Of a DNA stretch of 64,000 nt, positions 1-64,000 are shown one piece after another. The notes under the pieces are model-generated. The model did no database searches and was not told the DNA's origin. It saw only the letters and a list, made by a program, of their open reading frames with translations. The stretch spans positions 620,001 through 684,000 of the forward strand of contig JAOTOL010001633.1 in the NCBI GenBank assembly GCA_034440575.1, given 5' to 3'. The translations under genes and the position numbers were made by a program. The stretch comes from Imbricaverruca yamaguchii. Its lineage: Eukaryota; Arthropoda; Thecostraca; Neoverrucidae. How positions within the stretch are numbered: the stretch's first letter is position 1; the number at the start of each line of letters is the position of its first letter.

Positions 1-342
1 ATAAACATGTTCTTTGATTTTACATTTTGATTTCATCTTGCTCAGGTAAAAGCGGACAAGTATAGCACACTCCTGTATCAAATTGATTACGAGCGTCGGA
101 TTAACAGCAGCCCCCGCTGCACTTCAATTCAATTCAACGTTTCGATTCACTTCAATTTGATGCCTGCTACAGAGAGCTACAAATCAATTGACGAATCACA
201 ACAGAATGGACCAGCGAGGCTGGAAATATCAAACTATTTCGATGACTGATTTGAGGAAGGTAACCAGACCAAATCAGCCATTCATGCTATACGGAACTTC
301 TGTTTTCGGTCGACGGCAGAGCTCGGACGAACCCACTCTTGA

Positions 343-398
343 TTGGTTATTGGGGTTTAGGGGCGCATCGACTGCCGAGGTCATGGAGCGCCCAACGA
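343..398 (+). repeat. element C copy
   Basis: gattggttattggggtttag then gggcgcatcgactgccgagg and tcatggagcgccc. It aligns with the SINE A tail domain (ggttattggtttttacgaca, catcgaccgttgagtcatgc). Other copies lie near 3461, 11130, 29776, 31381, 32100, 37245, 43497, 53650, 54288, 55707 and 55780. Confidence 0.7.
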
Positions 399-870
399 AC
401 CCACTCCTGTGTACATGGGATTATTTGATATTGACGATACGAGCCGACCATCACAATGTTGGAACCTAGATACATACAATTATGCTACCACGTTCCAAAT
501 GCTGTACAATGTTCACTCCTAAGGAGCCTGCCTTTGTACATTTCAGCTTACAACTCATTATTTCCCCAGACATATTAAAATGCGTCGCTCACAGAGGGTT
601 TGTGGCAGCACTATTATCACGGCCTTGTGTGCCTAGTAGGTCGGCCACCGGTTACTTGGTTGCATCATATCCATGGCTGGGAATCCCGGGTGGGTCGGGG
701 GTTTGGACCTCCTGGTTTGGCACCCTACTAATGCGAATTAGTCACTTTCCATATTACATTTGGAAATGTGTCTTGGAAATAATGACTTGGACCTCCTGGC
801 TTCGTAAAAGATGTCCGTCGCCGGTCACATCACGCGACTTGCATGTCCAGTAAGAGCGGTCGACCAATGT

Positions 871-1035
871 TGGTTGGTTGGTTATTGGTTTTTACGACAC
901 ATCGACCGCTGAGTCATGCAGCGTCGCCAATCTCTCAGGCCGAATGGTCGCGGGCCAAGAGCAGCGATAGGCGACTCGTACCCACAACCTTTTCATTGTG
1001 AGACGAGCAACTTACCCCTAGACTACTCGTCCCCT
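871..1035 (-). mobile_element. SINE A, full length, tRNA-derived
   Basis: 165-bp element flanked by a 13-bp target-site duplication ggtcgaccaatgt (858-870 and 1036-1048). On the minus strand it starts with a tRNA-like head (gacgagtagtctaggggtaa A-box, degenerate B-box) and ends with the body and ccaataaccaacc tail. This copy defines the family's ends. Confidence 0.9.
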
Positions 1036-1136
1036 GGTCGACCAATGTAGATGGCAATGTAGCACAAGATGCTGCTCTGGACGGCTATTGTTTGTCATGG
1101 TTCGATGTGTCATAAAATCAATAGCCAACCAGTCAT

Positions 1137-1295
1137 GGTTGGTTATTGGTTTTACGACATATCGACCGTTGAGTCATGCATCGTCGCCAATCTCTCACGC
1201 CGATTGGTCGCGGGCGAAGAGTAGCGGCAGGTGAGATTCGAACCCACAACCTTTCGATTGCGAGACGAGCATCTTACCCTCAGGCTACTCGTCCC
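1137..1295 (-). mobile_element. SINE A, second copy, preceded by an inverted 3' fragment
   Basis: Clear B-box gattcgaacccac and A-box in reverse orientation, with the conserved body. A plus-oriented 3' fragment (about 1100-1131, ttcgatgtgtcataaaatca) sits just before it, so the two tails form an imperfect hairpin. Flanking ctctggacggctat (1075) and ctctggagggctat (1296) look like a 14-bp duplication enclosing both parts. Confidence 0.85.
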
Positions 1296-1465
1296 CTCTG
1301 GAGGGCTATGTGTACGCGCGACACAGGAGACCTACAGTCGTCTGTGGCGCTCCCTCGCCCAACCCGACGGCTATGCGTATGCTTGAGACGAGAACCGTAC
1401 AACCGTCTCTCGCGCTCCCTCGCCCAACTGGACGGTTATGTGTACGGGCGACACGGCGACCCGGG

Positions 1466-1627
1466 GCCGTGGTAGCTCAGCCGGGAGAGTGTCCGACTCT
1501 TGATCGAAAGATTGTGGGTTCGAATCTCGCAGCCGGCGGCATTACCGAGTCCACCCACGACCAATCGGCGCGAGAGATTGGTGACGCTATATGATCTAGC
1601 AGTTGAATGCGTCGTAAAAGAACTAAA
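1466..1627 (+). mobile_element. SINE A body with a tRNA-Lys-like head
   Basis: The head reads tagctcagccgggagagt, then an anticodon loop ctcttga (anticodon CTT, Lys) and gtgggttcgaatctcgc. The acceptor stem pairs at only about four of seven positions, so it is not a working tRNA gene. It continues into the SINE A body (cgaccaatcggcgcgagaga...), ending near gtcgtaaaagaact. Confidence 0.75.
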
Positions 1628-3789
1628 GGTTTTCCTTCGATACGTCAGCCTTACCCCAGCCTCTGGCCCTTCCCCACCCAACTCGACTTAATTCTTATTG
1701 ATGTTATCACTTGACTTGCAATAAATATGTGTTAATAGCCCACATAACTTAAGTATTCTTCCTTCCTTTACAAAATATCGGACTTTCGTGTATTTTTGTA
1801 CGGCATGACCGATACACCTATTGCCGTCGCTACTCTTATATTGACCCACCAACTGCCGACCGCAGATCGCATCCTCACTTCTGTCAGGGCGGGGTGGCAA
1901 ATTTTGCCGCCTCAAACTTTTCTTTCTAAACAACGTAGAGAAGCGCGGTTTTCGTCGGAACGTAGCGCCATCCCTCATCTGTTCAGTGGTGCAAAATAAC
2001 TGTTATCGACCTTTGACCCTCCAGGCAAAGTCAGGGGTCAAACCAGGGGTGTTGCCAACTAAGGGATATTTGTGCCGAAATCAGTAGCTGAGTTTGGTAC
2101 CAACAACACGTTGTTACCAGAACATGAATTGAAGGCAGGGTTTGGAAAATCGGTTACCTCAGGCTTTTCGTTTCCAGAAAATAAGCTGTTAATTTTTATC
2201 TTGGTTGTTCAATGTTGACTGTGTTCTAAGATTTACTTGGAAGTCCAAGCTGGGATTCCGATGTCACAGGTTTAAAGAAGAAAAAAACATTTAAGTACGC
2301 AACAATTCTTTTCTCCACATCCAGGACTACAAAGCACAAACCCAACACTGATTGAAGGTTAGCATTTCTGCGCTCAAACGTTATTGTACCCAAACTTTCA
2401 ACCTACGAATGATAAAGCGATGAAACAAGGATGAATGAAATTGAAAGTACGCGTTGCAACACTGGTGCCCAGCGACATGGCGAAATTGCATGCAGTAATA
2501 TTTGACTGGGCACGGCGACCCAAATTCAGTGACAGACCTTAAAGAACTCATCGAATTATATAATGTGTGCATTTACGGGGGAAAACGAAGCGGTAGTCGG
2601 CTTCAGTGTCAACAATAGTCAAGAAAACAAATCAGTTGGAGAAGGGTTAATTCGGGTCGCACTATGGCACCTGATTGACTGAACAAGGGCGACCTTTCTC
2701 ATATTCCTATAAATCTGGCACAGTGTGGATAAGAGTGCTGAATACGAATCAAACGCTTAGAACTATCCAAGAAGTCAATTGTCTACAAAAGTGGAAGCAA
2801 CTTAGGCCAGCCAGTCACCTGGGTCATTGACCTGGGATGACCTGGAAATGTTGCAAACACTGCATACACTGTATGCATGCAGATATACATGTAGAACTGA
2901 TGCTAACTGGAGTAATAAGAACATTGGAGATAACTTAGCTACCCAAAAAGGCCAATCAATGGCATTTGAACAATTCGTCCTTTCTGTAGAGAAGGTACTA
3001 GAGAACAGATACACATTTTGGGGCACGCCTTTGTAAGTTGGCCTGCCATCGGCCAGAAATATTGCACGATTCTAGGGAACAATAAGTTTTATCAAACAGT
3101 CCGGGCTTTAGGTTACGATTGCTGGGCTGGAAGGTATGATAAATCACTGACACATAGATTTGATCTTGGCCTAATCTGGTAGCATGATCTGAAGTAATCG
3201 TAAACTATTTTTGCCTTTTTGGTCAAGTACCTACACGCCGCCATGCACAACTTTCAGACACATTTGAAGCTCTATTTTGTCAGTTCTTGGAAAAGCGTGC
3301 TGAGAACGATACGTTCCGAAACCAATGACCTGACCTGTGCGCTGTTCTATTGTCAGAAGGCGCGGCAAATGTGAGAGCGATCGCACTACGCGTTCGGTGG
3401 CTACCCCGAACAACCCGGGTGGGTGGGTCTGCAGGAATTCCCCGCCCCCTCTATCATGATTGGTTGGTTGTTGGAGTTTTACGGGTGCATCAACTGCGTC
3501 GGTCATGTAGCGTCTGTTTCACCTCTGGACAATTGTGGGGTTAATCTCATCTCGACAATAACTGTCAGAAGATGCACATCCTACCCGCAGCAATTCGCTG
3601 CTTTTGTGGCCTCAATCTGGCTGAGGTGTGAGAAGACGAATCAAAATCCCCTAATACGTTAAAAAAATAGCTTACACGGACAACCGAATCAGACATTCTC
3701 GCAGGCTCTTGGATAACCACACGTGAGATATCCCGTCAGCAGAGATCGCATGCTGAATAACATGGTCCTTGCGCAGGAACAACCATCAC

Positions 3790-4013
3790 CTGTAGAGGGC
3801 CAAGGCATGCCCAGTGAAGTCGATAGTGTTCTTGTCCACGCCGAACTTGGTGAACACGGCGCTCATTGGCGTCGCGTTCGGGTCGATGCCCTGCCACGTG
3901 GTGGGGTCATCCTCCCTGAAGTCCTGCACGAACGCCAGCAGGTTCTTGAATCGCCGCTTCTCGAACAGACCCATCAGGTCGGAGCTGAGCGCCTCGTTCG
4001 CGTCAGCTGGCAC
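3790..4013 (-). CDS. Gdi: Gdi exon 4
   Basis: 224 nt between acceptor gactccag and donor gtgatg. It encodes residues 118-191, including [32 protein letters not shown] and [11 protein letters not shown] (the last Arg is split to the next exon). On the minus strand the 47-bp minisatellite of intron 3 ends only about 20 nt before this acceptor. The next exon, expected to begin near TDDYLDQP in relatives, is not found in 1-3789, so intron 4 is longer than 3.7 kb. Confidence 0.95.
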
Positions 4014-7000
4014 CTGGAGTCAGAGGTCGGTAAGTGACGGGACCAACAGTACCTCCCACCGTCATTGCCTCCCACGGCCACTGACGGGACCGACAGTACA
4101 CCCCACAGTCAGTGTCTCCCACGGCCACTGACGGGACCGGAGTCCCACAGTCATGCTCCCACGGCCACTACAGTAGTGTCCCACGGCCACTGACGGGACC
4201 GACAGTACATCCCACAGTCAGTGTCTCCCACGGCCACTGACGGGACCGGCAGTACATCCCACAGTCAGTGTCTCCCACGGCCACTGACGGGACCGGCAGT
4301 ACATCCCACAGTCAGTGTCTCCCACGGCCACTGACGGGACCGACAGTACATCCCACAGTCAGTGTCTCCCACGGCCACTGACGGGACCGACAGTACATCC
4401 CACAGTCAGTGTCTCCCACGGCCACTGACGGGACCGACAGTACATCCCACCGTCAGTGTCTCCCACGGCCACTGACGGGCCGACAGTACATCCCACAGTC
4501 AGTGTCTCCCACGGCCACTGACGGGACCGACAGTACATCCCACAGTCAGTGTCTCCCACGGCCACTGACGGGACCAACAGTACATCCCACAGTCAGTGTC
4601 TCCCACGGCCACTGACGGGACCGGCAGTACATCCCACAGTCAGTGTCTCCCACGGCCACTGACGGGACCGACAGTACATCCCACAGTCAGTGTGGCAGTA
4701 CATCCCACAGTCAGTGTCTCCCACGGCCACTGACGGGACCGACAGTACATCCCACAGTCAGTGTCTCCCACGGCCACTGACGGGCCACCGTACATCCCAC
4801 AGTCAGTGTCTCCCACGGCCACTGACGGGACCGACAGTACATCCCACAGTCAGTGTCTCCCACGGCCACTGACGGGACCGACAGTACATCCCACAGTCAG
4901 TGTCTCCCACGGCCACTGACGGGACCGACAGTACATCCCACAGTCAGTGTCTCCCACGGCCACTGACGGGACCGACAGTACATCCCACAGTCAGTGTCTC
5001 CCACGGCCACTGACGGGACCGACAGTACATCCCACAGTCAGTGTCTCCCACGGCCACTGACGGGACCGACAGTCACCCCAGTGTTCCCGGCCACTGACGG
5101 GACCGACAGTACATCCCACAGTCACCGAGTGTTCAGGCCACGACGGGACGTACATCCCACAGTCAGTGTCTCCCACGGCCACTGACGAGACCGGCAGTAC
5201 ACCCCACCGTGAGTATCCTCCACGGCTACTGGCGGAGTCTTAGTATCTCCCACGGTCAGTCACAGGGTCTCAGTTCCTCCCACGTTCACTGACGGGGTTT
5301 CAGTATACACCATGGTCACTGGCGGATTATCAGCATCTTCCACGGTCACTGGCGGGGTATCAGTATCTCCCACGGTCACCCACTGGGTCTTAGTATCTTC
5401 CACGGTCACTAGCGGACTATCCCAGTCACTGACGAGGTCTCAGCATCTCCCACGCCGTCAGTCCGTGAAGTACGTCCAGGGTTATAACACTAATCTTGTG
5501 TTGGATTTCTGCCACCCATAACACCTTCCCTTATGCAAAATTGCCCTCCCATTTTCCCTATGGCAGGTTGAATGCTGTTGTATAATAATGGAATAGCTGA
5601 CACGTTTTATTCTTTGATAAGTTTTAAATCCTGCGTGCTCTTAAACCTGAGTTTTCCCTCCAGCAACATTACATGGCACAGTTGTAACAGAGAACTGGTG
5701 ATACGCACCACATTGCTGGATTTTTCGTCTAAATCTTTGTACTCCCATAATTCCTCAGTTCAATATCAAAATTAGGTACTCATGGTTGGTTATTGGTTTT
5801 TACAACACATCGACCGTTGAGTCATGCAGCGTCGCCAATCTCTCACGCCGATTGGTCGCGGGCGAAGGTACTCAAAGCCTGAGTGGAGACAGAGCAGCTT
5901 GTGCGAAAACGCAAACCGATCTGAACGGAACACAACCGCTCGAAGCTTCATGGCCCAAAATTATCGTCTCAAAAGCCAGGACCCAAAAATACCAGTCCCG
6001 TTCTGGTCCGAACCACACAATGGCTCACCATCTTCCACAGTCACACTGGAACACCCGGCTGGCACCACCACCCATCGCGCAACCGAAGTGCAACACACAC
6101 GTATCGAACATACTTCCCGATCTCCACCAACACCAGCCGTGAACATCGTACGAGTGCGACAAGCTGATGGCATCACCGAACACGCCAAGCACGAGTGCGA
6201 CAAACCGGTGACAGCATCGGTCGCACCGAGCACGCGGCCGCTCTCACCTTGGATATCTTGTTGCCCTTATAGACGTAGCTGCCCTCGACCGACTTGAACT
6301 CGAGGTAGCGCGTGACGCCCGTGTGGATGAGCAGCTTCACCAACTGGCCGTTGGCCATCAGAAACTTGGGGATCAGGTCGACATTCCAGTCCCTGCGGCA
6401 GCGCGTCGGTAGTTAGCACGGACGGCCAGACACAAACAACAACATTCCAGTACATCAAAAGCACACCACGTAGCCACAGTGGCGTCCAGCTCTAGTGTCG
6501 AATGGTCGAAACCATGGTGTAGCCAGGGGAGCAAAGGGGGCAGCGCCCTGGAGGGAAGGAGGGGCCCCCAGGTGGACGTCTTAAGGGTCCCACATGGGCT
6601 CCTGAAGCCGTCGGTGCAAGGTTCACGTAAGGGCCCAGGGCAGACGCTTACGGCCCATGGATCGACGGATCGGGCCCAGGGCTGACGGAAAGGGTCCCGG
6701 GCCGACGAGGAGGGCCCCGAGTCAACGGAGAGCGTACCCAGAAAGATGTTATGGGCCTTTCGCTGAGCAAATAGTAATTTACAGCAGGATGAGAAGGGCT
6801 TCTAGATCGATGGGGCCCTGGATAGTTATAAGGGCCCCGGGCTGACGGAGAGGGCCCGAGCCACCATGAAGGTCCTCTTGGTTGTCGAAATAGCCTAAGC
6901 CGAAGAAAAGGCAAGAAAAGACCACTGAGCTGATGGACAGGGCCCCAAGAGTTTTAAAAGGGACCTCCGGCTTGCCGGAAAAGGCCCGGGATCGTCAAAG

Positions 7001-7890
7001 AGGGTCCCTGAGACGGCAGAGGAGTCCCTGGTTGGCGGAGATGACCTCGGACAGTCAGAAGGGGCCCTTAGGCCGACGGATGGGGGTCCTGGCCTGATAG
7101 AAGGGGCTAATGTTTTGAAAAAGGGCCTTCAGCCTGACAGAGGAAGCCCTGGATTATTAAGGAAGGCCCTTGCATTTCTCGCTTTGGGTACGAGAAATAC
7201 CGAGGGCCAGCCTCATACATAAGATATCCTTCAGAGCCATACGTGCTGTGTCAAAGACTGGGAAGGCCACCCACTGCCACCTCAGGGGCGGTGGCCGTGA
7301 CGAAACAGACAGCCCAGCGATTGCTGTGATAACGGCCGCTCCAGCGCTGCCGGTCGCTTCGCCTTGTACCCGGGTGACACCGGTTAAGCAAAAAGAACAA
7401 AAACAACTTGCAGGATGCTGTGCGTTTGGCATAGCTGGCCAGGCGTGTTCTAGTTCTTCCCCTATCCCCAAAACTTGCAATCATTATTTCTCACTGGTAT
7501 TCACGCCTCATTTTGAGAAAATATGACTGCGTTCAAAAGGAGCAGCAGTGTGAGACCACACCCCTGTCATGGACACCCTCCATATTAGACGCTGTCGGAA
7601 CATAGCGGAGAACGGAAAGAAGCAATTACGTCTATGGAGGTTATTACTAGTATTATTCCTGAAGCTAATAAAATACATGCCTTTAATAGAGATGTGTTAA
7701 GGTGCTTGTACTTTCGTCATACGTTTCCTTCACTTGGATGTTTCCGGCAGAAAAAAGGTTTGTTTTCCTTTCTCGTCTTTACCGAACTGTTGGACCTTGA
7801 ATGCAGGTCTCACATCTCAGCCACGCCAGCGCGGAGTGCACCTACTTTCCCAATTATTTGGCCACATTTCCCCATATATATCATACATAC

Positions 7891-7950
<60 letters not shown>

Positions 7951-10900
7951 GCATTAACCGAAATCCGACGCGTTTCGGAAAAATAGAGGGGGAGGGGCTT
8001 ATTTGTTTGCCACTTGAGCATAATATAATTACATTCAGCTTCACTGGAGCCGTTTTATGTACCTTTGAGAGAAGCTGGACCAAACCCTTGGACCAAACAC
8101 TCGCTGTACCACTGGGTGGAAAGTGAATAGAGTCGCATGGAATAACGTTGAAACTAGAACAAGATCGAATACAACATGATCGAAAGTAGAATATAGTCGA
8201 ATGACATAAGATCATAACGTAGCTGGAGATAGGATGGGGGTGGACTAGTGTCTAATGGAACAATGCGGAAAGTGGAATAGGCTTGAATGGAACAAGGTTG
8301 AAAAAGGAATAGAGCCGAATTGAATAACGACGAAAATATGAGGGATTGGCATAGCTTTGAGTGGAATAAGGCCGAACAGCAGGTGTGGTAGGAGCGGCTC
8401 GACTGGTATCAAATGGAATAACGCCGAGCAGCAGCTGCGGCAGGACGGGCTCGACTGGTGTCCAATGGAATAATTATGAACCGCATCCACATAATGCTGG
8501 CAGAATGACAGAAGCACTGTGTTTACAGCAATGTGGCAATAATTTACAGGAACCGGAATGTGGCAACGCGTGCACTAGCTATGACGCTCTCAATCATTTC
8601 GAATGGGGAGTAGGCTCTCTCAAAAGTACATAAAACAGTTCCAATCACTCTTCCGCGTAAAAATCAAGGTGCTTTGCTTGAACTGCGATCATGTTTTCCC
8701 TCAAAAAGATAAAGCATCACCTGGTCTACCTGACTTCTGAAAACCAGAGCAGCGAAGAAGCCAACGCTGCCTGGCGAGGTCCACATGAGATGGAGAGTGT
8801 AGAACCCAACGCTGTCTGGCGAGGTCCACATAAGACGGAGCGTGTAGAACCCAACGCTGTCTGGGGGAGACGGAGCGTGTAGAACCCAACGCTGCCTGGC
8901 GAGGTCCACATGAGACGGAGAGTGTAGAACCCAACGCTGTCTGGCGAGGTCCACATAAGACGGAGCGTGTAGAACCCAACGCTGCCTGGCGAGGTCCACA
9001 TGAGACGGAGCGTGTAGAACCCAACGCTGTCTGGCGAGGTCCACATAAGGGAGCGTGTAGACAAGAGACCACGCTGCGTACAACGCTGTCTGGCGAGGTC
9101 CACATGAGACGGAGTGTGTAGAACCCAACGCTGCCTGGCGATGTCCACATGGGACAGAGCGTGTAGAACCCAACGCTGTCTGGCGAGGTCCACATAAGAC
9201 GGAACGTGTAGAACCCAACGCTGCCTGGCGAGGTCCAGATGAGACAGAGCGTGTAGAAGCCAACGCTGTCTGGCGAGGTCCACATAAGACGGAGCGTGCA
9301 GAAGCCAACGCTGCCTGGCGAGGTCCAGATGAGACAGAGCGTGTAGAAGCCAACGCTGCCTGGCGAGGTCCTATGAGACAGAGCGTGTAGAACCCAACGC
9401 TGCCTGGCGAGGTCCACATGAGACGAAGCGTGACGGAGCCAGTCCGGAAAACCCAGCCGGCAATAGGGTGCGACACGGGCCCGGGCCGGTCCGGACAGCA
9501 CGGGCACGGGGAGCCGTTCATGTCTGCTCTCACACTATACGCCGACATCATACATTTCCTATATCCAATAAGCAGTAATATCGTGAACATACAACTGTCA
9601 AAGCAGTGAATGCTATATAAGAGGTACTAATGGTACATGAATGTGGGCATGGGATACATGGATACAAAGGAAAACACCACTCTGATAGCGAGAAATACAT
9701 TTGTGGTCTTCTGTTCCCTTTGGTTAATTTCTCAGTTCGTTCACCTACAAAAAAAAATTTATTACACGAGAAAACAATCTTTTGCACCTTTTCACGTTAA
9801 ATTCCCGTACGGTGGTATCCCTTCCGGCACTGTGGTATCAGTCAGCCATATAAACAGCGATCGCCTGTTTAGCCGCCGCAATAGCGCCTGCACCATTCAA
9901 GGGCATCACGAAAACACCAGTTGCGAGAGACAGATCCGTTGCACCAAGTTATTGTGACCTGCGTAACAGCTACGCAGCGTTTGCCCAAATGGAGGGGGCA
10001 GTGATGAGCGGTGGAGCACGCTGTTCCAGGCAGCACCGAAAAAGAAATGGTGGAAAATCGTTAAGCCGCCTGGTTAGCTCAGCGGACAGAACACCGGCCT
10101 GCAAGAGTCATCCCCACTAGACACAATCAGAGTAGCTTCACGCGCTCGCTATTAACCCTCCCCGGCATTCCAGTTAGATCCCCACACCCAGTCTTGGGGT
10201 GAGGGGGGTCATTATATACGTCCCTCTCATCTCCACACTAGGCGACAGATGAAAACGAGAAGTGTGATCGGAATGCGCTCGACGAGTATGGCTAGAAAAC
10301 GACCCCGCAAGATTACCCCCTCGAAAAGTGACGTCACCATGAGGTTTTATATGGTCCCGATTGACGTCACATTTTTGGCTCTGGGGATTCATTTTGTAGA
10401 TTTTAAAAACAAAACAAACAATTCCTTTTGAAACAAGAAAAGAAAGGCGTGACGGACCAAAAATGTAATGGTCCTAAAATGTTCGCCAACCCGAAAATAG
10501 TTATTTATATTTCCGAAATTTAATGGATTCGAATGAAAAAAAAATGGATAGAACAACGAGAAACGTTGTGCTAAGTAAATTTAGCCTCACAAAAGTCGTT
10601 TTACCTTTGCGAGAATCTTCTATGTTAGCCCTAGTATTCACATACGCAAAGCAAATGTCATGTAAAACTAAAATAATCACACAAATTCCTCTGGTGAATT
10701 TTGTAGCCTCCGTAAACATAAGTAAACGCTGAAACTTTCATCTAAATAGCTATACGTGTTAAAGCGTGATAACTTGTTGAAATTTTTTTAGGTGAACTTA
10801 CTGGAGTTGATTACTGGCCTTGATGCTCGGTGACTGTGAATGACCTCATTCAAAATGTTCCCACATACCAAATTTGTGTGGGCAAGCGTTCCAAACTTCT

Positions 10901-13900
10901 GTGCACGGTAGCGCGCCGTTTTTTTGTCATTGTCCGTGGAAACCTTATGGGCGGGCGGGGGGGGTGCAAAGACACCCGAGACGGCGTGAGTGAACACCCC
11001 CGGCTGGGATGACCAGTTGGCAACTGACCAAGCAAGGTCGGGAACGCAGGCACCAGGCGACCACACCCGACCATGTGGCCGCGCTACACTCTAGGATCGA
11101 AACAATTGTGCTAGAAAACTGGAATTTGGGGGGGGGGTGTAGGGGCGCATCGACTGCGTTGGTCAAACAGCCTAGAAGTCATACAGCCTAGAACTGGAAT
11201 ACCCTGACTGGGAGGCAGATTCAGGGCCAGTGCAACAAGCTCACGCTTAGCATCGACTGATTCTTTTGAGCTTCCCCAACAACAATTCGAACATTTTTCA
11301 AGGAATATCGACAGTTTATTTTCTAACTATATTTTGTGAGCCTTCTGATCCAGAAAATGCATCCGCAAAGCCCTACTAACAAGCGAAAAAGCTCACTTCC
11401 ATTGACAATTAGCAACTGAGACCTCCGCAGCTGGTGCCTGTGACGGAAGGCCGGCCACGAGACGTCGTCGATCGATGGTTCGTGGCGGGCAGCTCGGCAT
11501 CGAGTGGGCGGACAGCCTGGCTCACTGGGCGGACAGCCTGGCTCACCGGGCGGACGGACAGCCTGGCTCACTGGGCGGACGGACAGCCTGGCTCACCGGG
11601 CGGACAGCCTGGCTCACCGGGCGGACGGACAGCCTGGCTCACCGGGCGGACGGACAGCCTGGCTCACCGGGCGGACGGACAGCCTAACTCACTGGGCAGA
11701 CAGCCTGGCTCACTCGGCAGACAGTCCGGCTTAGTGGGCGGGTAGCCTGGCTCACTGGGAGGATATCCTGGCTCACTGGGCGGTCAGCCTGGCTCACTGG
11801 GAGGATATCCTGGCTCACTGGGCGGTCAGCCTGGCTCACTGGGAGGATATCCTGGCTCAGTGGGTGGACAGGCTGGCTCACTGGGCGGACAGCCTAGCCC
11901 AGTGGGCGGGCAGCCTAGTTCAGTGGGTGGGCAGCCTGGTTCAGTGGGCGGACAGTCTGGCTCACTGAACGGACAGCCTAGCTCAGTGGGCGGGTAGCCT
12001 GGCTCAGTGGGCGGGCAGCCTGGTTCAGTGGGCGGGCAGCCTGGTTCAGTGGGCGGACAGCCTGGCTGACTGAACGGACAGCCTGGCTCAGTGGGCGGGC
12101 AGCCTGGCTCAGTGGGCGGGCAGCCTGGTTCAGTGGGCGGGCAGCCTGGTTCAGTGGGCGGACAGCCTGGCTCAGTGGGCGGACAGCCTGGCTCAGTGGG
12201 CGGACAGCCTGGCTCAGTGGGCGGACAGCCTGGTTCAGTGGGCGGGCAGCCTGGTTCAGTGGGCGGGCAGCCTCGCTCAGTGGGCGGACAGCCTAGCTCA
12301 GTGGGCAGGCAGCCTGGTTTAGTGGGCGGGCAGCCTAGCTCAGTGGGCGGGCAGCCTGGTTCAGTGGGCGGGCAGCCTAGCTCAGTGGGCGGGCAGCCTG
12401 GTTCAGTGGGCGGGCAGCCTAGCTCAGTGGGCGGGCAGCCTGGTTCAGTGGGCGGACAGCCTAGCTCAGTGGGCGGGCAGCCTGGTTCAGTGGGCGGACA
12501 GCCTAGCTCACTGGGCGGACAGCCTAGCTCAGTGGGCGGGCAGCCTGGTTCAGTGGGCGGACACCCTGGGCTCCGTGGGGCCGGCCGCATCCACACTATG
12601 TATCCACGTTCAGTTTAGCTCACATGTATTGAATAGATCTGGAGACAAAGGATACCGAGGACGAACAGTTTTAACCTACAATTCAGTTTGACCTACGCCT
12701 ATCTGATCTAGGTGACTATAATAATGAGGCTACGTCCATGATGCAAATCAACTCGATGTTTACCTATGTCGAGGCTACTGGAATGGGTGCCATAATATTA
12801 AGGGAAAATACTCTCACCCAGCAGGGCGCGTGATTTTCTGGAGGACCACCATGATGATCAACTTCAGGGTGGCCGCATACGTCAATGCATCAATTTCAGG
12901 AGGACGGCAACACTATTCCTGTGAGTCATTTTACCCATACTTCTGTGCTGTGGTGGGGGGATGGATTTCTGTCGTTGAGGTCTCGAAAACCTAGCGTCTG
13001 ATTTTCCTGCAAAAGAGCGTAAACAAATCATGCTGACATAGCGCCTTGATTTCAATATACGAGTGCAGAATTGTTTGCAGAGGTTTATCGAATACCCCAC
13101 ATATGCACACATGGTATTCCAGGGCCAGGCCATAATCTGGATCACCAAAAATACGCGCTCGCTTTTGATGTGATGTCATGCATTCACCCAATCTTGTGGA
13201 CTTTCCTGAACATTCTGGATGCGCCCTGGCGAACTGGCATAGTTCCCTCCAGAAGGCAACTTGAAATCAATCGGTCGTCTATATCGCCCAAACTCTTGCT
13301 ATCCTGGTGGAGTTGCGGGTGTTCCCGACCGCCTGAAGGTCGGTCGGCCGGCGGCCGGGCCACATTGTTCCGCAGCCAACCATCCCACGCCCACTGGTCG
13401 GGTAACCAGAGCACGACGTGAGCGGGGCCGGCCCGGCACCGCACTGACGTGTGTCACGTGCCGCTGGGGCTGGTGACACCAGCCATGGACACATCAGCCC
13501 GGCACTGACGTGTGTCACGTGCCGCTGGGTCTGGTGACACCAGCCATGGACACATCAGTCCGGCACTGACGTGTGTCACGTGCCGCTGGGTCTGGTGACC
13601 CCAGCCATGGACACATCAGCCCGGCACTGACGTGTGTCACGTGCCGCTGGGTCTGGTGACACCAGCCATGGACACATCAGTCCGGCACTGACGGTGTCAC
13701 GTGCCGCTGGGTCTGGTGACCCCAGCCATGGACACATCAGCCCGGCCCGGCACTGACGTGTGTCACGTGCCGCTGGGTCTGGTGACCCCAGCCATGGACA
13801 CATCAGCCCGGCACTGACGTGTGTCACGTGCCGCTGGGTCTGGTGACACCAGCCATGGACACATCAGCCCGGCACTGACGTGTGTCACGTGCCGCTGGGT

Positions 13901-16900
13901 CTGGTGACACCAGCCATGGACACATCAGCCCGGCCCGGCACTGACGTGTGTCACGTGCCGCTGGGGCTGGTGACACCAGCCATGGACACATCAGCCCGGC
14001 ACTGACGTGTGTCACGTGCCGCTGGGTCTGGTGACCCCAGCCATGGACACATCAGCCCGGCACTGACGTGTGTCACGTGCCGCCGGGTCTGGTGACCACC
14101 AGCCATGGACACATCAGCCCGGCCCGGCACTGACGTGTGTCACGTGCCGCTGGGTCTGGTGACACCAGCCATGGACACATCAGCCCGGCACTGACGTGTG
14201 TCACGTGCCGCCGGGTCTGGTGACACCAGCCATGGACACATCAGCCCGGCCCGGCACTGACGTGTGTCACGTGCCGCTGGGTCGGGTGACACCAGCCATG
14301 GACACATCAGCCCGGCACTGACGTGTGTCACGTGCCGCTGGGTCTGGTGACACCAGCCATGGACACATCAGTCCGGCACTGACGTGTGTCACGTGCCGCT
14401 GGGTCTGGTGACCCCAGCCATGGACACATCAGCCCGGCCCGGCACTGACGTGTGTCACGTGCCGCTGGGTCTGGTGACACCAGCCATGGACACATCAGCC
14501 CGGCACTGACGTGTGTCACGTGCCGCTGGGTCTGGTGACACCAGCCATGGACACATCAGCCCGGCACTGACTGTGTCACGTGCCGCTGGGTCTGGTGACC
14601 CCAGCCATGGACACATCAGCCCGGCACTGACGTGTGTCACGTGCCGCTGGGTCGGGTGACACCAGCCATGGACACATCAGCCCGGCACTGACGTGTGTCA
14701 CGTGCCGCTGGGTCTGGTGACACCAGCCATGGACACATCAGCCCGGCACTGACGTGTGTCACGTGCCGCTGGGTCTGGTGACCCCAGCCATGGACAAATC
14801 AGCCCTACATCATACAGACCGCTACTGGCCTACACCTACATCACACAGGGGCCGCTACTGGCCCAGCCCTACCACACAGGGACCGCTACTGGTCCAGCCC
14901 TACCACGCAGGGACCGCTACTGGTCCAGCCCTACCACACAGGGACCGCTACTGGCCCAGCCCTACCACACAGGGACCGCTACTGGTCCAGCCATACCAGA
15001 CAGGGACCGCTACTGGTCCAGCCCTACCACACAGGGACCGCTACTGGTCCAGCCCTACCACACAGGGGCCGCTACTGGTCCACACCTACACCACACAGGG
15101 TTGGTTGGTTACTGGTTCTACGACACATCGACCGTTAAGTCATGTAGCGCCGCCGATCGCTCACGTCGATTGGTCGCGGGCGAAGAGTAGCGACAGGTGA
15201 GACACGAACCCACTACATCACACAGGGACCGCTACTGGTCCACACCTAGATCACACAGGGACCACTACTGACCTACACCTGCATCACACAGTGACCGCTA
15301 TTGGCCTACACCTACATCACACAGGGACCGCTACTGGTCCACACCTACACCACACAGGGACCGCTACTGGTCCACACCTACACCATACAGGGACCGCTAC
15401 TGGTCCACACCTACACCACACAGAGGCCACTGCTGGTGCAGTGCACACACAGCAGATGAACTGCTGCTAGTCCAGCCCTATGCCATGTATGGGGCCGCTG
15501 CTGCCGGTCCAGTCCCTAAACGGCGTACAAGACGCTGTCGGCCCAGTTTATACACGACAGACCGCCACTGCAGATCCAGTCCTACACGACAGACCGCCAC
15601 TGCAGGTCCAGTCCTACACGACAGACCGCCACTGCTGGCGCAGTCTTACACGACAGACCGCCACTGCTGGCGCAGTCCTACACGACAGACCACCGCGAGT
15701 GATCAGATATGACCGCCACGGCGCCGGTCCCCACAACCACGGCGCCGGTCCCCACAACACGGAACCGTGAGTAGCTGGCCGCCCATAAGCCGATGCATTT
15801 CGATGTCAGACAGCGACAAAATCGATACGGCCGTCTGGCCGTGGGCCGGCCAGTAGCGGCTGGAAATACTCGGCCAGGTGCTGTGTTCAGGTCGGCCAGC
15901 AGACCGCCGCTCCCCTCAGTCGCCCAATGCGCGGGCCAGGTGCTGTGTTCAGGTCGGCCAGCAGACCGCCCCTGCCCTCCGCCGCCCAATGCGCGGGCTC
16001 ACCGCACAACTTCATGCGGGCGGGCGCCGCGTTCGCAGATCACGGTTGTCTGGCGATTGGCAACATGCAAATGCGGACCACGGCTCGATTGTGCTGCCAG
16101 TTGACCAAGACATGTGGCGGCAAGCTTCGATCCGCAGCTGTGCAGTTACATTCAAAGCGAACAGTTCAGAATGTCTCATATAGTGGTGCGTTGCTCCTTC
16201 ACTGCGCACAGCGGACAAGAGGGTGTGGCCCTCGGGCCGGTTAATCTCCTCCGATAGCCAGGTTGGCATGGATGCCTGTTTGACGATTCCTGACACCTTT
16301 GATGGATCATCCGATTTAGTCCATCTCACACGCGAAATTCACTTCCTTTTGACCCATCTCCGCCCTTCAGCCTACGTTCATTCGAGAAAATGACAGTCGA
16401 CGAAGTAGTCATCGAAAAACCACTTCAGTTGTCATGATAGATGGGTTATAACGCAAGGCACAACTGGCTCCACAAAATAATCAATCTAGATGCAACCGAA
16501 GGTAACAGCTATCGAAAATTTAAAATTAGCATCTAGTTAGATTGTTACGTAGTGCTATGAGCAAGGGCGAGGTTATTATGGCGAACATGTTTTGGCACAG
16601 ATCCGACAGAAGTACATGTGAATGACCTAATCCGACAGCCACGTTCATAAAACTTAAGAATGCTCTGTAACAGTCATTAATTGCAAAGTTTTCCGTGCTA
16701 AGAGGGATGAAGTCCGTTTTCGTCTCGTTCAACTTCAGAGACATTTGTATTGCTGCATGGAACCAAAAAGGCATCTACGACCTTCAGCGAGAAAGAGACC
16801 AAAACATGACTCGCCGACAGCGGTGCATGGCGTCGAAGGCGGCGTGGCCGACTCAATGCGTGAAATGTTCACGCGGCGTACCGCGGTCTCCAACTCAAAA

Positions 16901-19900
16901 CTAGCGGCGGACACCAATGGAGGGTGGCCCTCCGCCCGCATCCTATCAGGTTGTGGTTTGGTGGTGATGCTGACACCGACGCCAGTCGTAGTCCCGTGAG
17001 TGGTGGATCGTCAGTCACGGACAGTGATGGATCCAGAGGGAGGCTATGGGATCATGACTCGCCCCCTCTCCACAACTGGATCCCGAAATGGGCCGCTGAA
17101 TGCGTTGCGTTTCAATATAGGCCGTGTAAAAGCACACGAGAAAATGGGCGCTCCAGGGGGTTTTCGACCGACTTGTGAAGGAGCCCTTAGGCGACCTGTG
17201 AGGACCCCTTGACCGACGTGAAAGGCACCTGGACCGACGTGAAGGGCATCTGGACCGCCAGTACCGTCCAGAAAAGAGCCTCGGAGCCGGAGAGGGCTCT
17301 TGAACCGACGGTGAAGTACCCTGGACCGTCGAAGTTTTTCCCGATCCAATATGAAGGGCTACTGGGCTCATGGGCGAGTTTCAAGCCGAATAAAGGGCCC
17401 CTAGCCTGATGAAGAGGGCTAATCGTTCGAAATAGGGGGTTTGGCCTGACGGGAAAGGCACCAGGTAGCTAAAAGGTTCCCAGTCGCCGGGGAGGACTCC
17501 GGGCCATCGGAGAGGGCACTAAGCTGATGCAAAGGTGACTGACGAAGGGGCCGAAGCTGTTGAAAGAGGGGCCTCCGGCTCAACGAAGAAGGCCATGCTC
17601 TGTGAAGGAGGACCCCTGAGCCGACCGAGGATCCAGACCGGATGTGCAGGGCCCCTGGGCCGGCTTTGGTACCCCACACTGATGGAGAGGGGCCTAGATT
17701 AGATTATTGGTTTCTACGACACGTCGACCGTTGAGTCATGTAACGTCGCCAATCTCTCACGCCGATTGATCGCGAGCGAAGAGTAGGGGGAGGGGCCTAG
17801 AGCTGGTCACTGGACGGGACTGAGGCCGGGACTGAGGCCGGGACTGGGGCCGGGACTGGGGCCGGGACTGGGGCCGGGACTGGGGCCGGCACTGAGGCCG
17901 AGACTGAGGCCGGGACCGGGACCGAGAACGGAGCCGGGGCCGGGACCGGGACTGCGACCGGGACGGGGCCAGGGTGTATCGTGCGGCGCATGGGTAGCAG
18001 ACGATCGTCTCACCTGCCCCTGCCGTAAGAGTCGTCCGGCTTGGGCAGGTCAAACCTGTCGAACATCTCCTCCAGCGGCGTGATGGAGGCCGACTCGCCG
18101 CCGTAGTACTTGCGCCGGTCGATGTGCAGCACCTTCTTGCCGGACACGGACAGCAGGCCCGACAGGATGCACTCCTGGAAGGCGCGGCCACACCCGGCTG
18201 TCAGCGCGAGCCGCACGGTCGTGGCCGTCACGCTTCGCCGTCAGCGCCGGTGCTGACGGCGAAGAGCTTCGTCATCGCCTTTGCTCCCCAACTCCGCTTT
18301 ACCACACTTTAGACAGTGGATGTTCTCCTCCACACCAGGAGCAGTGAGGGTAAGCATGCTTAAGTCTCAACTGGTCTCTGTGCTTAGGTATATGCCAGTA
18401 TGAGGCATAATATGTGCACTGTGAGAGGACTCTCCTCAGAATACACATCACAATCTTCCTCAATGTACAATGTAGCACCAGGTTGGGAATATTAACTGAA
18501 GCATGGACTGGCAGTGTCCCAATCCTCCAAACCTCCAGCATTTATTGGAGATTCTCTCCAATATGTGCTGCTCTATCTTTTCCTGCAAACAGGCTTAGTG
18601 TATAGTTGCTTGACAATGAACTAGCCAAAATTTGCGGCGCTTTCTTACACATCTTAGGGTACATTTGTTCCTCCTCACCAACTTCTGTTCAAGTATTGGC
18701 TAGCTTCTAGTCATTCAAATGAGCATAAAAGCTGCAATGTCCCTACAGCTCCATTTGAAATGCTGATTTTCTTGACAGCATTATTTGTAAAAGCATTGCT
18801 TTCAAATATTCACCATGTACTCTGGAAACATCAAAGCATTAGCCAGCCCACAATAAAGGGGATGAATTGACTACCTTGTGTGAACAAGATTAACATCTTG
18901 TGTTATGATGATGAATTTGTGTTGTGTTGTGTGTGATGACACTTTGGGCATGCAATATTTTGCACCTTAAATATTTTGATATTTATATTTATCTACTGAT
19001 ATTCAACCATGTTTTCACATATTGCATTTGAATAATTTCCTGGAAGCCATACAAATTGCCAAAATGCAGGATGAAGCAATGTTGCCATGTTGCTTACCCC
19101 ATGCAAAATGTGAATCTACCACCACATCAAAAGATGTAGGCAGCTAAATGCCAACAGGTTTTCAGTCAAAGGGTGTTTTATCAATGGAATGGCAACTTTA
19201 CAATGTGGTGGGGAGTCACTCATTGAACATGTTTAGTTGTATGGTGGAGGTGGTGGTTGTTGGTTTTATGACACATCAACCATTGAGCCATGTAGCATCA
19301 CTATTCTCTCATGTTGATTGGTCGCATTGCAAGTGAAGAGTAGCAACAGGTGAGACTCAAACCCACAACCTTTCAATTGGAGACTATCAACTTACCCCTC
19401 GGCTACTCATCCCCAAGTTGTATGGTGGACAAATTCCTCATGTTGAACATAAATATTTTTGACTGATGAGATGTGCAGTGAGTAGATGAAGTGGAAGTGA
19501 CACAGGTGAGAGACCTGTGTGCTACACAGATGTATGTGTGTGCTGCAATCACTAACATGCCATACACATACACAATTGTGCATGTGCTAAGTGAGATTGG
19601 TCAAAAATAAGTGAATGGGGTTAGATGTGCTATGTATATTTATTCAGAACATGCAATATAGCATCCATTATGGTGTTTCATTTGCTCTGTTCTAGTCTGA
19701 TAGCATCTTCTGCATATATGCCTAACCCAGTGGGACCTGTAGCTCTTACTAAGCCTCAACACTGACTTTTTGACATTCTTGCACTGCTGATTATAAATGT
19801 TCACCACACATTGCTAAATGTGCAAACCAAGTAGCTTCTGGATGGAACATGTCATTCCTACAGGAAACATAGCACTTCTTGGATCCTCTTCCATACACCC

Positions 19901-22002
19901 ATGTGCCCAGCACACACATTGAAAGCAGTTCCACTGCCTGGCACTGATATCATGCTCCTGTGCAAGTTGTGTCTGGCTCTGTGTAGATGCAGTTGGGCTG
20001 ATCAATATGCTAATGTCATAACATGTTGCAATCACTCATCCTGGTTGCAATCAATACAATCAATATAACAGTTGACCATAACCAACCAATGGATATGACC
20101 TAATTGCAGTGCATGTGCAGCATACACTGGCCGTGAAAGTATCCAAGAGCAATTCAACTCAGTCTTGACCACATAGGTAGTTACTACCAGAACATACCTT
20201 TCAACTGGTAGTCTGATAGGACAGATAAAACACCAAATACTTCATGGGTATACCAGACTAAAGTATTGCAAGCAGCTTGACAAGGCTCACAGCATGTACC
20301 AAGATGTGCAAAAAGGCACACCAACCACTGGAGGAAAAGGTGCACCAAGCACACTGGCCTTTGAGAGAAAGCACAAGAAGCTATTTGCAAACAAGTTATT
20401 ATTAGAGGATTTATGACCCACTGACCATCCAACACCAAAAATATATATAAAGATGAATTTAGTTTGTCATTGGGCTTTACGACACTGACTGTTGAGTCAT
20501 GTAGTGTCACCAATCTCTCACTCTAATTGGTAGTGGGAGAAGAGCAGTGACATTGACTCAAATCCACAATATTTTGATTGTGAGATGGGCAACTTATCCC
20601 TAGACTATTTGTCTCCATAAATATGAATTTAAGTCAGAGATAGCACATAATTTAAAGCATCTAGTTCTTTAGTAATATCTGGAAGCAATAACAGAGAATC
20701 ATGAATGACTTGTGTCATATGTCACACCTTCCAGGCAGCTGCTGCTTTTACTATGAATTGTCATTTTTAGCCTTTCTTTTAGTCCAACACACCAGTCTTT
20801 TGTCAGTGCACCTGTGTGACCATGCCAAGCACAGTGACTATGGGAAACACCAACTGAGCTGCTTGGGGCACACTGACTGTGTCCAGTGCATAAAGGGTAT
20901 GCATCAAGCAAGATCTTGAGATTGGCATATGTTACAGACTGGGATATATGTTAGTTAGTTAGTTATTTGGGATATATGTGCAACCAAGCCAATACTGAAG
21001 ATTGAGAAGGTAAGCATGCAATTGTTTTGGGGGTGTAGAGGGTGGATTTTCATGTCAGCCACACTGCAATGTAGCATCAAAGCTGTCTCGCAGTGATGCA
21101 GTTTCCTTCATTGTGTGTAGGTATATACCTTAGTACCCATCTGCTTCTGTGCCCTTACAAGCAGCTACCCACCTACCTATATATATATAGGTACAACCTA
21201 CCTACTTACCAACCTATGGATGGGCTGCACCAGTGATAAATTATTTGTTGAATAGGTTGGAAAATACCACTTTCTGGATACTCAGTTGACATCCTTCTCC
21301 AAGAATTATCGACATCTTGCTCCATGATGTGTGCTCATGAAGTCTTTGTGTCTCCTTTCAAGCAGTATCTCGCTTATGCATATCATGTCAATGCTCCTAA
21401 TAAGGAATAGTGACACACAGACATATGGCAATGTAATTTTGGGTAAAGGGATTAACTATGTGATAAGGCATACTGTATCAAATTATAGCATAGGTAATTT
21501 TCTCACTGTCCTGAATACAGCTCTTCCTAAATTATGAATGTCAAAGCAAGTGACAAATGTTCAATCATAAGTACCTAGGTACCTACACCATTGGCCCAAA
21601 CTTGAGTCTGAAAAACATCAAAAGTACTTTAATTGACACTAATTCCATGGCAAATTTTGACACCCTTCCCTGCCTGTTTCGACATCTCACACCTAACGAA
21701 AAACCAATATTTTAGCCCTGGGCTGCACCGATTAAATTGCACCATCTGCTGTAAGTAGATAGGTTTGCCATATAAAGCACAGGACGTTGTGTGGCTCGGC
21801 TGAAGCCTATACCAAACGAGTTCTTGAGACGCTAGGTAAAAACCAGATAATTTACCTAAATAGGTACCCACTTACCTACCTACCAAGGTATGTTCACCTA
21901 GGTAGGTACGAAAACAAAAAGCAAAACCCGTAAGTACCTCAATCTTCACCTACTCACCTTCAAGCCAGTGCCGAGGACAATTGCGTCGTATTCTTCATCC
22001 AT
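3790..22002 (-). CDS. Gdi: Rab GDP dissociation inhibitor, N-terminal 191 codons (exons 1-4; gene runs off the left edge)
   Basis: Rab GDI takes GDP-bound, prenylated Rab GTPases off membranes and keeps them soluble in the cytosol for recycling. Four minus-strand exons (21958-22002, 18014-18174, 6248-6392, 3790-4013) splice with GT/AG ends and matching phases (0, 2, 0, 2) into 575 nt, about 191 codons of a protein usually near 445 residues. Visible family signatures: the nucleotide-fold start [14 protein letters not shown] (residues 8-21), [11 protein letters not shown] (38-48) of the Rab-binding platform, [20 protein letters not shown] (66-85), and [11 protein letters not shown] near residue 182-192. 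Residues such as GLKECILSG and [12 protein letters not shown] match arthropod rather than vertebrate GDI as I recall them. The start ATG lies in a perfect gccaccATGG context. Remaining exons must lie below position 1. Rab escort protein is the alternative family, but the sequence is close to GDI throughout. Confidence 0.96.
4031..5460. repeat. 47-bp minisatellite in Gdi intron 3
   Basis: Unit built from acagtacatcccacagtcag, tgtctcccacggccactgac, gggaccg; about 25 copies to 5205, then degenerate 30-bp relatives (cacggtcactggcggggtat) to 5460. It begins about 20 nt from the exon 4 acceptor. Short open frames in it are artefacts. Confidence 0.92.
5783..5865 (-). mobile_element. SINE A, 5'-truncated
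   Basis: 83-bp body and tail only, no tRNA head, with a 9-bp target-site duplication aggtactca (5774-5782 and 5866-5874). Truncation at the tRNA end is the usual result of incomplete LINE-driven reverse transcription. Confidence 0.88.
6248..6392 (-). CDS. Gdi: Gdi exon 3
   Basis: 145 nt between acceptor ctgccgcag and donor gtgaga. It completes Arg69 and encodes residues 70-117, starting [20 protein letters not shown] and ending VYKGNKISK. It ends in phase 0. The segment is strongly conserved across Rab GDIs. The intron between exons 2 and 3 is 11.6 kb and almost entirely repeats. Confidence 0.96.
6590..7160. repeat. degenerate GC-rich minisatellite, copy at 3' end of Gdi intron 2
   Basis: Irregular units of about 30-35 bp with the theme gggcccagggctgacggaaa. 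A block at 7080-7140 (ggggctaatgttttgaaaaa) has a clear homologue at 17400-17465. Confidence 0.7.
7887..7948. repeat. (TA)n microsatellite
   Basis: About 30 TA dinucleotides. Similar tracts at 26206-26225, 26858-26945 and 51917-51988. Confidence 0.95.
8240..8480. repeat. degenerate gaatggaa-type repeats
   Basis: Loose units of roughly 25-50 bp around gaatggaacaaggttgaaaa and gtatcaaatggaataacgcc. No coding signal. Confidence 0.5.
8755..9430. repeat. 45-bp minisatellite in Gdi intron 2
   Basis: About 15 copies of agacggagcgtgtagaaccc, aacgctgtctggcgaggtcc, acatg. Because 45 is a multiple of three, stop-free frames run through it on the minus strand (up to 308 codons). These are not supported as genes. 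Confidence 0.92.
10074..10110 (+). mobile_element. SINE B-like tRNA head fragment
   Basis: gccgcctggttagctcagcg, then gacagaacaccggcctgcaa, aligns with the head at 29041 and keeps CpGs lost in that copy. There is no downstream B-box, so it is not a tRNA gene. Confidence 0.5.
11500..12575. repeat. 21-bp minisatellite in Gdi intron 2
   Basis: About 50 copies of gggcggacagcctggctcac plus t, with variants gggcgggcagcctggttcag. The 7-codon period gives open frames such as (PTEPGCP)n on the minus strand and (GGQPGSV)n on the plus strand. Confidence 0.92.
13430..14795. repeat. 61/66-bp minisatellite with E-box and CRE-like sites
   Basis: About 22 copies of cagcccggcactgacgtgtg, tcacgtgccgctgggtctgg, tgacaccagccatggacaca, t; some units have a 5-bp cggcc insertion. 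Each holds tgacgtgtgtcacgtg, that is TGACGT plus CACGTG in a near-palindrome. Confidence 0.92.
14810..15470. repeat. 31-bp minisatellite in Gdi intron 2
   Basis: About 17 copies of acacagggaccgctactggt, ccagccctacc, interrupted by SINE A at 15101-15214; units right of the SINE use cacacctacacc instead of ccagccctacc. Confidence 0.9.
15101..15214 (-). mobile_element. SINE A inserted in the 31-bp minisatellite
   Basis: Body plus part of the head (gacaggtgagacacgaaccc), inside the 31-bp array; array units continue on both sides, so insertion came after array growth at this point. Flanking caccacacaggg and catcacacaggg could be either duplication or array units. Confidence 0.85.
15545..15700. 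repeat. 32-bp tandem repeat
   Basis: Five copies of cagaccgccactgcaggtcc, agtcctacacga. Units resemble those of the adjacent 31-bp array (ccgctactggtcca). Confidence 0.85.
15840..16005. repeat. roughly 65-bp tandem repeat
   Basis: About 2.5 copies of ggccaggtgctgtgttcagg, tcggccagcagaccgccgct, cgcccaatgcgcggg. Confidence 0.8.
17165..17695. repeat. degenerate GC-rich minisatellite, copy at 5' end of Gdi intron 2
   Basis: Irregular units like cttgaccgacgtgaaaggca. It contains gaagagggctaatcgttcga at 17409, homologous to the block at 7080-7140. Confidence 0.7.
17699..17789 (-). mobile_element. SINE A, 5'-truncated
   Basis: 91-bp body and tail, flanked by an exact 12-bp duplication gaggggcctaga (17687-17698 and 17790-17801). 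It lies in Gdi intron 2 near exon 2. Confidence 0.88.
17810..17985. repeat. 12-bp minisatellite next to Gdi exon 2 donor
   Basis: About 13 copies of gggactgaggcc or gggactggggcc. It begins within about 30 nt of the exon 2 donor on the minus strand. Confidence 0.88.
18014..18174 (-). CDS. Gdi: Gdi exon 2
   Basis: 161 nt between acceptor ...gccttccag and donor gtgaga. It encodes residues 16-68, from [20 protein letters not shown] through [16 protein letters not shown] to DDSYGRG. This is sequence-conserved region 1 of GDI. It ends with two bases of a split Arg codon. A 12-bp GC-rich minisatellite begins only about 30 nt beyond the donor (17810-17985). Confidence 0.96.
19249..19415 (-). mobile_element. 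SINE A, full length, CpG-decayed
   Basis: 167-bp copy with an exact 14-bp duplication agttgtatggtgga (19235-19248 and 19416-19429). Many CpG sites of the family are TG or CA here (for example acatcaaccattgagccatg), consistent with methylation-driven decay in the CpG-depleted block. Confidence 0.9.
20462..20616 (-). mobile_element. SINE A, CpG-decayed
   Basis: 155-bp copy flanked by a 15-bp near-duplicate ataaa(g/t)atgaattta (20447-20461 and 20617-20631). Its body carries tagtgtcaccaatctctcac with CpG losses, like the copy at 19249. Confidence 0.87.
21958..22002 (-). CDS. Gdi: Gdi exon 1 (start codon)
   Basis: Reads [15 protein letters not shown] from an ATG at 22002-22000, preceded by gccacc, followed by a strong donor gtgagt at 21957. 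The exon is 45 nt and ends in phase 0. The peptide is the hallmark N-terminus of Rab GDI, including the glycine motif of its dinucleotide-binding-like fold. Confidence 0.96.
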
Positions 22003-22559
22003 GGTGGCAAAATTTCAACACACCGAACGTTCCACACACCTAAGACCCTAAAATCACTAAAATCACGCTACACCAGCCACACCCTTCCCAAGTCTGATTC
22101 AACACCACACAAAATAGATTCCCCGTCGCCGCCGTCGTCGACGATGATTGCGAAGTCAGCTTTGGTAGCTGCCAAATGAAACCATATTTATGTTGAAGAA
22201 AACTCGTGAAATAGGCATATTTCACTTCGTTCCCATGCGACCTCCCTTTAAACATTGCTCATCGGAAAACCATTGTTTATCCTTCATTACTTCCTTGTCG
22301 GGACGGATACAGAAGTTTGCGTGGGGAGATAGGGTGGGGAACAAAGTCTCCGGACAGGTGCCTTCGGCTGAGAGTTCGTTGCGTGCGGGGAGTGTATGTG
22401 GGGCATGCTGGATCCTTCCCTAAAGGAAAAGATGGTGGAGCAGTAGTCCAACGAGAGAGTGAGGGGGACTAACAGACTATAATCACTCCCATCCCACCCC
22501 ACCATCACTCTCACCCCCACGCAAATACCCCACCTCTCCCCCACCCGTCGTGCCAGAGG

Positions 22560-23250
22560 GCCCCATCATATCGGGCCAAAGTGCGCCGAAAATTACTCTT
22601 CTTTGCCCGCTGGGGACCAGTGGTAAAAAGGGCGCCGTGAGAGGTGGTTGGCTCCCAAAAATTGCATCGGTGTTTTTTTAATGCACCGGACCCTCACAAA
22701 TCCCGTTGTGGCCCGAAAATCGTACTTTGGGTCGCACTATTTCGCGCTTTGACCCCGCAATTAACGTCAGGACAACGATGATTGCGTCGAGGACACGAAA
22801 TAAATACGAGACAACGAAAATCCACGCTTGGCTTCAAAAATTTCCCTATGGGCCCCACTGAAACCTGGATGTGAGCCGAGAACAAAAACAGCGGGAGCCA
22901 GTGATAATTCGGGCCGGAGCCTCATTAAATCGTATCGGTTGTCGCACAAAATCACGCTGGGTTCACAAAATTCGGGCCCGGCCCGACACATTCGAGTCAC
23001 TGGCCCATTTAAATATAGCCGGGCCCTGAATAATCGCTCGGGGGTCTCTGAATTTCCAAACGGCCCCCCCCCCCACAAAAAATGTCCTGCCGGGGAGCCC
23101 GTCGGTGCACGACCTCCTCCAAATTGGCTTGACCCCCTGGGCCAAATCCCTGGAAGGCCACTGCAATCGGTACACCCTCGTGTACAGCACGATTGCACTA
23201 TCCTTCCGCTTCTAGTCCTCGAACAGGCAGAGCGAGATGGGACCTTCAAG
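22560..23250. repeat. degenerate minisatellite upstream of Gdi
   Basis: Loose units of about 30-45 bp around gggcccgaaaatcg / cgggccctgaataatcgctc with runs of C. Probably an old array. Confidence 0.5.
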
Positions 23251-24879
23251 GCATGAAGCATCGGGAAGGCACAAACCCTTTGTGTCGCCGTCATGGGAAT
23301 TGTGTGTAAGTTTTTTTAATTAAAAATGTTGGTCTAGCTAATATACATAGGCCAATGATGCCACCACCAATCTCCTGTTGTCCCACACTGTAGCTTTCAT
23401 ATTGAAATTTATAGAAGCTAGGTAATCGTTTGATCACTTCCTGCTAAGCAGTCACCAGCCTTATTTATAGCATCAGCATCACACTTCACCAGCATTATTT
23501 CATTTCAGCAGTCTTTTTGACGTCGACTAGATAGCGTGGGCGAATGTTTGCTGGATGGCGGGGGGGGGGGACGTCGGCCAGAATGTAGGGAACGCAGGTC
23601 AGATAGCGGCGTAGACATGGATCTTCGTAGAATATCGGCTGAATCTCGACTCAGTGTCGACTTGATGTCGGCATGAGCGGATCGACTGTTTAGCCAACAG
23701 CTTATTGCCAGCGGCCCGACAGCAGCCCGACATCGACCCGACGTTGGCTCCATGTTGGAAAAAAAAGAAAGACGTGGCTATGGTGTCGCAATGCAGACAT
23801 TCCACTCCATGCCGACGACGAGCGCGGGAAAGAGAAACGGGTGTCGGCTGCATGTCGGCACATGCAGACATTCCACTCCCATGCCGACGACGGGTCGCTC
23901 GCGTCCCGACAGCAGCCCAGCGTCGGGTCGAACATCGTGCCGACGTTGGACTCCTGTCCGGATGCTCTCGATGAATGTGGACCAGAGTGCACTCCTTGCA
24001 GTTTCGCACTTGTATCGATGTCTGGGCCAACTTTGAGCCGGTTTGCTCCCACAGTGGCGTGCCAGTGACCTGAGGTCATGCCACTGGGGAAACTTGTATT
24101 TCTAAATACGCTCCTGCCGCTGTCGACTCGCTGGCGTCCCGATGTCACCACTCCTCTACCGATATGAAATTGCCACTATGGATCCGACAGCCATGGGTGG
24201 ACATCGGACCACTGGGGGGCTGGGTGGACATTCTCCCCCCCCCACAATTTCTGAAAAGTGGCGACTTTTTCCCCTTAGGTTTTCCGTGCCCCCCCCAGCC
24301 TCAGCTATCTGAGCATGATCGTCGCAAAATTATACTTCATCATTTATAGAGTAAAAAAAATATACGCAAGAGAACCACCGAAAATACCAGAAGCTGATTT
24401 AGCCAATCAACGTGGTTCACAGGCCGTCTGTCGTTATACAATCTCCGAATATTAAATTGGCAAACGTAAAAAATGTCTGCTTCCAAACCATTCTTCAATA
24501 ACATGAACCCTGACCACAGTTGCGTTTTCGCTTGGTTGAAAATGTGTGCTTTGCGGGGGAAAAATTGTATTTTATTCCAACGCTTCATCGTTTTAGGCTG
24601 CATTCCCCTGCTCATACATTGATATATCCTGAACAAACGTGACTCTGTGTGTCCTTGGGTATCTTCGAGGAAATGGAGGTGAGTTATGGGCAGCACGCAA
24701 GTACGTCAAGTTGACGTCGTAACCGTATTCTGTGACGTTTTTGCCAGAGCTGTATTTGTATTGGCATCGGCATTCAGCGACGGGTTTGTGAGCGTTCGAA
24801 TCAACTACCACAAATACTTCTGCTTGCACTGAACAAGCTGGAAGCAACTACATATGTGCCACGTTTCCACTTTAACGGT

Positions 24880-25510
24880 CAAGGCCCAACGCAAACCAGT
24901 ATCCTCGGTTGTCTCCCATTTGTTTTTGTTTTCACCCAACCCTGCCCGAATCTGGTATCTAGCCTATGGTGAACCATTGTGCAACATTTCATACCGGTGC
25001 ATGTCAAGGGCAACCTTCTAGGTCAAAGGTTAGCTTGATTTATTAGGTGGCGATATTGAAGCGATATCAACCGAAGGCGAGGTTCGGGTGCTATTGCTCA
25101 ATTTCCATCAAAGGGGCGTCTTTCAAGGTGGCTAGTTATGCAGTATCAGAACGTTATGCAATCGAATTTTTTTTCAAGGGCAATGGTCAAGCTGATCATC
25201 CGGTCCGCTCAATTTTGTTTTCGTTTTCACTCACACCCATGCAAATATGGCATCAAGCAACCAGTGGTGAATACTCGAATAACATTTCAAACCGGGACAT
25301 GTCAGGGTCAATGGTTTGATGGAGTTCTTCGATGACCTCGCGTTTCGTCGCTACGGCATCAAGTTGTTGAAAATTGGTGTCATTCGACGTCGCTTGTTAT
25401 GCAGTATCAGAAAGTTCATAATTCGAAATAATCCCCACAAACCCAAATTCAAGCTGATTTCTTCCGTCGCCTCACATGTGTTCTTTCTTCGTTTTTCCCA
25501 AGGATACCCA
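24880..25510. repeat. roughly 200-260-bp diverged tandem duplication
   Basis: Blocks such as tagttatgcagtatcagaac (25132) and cttgttatgcagtatcagaa (25391), and gtttttgttttcacccaacc versus tgttttcgttttcactcaca, recur in the same order. Confidence 0.55.
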
Positions 25511-25609
25511 GATCAATTAGCAAGCCCATGTTAGTGTTTTCTACCAGGAATTTCCTTGTCAGCGCTGTGTTGTGATGTTCGTGTGTATGAGAGAGTGGCC
25601 CGCCGTTTT

Positions 25610-25900
25610 GTAGGCGCATTGTGAGTCTTCGACTAGGCATTGACTATTCGTCACATCGGAAAAACAACCACTACACTAAAATACTTGCAACCACCCACAA
25701 CAAACGAAGTCTTATTGCCCTAGATGCAATTTACATCAGACACATAGATGCAGACATCAACAAGCAAATCAACGCACGCGGAACACTCAAACTGTACGAG
25801 GGGCAGCCTCCACCCCACAGTGACATGTCTTGCAGTGTGACACTGGAAATATACATTTCCAGTAACCCTAGCGCCCACTCACATAACGCACGCAAATAGT
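25610..25900 (+). pseudogene. Penelope-like retroelement, C-terminal fragment
   Basis: The frame 25621-25899 reads LGIDYSSHRKNNHYTKILAT then SLIALDAIYIRHIDADINKQ. The end resembles the final helix region of PLE GIY-YIG endonucleases (xxALYIxxxKPxLNKQ pattern). Only a fragment survives; a family search is needed. Confidence 0.45.
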
Positions 25901-25949
25901 CAACCAAAGCATAATTCCAAACGTGTATATTTCACCAATGTGACTTACC

Positions 25950-25997
25950 AACCCATAGTCTTGAAAATGTCTTAGGTTAAGACGAAACGTCGACCGA
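25950..25997 (+). ncRNA. hammerhead ribozyme-like remnant
   Basis: ttgaaaatGTCTTaggttAAGAC then gaaacgtc: a 5-bp stem II closed by a 5-nt loop, then GAAAC and a GTC. This is the 3' half of the hammerhead core found in PLE pseudo-LTRs. The CUGANGA box is degraded to cttgaaa, so activity is doubtful. Confidence 0.3.
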
Positions 25998-26195
25998 ATA
26001 CAGATATGTCCTATGTACTAATCGCAATATTGACCATCATGCACTACGGCGAAATACTACATAAGCACAATGAAGAGACAAGGAGCATAATACGCTCAAT
26101 GAAATCCACAAGCAAGATCCTCAACGCTAAACTCGCAGACGTATTTAACGAAACCTGCATATCCAATAATCTGCTTCCAAACTACTCACATATAT
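25990..26195 (+). pseudogene. Penelope-like retroelement, possible N-terminal fragment
   Basis: Encodes SKILNAKLADVFNETCISNN then LLPNYSHI, resembling the FxxxCxxxxLLPxY start of PLE ORFs. It follows the C-terminal fragment and the hammerhead-like motif at 25950-25997, as expected for the pseudo-LTR tandem arrangement of PLEs. Weak similarity; inference. Confidence 0.35.
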
Positions 26196-26854
26196 GTAAA
26201 CATATATATATATATATATATATATGTTTATTGAAGCTGCATTATCTTACAGTATTATCTGATGTTATTCTACCTCATAATAGTGCATCATACTCCATGC
26301 ACAGGACATAACCTCATTTTACATCACATTTCCTCACGTGATCCAGCGTTGCCTTGTGTTCAGAGTGTTCCCAGTTAAGCTTTGCAAGCATTCAATATTA
26401 TTTAGTAAAAACATGGTCAACGTATTCGGTAACTTCGGGCATATATCTACGGTCTACCTGAAACTCCAGCATACTGTGCATGGCCTGACCTGTCACATCA
26501 TCAGTGGCCTCCAGGTTAGCAAAGTTTGGTGTCCCGACGTAAGGATGTAGCCAAAGAGACAGGGGCGTTTGTACACTCCTAGGGCTTCGACGGGCTCCTG
26601 GCGCAGCCCGTACGAAATCCTCTACGGGGTTGTCAGGACGGCGACAAAAATGCAAACATTTTTTTATGGCTGTTGTCGAGCTCCTGAGAACTTCTACGGA
26701 CTCTTGGTTGCTGGTTGTTATGAACGTCTACCGGCCCTTGCAAATGCATACGGCCTTCATGAAGCTCACGGGCCCTTGCAGGTGTATGAACTCTTACGAA
26801 CGTCCATGAACCCTTGCGAATGTCTACGGACCTTTATAACCGTCTGCGTACCCT

Positions 26855-26857
<3 letters not shown>

Positions 26858-26945
<88 letters not shown>
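26858..26945. repeat. (TA)n microsatellite inside a degenerate minisatellite
   Basis: Over 40 TA repeats between cccttgca and tgcaaccgtccacgg. It sits within 26560-27075, a diverged array of about 28-bp units like gaacgtctacgggcccttgc. Confidence 0.9.
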
Positions 26946-26948
<3 letters not shown>

Positions 26949-27889
26949 ACCGTCCACGGGCCCTTATGAACGTCTACGCCTCCTTATGCTCGCATATGGG
27001 CTTTTGCGAAAGGGTATGGGTCCTTACGAATGCGTACAGGCGGCCATTACGAGAGTCTACGACCCCCTTGGAAGTGTTTACTGACGCCTTACCGAATATT
27101 GCATAAACGTCTTTTTCTAAGAATGGAATCCTAAGTTCGTTTTTGAAAGAAGACATTTCGTTTTTATTCTAAGAAACATCATGCATCTAGATACATGTTT
27201 AAGTGGTCTGCATGTTTTACTATATAATAGAGTCATGCTTACGTACAATTTGTGGTATGTATTTATTGTCCGGATCATCATGATGTATTTATCATGATAA
27301 CCGGATTGTCGGTACATACAATTTAAGTGGTCCGACAACCCGGGGCCCCAATAAGGATTGTTGTGATTGTGATTGATTGATTGTGATTGATTGTGTCGTT
27401 TTTCTGAGATGTAAAGCACTTTTCTGAGAGCACTTTTCTAAATGAAGTTTTCGAAATCCGGGGAACTTCACAATCGTTAGGGTAATCCGGGCCCGCCTCC
27501 TTGAAAGAATCTTTGGCTACGTCCCTGTCCTGACCACAGCTTGAATTAATTGGTACTGGTAAAATTGTTTTAATTGCCCTTAGAAATATTGTCACAGAAA
27601 GTTGGTGTGGTCATGGAAATACCCGTCACTCCACATTCTCCACCCATGGAATTACGCACCCCCGAGATAAGATGTCTCTCTAGGAATACCAGTATATTTT
27701 GTCACCCCCCCCCCCTCCTACGTTTTCTCAGCCATTGGCGCCACTCCGAAGTGATGCCGCGATTCAGACGATCAAACGTCCCGGCATACCCCTGTGTTCA
27801 TCAGGTACTGTTGCTGCCACTCCGTAAAATATATACCGTATATACTGGGGTAAAGTATATATATCGTAGATCCAATGTTTGGAGATGGC

Positions 27890-27904
27890 GCCACCAGATG
27901 GCGG
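27890..27904 (+). promoter_or_regulatory. CTCF-like binding motif
   Basis: The sequence gCCACCAGATGGCGG matches the metazoan CTCF core CCASYAGRKGGCRS at every position. It lies about 85 bp before the candidate sno start codon and is preceded by gatggcg, giving a partial palindrome. A single 14-bp match can arise by chance in 64 kb, but its place in the head-to-head promoter makes an insulator or promoter role plausible. Confidence 0.45.
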
Positions 27905-27973
27905 GAAAAGCAGGTTTCGTCTTCATGGAAGGAGATAAAAAGTGTGCTGTGCGCCTAGGCTACGCATTGGGGA

Positions 27974-28000
27974 ATGTCGTCTCCTAAACATAAGCGTGTG
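27974..28000 (+). CDS. candidate first coding exon of sno
   Basis: An ATG opens MSSPKHKRV and runs straight into a near-consensus donor gtaagtatg at 28001. It ends in phase 0, which fits the candidate exon at 31069. It lies about 300 bp upstream of the CpG-depleted block, the same geometry as Gdi exon 1 and its own depleted intron. The peptide has no recognisable domain. A short upstream frame starts at 27885 and overlaps the CTCF-like motif. This is inference and needs RNA evidence; it could belong to an untranslated exon or another transcript. Confidence 0.35.
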
Positions 28001-29040
28001 GTAAGTATGCAATTTATATGCCGAGGATACTAAAGCAAATGTTTGAAATTTGTGCATTCTAAAATATTGGTGAACTGTTCACTTCTATAACTGTATTTCG
28101 ATGCCGGGAGAACATGCGTAGTGGCGAATTGTAACCGATTCGTTATCGTTGAGGCACAACCGAGATGGTAGTACCAGTTATTTATTTATATCATTAAGAA
28201 AGGTTGCTTAAGTTTGTGTGAGTTTAAAGCCGGTTGGATGAAGTTCGTGCTTCTATTCTTTAAAGAAGGATAACGTCTTGCAACCTAGACGATTGTGGCG
28301 CAGTCCACTCCAACTCTTGCAACTTATTGCTCAGTTTTAGCTCACTGGGCTCCTTTTCAGACTGCCTGATGGTTCCTGTGCAGCAGTTATTTTACATGGG
28401 CAAGGAATAACATACAAAATTTAATGATCGATTGCTTTAAGTTATATAAATTTGAGCACAAGTTACGGATCACTAAAATGGTTGGAAAATGTGTATTGCA
28501 TGGCTATGATTCCTTTGTTGAGGTTATCCTCTGCAACAAATGATGAGATGTCACCCAAGTGGTGACCAATTTGTCACATTTTTGCAGATTAGCTGGTTCC
28601 AAAGAGACCATGCGGCTGGTAGCAAAAAGCTCTCATCAAATTTTGTATTTCTATTGATACAGGCTGCAAACTGGCAGGTACATTCCTGAACCGTACCCAG
28701 ATTTTCGGAACTTCATGCGGGTTCATACCTGATATGGGAAATGGTATACCCTGCACATGCAGAAATTTCCAGGTTGTATGCAGATGTCTCTTGTGTCAAA
28801 TGATGCACTTCTTATCCAGTATTGTACCTTCAATGCAGCACCACAACTTAAAGATGAAACATCTATTTTTAGGAAAGGAGATCAAAATGTAATGTAGGAA
28901 TATCATCCTAATTTATTTTGAGATAATTTTGAAACCAGTAATTTTTAGGGTTCCATGTCAGACCAGCCAACAATTTTTATATGGATTATCTGAATAGTAC
29001 CTGTGCAAGATTGCTGCTCAGTAGCTTGGTAGCTTGATTT

Positions 29041-29200
29041 ACCACCCAGGTAGCTCAGTTGGTTTGAACACTGGTTTGCACTGGACTCCTCTGTCCTGGC
29101 AACACTGTTCAAGTTGCTTCACTCACATTTAGCCCCCAGCTGGGAGGGTCAGTTGGCAGCTGCCCTGATATTTTCTTTAAAAAATAAAAATAAAATGGTC
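29041..29200 (+). mobile_element. SINE B, tRNA-derived with A-rich tail
   Basis: Starts cacccaggtagctcagttgg (A-box-like), has a diverged B-box (ctgttcaagttgc), a body cagctgggagggtcagttgg and ends in a run of (AAAAT)-type repeats. A body fragment recurs at 29936-29995, a head at 10074-10110 (gcctggttagctcagcggac), and a body remnant at about 10985-11020. Confidence 0.65.
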
Positions 29201-29935
29201 AGTGTGACTATGAGTCCCAAAGGCCCTTCTGGGAGGGTGCAGATTTGTCATATCATGAGATTCAACATGTGTTCTGTTGTTCCAGTTGTGTCCATGTCAT
29301 TCACAATTAACAAACTTCCTTATCAGGATAATTTCACTTTTTCCAGTGCCACTGTGTCCCAAATCCTGATTGAAGTTGTAGTTCAACTTATGGTATGGTC
29401 TGTTGGCACCAGGATAATGCACAGGTTGGAGTGATATCAATGGGTCATGCAGCATCAACAAGGGATGATGTGATAGTTTATTACTAACTGAAAAGCAAGC
29501 ATTTGTGGTGAAAATACATGACATTCATTAATGAACCTGGTATTGCAAAAATTGTATTCGATGTGGTATTGTGTTTACAAGATAGTTTTCCCATGTTTGT
29601 TCTATGGGCATGCCATGCCTAATTGCTTAAGGCTATTGTTAGTCAGGTACATGCCTGAGTACCTTAACCATATTCCTTTTGAGGGGGATGAAAAATCCAT
29701 TACATTTTGAGAAGTAATGGATTTTGGGTGTAATGGTTTAAAATGTGATACAACACATCAAGTCATAGTGTTAGTTATTTGGGCTTTAGGGCGCATCAAC
29801 CAGGGTTGATCATGCGCACCCAATAAGTCATAGTGTTCAGACTTAGGAGCAACTCAGGCCCATCCAGTAAGTTTAAATTTGTAAAGAGTAAAAACATGCC
29901 TTGACAAAGAGATATTCCTCACAAGGTTTGAGTCA

Positions 29936-29995
29936 CTTCACTCACTCACATCTAGCCCTTGCTGGGAGGGTCAGTTGGCACCTGGCAAGATAAAG
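29936..29995 (+). mobile_element. SINE B body fragment
   Basis: cttcactcactcacatctag followed by gctgggagggtcagttggca matches the body of the copy at 29041. No head or tail remains. Confidence 0.55.
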
Positions 29996-31068
29996 CCAGA
30001 GACAAGCTACTGCAGTGGCTGTGTCAGTGCATTGACAACACATTAAACTTTCAGATAAAATTCTGCAGTTAAACTGGAATTCATGGATCAGGTGGTGGGG
30101 CCAGGGTTCACACAACAACCTCTTAGTAATAGGACCCTGGTCCAAAAAGCCACCCCAACAGGAACTTAGATTCAATTTATTTAAATATACTCTTTGTTGA
30201 GAGATGTTGGGTGGCATTTCTGCTTGTGGAAGCATTTGATAGAGATTCATGGTGTAGTACAGAGTTCCCAGCTCTAATTTTCTCACTCAGAGTCAATTGA
30301 ATTGGTTTTATACTGCATTTTATATTGGGTGATTCTCAATTTTCAATATTTTGTTCAACTGCATATTTCAGTTACCAATAGTATATGATCAACATAGTTA
30401 ATGTGCTCTGAAGTCCTCAGTTGCCAAGTATATAATGGTGAAAGGCAGTGTCCTAAAATTGCTTCACCATTAACTGCATGGATGAAGGACGAAGTTGCTT
30501 GGGAATAGTGAAAGATTGGAAGAAAATAAAGGATTGCCACTTAAGGATTAAAAGTGCCTTTCCTTCGTCCTGCACTTTACATTTTTGGTCATATCCATGA
30601 TTACTGCCCTACATCAGTGGCAAATGGTGAAACCTAAGGTGAAAGCAACCCATAATGTGAATTTCGGCCAGGTAATTTTTCTGGGGTCCAGAATATAGCT
30701 GATTCAATTGAAGGATATATTCAGTTGCCACAAAGGGAGCAGACCCAACCTGATTAGGGGCATGTTTGCTATTGGAAGGCAAGCTACATTTTATAAACAG
30801 ACCAGCTAGGAATGAAAACAATACTGCAAGACTGATGTCCCAGCACAATGTGTAATCCATACATAACTTGGGAAGTTATGCATCCACATATAGGTGCATT
30901 AATAGCAAGTGTTTTTGTGATTACTGCAGACTACTCAATTTCAAAATTCATCATGAATGCTATGTCATTTTCAATCAACACTTCCTTGTCCAGAATATTG
31001 TCCCAAACATATTTTGAATGCGAGAGCCATCTAATTTGTGGCAATCAACAAAGCCATGTTCTTCACAG

Positions 31069-31156
31069 ACAAAAGGGATGCCAAAGTACAAAGATGCCTC
31101 TGACCAATCATCTTCTGAAGATTCAGACTGGGATCCTGATGAAACAGAAGTTCCAG
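31069..31156 (+). CDS. candidate second coding exon of sno (acidic)
   Basis: Between acceptor gttcttcacag and donor gtgaga an 88-nt frame reads TKGMPKYKDASDQ then SSSEDSDWDPDETEVP and one base of a Gly codon. It starts in phase 0, matching 27974-28000. Its final G joins GT at 35375 to give Gly, leading into GGKSITEL. All three phases agree, which is suggestive but not proof. An acidic, Ser-rich N-terminus is plausible for SBNO proteins. It lies inside the CpG-depleted block. Confidence 0.35.
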
Positions 31157-33809
31157 GTGAGAATAAAATTATATAGTGTGCAGGGTCAGAAACTCTGAGC
31201 ATTGCCAGATGTACACTCCAGCTGGAAAATGCCAGATGATCTTGTCTTGCCTACTGGCAGGCATACTGCCACCTGCCACATCTGGTGCCAGCAGCAGTGT
31301 GGTCACATTCAAAGTGTCATAACATTTTTAGGCCAATTTCACTAACATCACAAGTGGGGTATTCACACCAAATATGGTATTGGTTATTTGAGTTTAAGGG
31401 CACTTCAACCAAAACCTGATCATTTAGTGCCCATCCAAATTTGGTGTGAATATACCTTCAGATAATCTTAAAGTATTACCCCTCACACATTCTTCATATC
31501 AAGAAGGTATCAAAGTCACTGTCAGCTGACTGCCAGTCTGCTGTTGGTTCCTTAAATATTTAACATGATTGTATACAATTAATTAACTACATCTTATTAA
31601 AGTAAATATAATTGCATAAGATTATCTAAAGGTATATCCACACCATATTCTGTCTACTTACACCACTTGTTATATTAGTGAAATTGGCCTCTGCATGGCT
31701 CTTTGTGTTAGAAGTTTGGTTATTGCAATTGGCCATGTTTGGTGTCATGCATAGTTTGGCTCTGATGCTTATGTGGTGCACCACACTCTTTCAGTAGTAC
31801 TCCACTCATGTCAGACAATCAACATGTTTCCATTTTCTGTATTGGTATAATTACCAGTGGTTCACACAGTCTGATCCATTCATTTTGTTTGATTTAGTTT
31901 AGTCTGCATTGAAATAGCCAACAGGTGGTGGTTGTCTGTGTTGCAACTTCAATGAGTGCAAGCTGAGTGCTGGTGTTTGTGTGTGTGTGTGTGTGTGACA
32001 AAATTTGCAGTATGTGTGGGTGGCATGCCAGTGTGACACCAAAAACATTTTTCAAGTAATACTGGAATACACTGCTCATAATGGGTATGAATGATCAATC
32101 CTGGTCAAAGCACCCTAAAGCCAAATAGCCAACTAAAACTACTCATAAGATATGCACCCTCCCTTGAAACCCAGAATTCTTGATTTTCTTACTGGGTACT
32201 ACCTGGAGCTAGATTTTGTTTCTTATTTTAGCATTGGCTTGCCCTCCGTTTCAAGAATCTTCACTGTAGTCCTTGTGATGGTTCTGTTTTTTTTCTTTTC
32301 ATGTGGAGCATTATGCATAGCTTTAACATAAATCAACACTTGCCTTAGCTTTGGTTGCAAAATATGCCAGCTTTAAAGGAGGTGCAAATGACCTTTATGG
32401 TCTGACATGCCTAAAAAATAGCTCCTCCACTGGAGATAGATCGTTAAATAGTGGTTCAAAACTGCATCGTTTTGAAGCACTATTACACTACCACTATTTC
32501 ACTTATAATCATCTACCTATCTACCCCAGCATATCTAGCCTTATTCATTTGATCTCACATACCACACATGTGGATCCAGTAATAATGCAACACATGCATG
32601 ACTCAACCATATCACACCTGGAATGATTGCTAAACCCTAAGCACACTTAACTTAGCATACACAAGAACAGGTCATTTTCTGTAAGTGGTTATCTACAGCT
32701 TCTGTAGCTATTGTAAACCTTGCTAACTTATCCCCCACTGAATACACTTATGGTCCATCTGTTTGGAGTTTAAACCTTTATTTATGCTTCTGTCTGATTC
32801 ACTAGTAAGCCAGTCAGAGCAATGTTTTGGTTCATATGAGTGAAATAACATATTTCAAAATCGAGCTAATCGAGCAAAACGGATGCCATTTTTGGAATCA
32901 GCATGAAAAACTGACCTAAAAACAGCTGAGACACCCTTGACCTTATAAATCACGCAGACCAGTGTTATTGGTATGTAGGCACGATAGTCATAGAAAACTG
33001 GGGCGTTTGTCGATAGCTTCTTTATCATTTAGAACATAGCATTGATAGGGGTATTGAGTATATTTTTGCAGATATATTAGAAGCTAAATGATCTTGAAGA
33101 TCCTGGAATGACTCAATGTTGGAAAACATTGTAAATATTTATTGTGACGTTTCGGTCATAAGACATTGTCAAACAATGTATTCGTTAGGATCGGCGAACA
33201 GGTCGAAAATTCAAATCGCTGCAGGCACAAAAACTCGGCAAAATCTGCTCAATACCTCCACTGCAAGAAAAAAGGTGAAGAAAGAAAAAAGAAAGAAAAA
33301 GAAGGGCACACATGCTTGCAAACGCCAAAAAAAAACTAACGTACACATGCCTAAGACAACACTGTACAACACTTGCTTCCCTGAGCATGCTGAGATGAGG
33401 ATGAGTTCTACTGTAGACCATGAGCCCTGCTGTAGACCATGAACCATGCTGTAAACAGTTATCATTTATTCGTGTAATAGGGTGGAATATCCCACTGTTA
33501 ACAATTAATCGACACCCCTCCCAACGAAGCAACGAAGCATGTACATCGTGTTTCGCGATGAGTCTTTATGGAGTCAACTGATAAGGATAGGCATTTTGCA
33601 TTGTTATTGCTAAAACAATTATCCATAAATATCGAAATAAGTAAAAAGGTGCTCATAATGGGTATGCAATGTGATCACAATTGTGTTCAAGAACGTAAAA
33701 TTGTGCTTAAAAGAACTTAAAAGTGACATCGTTTCAATGGCGAATTTCGACATCCTATTGTACTCGTTCCGACATCTCACACCTAATGAAGAAAAAAACA
33801 TTATCTTAA

Positions 33810-34785
33810 CATGCGCCCTGGAGGGCCTCAGAAAATTCCGCGCACTGGAGGGTGGGAGGCAGAATCCGCCCGCCCCTACGATCTCGGCTCATACTGAAGC
33901 TAGAGCAACGAAATTCGCAGGGTGTATGAGCACAATAGTGAACTCTGTTGTGTGCAAATTTCATGACCTTAGATCAATATCTTCAAGGTCAAATGAGGTC
34001 AAAATAGCAAAATTTTCTGGTTTTGCGTAGATTGGCTTGTCATTATTATGGATCGCTGACATAGTGTTTCAATGCTCCAAAATTGGCATTAATGATGTTT
34101 TTGATATTACTAATGATGCAATACAGATGCCAGATCCACCATTTGACCTCAGGTCACCTATATAGGAGCACTTTAGCAGGTCATTGCCTGCTCCAGTTAC
34201 CGGAACCGGGCTACCCACCCAACTGCTCCGTTGGGCGGTTCGGCACAGTCGGCTTCGCAAAGAAAGGAGTGAAATGCATGAATAAAGTATGGAAACCCTT
34301 AGGTACACAAGGACAAACAGTAGATTTCGGGATGTGTAGGGTGTAACATGTAAAATGACATCATTTGCATGACAGTCATTTGCATTTTTGACAACATTCC
34401 AGTTGAACAAGTTTGGTTCTATTAGTCTGTCATGAACTTGACTTGACTTAACCTCGGCGGCTTAACATGACTTAAATTATATAGCATAACACAATGCATG
34501 ACATAAGTTGCTAGTCTTGTCAAGATCAGTTCCCTTTTGCCAATATACGGGAAGCGCATCAGCGCCGATTTTTGTGGTCTGTCTGCGCTGCGAATTGTTT
34601 TTACTTTAATGGCCCCTAACTTGAAAAGTTCTCGGCCGATTTTCATTGTCCTTACTTTAAACAATGCGCCGATCATTTGCAAGTAGGTACGCAAAGAATG
34701 GCGTATATCGGCCGGTACAATATGGAATTATGTACGAAAAATCGAAGGGGTTGACGGATTTCGCCATCCCCCTCCAGGGCGTGTG
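33810..34785 (+). mobile_element. TTAA-flanked MITE, copy 2 (976 bp)
   Basis: Left end catgcgccctggagggcc after TTAA at 33806-33809; right end cctccagggcgtgtg before TTAA at 34786-34789. The interior matches copy 1 over most of its length (ttgtcattattatggatcgc, gttaccggaaccgggc), with about 100-150 bp extra near 34230-34330. No coding capacity. Confidence 0.88.
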
Positions 34786-34789
34786 TTAA

Positions 34790-35147
34790 CCTGTCATAAA
34801 CTTGACCTGACTTGACCTCTATGACCTGACATGACTTTGTAACAATATAGCATAACAATGTACACCAAACAAGTCGATAGTTTTGCCAAGAACACTTCCG
34901 TTTTGCCAGTATACGGGAAGCGCATCAGCGCCGATATTTGTGGTTTGATGCTGAATTTTTTGGTGACTAGCGACCCCTAACTCGAATTTTTTGGGTAGAT
35001 TTCCATTTTTCCTACTTTAAACAACGCGCCGGTCATTTATAAGCAGGCACACAAACAACGGCGTATATCGGCCGGTAAAATCCTGAGTTGTCTACGAAAA
35101 ACCGGAGGGGTGGGCGGATTTCGCCCCCCCCCCCTCCAGGGCGCATA
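34790..35147 (+). mobile_element. partial MITE, tandem duplicate of the right half
   Basis: Repeats about 360 bp of the right half of copy 2 (cgggaagcgcatcagcgccg, ggcgtatatcggccggta) and ends cctccagggcgcata before TTAA at 35148-35151. The central TTAA is shared. It may reflect nested insertion or unequal exchange. Confidence 0.8.
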
Positions 35148-35374
35148 TTAACCCTGACTGTAGACCATGAGCCATGCTGTAGACCATGAGCCATACTATG
35201 TCTGCCTTGAGCTGTGCTGTAGACGATGAGCCTTGCTATATCATTCTTGAGCCGTGCTGAAGACCATGAGCCCTGCTGTTGACCATGAACCCTGCTGTGA
35301 CGCTGTACCTGCCCTGTACCCTGTTGTAGGCCGTGAGCCCTGATATGCTTTCCCTGAACCGTTTGGTGCCGCAG

Positions 35375-35644
35375 GTGGAGGCAAGAGTATCACAGAGCTG
35401 AGCGATGCGCCTCTGAGCGCCTCGACCATCAACGGCGCCACCTCCGACCTTCTCTCGTCGGCGATGGACTCGTCGGGTCTGCCGGGCGGCTCGGGCGCCA
35501 GCTCGTCGCGCCAGTCCAAGATCGACCGTCTGATCCGGGACGGCCTACTCACCAAGGGTGGCACCCAGCCGCCCGGCTTCCAGGTCATCAAGCCCGAGGA
35601 GCCGCCGCCCGGCTCCCCCAACCCGGCCAGCCTGCTGCAGCAGT
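35375..35644 (+). CDS. sno: sno exon 3 (N-terminal region)
   Basis: 270 nt after acceptor ggtgccgcag. It starts with two bases of a split codon, then [20 protein letters not shown] ... [14 protein letters not shown] ... [11 protein letters not shown]. The donor is gtgagt at 35645. That donor is the first of 15 identical ones spaced 30 nt apart, so the true 3' boundary could be any of 35644, 35674 ... 36064, each keeping the frame. The first donor is chosen as the ancestral one. Confidence 0.85.
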
Positions 35645-38600
35645 GTGAGTGGCGTGGCTGGCTGCTGCAGCAGTGTGAGTGGCGTGGCTGGCTGATGCAG
35701 CAGTGTGAGTGGTGTGGCTGGTTAATGCAGCAGTGTGAGTGGTGTGGCTGGTTGATGCAGCAGTGTGAGTGGTGTGGCTGGTTAATGCAGCAGTGTGAGT
35801 GGTGTGGCTGGTTAATGCAGCAGTGTGAGTGGTGTGGCTGGTTAATGCAGCAGTGTGAGTGGTGTGGCTGGTTAATGCAGCAGTGTGAGTGGTGTGGCTG
35901 GTTAATGCAGCAGTGTGAGTGGTGTGGCTGGTTAATGCAGCAGTGTGAGTGGTGTGGCTGGTTAATGCAGCAGTGTGAGTGGTGTGGCTGGCTGCTGCAG
36001 CAGTGTGAGTGGTGTGGCTGGTTAATGCAGCAGTGTGAGTGGTGTGGCTGGTTAATGGAGCAGTGTGAGTGACGTGTGTAGATGGTCCAACAATGTGAGT
36101 GTCGTGGCTGGCTGATGCAGTAGTGTGACTAACCAATGGAGTATCTTGCATATGCAAGGCAGTGGAGTTGTTTCAGTTCCTTGTGCTCTGCAGTGCATAC
36201 ATGTCCGCACGTTTGCAAACGTTGACAATATCTTGTGTTGATGTCGTTTTTATCGGGTCCGCAGCGCTCATGACTGGTAGCCTCTCCAAGTTGGCCTCGG
36301 GCGGTGGCATCATGCCGCCTCCGGCCGGCATGATGGCCCAACAGCTAGGCATGATGGGCGTTCAACCAGGCATGATGGGCTCTCAACCGGGCATGATGGG
36401 CGGCCAGCCGGGCATGATGGGCGCCCAGCCGGGCATGACCGGCGCGCCAGGGTCCCGGACGAAGGTGATCGTGAAGCCACCCACGGTAAGCAGCGAGTGT
36501 GGGCTTCAGCTGGGCCTGTCGCTGCCGACTGCGAAGGCTGGTGGATTTGTTGTCACCTGGGTGGGATGGAAGAGGGAGATGGGCAAGAGCCGGAGATGTG
36601 AATTTGTGAGGTAGAATGTGCTTCATTCGCTCTGAAGGGTTCAGCTTGCTGTTTACCCTATTTGTATTATTCTTTTATTCAGTTTTGTGTGTGATTCTCA
36701 GGCTGTGACACTGAGGGGAATGCACGATGAAGCTTAGTGCACAGGCCACTTGCAGGCCGTAGTTCAGGCAGTAGCCACGTGATAATTTGTGGACGAGATG
36801 TCAGTTTTGTCGGCTGAGATTATTTACCGTCACTTGCTGCGGTGAACCGGTCAGACGTGTAGCATTTGAAGGAGCTGTCGTAAAATGGCACGCATTAATA
36901 GAAATCGCCAAATTTAGAACATCGTTTACTAGATACGAGAACTTACCAGATTTCCTTGATGTACATTTCGAACAAAAACACCATATGTCAATTCATTCGA
37001 ATTAATATTGAGCATACCTACCAGAAGGTTTGAGTATCCTACACCAACGTGAAGGTCCTGTACCAAAAATAGTAATGTGTACAGTGAGTCTTGATCGGAT
37101 ATAAAGGAGAGTAAATGACTTGGTCTGGAAGGCTTAACGGATGAGGTTGGTTGTTTCAGGTACTTTAGTTGAACCTGTCATATGCTGCCACTATTTTCAG
37201 CCAGTTTGTTTACATTGGTTGAAGCAACCAGGGTATGTTTGGCACTGCATGACCTCAGCAGTCGATGTGCCCCTAAACCACAATAACCAACGAACCAGCC
37301 AGGGTATGTTAATTTTAGCTATCTGCTGCGACCGGGTCTAACAATGCGATGTTGATTTAGACTGTATAATATTGCCTGGAAATTGGTGGCATTACACAGG
37401 CTACATTATGCTATACACAGTGCTCTGACTAAAACGTGACTCCTTTCACAAGCAACTATATGAGGATCCGTTCTTGGTAAGTAGCGTCTCGGAGGTAGAT
37501 ATATTTCTTAGCCCCGTGATCGAACGTTCGTGTGCTCTCCATTCCAATTTATGTGCTTGGTGTGTGTGCTATCATCTCTGTATTAGTTCTGATATGGTTA
37601 GACATGATAACAATGGTGTGTGTGTGTGTGTGTGGAGGGGGGGGAGGGGGAGAGGGCGACAGATTTCCTCACACTTGGGTATGTTTTGACCTCCCGGCGG
37701 TGACTACGGTGGCGCCATTTTCAGGGCTGGCCATAAGCCAAGGAAGGCTAGTTTCTGCTGCGTTAGTGGCTAATGCTGGACGCAATAGGCGAAGGCTGTT
37801 TAAGTTGCATAAGCTGTGCAAACGTTCCTTATTTTAGGGACATCTGTGGGAAAAATTCTCACACTTTTATGATAGTTTTGAAGGCTGATAGCTTTTAAAG
37901 CTAGTATTGCTAACAGGTTGGTACCTAGCGGAAGGAAAAATTTGGTGGAACGTTTAAAGAATCCGCGAGTCCATGAACTGTGTGACACCCGTATAGGTTG
38001 GGACATCCATGCAAATGTCTCACAATTCAGGTACTGCTTTCCAGATGGTACTGTTCCTACTTGCCATCATAGGCTTAGTGCCGAATTCCTGTAACGTATG
38101 TATTCCCCAAAGAAGTAAGGTAGTCCTAGACCCTCACCCCTTTAACGCCAAAACACAAACCGTCGGGTAAATTTGCCTGCACATTGCAAGGGAGTATCTG
38201 AATGTATTTGTTCGCAGTGAGAAATGTATCTGTATGGGGGATGGTCCGGTCATAGCCATTGGCAACCATAACAACTTACAGTCAGGGGGGGGGGGGGCAT
38301 AGTTGCAGCCATCGGCAGCCATAACAACTTACAGTCAGGGGGAGGGCATAGTTGCAGCCATCGGCAGCCATAGCAACTTACAGTCAGGGGTGGGGGAGGG
38401 GGAGGGCCTAGTTGCAGCCATCGGCAGCCATAGCAACTTACAGTCGGGGGTGGGGGAGGGGAAGGCCTGGTTACAGCCATCGGCAGCTATGACAGTTTCA
38501 GTTCCTGGGGATGACCTGATCACATTACAGTCGTGGGGGGGGGGGGGCAGAGTGCCATAACGTCGCGATGACGTATGGGGTCGCGGCTGTTCAGTGGGCA

Positions 38601-41600
38601 CTGGGCACGACTCTGGACCTCAGAATGGCGAGTGCGCGTCCGATACACGGCGAGATCGCCGAGTGTGTCGGCGACGTGCGCTGGCTGGCGAGCCCAGCTC
38701 GTTACAGCACCCGAGGCGCCCCGTACTGACGATGGCGCATGCGTCACAGGCGATGGGCGCCGCCGCCATGATGAACCCGGTGATGGTTCAGGCAATGGCC
38801 GCCCAGATGGCTCAGATGGGTCTGCCGCCCATGAGTCTGAGCCAGATCCAGCAGCTGCTGCTGCAGCAGATGAGCCAGAAGATGGGCCACGGCATGCCTC
38901 CCAACATGTGGATGAACGACTACAAGGTGAGTGCCGTGTGTCGGCGTCACGAGAACGGGCAGCGGGAATGTTCGTGTATGCATGTGGCAAGGCTGCACTT
39001 GGGTGGATGTACCTGGGCCTGTGAAAGATGACGTCCGTGGAGAGAACGAGGAGGAAGAATGAAGATAGAAATAGTGAAGTGATGGGTGGGTGAGATGGTA
39101 AGTTCGAAAATATTGCGAGTTTGAATTCACGTTGGTTAGTTTGATGCAACACCTCTAGGCTCTGGTATCTGGTTAGATGAAGCATATTTTATCAAAGCCA
39201 AGATGCGGATATTGTTGTGGTTGGCTGTTATCTTCCACTCGGATTTGAGTTGTGTTTCAAAATTATAGGAAAACTTAGTTCTGAACTTCACATCAAATAG
39301 ACCATTTCATGAAGATATTCTATGTTAAACGTACTTGTAGGAAGCCGAATTAAGGTAACTCTTCCTTAACGTAGCATACCTCTAGCGGATGGCAATTTTC
39401 ATCTGCTAAAGGTAAAAAATCCTGCCTACGAAGCATTCTCTATCTCAGTATGCCTGAAACCGTACAATATTGGCCTGGACATGAACGCAAAAAAGTGAGG
39501 GCCCCGAAAGATAGTGCCCTGCGTGCCTTCATAGAGAGCGCGAGAGCAATTCGTAATTCCTCATGCTAACAGCTTCTACATGCCGAATTTGATGGGCTAA
39601 AACAGACTTCAGTAAACGATGGCAACACAAACACACATATTGATGACGAAAGCAAGAAGTGCATCAACAGGAACATCAGGCAGACATGTACGGACAGAAC
39701 AAACACCATCCACCTCTGAAATATAAATAACGAACTCTGCTTATAAGGTTGATGAGAGAATCACCAAGGCATTAGTACAAACAAACATCGCATGCACAAA
39801 CAACAAAGATCAGCTAAGGCTAGTCATCTACTACAAGAACACGAAGAGCCGTAATCGTGTGATGACAAATCGTCAGGCCAAGGACAAATTCAAGCCTATG
39901 TGGTTTACAAATTCGCATGCCCATACGAAGACTGCAGGCTTCGTGCGATATGCTACCTTGGTGCTACCACAGCCTCCCTGTCGAAAAGACTCGATGCACA
40001 TCATAGATGGAGCACTAAAAGAGCACGTGACATACTGCCACCAAGTACCGCTGACATGAGTATACGCTACTAACAACACCATCACGTCATGCACGGACCG
40101 AGCGGGCTTCGCTGTGCTGGAGTCTTTATGCGTATGTGAACACACCTCAAATGAGCAAACAAGTCAATACACGTCGCGTTTTCACTGGAAAAGCGCATGA
40201 ACAAAAAAGCGGAGAATAGGAGGGGGGGAGGTTGAGATGTAAATGCGATCCATTGCACTATGGTCATTGTAAATAGTTCAGATAAGAATGGACTTATGTT
40301 ATGAGTGGCCCTTCAGGAACTTATGAGTGGCGAGGGTAGTCGAGTGGTTAAGATGTTGAGCTCTGGGCACCAAAGGTCCCGGGTTAACCAGCAACGCTCG
40401 GGACATTTCCCAATCCCGCGGCCGACCGGCGAAACGGTGTGGGCACGACGAACTGTATGCACATCCATTAGCCGTGGATGTTCATAAAGTTCCTCGTGAA
40501 TCACCAAATAAACAATCAGGAACTGATGACATGTAAGATATAGCCAGAAGGGCTCGTGTGCAGCCTGTGCTCAATTTTGTTTTTAGGTATAATTGCGTGC
40601 GTTTATTTGCATTGTGCAGAACATGATAATTTTGAGAATGGATCATTGTTGGATCCGAGACGTCAATAACTGAATTTAACTATACGTGTCCCTTGGTGAA
40701 CTAATTAATCAACCACGTAATGAAGCGAATAAGACAGTATGATTAATAAAAAACCTAGACAAGAAAGTAGTTAAAACTAAATGCGTTCTTGTCTTGAACT
40801 TTATATACATTTTTTAAATATGAGTATCTAATTCGGCAGATGTCGATATTCTCAAATTTAGAACAAAGTGTGCAAAGTCCCAGACACACAATGTATTTTT
40901 GTTTTTATGAGTTTCAACTACATTTTAATCTTCAAATCATAGCTAAAGTCAGCTGGAGCAAACATTGGTGCACTTTCTATTCCCGGGGTAGCTGAAAGCT
41001 GCCATGCTGGCGACGGCTGATATTGTTACAGGCCCGTCTCATGCCTGGCGGGTCTGCCGGGCTGACGGTGTCTTAGCCGTGTTGTGGGCGGCGTCTATGA
41101 CCCGTGTGTAACGACTCTCCTGGCGTTTTATAGGTACCGCCAATGGCCGCCGGATTTCCTGGAATGTTCCCACCTGGTATGAATGCGCCCATGGTAAGCG
41201 CCGGTGATTCCTGCCGCCTGACTGGCTCGGACTGGCTAGGAGGCGCCACTGCACGCGCCTCTTGCCCACTGTCCTGTCGTCCTGCCTTCATGTCTCGCAC
41301 CTCCGCGCCGTTCTCGCGCCACCGCGCGGGACTCCCATCCTGCCGTTCTGCCCCCTGTGTCTCGCACCTCCACGCCGTTCTGGTGCCACTACAGGTGCCT
41401 CCTATCCTCCCGTCCTGCCCCCGCGTCTTGCACCTCCGCGCCGCTCCGGTGCCACTGCACGGGACTCTTATCCTGCCGTCCTGCCCGTGTCTCGCACCTC
41501 CGCGCCGCGCCATTGCACGCGCCTCCTGTCCTGTTCTCCCTGCCCCTGTGTATCGCACCTCCGCGCCGCTCCGGTGCCACTGCACGGGACCCTTATCCCC

Positions 41601-44600
41601 TACCGTGCCGGCCTGTCCCTGTGTCTCGCACCTCCGCTGTACTGGCGCTCCAGCTAACCGCCGCTATTGGGCTTCTGCTGCCCGGACCGGACCGCTTCGT
41701 ATGAGCAGCTTCTGTGGGTGGTGCCGTCAGCCACCCTGACCGTAGCGCCCATGGTGTGCGGCTGTCGTTAACGTGATGGCTGGCCTGGCTGAACATTTTG
41801 AGCCATGGTCGGAGAGCCCGGGCAGTACTGCAGGCCCGCTCTGGTGGGGAAGAACGGCCGAATAATCCCTTCTTGCACAGTACTTCCCGACTAACCTGCT
41901 GACCCACGCAACTAGGCAGCAGTGTGGCGACTGGGCAAGGTCATTTGATCAGCCAGGTCACAACGCGCAAGAAGGGCTTAGACGGCAAGACTCGTCCTCT
42001 CCAGAGATCAGCTTCAGACTGGTCCGGTATTTCTAACGCTGGGTCAGCCTGCCATTCCGCGCCCTGCCTGCTGCCCGGTTGTCCTGCTGCTGACCGTTGT
42101 CTTCCCTATCCGTTGTCGGATGTCGTCAAGTTGTCAAGCTGTCGCATCTTCTGTCCAGCTGCTCCGCTTGCTCTCTAGACGCTGCTGAAGACCGGGCGTG
42201 CCTGATGCCTGGCCGCGCTCCGTCAAACAGGCTGTATATAGTCAGAAATGGTTCGCCATTCCTAGGTTTTGTCCACCGAAATCCGTATATGTCATTACGT
42301 TCTCGCTCCCTCTCGTATGAAATAAAAATGGATGTTTTGTCGGAAAAGTGGTGTGACACATGGTGGCATGAAATAGTTCCCTTAAACCGCGAACTGCTGT
42401 CGGCTGGTGAACCCCTCCTGTCGGGGGGGGATTTATCCCCGCGCCCACTTTATATTTTTAACCTGGGAACGTTGGAAGATGCGGTTTTCGGTGTTGGATA
42501 GCGGTACCCTTCAACTTTATAATATCAGCCAACAATAATGGACATCGCATAGCTTTTCTCTCTTAGCCCCGGAATAACGGGGGGATCCGCGTGTTGCGCC
42601 CTGGTCGCTCAATTTTCCATGGTTTTGGTTACTGGAACCTCATTTTTCAGCATTGAAGGATAACTGTGTCATCATTCGAAAGTACTCTTTGCGGAGCTCT
42701 TCGGGTGATGCTGTACACGTGAAAGTCAGCGGTTAGGATCACTCACCAGGACCGCGTTACTTTGCAAAATATCCATGCCAAAACAGAAGATTGGTATGGC
42801 TCGAACGCTAAGCGAGCTGGCTGAAATTGTAGGACTTATTCCAGATGCAGAATGAAACCGGGTGTCCGTCCGTGCAGCTTGCCCACCAATCGGGCTAGCA
42901 GTCTTCCATCGGTTGAATTGAATGCTTTTAGCGAAAATGAAGGGTTTGCTCGGATTCTTAATTATCCGTCATTGTTTATTGTTTCGTTAGCGTAGCCCAA
43001 GATGGTGAGCATTGTATATCCATTTCAACTCTCAAGTTTCGTTTAATAAGCCAGCAACCAGTGAGTAGTATTTTTCGCCACTCGGGTGACAGCCAAACCA
43101 CCCTTCAGCAGGTGACCACTGATGGCCAACCCTTGGACACGTGTTTTGGGATTTGTCCAAAACATTTTTGGACTCTGATTCTGAATTCGACGTAGAAACT
43201 ATCTCCATATAAAAATTAAAACACTATAAATTATCAAAATACCCCCAGCTCGTCTACCTCCAACGACCCGAGGACGACAAATTTCAGAGGTGCCCATGGC
43301 CCTTCACGTATATTCCACTTCAATACTTCATCAAATTGGGATAAAATTTGACAAATACCGAAGCTGCGTTATTTATGCCGGTTCCCAAAATACAGGACGT
43401 TCTGAGCAGTACATAAGCAACCTGACGTATCAGCCTGAAATTGTATTCACGATAAGAACACACATTTGTGGTTTTCTCTTCTTCATTCTTTCCTCGTTAG
43501 TTATTTGGGTTTAAGGGCGCTTCGACCATTCATTCCTTCCTCATTTTGACAGCAAAATTATAGCAAATTAGTATTCTTACGTCGGTAACGGTAACATGCT
43601 AACTGTGACTTGACCTCTGAGTCTGATCTCAGGTCACCAAAGCTGTCTTAGTTTTGCTTTGGTGGACTATCCATTCGCCAATATGTGTTTAGTAACTACA
43701 TCGAAGTCTTTTCCAGATCATTGTTTAAGGTTCCAAACGGCAGTCACCGAAAACAAATCGTTACCTTTGACCCCGCCTTGGTCAGTGACCTTCAATAACA
43801 ATGAATTGAAGCTACCGCCAAGCGCGATCCGTTGTTCACTTATAGAAGGGTAGACACAATTTCGAATGCATCTCTTGAACGGGGGGGGGCAGTATTTGCC
43901 CTTCCCCGAGCAGATCGAGAGTTGAAAGGAATGTATTTTGATCGTGCATTAAGTTGTATGAATATGAAATGAAGTAGTAAAGCTTCAACTACAGCCATAT
44001 TGTACTACCACAACAACGTTTTACCCGATGTTAAAAACTGTAATCAAGTACAAAACCGGAAGAGATAATCCGGCACGCACATTTATGCATATTGTCCGGC
44101 AATTACACCTGTCGTGGAAGAAACATCAGTTTATACTTATCTGAAGAGCATCGTCACTTATTTAACGGAACATAAGGATGATCTGTTTGCATCTTTCAGT
44201 GTGTTTCAATAGTTGACTTTCCGTTGCTTATTTCCGCTCAAATCCATCCTTGCAAGATTTGTCCCATCCAGGTTTGGTTTCTATAGAATATTAAGGAAAT
44301 ACTGAGCTGATGCAGCCGAACAACCAATGCCTATTCACCGGTCGTTCGTGTTTCAACAGGCAGAATAACTGAATAAATCGGTCAGGCTTGCACAAAGTAC
44401 GCCTGTGTGCTTCTGACTGACTGTGCTACTGATTCTGGGTCTGCCCATTCATGACCACGTCACTGCGGCAGCCCTCTCAGTTGGCCACCGCGACGGCTAA
44501 CTAACCATCTTCGACCAAGCCGTTACCGCTTCCCTGCCGTGGTCGTCGGGCGCATGTGTGTCCAACTCGTTTCAGATCGCTCTGGCCGTGGTAGAGACGT

Positions 44601-47600
44601 CTAACTGGCGCTTTGAACCCCGCATGATTGGACGCACCAGGTCCGGCCAATATCCGGCGTCTGTCGGTGCTGTCGAGCCCCGTGTCGGGGCGTGCGATGT
44701 CAGGCCGGCCAGGTTTAACTCGGGTGGCGACTGTTCACCTGGCCACGAGTATGATTTGCCTGGCTTTATCTAGTGTGACCAATCGATATAAATGGATGCA
44801 CTCCGTAAAGGAAGAGTGTTTTGTTTTCGTCACGTCTATTTGTGAGCGCTTCTCCGTTTGTTTTCCGCTGGCTGCCATTAGATTGTTCAATGTAGTGACC
44901 AACCGAACCAGGAGAGCGCGTTTGTGAATTGACTTCTTTGTTTTCGTTCATTCAACTAGGAAGCAATGGGTGAAGGCCAGTAAATTCAGAGACGCATTGA
45001 CAGGCGTTTTTGGGATCAGGCAAAGGCCCGACATCATCGACATGTTGGAGGTTAAATCCGTTGCCGTTCAGGGAGGTCCGCTGTGGCTGCTCTTCCGACC
45101 AGCTCGTTTGTCTCCAGATGCAGATGCAGCAGGAGGACGAGGCCGTCGAGGAGGAGGACGAGGACATGGGCGTGGCCGAGACGTACGCTGACTACATGCC
45201 CACCAAGCGTGAGTGGCGGTCGATGGGGGCGTCGTGGGCGGTCGTTGGGAGTGCCGTGGGTGGTCCGTCCTGCCGCCGTGTCCGCTCTGACCGCTCTGAC
45301 CGCTCTGACCTCTGACCACGGCTGTGCCGGCTGACTGACCACCGGCTGCCCCGCTGGTCGCCCGGACGCGCGTCAAAGTTGGTCTGGTGCAACTGCGCTC
45401 TGCGCAAGGTCAGGTTGGACGGTAATGTGCAAGGCCAGACCATGCACGCTGGTTGGGTGGCGTACGGTTTTTCAGTCAATGTGCCTTGAAGCCCCACTGC
45501 TCTATCGTGCAATTGCGTGTGATTCGGCTATTGTGGGGAACTGTAACCTGTACGGGGCGAACCTGTACCTGGACGGCGAACCGGGAGTGGGTGGGAACAC
45601 CGGGTGGGGTTCGCCAGTGACCCACCCGTCTGTGCCGCACGCCAGTGAAGATGGGCCGTAAGCACCCGGACCCGGTGGTGGAGACGGCCTCGCTCGCCTC
45701 GGTGGAGCCCACCGACGTGTGGTACGACCTGTCCATGCCCGAGGAGGTGATCAACCAGGCCAAGCTGTCGGCGCTCCAGCTGGAGGCCATCACCTACACG
45801 TGCCAGCAGCACGCGCAGTTCCTCAAGGACGGCAGCCGAGCCGGATTCCTGATAGGTGAGTTGAGCTGGTCCAGAGGTGAAAAGTTGACCTTAAATCACA
45901 CTTATTTTCTTGCATTGGCCTTGAAATGAGATGTATGGTTCGTAACTTAATTTCTACGATTAAAAAAATCAACTTTCTATTTTAACTTTCTTCGTGACCT
46001 CACATTCCGTAATCTGTACCTCGTGACCCCTTTTACTTATATACCTACGAATCAACCGTGATCTGGTCTGTGGATAACACCGTGTACTTGTTCTGAAAAT
46101 CATAGGTATGGTGAACAATTTGAGGTTTGCATCGGTGATTTGGCCTGGATCGCCCAAATGTGATATTTCCTAAACGATTCACGGAAAGTAATAGTTTAAT
46201 TTGCACCATGCAAAAGATAACTACTCAAATATGCAAACTAACATCGATTTGTCATTTTTGAAAGTTGGAGAACCGTGCTGTGAAACATAGGCGCCACATG
46301 TCTGCATCACAACCACATCCCCGTCACAGCCTCGTCATGAGGGTTGTGCCAGTCGTCAGGAGCTAACCGAGAAATACCTGCAGGCGATGGCGCCGGTGTG
46401 GGAAAGGGCCGCACAATTGCCGGCCTCATCTACGAAAATTACCTGAAGGGTCGCAAGAAGTCGCTCTGGGTGTCCGTCTCTAATGACCTCAAGTACGACT
46501 GCGAGCGCGATCTGAGCGACATCGGCGCCGGCAAAATCACTGTCCACCCGCTCAACAAGGTGAGGGTTGGCAGGCGTCGGTACAGCGCCAACAACTTGGT
46601 GACATCGGCACCGTCCACTCGCTCAACAAGGTGAGCGTTGACGGGCGTCGGTACAGGCCCGACAACTCCACAACTCGGCGACATCGCGCTGTATGACCTC
46701 TGCAGTTGATGCGCCCCAATAACAACAACTCGGCGACATCGGAACCGTCCACCCGCTCAACAATCTCACCTGTCGCTACTCTTCGCCCGCGACCAATCGG
46801 CGTGAGAGATTGGCGACACTACATGACTCAACGGTCGATGTGTCGTAAAACCAATAGCCAACCAACCAGCTCAACAAGGTTAAGGCTGACGGGCGTCGGC
46901 ACAGCGCCGACCACTCGGCGACATCGGCACTACCCGGACACGTCTGGTAATGCCTGTTGCCCTCGTGTGGTCGCCTTGACTGGTGCTCTGGCTCGGTGGC
47001 CGGCCGCTGATGAGCGCCTGTCCGCCTGCCGCTGATGCGCCTGTCCGCCTGTCGCTAATGCGCCTGTCCCGCCTGCCGCTGATGCGCCTGTCCGCCTTCC
47101 GCCAGCTCAAGTACGCCAAGATCAACTCGCCGGTGAACGGCGACATTAAGAAGGGCGTCATCTACTCCACCTACTCGTCCCTGATCGGCGAGTCGTCGAC
47201 GGTCGGCGGCAAGTACAAAACGCGCCTGAAGCAGCTGCTCAACTGGTGCGGCGACGACTACGACGGACTCGTATCCTCTGAGTGCCGGTGTGCATGTGAC
47301 TGGTGTCGGCTCTGGTGTGGTGCGGTATTTGCGGCCGTTGTGATGTGTGGTGTGGTGATGTACGTGCGTGTTGTGTCACGGCGTGGTTGTGTGCGTGAAG
47401 TTGTGATGTGTTGTGTGGTGTGGTGATGTGCGCGCGTGTTGTTTTAATGTGATATGGTCATGTGCACGTGTTGTGTTGTGAAGTGGTGATGTGCGCCCGT
47501 TTTATTTCACGGCTTGTTTGTGTGTGAGTGAATGTTCTGTTGTGGTGTGGTTGCGTGGTCGGCGGGTATAAGTCAAATTCTGGAACTGAAATTTTGAAAA

Positions 47601-50600
47601 CACAGAACATGATGAATGATGAATTAATGTTACAATGTTTAAATGAAAACAGGAACGGCGACCAGAGGAAAGCAAGGCATTACTTGTACTTAAGTAGGTA
47701 CATGTTGAAGTGGCGAGCGCATGTCGACTACTTCCCCGAACTCTAATGGGTCATTTGCTTTTTCCAACTTAGAAACCATGTGTGTGCAACCAGACCTGCA
47801 CTGATCCATGTCGATGCCCGTACCAGACTAGCACTTGTCCGTGTCAACACCATTTTCAGACATAACACTACTGGTTCCTTAACCAGCGGTACCAGATCAT
47901 TTTTGACGAGTGCCATCGTGCCAAAAACCTGTGTCCAGCCGGCTCGTCCAAGCCGACAAAGACCGGCCTCACCGTGCTCGAGCTGCAGAAACAGCTGCCC
48001 AAGTCGCGCATCGTGTACGCCTCGGCCACGGGCGCCTCGGAGCCCAGGAACATGGCGTACATGGTGCGACTCGGCATCTGGGGCGAGGGCACACCGTTCA
48101 GACAGTTCACCGACTTCATTTCGGCCGTCGAGAAGCGGTGAGGACCGATCGGGTGTCAGTGGTGCTCCTGTCGCGGATACGTGCTATCAGATGCTCTCTG
48201 CGTCTGCCACTGCCGGCGTGGAACTATGTGATCAGCCCGGTCATTAATCATTTACAACGCATTGACCAAGAAGATGCACATCGTGTCTTGCTTCTGATAG
48301 CTAGTATGATGCCTTGTTGCCAGTGGGACAGACCCGGTGCCCCGCTAGCGGCGCGGTGTTCAGAATAGTGCTGTGTTGCCAGTGAGACAGACCCGGTGTT
48401 CAGTATAGTGCTGTGTTGCCAGTTAGACAGACCCGGTGCTCCGCTAGGGGCCCGGTGTTCGGTATAGTGCTGTGTTGCCAGTGAGACAGACCCGGTGTTC
48501 AGTATAGTGCTGTGTTGTCAGTGAGACAGACCCGGTGCTCAGTATAGTGCTGTGTTGCCAGTGAGACAGACCCGGTGCTCCGCTAGGGGTTAGGTGTGCT
48601 GGTGTGTCACCACAGCCCCCACCCCCTCGTACCGGCAGTGGTGTCGGCGCCATGGAGATCGTGGCGATGGATATGAAGCTGCGCGGCTCCTACATGGCGC
48701 GCCAACTTAGCTTCCACGGTACCAGCTTTCGCATTGAGGAGGTGAAGCTGACGCCCGAGTTCATCAAAATGTACGACGACTCGGTCCAGTTGGTACGTGC
48801 GTGGTGGAGATTGTGGGAGCGGCTGTGATTCGTGTCGGCCTGCCTTGAAATCCTGTTTGGGAACGGGGATGATTGAGACCGCTGGACTGCACCAGTTTAG
48901 ATCGAACTTGGCCAACCTGGACAGTCTAGTGAGATGCTCACTCAGCAGGTGAATGTATTTCTTCAATGTTGTATGCAGTGCAAAAGGAATACGATTAGGG
49001 ACTTTTGTTGATTTCATGTCTTGGTGAGGAGGGTGGTGGTGGTGCTCGATTATGGCTACTCTGATACCACCGCAGGCTTGTGAAGGAGGCTTGGGGTGGG
49101 GCAGTGGGTAGGGCTTAGGATAATCTCTCCTGTGTTTGGCAGTGGGTGGAAGCCAGGGAGAAGTTCCAGCGGGCTGCCGAGCTCATCGACGCCGAGAAGA
49201 CGCTGAAGAAGTCGATGTGGGGTCAGTTCTGGGGGTCGCATCAGCGCTTCTTCAAGTACCTTTGCATTGGAGCCAAGGTTAAACATGTGGTGAACACTGC
49301 CAGGTTAGTGCACCCTGCAGCTATTTTGCTCTATCAATGGTCTTCGCTGTGGTAGGTCTCCTTCGATGAGCCATCAATGCGTTGAAGTCGAGTACCGGAC
49401 ACCATGGTCGCAAAGCCAGTCTCTTTTGCTAACGACTTTCTGAGCAAGTTTGTTTTGTGCACAATACACTCGTAATCCATGGGTTAAACTATAGCAGCTG
49501 CTCGCGCATTCACCTGCCATCTTGCATTGATTTCGGTGGGGTTGTCGACTTTCAACGCTCATCTACAGCTGCCCTGTTCCATGCTGTCTTCATTCACCCT
49601 GCCGGCATGTATCATCAAGTAAGACCACGCATTCTAGACATGTAGTGTTGGCCGGTTATTCTACCCTGCGTGCATCAGTCACGCTGTCGTACATCTAATT
49701 CGCCAGCTACCCTACTCTGCGTGCATCGGTCACGCTGCGTACATCTAGTCCGCCGGTTATTCTACCCCGCGTGCACCAGTCACGCTGTCGTACATCCTCC
49801 GAGGCTGCAGGTGGTCATGCATCTGGCGTGTCCGTAAACCAAACACCACTACCACCTCATGCACTCCCATGTATCCACCAGAAGCATCACCCTACCATGT
49901 CTGTGAGCAACGTCAGCAGTAGCATCACCTTAATATTGTCCCAGCAACGTCAGTCCACCGTATCTCCCAGTATCGTCCCCTGATGTCTCAGCAACGTCAG
50001 TCCCTCGTATCCGCCAATAGCATCACCCTGATATTGTCCCAGCAATGTCAGTCCCCCATATCCCCCAGTGGCATCCCCTGATATTGTCTCGTCAGTACTC
50101 GGTATGCACCAGTAGCACCACCCTGATATTGTCTCGTCAGTCCGTATCTGTTAGCGTCGTCAGCATCCTGTTGCGACGGTCTGCTTTGCCCGTACGCAAT
50201 ATCACTCCTGTTCGCCAGCAACGCCATCAAGATGGGCAAGTGCGTGGTGATCGGCATGCAGTCCACCGGGGAGGCTCGCACGCTGGAGCAGCTGGAGCAG
50301 AACGACGGCGAGCTCACCGACTTCGTGTCCACGGCCAAGTGAGTGGCCGGCCGGGGCGTGTGGACTGGCTCCTGAGACGAGCACGTGTCGCTGGACAGGC
50401 GCGCACGATGTGTTTGTTGGCTCGGTGAGGTGTGTGACGCGTCTCGGCGCCAGGGTCGGCAGCCGTCCCGTCCACACACAGCTGCCGGGACTGTCCCAGC
50501 TGTCCCGTTCCCCCACAGCTGCCGGGACTGTCCCAGCCGTCCTGTCCACCCACAGCTGCCGGGACTGTCCCAGCCGTCCTGTCCACTCACAGCTGCTGGG

Positions 50601-51913
50601 ACTGTCCCAGCCGTCCTGTCCACCCACAGCTGCCGGGACTGTCTGCTGTCCCGTCCACCCACAGCTGCCGGGACTGTCTGCTGTCCCGTCCACCCTCAGC
50701 TGCCGGGACTGTCTCAACCGGCCCGTCCACCCACAGCTGCCGGGACTGTCCCAGCTGTCCCGTCCACCCACAGCTGCCGGGACTGCCCCAGCCGTCCTGT
50801 CCACCCACAGCTGCCGGGACTGTCCCAGCTGTCCCGTCCACCCACAGCTGCCGGGACTGTCGCAGCCGTCCTGTCCACTCACAGCTGCTGGGACTGTCCC
50901 AGCCGTCCCGTCCACCCTCAGCTGCCGGGACTGTCCCAGCCGTCCCGTCCACCCACGACTGCCGGGACTGCCCCAGCCGTCCTGTCCACCCACAGCTGCC
51001 GGGACTGTTCCAGCCGTCCCGTCCACCCACAGCTGCCGGGACTGTCCCAGCCGTCCCGTCCACCCACGACTGCCGGGACTGCCCCAGCCGTCCCGTCCAC
51101 CCACAGCTGCCGGGACTGTCCCAGCTGTCCCGTCCACCCACAGCTGCCGGGACTGTCTCAGCCGTCCCGTCCACCCACAGCTGCCGGGACTGTCCCAGCC
51201 GTCCCGTCCACCCACGACTGCCGGGACTGTCCCAGCCGTCCCGTCCACCCACAGCTGCCGGGACTGTCTCAGCTGTCCCGTCAACCCACAGCTGCCGGGA
51301 CTGTGCTGTCCCGTCAACCCACAGCTGCCGGGACTGTGCTGTCCCGTCCACCCACAGCTGCCGGGACTGTCCCAGCCGTCCCGTCCACCCACGACTGCCG
51401 GGACTGCCTCCGCTGTCTGCTGTCCCAGCCGTCTCGTCCACCAACGGCGGCCGGGGCTATCTCCCTGTCTGCTATCCCAGTCTGCTGATTTGATATTCAG
51501 TAAGGGAATGTTGTGGTAAAATATTCTCCAAATGCAGAAGTTTGAAGTAAAACCTAACCTTGACCTGGACTAATGCTATATTAACGGTTGGCTCTGATCG
51601 GCAGGGGTGTGCTGGAATCCCTGATCCAGAAACACTTCCCGGCGCCCGACCGCGACCGGATCAACAGACTGCTGGGACTGAAGCCAGATAAGCCCTCGTC
51701 AGAGTTCCAGAAGATACTTGACGAGATCAAGAATGAGGGAGCGGCCGGCGGCAGCAGCGGTAACAAACGGAAACCAGGTAACCGTGGTATGTTGTCTCAG
51801 GATAGCGTGTCTCGGTACGGCCGTTGTGGTTGTCGGGGTACATAGGTGTTGGAACGGAGTGGGCACAGAGGAAAAGTTCGGAGTTTTGATGTTGGTGAAA
51901 TTAAGAAAACACG

Positions 51914-51990
<77 letters not shown>

Positions 51991-54900
51991 ATACATGCTA
52001 TGGTAAATGTCTTGTATGGCCATGTAAACAATAAATAACTACTTCGAACCACAGCTTTCGATAATAGGCTACATAGCATAGCATTGAAAGATGGTTGCTA
52101 AAAGTGGGCATTGTCCAAATTCTAGGATAGTTTATTTGCAGCATCCCTGTATGTTAAGTGTGATATTCCACAATTGATTGATAGTGACATGTTATACAAT
52201 GACATCGACACGTAGTGACACGTACATTTACAAACTATCCTTCTGGACGATGACGTTAACACATATCCTAGTATCGCTTTTTGCCACCTATCATAGTGTG
52301 GATTGGGATACGAACAGTCGCATCGCAGTGCCTTCTCTTTCGCGCATTGTGAATGTAGTGGAAGGCGACAGCCACGGTTCTTTCCTTTACGCACACAGTT
52401 CATAATATTGTGTGTGACGCTTTTGCTTCTTTGACAAAATGGCGTCCGATAGCGTTCCCTGGTCGGACCATGACTGATCCAAGCGAATAATTTAGGGCTG
52501 GTATTTTACGTGACGGGGTGGAGCGGCCAGGGTCATGTTGTGAAACTGGGGCGTGTCTCAGAGGTAACGCGTCAGTGGTGGTGTGTTAGGCTCCATGAGA
52601 TGGGATGGAGGGACCTGGGATCACGTTGTTGGTATTCCCTGGGACGTGTTGGTGGCGGTGCGTCGGGCTGCGTGAGGGGGGGGGTGGATTGGCCAAGGGT
52701 CACGTTGCTGGCGTTCCCTGGGACCTGTCGCTGAGGTGACGTGTTGGCGGCAGTACGCCAGGCGGCCCGCAAGGCCATCAAGCGGTACAGAGGCGCGTCC
52801 AGCGGTTCCGACTCGGACTCAGATGCCTGCACCAACGGACGCAAAAAGAACGGCAAACGCGGCGGCGGCGGCGGCGGTGGCGACTCCGACTTCAAGATGT
52901 CTGGTGAGCTTTTTTCAGCGGGCCGGCTGGTTCTCACTGTAACCTTGTCTTCGGCTGGGATGTCGGGTAAGTCTTCAGTGGGCCGGCTGGCTCTGACTAA
53001 CCGCGCCTCCGGCTAGGGCAGCCTTCGCTCGTTGAACGCCTATGATGGTGCCTTACGCTGCTTTAGAATACCGCCTTTTTTCTTCGGCGGACTGGAATTA
53101 AGTCTGAGCCAACTGATGTTTGTTCCCACCGCGCTGATGTTGCCCGCACAATTCAGCGTCAGGTGATGCCGGGCATTGCCCCCCCCTGTGAAACTCTGTA
53201 TGATGTCCATGCAGCTCGAAGCAATTCGTGGATATCGGCCTGAGCCAAGTCGACGGCGCCGCTATGCGATCAGTGTCCTGCAAAGACTACTCCTGTGCTC
53301 CTTTATGGTGTGCCATTGACCACATAATCTCATGCGTGTTGTGATGTTCCCATTCCACGCCCGCAAGCAAGTCGACAGGCAATTGCCCCGGGGTTCGAAA
53401 TGGGTGTGAATTTTGACCTTGCTACGTTGTCCAGCTTCGGACGTGAGGAGCCACTTCGTTAGCTATGTCCTCGGTCCGTCCTCACGTGGTTCGTCTGAAC
53501 GGCAGGCTCGTCGTCGGACGAGGACGAGGAAGAGGACGGTGACAACAGTGACAGCGACTCGGAGGTCCGTTCGGTCGATCTCAGCGACGACGAGGAAGGT
53601 ACGCGCGTTGTCCATGCCAGGGGTTCAAAACTCACATGACGACTATGCTTTATGGCCATGGCAGTCGATGCGCCCCTGAGCCTAAATAACTAACCACACG
53701 ACTTCTTTCAGTCTCGCCCGTTTGCCCAAAACCCCCAATTATCATCATCATCATCGCCCGTTGTGGTGTATCGTATCTCAGCATGGTCCCTTAGTTTGAG
53801 CATCAGTAATGGTTAACGAGTCCAGCCTTACCCAAACACTAGTGTCATGTGAAAACCCTGGTACGTTCAATTTCGGTAGTCTTGAGTATCGTGTGTGGCC
53901 CACCCCATCAGACAGTGTCCGCTCTGCTAGTGGCATGTCGTTCGAGCTGTAACTACTTGTTCTACCTCCAACGTTTGTGACGCCAGTTTGATCGTCCTAT
54001 ATGGTCAATGTGGGGCGGGAATGGCTGAGTAGTTAAGATGCTGGGCTCTGTTTACCAAAGGTCCCGGGTTCGACACTCGCTCCGCTCGGGACATTTCCCA
54101 ATCCCGCGGCCGACTGGCGAAACAGTGTGGGCGACGCCATTAGCCGTGAATGTGCATAAAGTGCGTCCCCAATAAACAAACAATATGTGGTCAATATCTG
54201 ACCTGGTGCTAGGGGTCCGAGCATCTCGCTGTCATGTGTGTCCCGCTTAATCGGTCAGTCAAAGTCAGCTTGTATCGACATGGGTGCTGCAAGACCTCCG
54301 CAGTCGATGCGCCCATAAACTCCAATAACCAACCAACCAGCTTGTATCGACCAGTGAAGGTCTGTGTGTATCGGTCAGTCAGTCTATGTGTATCGGCCAG
54401 TCAAAGTCGGTGTGTATCGACCGGTCAAAGTCTGTGTGTGCCGGCCAGCGTCACGGTGAGTCTGACGCCACGCTCCTCGCTGCAGAGTGGGGCGGCAGCC
54501 GGAAGACCAAGAGCGTCAAGCCGAAGAAGCCGCCGCCGAAGGACAAGTTCGCGTACATGCAGCAGGGCAACCGGCAGGCGGACGGCGAGTACCACCCGCC
54601 GAGTCGGTCGGCCGTCGAGATGGCCTGCCAGATGAAGGACGAGCTGCTGCGCCGGGTCGAGGCGCTCGGCGACCGTCTGCCGGCCAACACGCTGGACGAG
54701 CTCATCGACCAGCTGGGCGGGCCCGAGAACGTGGCCGAGGTGGGTCGCCACTGCAGAGTAGTGTCCTGTGGTGTCGGTCACCACGGCGTGGGGCAGCGGT
54801 CGACACCGGACCGTTCCGTCGGTCGGCAACAGGATCGGCGCTGAACTGTTCGGCGAGTCAGGGAGGGGGTCGGCATGGCACTATCCTGTTGGTTGAGGGC

Positions 54901-57900
54901 AGTGTTAGAATATTGTTGTTCTTTTTCGTTACGTGTGAGTTGTCGGAACGGGTTCCGCAGAATGTCGTACTTTCCCATGGATTGAATGTCGCTTAAAATC
55001 GCCACGGACTCTTAAGCACATTTTTGGCCAATTGCACACCTACAGGTTTTAAACATTTACTTGTGCATTTGTTTCATTTGTGCACGCGTGGGGACGAGTA
55101 GCATAGGGGTAAGTTTCACGTCTCACAATCGAAAGATTGTGGGTTCAAGCCTCGCCTGTCGCTACTCTTCGGGCGCCTGTTTAGTGCAGGCGACACACGG
55201 AGAGCGATACGCTGACACTGCCGTCCGCCGGGGCAGATGACCGGCCGGAAGGGGCGCGTCGTGCAGAACGACGACGGCCAGATCGCCTACGAGTCGCGCT
55301 CCGAGCAGGACATCCCGCTGGAGACGCTCAACCTGGCCGAGAAACGCCGCTTCATGGACGGCGAGAAGGACATCGCCATCATCTCTGAGGCCGCCTCGTC
55401 GGGCATCTCGCTGCAGAGCGACCGGCGCGTCAAGAACCAGCGCCGGCGCGTCCACATCACACTGGAGCTGCCCTGGAGCGCCGACCGCGCCATACAGCAG
55501 TTCGGTGAGTGTCGTGGAGCGCCGACCGTGCCATACAGCAGTTCGGTGAATGCCGTGGAGCGCCGACCGCGCCATACAGCAGTTCGGTGAGTGCCGTGGA
55601 GCGCCGACCGCGCCATACAGCAGTTCGGTGAATGCCGACCTCGCGCGTCGTGACCGAGCCGGTAATTGAGTCCCATAGTGGTCTGGCTCCGCCAAGGGTG
55701 ACCGTGTTAGTTGGTTATTCGAGTTTAAGGGCCAGTAGCCAAGACCGGTATGCGTCTGACTCCGCCCACCGTGGCCGTGTTAGTTGTTTATTTAAGTGTA
55801 AGGGTCAGTAACCAGTTCCCATATGCCTCTGGCTCATCCTGCTGTGACTGGGGTAGTGTCCTGAATTTCATTGGTTTCTGGTAGTTGGAAGAGACAGGGA
55901 CAGAGACAAAGGGGGAGGGGTAAGAATAAAATGATGCAGACTAAGTTGAAATGTTTCTCTGTAATGCATATTTGTAAGTTATTTTCAGTTGATGGTTTCA
56001 GCCACCCCAATACTTTGGTGTTCCAGGATTGCCACTTTGAATATGGGGAGGGTGCATAATCATGCATTTTGTATTTGTCATGTGGAAATTTTAGGCTACA
56101 TAAGATTAGGCACCGTGAAGGCCTCATACCGACCCCACCAAATTCAGTCACCTATGATGAATATTGCATTGAAATTTGAAAGATGCAGCAGAAAACATGC
56201 TTTACTTTAGTGCAGTGTGTGTACTAGCTGTCGCCACTAACACAGTGTGTCCGCGCCAGTTGTCGCCACTAACACAGTATGTCTGCGCCAGTTGTCACTA
56301 ACACAGTGTGTCCGCGCCAGTTGTCGCCACTAACACAGTGTGTCTGCGCCAGTTGTCACTAACACAGCGTGTCCGCGCCAGTTGTCGCCACTAACACAGT
56401 GTGTCTGCGCCAGTTGTCGCCACTAACACAGTGTGTCTGCGCCAGTTGTCGCCACTAACACAGTGTGTCTGTGCCAGTTTTCGTCACTAACACAGCGTGT
56501 CTGCGCCAGGTCGAACACATCGGAGTAACCAAGTGAACGCCCCCGAGTACGACTTCCTCATCTCAGAACTGGCCGGAGAAAGGCGCTTCGCTTCCATTGT
56601 AGCGAAGCGGCTCGAAAGTTTGGTGAGTCACGTGTAGTCATGTTTGATAATGTGGCATCGGGAGGTGGTACGGTGTGGCATCAGAAGGTGTGATTGTGTA
56701 GCACCTGAAGGTGGCATGGCGTGGCATCAGGAGGCGTGATTGTGTGATATCTGGTATGGTGTGGCATCAGGAGGTGAAATTGTTGGGCATCAGGAGGTGG
56801 TGTGGCGTGCATCAGAATGGCGGTACGTTGTGGCATCAAAAAATGGTACGTTGTAGCATCAAAATATGATATGGTGTGGCAACAGGAGGTTGGATTGTGT
56901 GGCATCTGGTACGGTGTGGCATCAGGAGATGGCACGGTGTAGCGACAGGAGGTGACAGTGTGGCATCGGGGGGTATAATTTTGTGCCGTCAGGGCGACAG
57001 CGGGTAGGACAGTCGGGAGGCGTCTGGCCGATCGTGACGTCAGCACGCGGAACGATGCGCCCTTGGCGGATGCACCATGCCGTGACGTGACGTGTCTGAC
57101 CCCAGGGCGCGCTGACGCACGGCGACCGTCGCGCCACCGAGTCGCGCGACCTCTCCCGCTTCAACATCGACAACAAGTATGGTCGGGCGGCGCTCGAGGC
57201 CACCATGAAGACGGTGATGGGGTACGAGCAGCCGCTGGTGCCGCCGCCGGAAGACTACCGGGGAAACTTCTTCGGCGGTAGGTAGTCGGCTGCCACACGC
57301 CACGTCACCCTCGGCGTGGTTGGCCGCAGTCCGCTCCGACCGCAGAGTATTCGCCCGGAGGGCACTCCCTCGGTCTGGACTTCTCCCCTGACCAGTCTAC
57401 CCCACTCGTCAGGCAGCTTCACTCACCCTCGTATGTTCACTGGTACCTTGCTGTACTTGCGTAGCCATAGCTTTAGTTGGGCTCTGAAAATGTGTGCATT
57501 CCCCATCAAACTTCGTTCATAGAAGGGCATACGTCATATGCGTATATTCACCAGTTGGCCACGTTCACCAGTTGGCCGCGTCTTGGCCTTCGTGCGGGCT
57601 CGGATGCCTAAATTTGATATTAGTTTATATCACATGACATTAGTAGCAGCAAATATCAGATAAGCAGTAAGTACATGACCGCCTGTACGATGCCATGACA
57701 TTCTGAAATTTGAGTGAAAACATACTAAAGGACAATTGTGTTTGAGATATCTTTCCTTTTGACATTAAGTGTCAGTTTTGTTCTTCTTTTTGCTAAATGA
57801 TGTGAGTGAGATTTGCGTCTAGTGAGATTTGCGTCTTTAGAAGCGCGTATCGCTTCCGGCAGCAGAACTGCCAACTGGAAAAGGCAGCAGATACACCACT

Positions 57901-60900
57901 AACGTCATCACCATCATCACACAATCAAACGCCATAGAAAGTAACCCGTCAGTAGGCGTGATCCATATATCTGCACATTTTGTATCATGAGTTGTCTTGA
58001 TGACATCACCCTCCTCTCCTCAATTTTACCAAAAAATGTAAACATTTCAGACCACTGTGCTTGCATGTCATTTGCCGCTGTGCATAACACGGATGCTAGG
58101 ATCACAGAACATCACGGTGTTAGATGGTTGCGCGTCGACGAGCTCTGACGTCGGTTCTCACGCCGTTAACACGTATTTGTGTTTGCGGATTTAGCAAATA
58201 TATGTCATAAAATGGATTAATATTTGGTTTGAGTCAAATTACAGTCAGATACAAATAACACTACACGCACGTGAGCAAAAATGGGAGCAGAAAAACAACA
58301 GTGTACAGATACAACACCGAACACGTGCAGTCAGTTGAAAGACGCCGTTGATCTTGGCGAGCGGAGTGATCTCTGGCGTTGTGCCCTCCACGTGCACGAG
58401 CCGTGCTGAGTCGGTGTCGGTCGGCAGACGTGAAGCGAGCTCTCATCGGTGTGGGTCTGATCGCGCACGAGCGCGGCGTCTACATGCTGGACAAGGACTT
58501 CAACAACATGAGCAAGTTCCTCAACAGGTATGTGGTGGTGTCGCCGACTTCGGCTCGGCTCATTCCAGGACTCGGGCAGGTGGTGGTGTCGCAGGACGTC
58601 ATGCCTGACCGGCCCATACCGTGCCTCGGGCAGGTGGTGGTCGGTGATAGTGTCGCAGGACGTCATGCCTGACCGGCCCATGCCGTGCCTCGGGCAGGTG
58701 GTGGTCGGTGATAGTGTCGCAGGACGTCATGCCTGACCGGCCCATGTCGTGCCTCGGGCGGGTGGTGGTCGGTGATAGTGTCGCAGGACGTCCTGCCTGA
58801 CCGGCCCATACCGTGCCTCGGGCGGGTGGTGGTCGGTGATAGTGTCGCAGGACGTCATGCCTGATCGGCCCATGTCGTGCCTCGGGCGGGTGGTGGTCGG
58901 TGATAGTGTCGCAGGACGTCATGTCTGACCGGCCCATGTCGTGCCTCGGGCGGGTGGTGATCGGTGATAGTGTCGCAGGACGTCCTGCCTGACCGGCCCA
59001 TACCGTGCCTCGGGCGGGTGGTGGTCGGTGATAGTGTCGCAGGACGTCATGTCTGACCGGCCCATGTCGTGCCTCGGGCGGGTGGTGGTCGGTGATAGTG
59101 TCGCAGGACGTCCTGCCTGACCGGCCCATGTCGTGCCTCGGGCAGGTGGTGGTCGGTGATAGTCGCAGGACGTCATGCCTGACCGGCCCATGTCGTGCCT
59201 CGGGCGGGTGGTGGTCGGTGATGGTGTCGCAGGACGTCATGTCTGACCGGCCCATGTCGTGCCTCGGGCGGGTGGTGATCGGTGATGGTGTCGGAGGACG
59301 TCATGCCTGACTGGCATGTGGACTTCTCTGACTACGATCGGGCACTGTCGCACACAAATGTAAAGCAATCTGCAATCTGCAATCTCACACGCCAGCCATC
59401 GCCCACTATCACCAGCCATCATCATCCATCGCCATACACCGCCATTCATCACCACCCATCGACAACCATCGCCAGCCATCACCAACCACGCCATCCATCG
59501 TCATCCATCGCCAACCATCACCGACCATAACCAGCAATCAGCATCCACCCCTAACTATCACCAGCCATCGCCAACCATCACAAACCATCATCACCCAGCA
59601 CCAACCATGACCAACCATCACCAACCACCGCAATCAGTTATCCATTTTTGCTCGCACTCTCCAACTCTCGCCAACTCGTGCACTCATCGGGTCATCAACC
59701 CACACCAGCTCACTAACACCCATCAACTCGCACACTCATCGAGTAATCAGCTCTCACCAGCTCACCAACACTCACTAACTCACGCACTCGCTGTGTCATC
59801 AACTCTCACCAGCCTGTCAACACCCACCAACTCGCACACTCAATGAATCATCAACTCTCATCAGTTCACCAGCACCCATCAACTCGCACACTCACTGAGT
59901 CATCAACTCTTGCCAGCTCACCAACACTTTCCAACTCACACACTTGAGGAGTCGTCAACTTTCTCCAGCTTGCCAACACTCAAACTTGTCAACTATGGAC
60001 AACTCTATCATTTTTACCAACATGGCGGAATAGCCGCTTCCCTGTGACCGGATGGGACGTCCTCGGTCGGAACAAGAATAAAATCAAATTAAACCGTCGT
60101 GTTTGTCCAGGTGGATGAGTGACCTGCCAGGCTCGTACTGCTGCGTAGCTGGTGCGTTTGTGTAGTTGGCGGTTTGTGTTGGTAGACCTATTGAGGTATG
60201 AATAACTGGGCAAATGTAGTGGCTTGGTGTTGCCTCTTTGTAAACATCGCTCGCAACGAAGACATTGAAGGAGCCAAACGGTGAATTTACAACTTATGGC
60301 TTTGTGCATTTGTAGGACATGGCTGTGTCACACTGGGTGGGGGGAAATGATCAAATATGAGCCCCAAGTCCACCGTTGTCAGAAGTGGTCAGTCGTCGAC
60401 ATGCTTCGGATCGCCATGTCGTTGCTGGTGATGGTGATGTTGATGACAATGACATGATGTTGGTGTCTCATCCACATCGAAGCGCTCTGTGATGATTACG
60501 CTCGATACGCCTAAAGCCTCAACAACTGGTGCTCGTCCACAGGATACTGGGCATGCCAGTGGACCTGCAGAACCGGCTCTTCAAGTACTTCACAGACACT
60601 TTGACCGCCATTGTAGCACAGGCCAAGAAGACGGGCCGCTTCGACATGGGCATTCTCGGTGAGCGCGACATGATTTTTGCATACACTGACACCCTACTTG
60701 GTGTGAGTATCTCTGCGGTCAGGTGTTGGCTTCCACTCTGCAGGTCGAGGGCTGCTGTGAGGCTAATCGCCGTGACCTGCACATGCTGGATGCTTCCCAT
60801 GACTTGGGAGAGTGGCTTCAAGCGACATTCGCGGCATATCGCACCTGCCGATAAAACGACGCGTCCTTGAAGTACAATCCAATCCAATTGCACCTGCCGA

Positions 60901-62100
60901 AAAGTTTGAATCGTCTCGCACAACTGTACATAGACCTCGGTTCCGCTTGGTACCACTGACTACTTGATCGTGGGTCTCCGATAATTTCACCGACAGACAA
61001 TAATGTAAAGCGAACATGTAAGGATACATTTTTTCTGTTCACAAGGTTTGTTCACAATTAATCCTCGCCTAACGAGCATATTTTGCCAGCATTTCCCTTC
61101 CGACGGGGTGGTTGCCACCCCTCGCCGGGCCGGCCTCCAAATTCACTTTTTGCGTGGCCGGGGGATATTCAAAGCCCCTCGATATTTTGATTATAATATG
61201 CCAGGATGAAATACAGAATACTATTAGAATGCTTTGGACATAAGGCGCCCAAAGCTTATTTTGACTTACATTTTGGCTGATAATTAGTTCACCAGAGGTC
61301 ATATTAGGTCACAAAAAGGACCCTGACATGTCTGTGGAATTTGTTTGAAAAAAGGCCGTATTTGTGTTCTTTCGCCATTGTTTTTCGATAGTTAACCAAG
61401 ATGAAAGCATTTATATTTAGCATAGTGAAAAGGGTCAAGACAGGATATGTCATGGCATGGCCAGATCAGATTCATGCTTGAATGCCAGCTTCCAAACTAT
61501 GCATGTTAAAACACAGGGGAAATGCCATTAGCAACCCAATAGAGCCTCGGACTCGGGGCAGTTCTTATTTCTCCATTTTCGGGCATGCTGGTGTCGCTAG
61601 AGTTCATAATAGGTAAGTCCAGTGACTCCTGACTTGACTGATGCCGCTGCCGGCAGACGTGAGACGTGACTGATGCCGCTGCCGGCAGATGTGAGACATG
61701 ACTGATGCTATTGCCGGCAGACGTGAGACGTGACTGATGCCGCTGCCGGCAGACGTGAGATGTGACTGATGCCGCTGCCGGCAGACGTGAGACGTGACTG
61801 ATGCCGCTGCCGGCAGATGTGAGACGTGACTGATGCCGCTGCCGGCAGATGTGAGACGTGACTGATGCTATTGCCGGCAGATGTGAGACATAACTGATAC
61901 CGCTGCCGGCAGACCTGGGCTCCCAGGAGGGCTCGGTACAGCGGACAAAGCTGTGCGTGTACCTGCACAAGCACGCGACGGGCACGGGACGCACCGAGCT
62001 GCACACAGTGCACGTAGAGCGCGGCTGCAGCTGGAAGGAGGCGCAGGAGAAGTGGGCTGAGCTGGAGGCCACCGACGAGGGCTTCTACGTGTCTCACCAG
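35375..62100 (+). CDS. sno: strawberry notch (SBNO) helicase-like ATPase, 22 exons; 3' end beyond window
   Basis: Twenty-two exons with GT/AG ends join without a frame break into about 3.67 kb, roughly 1,225 codons. SBNO proteins are nuclear DExD/H-type ATPases that act as transcriptional co-regulators (Notch and EGFR signalling in Drosophila; SBNO1/2 in vertebrates). Seen in order: a Gly/Met/Gln-rich N-terminal segment, an acidic stretch and ETYADYMP, the AAA_34-type core with Walker [12 protein letters not shown], the DECH Walker B box, [16 protein letters not shown], a second half with [35 protein letters not shown] and the motif VI-like [11 protein letters not shown], then the C-terminal SBNO region to GFYVSHQ. 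An acidic Ser/Asp insert (52754-53598) matches the variable linker of the family. The last part of the C-terminus is missing because the window ends. Identity is firm; SBNO1 versus SBNO2 does not apply to an invertebrate single copy. Confidence 0.96.
35635..36130 (+). repeat. 30-bp minisatellite made of the sno exon 3 splice donor
   Basis: Units cagtgtgagtggtgtggctg, gttaatgcag; the first copies have ggcgtgg and ctgctgcag like the exon end. GTGAGT recurs at 35645, 35675 and every 30 nt to 36065 (15 copies). The exon frame stays open through the array as ([10 protein letters not shown])n and stops at 36070-36072. Confidence 0.95.
36265..36485 (+). CDS. sno: sno exon 4 (Gly-Met-Met repeat segment)
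   Basis: 221 nt between acceptor gggtccgcag and donor gtaagc. It completes a Ser codon (T+CG), then reads [18 protein letters not shown], four heptads of the form GMMGxQP from a coding 21-bp tandem repeat (about 36348-36440), and [11 protein letters not shown]. It ends in phase 0. Low complexity, but the phase fits both neighbours. Confidence 0.88.
37245..37300 (-). repeat. element C copy
   Basis: gcatgacctcagcagtcgat, gtgcccctaaaccacaataa, ccaacgaacc: reverse orientation of the copy at 343, in sno intron 4. Confidence 0.65.
38225..38480. repeat. roughly 53-bp tandem repeat with G-runs
   Basis: Five copies of gcagccatcggcagccatag, caacttacagtcaggggtgg plus a variable G-run (up to 13 G at 38286). 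Lies in sno intron 4. Confidence 0.85.
38750..38926 (+). CDS. sno: sno exon 5 (Met/Gln-rich, ends WMNDYK)
   Basis: 177 nt, 59 codons, between acceptor gcgtcacag and donor gtgagt. It encodes [20 protein letters not shown] ... LSLSQ-like Gln/Leu stretch ... [14 protein letters not shown]. The final WMNDYK aligns with the WINDMK-type segment I recall before the acidic stretch in vertebrate SBNO1. Confidence 0.9.
39590..40130 (+). pseudogene. Penelope-like retroelement, GIY-YIG endonuclease remnant
   Basis: Two frames are needed: [19 protein letters not shown], then after a frameshift near 39870, [20 protein letters not shown] followed by [19 protein letters not shown]. The VYKFxCPxxxC...YLGATTxSLSxRLxxH pattern is the Cys-containing GIY-YIG domain of Penelope-like elements. 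Stop codons follow, so it is dead. It lies in sno intron 5. Confidence 0.65.
40327..40515 (+). mobile_element. SINE D, tRNA Leu/Ser-like head
   Basis: 189-bp element with a 14-bp near-exact duplication tcaggaact(t/g)atga (40313-40326 and 40516-40529). The head reads gtcgagtggttaagatgttg then ccaaaggtcccgggttaacc (long variable arm type); the body has cattagccgtggatgttcat and the tail ccaaataaacaa. Confidence 0.88.
41134..41193 (+). CDS. sno: sno exon 6 (20-codon exon)
   Basis: 60 nt between acceptor gttttatag and donor gtaagc, in phase 0 on both sides. It encodes [20 protein letters not shown]. Short and low complexity; possibly an optional cassette because its length is a multiple of three. 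Confidence 0.78.
41270..41645. repeat. roughly 60-bp degenerate minisatellite, sno intron 6
   Basis: About 6-7 units around gtctcgcacctccgcgccgc, tccggtgccactgcacggga, ctcttatcctgccgtcctgc. Starts about 75 nt after the exon 6 donor. Confidence 0.85.
41660..45117. other. remainder of sno intron 6
   Basis: No exon recognised. One element C copy (about 43497-43530) and otherwise mostly unique sequence. Confidence 0.55.
45118..45208 (+). CDS. sno: sno exon 7 (acidic stretch, ETYADYMP)
   Basis: 91 nt between acceptor tttgtctccag and donor gtgagt. It encodes [18 protein letters not shown] followed by [12 protein letters not shown] and one base of Leu. This acidic run plus ETYAxYMP is a conserved SBNO landmark just before the ATPase core. 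Confidence 0.95.
45646..45855 (+). CDS. sno: sno exon 8 (start of ATPase core)
   Basis: 210 nt between acceptor cacgccag and donor gtgagt. It encodes [58 protein letters not shown] and RAGFLI plus one base of Gly. [11 protein letters not shown] is the Q-motif-like region of the strawberry notch AAA_34 domain. Confidence 0.97.
46384..46559 (+). CDS. sno: sno exon 9 (Walker A)
   Basis: 176 nt between acceptor aatacctgcag and donor gtgagg. It completes Gly, then [20 protein letters not shown], the phosphate-binding loop with GVGKGRT, followed by [20 protein letters not shown] and ITVHPLNK. It ends in phase 0. The exon's 3' end with its donor is duplicated downstream (46590-46650 and further). 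Confidence 0.97.
46687..46725 (-). mobile_element. solo SINE 3'-domain (element C) with 16-bp duplication
   Basis: A 39-bp insert (cctctgcagttgatgcgccc and ccaataacaa) interrupts a duplicated copy of exon 9's end. It is flanked by the exact 16-bp duplication caactcggcgacatcg (46671-46686 and 46726-46741). The orientation given is that of gggttta.. reading on the minus strand. Confidence 0.75.
46764..46868 (+). mobile_element. SINE A, 5'-truncated, in sno intron 9
   Basis: 105-bp plus-strand body and tail inserted inside a duplicated copy of exon 9's 3' end, with a 9-bp duplication gctcaacaa (46755-46763 and 46869-46877). The junction duplication therefore predates this insertion. Confidence 0.9.
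47010..47105. repeat. roughly 26-bp repeat abutting the sno exon 10 acceptor
   Basis: Three to four units of gccgctgatgcgcctgtccg running into the ccgccag acceptor at 47105. Confidence 0.7.
47106..47270 (+). CDS. sno: sno exon 10
   Basis: 165 nt, 55 codons, between acceptor ccttccgccag and donor gtatcc. It encodes [30 protein letters not shown] and [20 protein letters not shown]. The donor is weak after +4 but gives the exact family junction, DGL joined to IIFDECH. Confidence 0.95.
47280..47560. repeat. GT-rich degenerate repeat
   Basis: Units of about 38-60 bp such as gtgtggtgatgtgcgcgcgt and tgttgtgaagtggtgatgtg. In sno intron 10, just after the exon 10 donor. Confidence 0.6.
47896..48137 (+). 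CDS. sno: sno exon 11 (DECH box, SAT-like motif)
   Basis: 242 nt between acceptor cggtaccag and donor gtgagg. It encodes [55 protein letters not shown] and [20 protein letters not shown], then K and a split Arg. DECH is the Walker B/DEAH-type catalytic box and SATG the motif III equivalent. Confidence 0.97.
48320..48600. repeat. roughly 40-bp tandem repeat in sno intron 11
   Basis: About six units of agtatagtgctgtgttgcca, gtgagacagacccggtgctc, ending about 40 nt before the exon 12 acceptor. Confidence 0.85.
48639..48792 (+). CDS. sno: sno exon 12
   Basis: 154 nt between acceptor gtaccggcag and donor gtacgt. It completes Arg and encodes [37 protein letters not shown] and [12 protein letters not shown]. 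Very close to [20 protein letters not shown] of vertebrate SBNO. It ends in phase 0. Confidence 0.97.
49143..49303 (+). CDS. sno: sno exon 13
   Basis: 161 nt between acceptor tgtttggcag and donor gttagt. It encodes [40 protein letters not shown] and [13 protein letters not shown], then two bases of a split codon. [18 protein letters not shown] is an SBNO signature. Confidence 0.97.
49640..50218. repeat. two tandem arrays before sno exon 14
   Basis: 49645-49800: three copies of about 60 bp (ttattctaccctgcgtgcat, cagtcacgctgtcgtacatc). 49905-50150: about four diverged units carrying tgtcccagcaacgtcag, which resembles the exon 14 acceptor gttcgccagcaacgcca. Confidence 0.75.
50219..50338 (+). 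CDS. sno: sno exon 14
   Basis: 120 nt between acceptor ctgttcgccag and donor gtgagt. After the split codon it encodes [39 protein letters not shown] and two bases of Lys. This is the start of the second helicase-like lobe. The intron just upstream contains diverged copies of the acceptor sequence cccagcaacg. Confidence 0.96.
50455..51470. repeat. 37-bp minisatellite in sno intron 14
   Basis: About 27 copies of cccagccgtcccgtccaccc, acagctgccgggactgt. It yields open frames up to 396 codons on either strand, none of them credible proteins. Confidence 0.92.
51605..51777 (+). CDS. sno: sno exon 15
   Basis: 173 nt between acceptor tgatcggcag and donor gtaacc. It encodes [40 protein letters not shown] and [17 protein letters not shown] plus one base. 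[16 protein letters not shown] is conserved in SBNO; the tail begins the variable linker. An alternative donor (gtaaca, 51760) would remove a few codons. Confidence 0.93.
51917..51988. repeat. (TA)n microsatellite in sno intron 15
   Basis: About 35 TA dinucleotides following acacgcaca. Confidence 0.95.
52560..52790 (+). repeat. diverged copies of the sno exon 16 acceptor region
   Basis: gtgttaggctccatgag (52586), ggacgtgttggtggcggtgc then gtcgggctgcgtgag (52641-52675) and the true tgacgtgttggcggcag plus tacgccaggcggcc (52737-52767) align at roughly 85-90-bp spacing. Confidence 0.6.
52754..52903 (+). CDS. sno: sno exon 16 (basic/acidic linker)
   Basis: 150 nt between acceptor gttggcggcag and donor gtgagc. 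It encodes [40 protein letters not shown] and DSDFKMS plus one base of Gly. Low-complexity linker equivalent to the charged insert of SBNO1. Both its acceptor and donor have diverged tandem copies nearby. Confidence 0.88.
52895..53015 (+). repeat. duplicated sno exon 16 donor
   Basis: aagatgtctggtgagc ... cagcgggccggctggttctc (52894-52935) recurs as gggatgtcgggtaagtcttc, agtgggccggctggctctga (52958-52999). Period about 64 bp. Confidence 0.7.
53506..53598 (+). CDS. sno: sno exon 17 (acidic Ser/Asp linker)
   Basis: 93 nt between acceptor gaacggcag and donor gtacgc. It encodes [20 protein letters not shown] then [10 protein letters not shown] and one base. The phase fits both neighbours. The strongly acidic Ser-rich composition matches the linker of the family. 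Confidence 0.9.
53650..53697 (-). repeat. element C copy
   Basis: ggccatggcagtcgatgcgc, ccctgagcctaaataactaa in sno intron 17. Same family and order as the other copies. Confidence 0.6.
54010..54187 (+). mobile_element. SINE D, second copy
   Basis: 178 bp: ggctgagtagttaagatgct, gtcccgggttcgacactcgc B-box, gacatttcccaatcccgcgg body and ccaataaacaaacaa tail, same order as the copy at 40327. Short flanking duplication tggtcaat (54002 and 54188). Confidence 0.85.
54288..54345 (-). repeat. element C copy inside a tandem array
   Basis: gcaagacctccgcagtcgat, gcgcccataaactccaataa, ccaaccaacc interrupts a roughly 28-bp array of tatcgaccggtcaaagtctg-like units (54243-54455). Confidence 0.65.
54486..54739 (+). 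CDS. sno: sno exon 18
   Basis: 254 nt between acceptor ctcgctgcag and donor gtgggt. It encodes [60 protein letters not shown] and [20 protein letters not shown] then E. [18 protein letters not shown] is strictly conserved in strawberry notch proteins. Confidence 0.97.
55090..55175 (+). mobile_element. SINE A head only
   Basis: tRNA-like head gggacgagtagcataggggt ... attgtgggttcaagcctcgc followed by ctgtcgctactcttcgggcg, then unrelated sequence. The A and B boxes resemble those of the full copies. The 3' body is missing. Confidence 0.75.
55237..55504 (+). CDS. sno: sno exon 19 (helicase C-terminal motifs)
   Basis: 268 nt between acceptor gccggggcag and donor gtgagt. It encodes [60 protein letters not shown] and [19 protein letters not shown] plus one base of Gly. 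EAASSGISL and the QQFG end belong to the Helicase_C_4 domain. The last 31 nt plus 10 nt of intron are tandemly repeated downstream. Confidence 0.97.
55474..55640 (+). repeat. 41-bp tandem copies of the sno exon 19 end plus donor
   Basis: tggagcgccgaccgcgccat, acagcagttcg and gtgagtgccg: exon end and three further copies with donors gtgagt, gtgaat, gtgagt, gtgaat. Period 41 is not a multiple of three, so only the first donor keeps the known frame. Confidence 0.92.
56214..56509 (+). repeat. 32-bp minisatellite copying the sno exon 20 acceptor
   Basis: About 9-10 units tgtgtctgcgccagttgtcg, ccactaacacag; some lack cgc/gcc. The last unit supplies gtgtctgcgccag used at 56509. Confidence 0.9.
56510..56622 (+). 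CDS. sno: sno exon 20 (motif VI RTHRSNQ)
   Basis: 113 nt between acceptor gtctgcgccag and donor gtgagt. It completes Gly and encodes [44 protein letters not shown] completes the motif VI-like [10 protein letters not shown]. The preceding intron ends in a 32-bp minisatellite whose units each contain the acceptor motif cgccag. Confidence 0.97.
56640..56990. repeat. roughly 30-bp degenerate repeat, sno intron 20
   Basis: About a dozen units of gtggcatcaggaggtggtac, ggtgt. Begins about 20 nt after the exon 20 donor. Confidence 0.8.
57106..57277 (+). CDS. sno: sno exon 21
   Basis: 172 nt between acceptor tctgaccccag and donor gtaggt. It encodes [38 protein letters not shown] and [16 protein letters not shown] plus one base of Asp. 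[20 protein letters not shown] is nearly identical in all SBNO proteins. Confidence 0.97.
57278..58427. other. sno intron 21
   Basis: Unique, AT-moderate sequence without a recognisable exon, SINE or array. Confidence 0.55.
58428..58527 (+). CDS. sno: sno exon 22
   Basis: 100 nt between acceptor ggtcggcag and donor gtatgt. It completes Asp and encodes [32 protein letters not shown] and a split Arg. A 64-bp minisatellite begins about 35 nt after the donor. Confidence 0.96.
58560..59335. repeat. 64-bp minisatellite after sno exon 22
   Basis: About 12 copies of ggtggtggtcggtgatagtg, tcgcaggacgtcatgcctga, ccggcccatgccgtgcctcg, ggca. The minus-strand 218-codon frame over it is an artefact. Confidence 0.92.
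59390..59990. repeat. CATCACCAAC-type and 57-60-bp repeats
   Basis: 59390-59640: short catcgccaaccatcaccaac units. 59645-59990: about six units of ctcgcacactcatcgagtaa, tcaactctcaccagctcacc, aacac. Confidence 0.8.
60543..60658 (+). CDS. sno: sno exon 23
   Basis: 116 nt between acceptor ctcgtccacag and donor gtgagc. It encodes [20 protein letters not shown] then [19 protein letters not shown] and one base. Matches the RILGMxxxxQNxLFxYFxDT segment of SBNO. Confidence 0.97.
61640..61912 (+). repeat. 32-bp minisatellite copying the sno exon 24 acceptor
   Basis: gccggcag ends at 61656, 61688, 61720, 61752, 61784, 61816, 61848, 61880 and 61912, exactly 32 nt apart. The unit is acgtgagacgtgactgatgc, cgctgccggcag. 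Confidence 0.95.
61913..62100 (+). CDS. sno: sno exon 24 (last exon in window)
   Basis: 188 nt between acceptor gctgccggcag and donor gtacgc. It encodes [58 protein letters not shown]. The acceptor is the last of nine identical gccggcag copies spaced exactly 32 nt; using the one before would put a stop in frame after five codons (AT GTG AGA CAT AAC TGA). At least one more exon must follow to the right. Confidence 0.95.
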
Positions 62101-62298
62101 GTACGCGCCGGCCGGACGGCAGTTCTTCAGTCGGCACCCGCCGGCCGCAGCCCGACATCCGTCTCTTACAGCCGTAAAGTAGCCTCCGTCCCCTGCTGCC
62201 GCCTGGCCTCTGTCTCTTGAGGCTGCAGTCCGGCCTCCGTCTCTTACAGCCGTAAAGTAGCTTCAGTCCCCTGCTGCTGCCTGGACTCTGTATCTTAA

Positions 62299-63118
62299 CA
62301 CGCGCCCTGGAAGGGGGTGGGGGACGAAACCCGCCCATCCCTCCGGTTTTTCGTACATAATTCCAGAGTTTACCGGGCGATATACGCCATTGTTTGCGTA
62401 CCTGCTTAGAAATGACCGGCGTTGTTTAAAGCAAGAAAAACTAAAATCGGTCGAAAATGTATCGTGTTAGAGGTCGTTAAAGTAAAAACACTAGCAACAC
62501 TAGCGACTTGTTTAATGTATATTGTTATGCTTTATAGTTTCAAAGACATGTGAGGTCACCGAGGTCGTCAGGTCAAGTTCATAGTAGGTTAATGAAACCA
62601 AACCTGGTCAACTGGAATGCTGTCACAAATACAAATGACTCATGCAATTGATGTCACCTTGCATGTTACTCCCTACACATTCTGAAAACAAAGTTTGTCA
62701 TTGTTGTCGGAGTAGTCGGACGGGTGGCCCGGTTCCGGTAACCAGAGCAGATGATGACCTGATAAAGTGCTGTTATATAGGTGACATGAGGTGAAATGTC
62801 GGGTCTAACATCTGTATTGCATCATCAGTAATGTCCGAAACAACATTGATGTCCATTTTGGAGCATTTAAACACAATTACAGCGATCCATAACAATGACA
62901 AGTTAAGCCACGCAAAACCAGAAGATTTTGACATCTTGACCTCATTTGACCTCGAAGGTATTGACCTAAGGTCATGAAATTTGCACAAAATAGTTCACTG
63001 CCGTACCCATCCCCCTGTGAGTTTCGTTGCTCAAGCTTTGATAGGAGCCGAGATCTTAGGGGGGAGGAATCCGCCCCCTCCAGTGTGCTTCATTTTCAGA
63101 GGCCCTCCAGGGCGCGTG
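62299..63118 (-). mobile_element. TTAA-flanked MITE, copy 1 (820 bp)
   Basis: Terminal inverted repeats cacgcgccctgg(a)aggg at 62299 and ccctccagggcgcgtg ending at 63118, each flanked by TTAA (62295-62298 and 63119-63122). No transposase frame. TTAA duplication is typical of piggyBac-type transposition. It shares its interior with copy 2 in opposite orientation. Confidence 0.88.
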
Positions 63119-63239
63119 TTAATGCTGCAGTCCGACCTCTGTCTCTTACAGTCGTAAAATAGCCTCCACCTCCTACTGCTGCAGCCTGGTCACTGTCTCT
63201 TAAGGCTGCAGCACTAGCCTCCGCCTTAACCCTGGCCTA

Positions 63240-64000
63240 GTGAGAGCGTTTCGACACCTTTCCATACCGAGGGTGGCCTTCACTCTCTCGCTATTTCGCC
63301 GCCACCTTCCCGCACCGAGAGTGGCTTCTGTCCTCTCCTCTCGCAATTTCGCCACCTTCCCATACCAAGGGGTGGCTTGCACTCTCTCCTGTCGCCATTT
63401 CGCCACCTTCCCGTACCAAGGGGTGGCTTTGTCACTTCTCCTCTCGCCATTTCGCCACCTTCCCTACCAAGGGGTGGCTTTTCTCCTTTTCGCCACCTTC
63501 CAGGGGGTCTCCTCTCGCCATTTCGCCACCTTCCCGTACCAAGGGGTGGCTTCTTCACTCTCTCCTCTCGCCATTTCGCCACCTTCCCATACCAAGGGGT
63601 GGCTTGCACTCTCTCCTGTCGCCATTTCGCCACCTTCCCGCACCGAGAGTGGCTTCTGTCCTCTCCTCTCGCCATTTCGCCACCTTCCCATACCAAGGGG
63701 TGGCTTGCACTATCTCCTCTCGCCATTTCGCCACCTTCCCGTACCGAGGGGTGGCTTGCAGTCCTCTCCTCTCGCCATTTCGCCACCTTCCCGTACCGAA
63801 GGTGGCTTGCACTATCTCCTCTCGCCATTTCGCCACCTTCCCGTACCAAGGGGTGGCTTGCACTATCTCCTCTCGCCATTTCGCCACCTTCCCATACCAA
63901 GGGGTAGCTTCTCTCGCCATTTCGCCACCTTCCCGTACCAAGGGGTGGCTTGCACTATCTCCTCTCGCCATTTCGCCACCTTCCCGTACCAAGGGGTGGC
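63240..64000. repeat. roughly 51-bp minisatellite running off the right edge
   Basis: About 14 copies of ctctcgccatttcgccacct, tcccgtaccaaggggtggct, tgcactatct. In the intron after sno exon 24. Confidence 0.92.

What the first reader, a model, noticed from the sequence alone, without database searches (positions are those of the whole stretch)
35640..36072. Fifteen identical splice donors, 30 nt apart and phase-preserving, after sno exon 3
Every 30-bp unit carries CAGT|GTGAGT in the same codon position. The exon frame remains open through the array (ten residues [10 protein letters not shown] per unit) and ends in TGA in the fifteenth unit. Splicing at any copy would join in frame to exon 4 and add 0 to 140 residues in steps of ten. 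Array length changes between individuals would then change the protein range without breaking it. I know of no named system like this.
Basis: partly seen in the sequence, partly recalled or inferred. Interest (0 to 1): 0.88.

Follow-up and report, generated by a model that had tools for sequence, protein, structure and literature searches.

The report
Repeat array copying a splice donor
A short stretch containing the end of an exon and its splice signal has been copied about sixteen times in a row in what is probably a barnacle gene, most likely as a harmless by-product of a repeat-rich genome rather than as a device for making proteins of many lengths.

Summary
The array is real: window 35636-36128, period 30, 16.4 copies, with fifteen CAGT|GTGAGT donors in one codon phase. 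It begins at the donor of an exon (35375-35644) of a probable barnacle strawberry notch (sno) gene; joins of donors 1, 2, 8 and 15 to the next exon are in frame.

The length-ladder reading is weak. Six further junctions of the gene, of 48 placed, carry tandem copies of themselves: donors with periods 71, 41, 50 and 33, and two acceptors with period about 32. One has 18 CAG|GTGAGA donors and breaks the frame. In five of the six, every non-flush copy I read gave a shifted or stopped frame. Two of seven periods are multiples of three, as chance gives. The repeated donor scores second lowest of 21.

Best explanation: minisatellites grew over splice junctions and splicing hides them, because the exon-flush copy is intact and used. 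Human CBS has a named 31-bp VNTR of this type. What stands out is recurrence: seven of 48 junctions in one gene, perhaps also N-CoR and Sec5 genes nearby. No RNA was available, so donor usage is untested.

The parts
   Evidence: homology to Oratosquilla sno P0007 (122 vs shuffle maximum 69); acceptor GTGCCGCAG|GTGG
35636..36128 (+). 30-bp minisatellite crossing the donor; 9 nt inside the exon, the rest intronic if donor 1 is used; 16 GTGAGT copies
   Evidence: TRF, unit listing, overlap
   Evidence: placed by phase and sequence, not by alignment to P0001
46384..46900 (+). exon E8 (46384-46559) with its end and donor copied 71 nt downstream (donor at 46631) and, decayed, at 46879
   Evidence: near-copy search, sequence, frame test of the 46631 copy
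55469..55637 (+). 41-bp x4 array copying the end of exon E18 (helicase C motif [12 protein letters not shown]) and its donor at 55504
56229..56509 (+). 29/32-bp x9 array of acceptors, ending exactly at the acceptor of exon E19 (56510)
61631..61914 (+). 32-bp x9 array of acceptors crossing the acceptor of exon E23 (61913)

Best explanation
A tandem duplication took in the last bases of an exon, its splice donor and the first bases of the intron, then expanded to about 16 copies as an ordinary minisatellite. Such a duplication is hidden by splicing: the copy flush with the exon is unchanged, so if the spliceosome uses that copy the protein stays the same and the other copies are intron. The same happened at six other junctions of the same gene, at acceptors as well as donors. 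Shown: the copies, their phases, the exon boundaries by homology or phase, and that in five of the six other arrays the non-flush copies I read give a broken frame. Inferred: that the flush copy is the main one used, and that use of downstream copies at this exon is rare and tolerated because the period happens to be 30 and the N-terminal region is poorly conserved.
For: Gene identity: Helicase_C_4 (E 6.4e-44) and 89% identity to Pollicipes sno over 56% of the query. Seven junction-copying arrays in one gene, periods 30, 71, 41, 50, 33, 32 and 29/32. Using any of the 3 other E18 copies, the second E8 copy, any of the 8 upstream E19 or 8 upstream E23 copies, or the 4 other E24 copies I read, gives a shifted or stopped frame. 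E24, outside the window at C1400:687589-688610, has 20 copies, 18 with CAG|GTGAGA. None of the 120 listed homologs (of 2538 found) contains the read-through peptide words, and a search with the read-through ORF gave nothing at E 0.001 among 91 candidates. Introns of the window's 21 exons are 24% tandem array, so arrays reaching splice sites are expected. Edge units are diverged and the middle homogeneous, as is usual for minisatellites (recalled).
Against: No RNA evidence shows which copy is used. Arrays crossing junctions exceed random placement inside introns if only 12 nt of exon overlap is allowed (6 against 1.5, P 0.002), though not if 36 nt is allowed (3.6, P 0.13), so a cause beyond random placement is not excluded. 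A second array (E25, period 33) is also in frame and open for its first two extra copies. All eight upstream E23 acceptor copies score higher (9.0-11.8) than the flush one (7.5) and one E18 copy scores the same as the flush donor, so by this simple score the flush copy has no advantage there.
Confidence: 0.75

Rival explanations
1. One reading: the spliceosome uses many of the fifteen donors and the gene makes a graded set of proteins, 0 to 140 residues longer, whose range shifts with array length.
For: All fifteen donors have identical nine-base sequence and phase; joins at copies 1, 2, 8 and 15 are in frame and open; the E25 array is also in frame for two extra copies.
Against: Frame-breaking arrays of the same build occur in the same gene. 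The idealised added peptide ([10 protein letters not shown] x14) has 56 Cys+Trp in 140 residues, and the real one, with Arg for one Cys in each of the first two units, 54; the most in any 140-residue window of the 120 listed homologs is 11. The donor is weak. No listed homolog carries the peptide.
Confidence: 0.12
2. Arrays start at splice sites because something about splice junctions (for example R-loops or stalled transcription) promotes tandem duplication there, and the splicing machinery of this animal prefers the exon-flush copy by rule.
For: Six of 31 arrays cross or abut a junction, against 1.5 expected with 12 nt exon overlap (P 0.002). Frames matching N-CoR and, weakly, Sec5 nearby also run into donor-copying arrays. 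Array consensus units hold [AC]AGGT[AG]AG in 4 of 135 arrays against 0 for the reversed motif.
Against: With 36 nt overlap allowed the excess is not significant (3.6, P 0.13), and two of the six arrays overlap the exon by 36 and 45 nt. Junction 20-mers have near copies less often (3 of 42) than random intron 20-mers (18.5% of 400). Looser motifs show no excess: GT[AG]AGT 6 against 6, GGT[AG]AGT 1 against 2, of 135 arrays.
Confidence: 0.1
3. Assembly artefact: the copy number or the array itself is wrong.
For: The central units are nearly identical, and tandem repeats are often misassembled (recalled).
Against: The array is only 493 bp inside a 3.3-Mb contig of an assembly of 1430 contigs, which suggests long reads (inference). 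Its edge units differ from the rest. A 20-mer of the unit gave 12 exact matches in the assembly, all in this array (that tool gives lower bounds for repeats).
Confidence: 0.03

Closest known systems
Human CBS 31-bp VNTR, c.1444_1467+7(16_21), exon 13/intron 13 (passages of PMC2630376, and PMC5188458; the original Lievers 2001 is not held)
   Same: Minisatellite of about 30 bp and 16-21 copies that crosses a donor, so each unit holds exon end, donor and intron start (my reading of the name: 24 exon plus 7 intron bases).
   Different: Period 31 does not keep the frame, 30 does. Polymorphism is known in CBS, untested here. Only one such array is mentioned in the CBS passages seen; this gene has seven.
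Human CBS 844ins68 (passage of PMC2630376)
   Same: A duplicated intron 7/exon 8 junction in which, as the passage says, splicing strongly favours one of the two sites and removes the other copy with its mutation.
   Different: A single 68-bp duplication, not an array.
Internal tandem repeats at exon-intron boundaries of human segmental-duplication genes (passages of PMC2812944)
   Same: Units averaging about 30 bp that sit at exon-intron boundaries and can change splicing patterns.
   Different: There the repeats can give rise to new introns; here they lie at the edge of an existing intron.
CeRep25B minisatellite near alternative splicing regions in C. elegans (abstract of PMC4039745)
   Same: A minisatellite associated with splicing choice.
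   Different: It is described as holding regulatory motifs, not copies of the junction.

Membership tests
Minisatellite spanning an exon-intron boundary (CBS type) | Array crosses the exon-intron boundary | tested here: met
   35636-36128 crosses the inferred donor at 35644
Minisatellite spanning an exon-intron boundary (CBS type) | Each unit carries a donor | tested here: met
   16 GTGAGT, one per unit; the 17th partial unit is decayed
Minisatellite spanning an exon-intron boundary (CBS type) | Copy number varies between individuals | not testable with these tools
   one assembly only; the unit was listed at one place; a search for another haplotype did not complete
   donors 1, 2, 8 and 15 joined and read; spacing is 30 throughout
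   2 of 7 junction-copying arrays have periods divisible by three; small number
   no transcripts of this species were available to me
strawberry notch (sno/SBNO) helicase gene | Helicase_C_4 domain and sno homologs | tested here: met
   PF13871 E 6.4e-44; Pollicipes sno P0001

The most novel reading that the evidence does not exclude
This probable barnacle genome is rich in minisatellites that copy splice junctions. Its spliceosome reliably picks the exon-flush copy among up to about 20 nearly identical donors or acceptors, so arrays that would wreck the protein are silent. Where the period is a multiple of three, as at this exon, leaky use of other copies is also harmless, which may let those arrays drift into real protein-length variation.
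Probability: 0.35. Interest if true: 0.75.

Novelty: new variant of a known kind. Interest (0 to 1): 0.5.

Why it matters
Seven junctions of one gene offer natural tests of how a spliceosome chooses among near-identical neighbouring sites: the copies differ mainly in position, and in most of the arrays only one choice gives a working protein. It also shows how repeats can grow across splice sites unseen, which matters for gene annotation in repeat-rich invertebrate genomes.

Tried and rejected
Chance: rejected, since the array is a clear tandem repeat. Selection on the donor within the unit: not seen (9 of 30 nine-base windows are fully invariant). RNA structure: a fold of 950 nt gave mean unpaired values of 0.26-0.60 for the fifteen donors and 0.37 for the first; nothing singles out a donor. 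A zinc-ribbon Pfam hit (PF12172) on the read-through ORF has no stretch passing on its own and I take it to reflect the repeated CxxC. Relatives carrying the N-terminal exons: a search with residues 1-225 found only P0001, which begins at the exon starting 38750. The exons before 35375 were not found, neither by motif in the window nor by tblastn with 20 kb more upstream. Eight chosen ORFs from 5.7-29.4 kb had no Pfam match. Of seven arrays with a donor-like unit listed, two are sno's own, one follows an open run of only 19 codons, and four were examined: one matches N-CoR, one weakly Sec5, and the other two (C1400:752750 and 817278) matched no family and are not counted. The E15-E16 join I used (52903/53506) ranked third (73.0 against 75.7), chosen for its better splice sites and its match to the homolog's acidic stretch; E3, E4 and the E4-E5 join were placed by phase and sequence, not by P0001. 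In one search the end of E26 was set one base early, so the last 110 nt or so of the joined frame read wrongly, with 4 stops; nothing upstream is affected. A genome-wide count of triple donors and a search for a second haplotype did not complete.

Full report
What is there. The window lies in a 767-Mb assembly of 1430 contigs, at C1400:620001-684000. The gene is strawberry notch. The best homolog is Pollicipes pollicipes sno, P0001, 89% identical over 56% of a query I joined from exons; Pfam Helicase_C_4 hits one exon with E 6.4e-44. The species is therefore probably a barnacle (inference). Joins scored against P0001 placed the boundaries from the end of E5 to the start of E23; for one of them, E15-E16, I took the third-ranked join (73.0 against 75.7). 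E3, E4 and the E4-E5 join were placed by phase and sequence. In the window these run from E3 (35375-35644) to E23 (61913-62100), 21 exons. Sequence fetched beyond the window adds E24 to E27, giving 24 introns and 48 junctions.

The reported array. It spans 35636-36128, period 30, 16.4 copies. Fifteen units hold CAGT|GTGAGT, a sixteenth holds AAT|GTGAGT and a seventeenth is decayed. The exon frame is open for 14 units and stops at TGA in unit 15. Joining the acceptor at 36265 to donors 1, 2, 8 or 15 is in frame and open. E3 is supported as an exon: it aligns to Oratosquilla sno with score 122 against a maximum of 69 in 200 shuffles. Three of four decapods checked are also clear (98 against 61, 98 against 60, 113 against 62), the fourth is marginal (P0079, 68 against 61) and the insect P0004 gives nothing (50 against 58).

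Is the phase special? Of 30 arrays in the window with at least three copies and period 8 or more, 12 have periods divisible by three and 22 have at least one fully open frame of six. Over 14 units of this array three of six frames are open, two of them on the opposite strand. Only four of thirty positions vary in units 1-14, and the donor is no more invariant than other parts of the unit. A matrix from 20 other donors of the gene scores AGT|GTGAGT at 3.53, second lowest of 21; 12.6% of 2070 GT sites in the gene score as high, among them another GT of the same unit (4.3), and the sixteenth donor, past the stop, scores 6.6.

The other arrays. E8's end and donor are copied 71 nt downstream and again, decayed, at 46879. 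E18's end, which encodes [12 protein letters not shown], is copied four times with period 41. E24's end occurs 20 times with period 50 and one step of 59; 18 copies have CAG|GTGAGA and two have GC in place of GT. E25's end is repeated four times with period 33. Two acceptors are repeated nine times each, at E19 (29/32 bp, ending exactly at the acceptor) and E23 (32 bp). So seven of 48 junctions are copied in tandem: five donors and two acceptors. Two of seven periods are multiples of three; the E8 period rests on one spacing.

What the other arrays say. For E18 the three extra donors, for E8 the second donor, and for E19 and E23 all eight upstream acceptors each give a shifted or stopped frame. 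For E24 I read four of the 17 other CAG|GTGAG sites found, all broken; from the third copy on a stop lies in the retained sequence, so the rest should be broken too (inference for the unread). For E25 two extra copies are in frame and open, a third shifts, and a further one stops. The five homologs I printed have no insertion at the E18 motif, and the 120 listed (of 2538) lack the read-through peptide words. To make a working helicase the cell must therefore use the exon-flush copy in five arrays. The score of the flush site does not explain this everywhere: all eight upstream E23 copies score higher (9.0-11.8 against 7.5) and the third E18 donor scores the same as the first (10.3), while at E19 the flush copy scores best (8.4 against 4.3-7.8). 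This is indirect evidence that the flush copy is also used at E3.

Is the placement unusual? Six of 31 arrays found by Tandem Repeats Finder cross or abut a junction (E8 is missed by that program). Random placement inside introns gives means of 0.06, 0.45, 1.5, 3.6 and 4.3 when 0, 3, 12, 36 and 45 nt of exon overlap are allowed; 0, 0, 0.2%, 13% and 25% of 3000 placements reach six. An earlier version with 23 arrays and 4 crossing gave 0.05, 0.38, 1.2 and 3.0 for 0, 3, 12 and 36 nt, P 0, 0.0005, 0.03 and 0.34. Near copies were found for 3 of 42 junction 20-mers (a test that misses the two acceptor arrays), against 18.5% of 400 intronic and 2.75% of 400 exonic ones. In 304 kb, 4 of 135 arrays hold [AC]AGGT[AG]AG against none for the reversed motif; GGT[AG]AGT gives 1 against 2, GT[AG]AGT 6 against 6 and AGGTGAGT 0 against 0.

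Beyond sno. Of seven arrays with a donor-like unit in those 304 kb, two are sno's own, one follows only 19 open codons and four were read further. One, 31 bp with 9 donor-like sites, follows a frame matching N-CoR/SMRT (PDB 4a69, E 1.9e-19; in Pfam only a weak Myb match, E 0.028). One, 60 bp with 4 donor-like sites, follows a frame with a weak Sec5 match (E 0.0018, below the curated cut-off). The other two have no match. I did not confirm exon boundaries in any of them.

Mechanism. A tandem duplication that includes exon tail, donor and intron head leaves the original junction in place. If splicing uses the flush copy the change is invisible, so such arrays can grow by slippage or unequal exchange like any intronic minisatellite (inference). 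The middle of the array is homogeneous and the edges are diverged. A period of 30 means that occasional use of another copy would add a multiple of ten residues without breaking the frame, which may be why this array was free to reach 16 copies; the 20-copy frame-breaking E24 array shows that this is not needed.

Comparison with what is known. The human CBS gene has a 31-bp VNTR named c.1444_1467+7(16_21), which by its name includes exon bases and the first intron bases (passages of PMC2630376); another paper says increasing repeat number decreases CBS activity (passage of PMC5188458). That alternative splicing was seen there is my recollection of Lievers 2001, which I could not read. Human internal tandem repeats at exon-intron boundaries are described in PMC2812944 (passages). 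In the Balanus improvisus genome paper 'tandem' and 'minisatellite' do not occur, while a high repeat content is reported (passages of PMC8270832). Most subscription papers are not held.

Verdict.

Noticed in passing
C1400:687589-688610 (in L011), beyond the window: 50-bp array, 20 copies of the end of sno exon E24, 18 with CAG|GTGAGA donors: more donors than the reported array, and frame-breaking.
   Followed up: yes
C1400:690453-690589 (in L011): 33-bp x4 array copying the end of exon E25; the first two extra donors are in frame and open, a second frame-keeping case.
   Followed up: partly
C1400:889214-889603 (- strand): 31-bp array with 9 donor-like sites after a frame matching N-CoR/SMRT.
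   Followed up: partly
C1400:849612-849898 (- strand): 60-bp array with 4 donor-like sites after a frame weakly matching exocyst Sec5.
   Followed up: partly
window 36327-36450: Coding 21-bp x6 repeat (MMGxQPG) inside the next sno exon, possibly length-variable.
   Followed up: no
window 46610-46630: The intronic copy of exon E8's end encodes HSLNK, as in Pollicipes P0001, while the exon encodes HPLNK.
   Followed up: no
window 47270: The inferred donor of E9 (CTC|GTATCC) scores lowest of 21; the boundary may be wrong.
   Followed up: no
window 13441-14805 and 11503-12579: Large minisatellites (61 bp x22, 21 bp x50) in a stretch where I recognised no gene.
   Followed up: no
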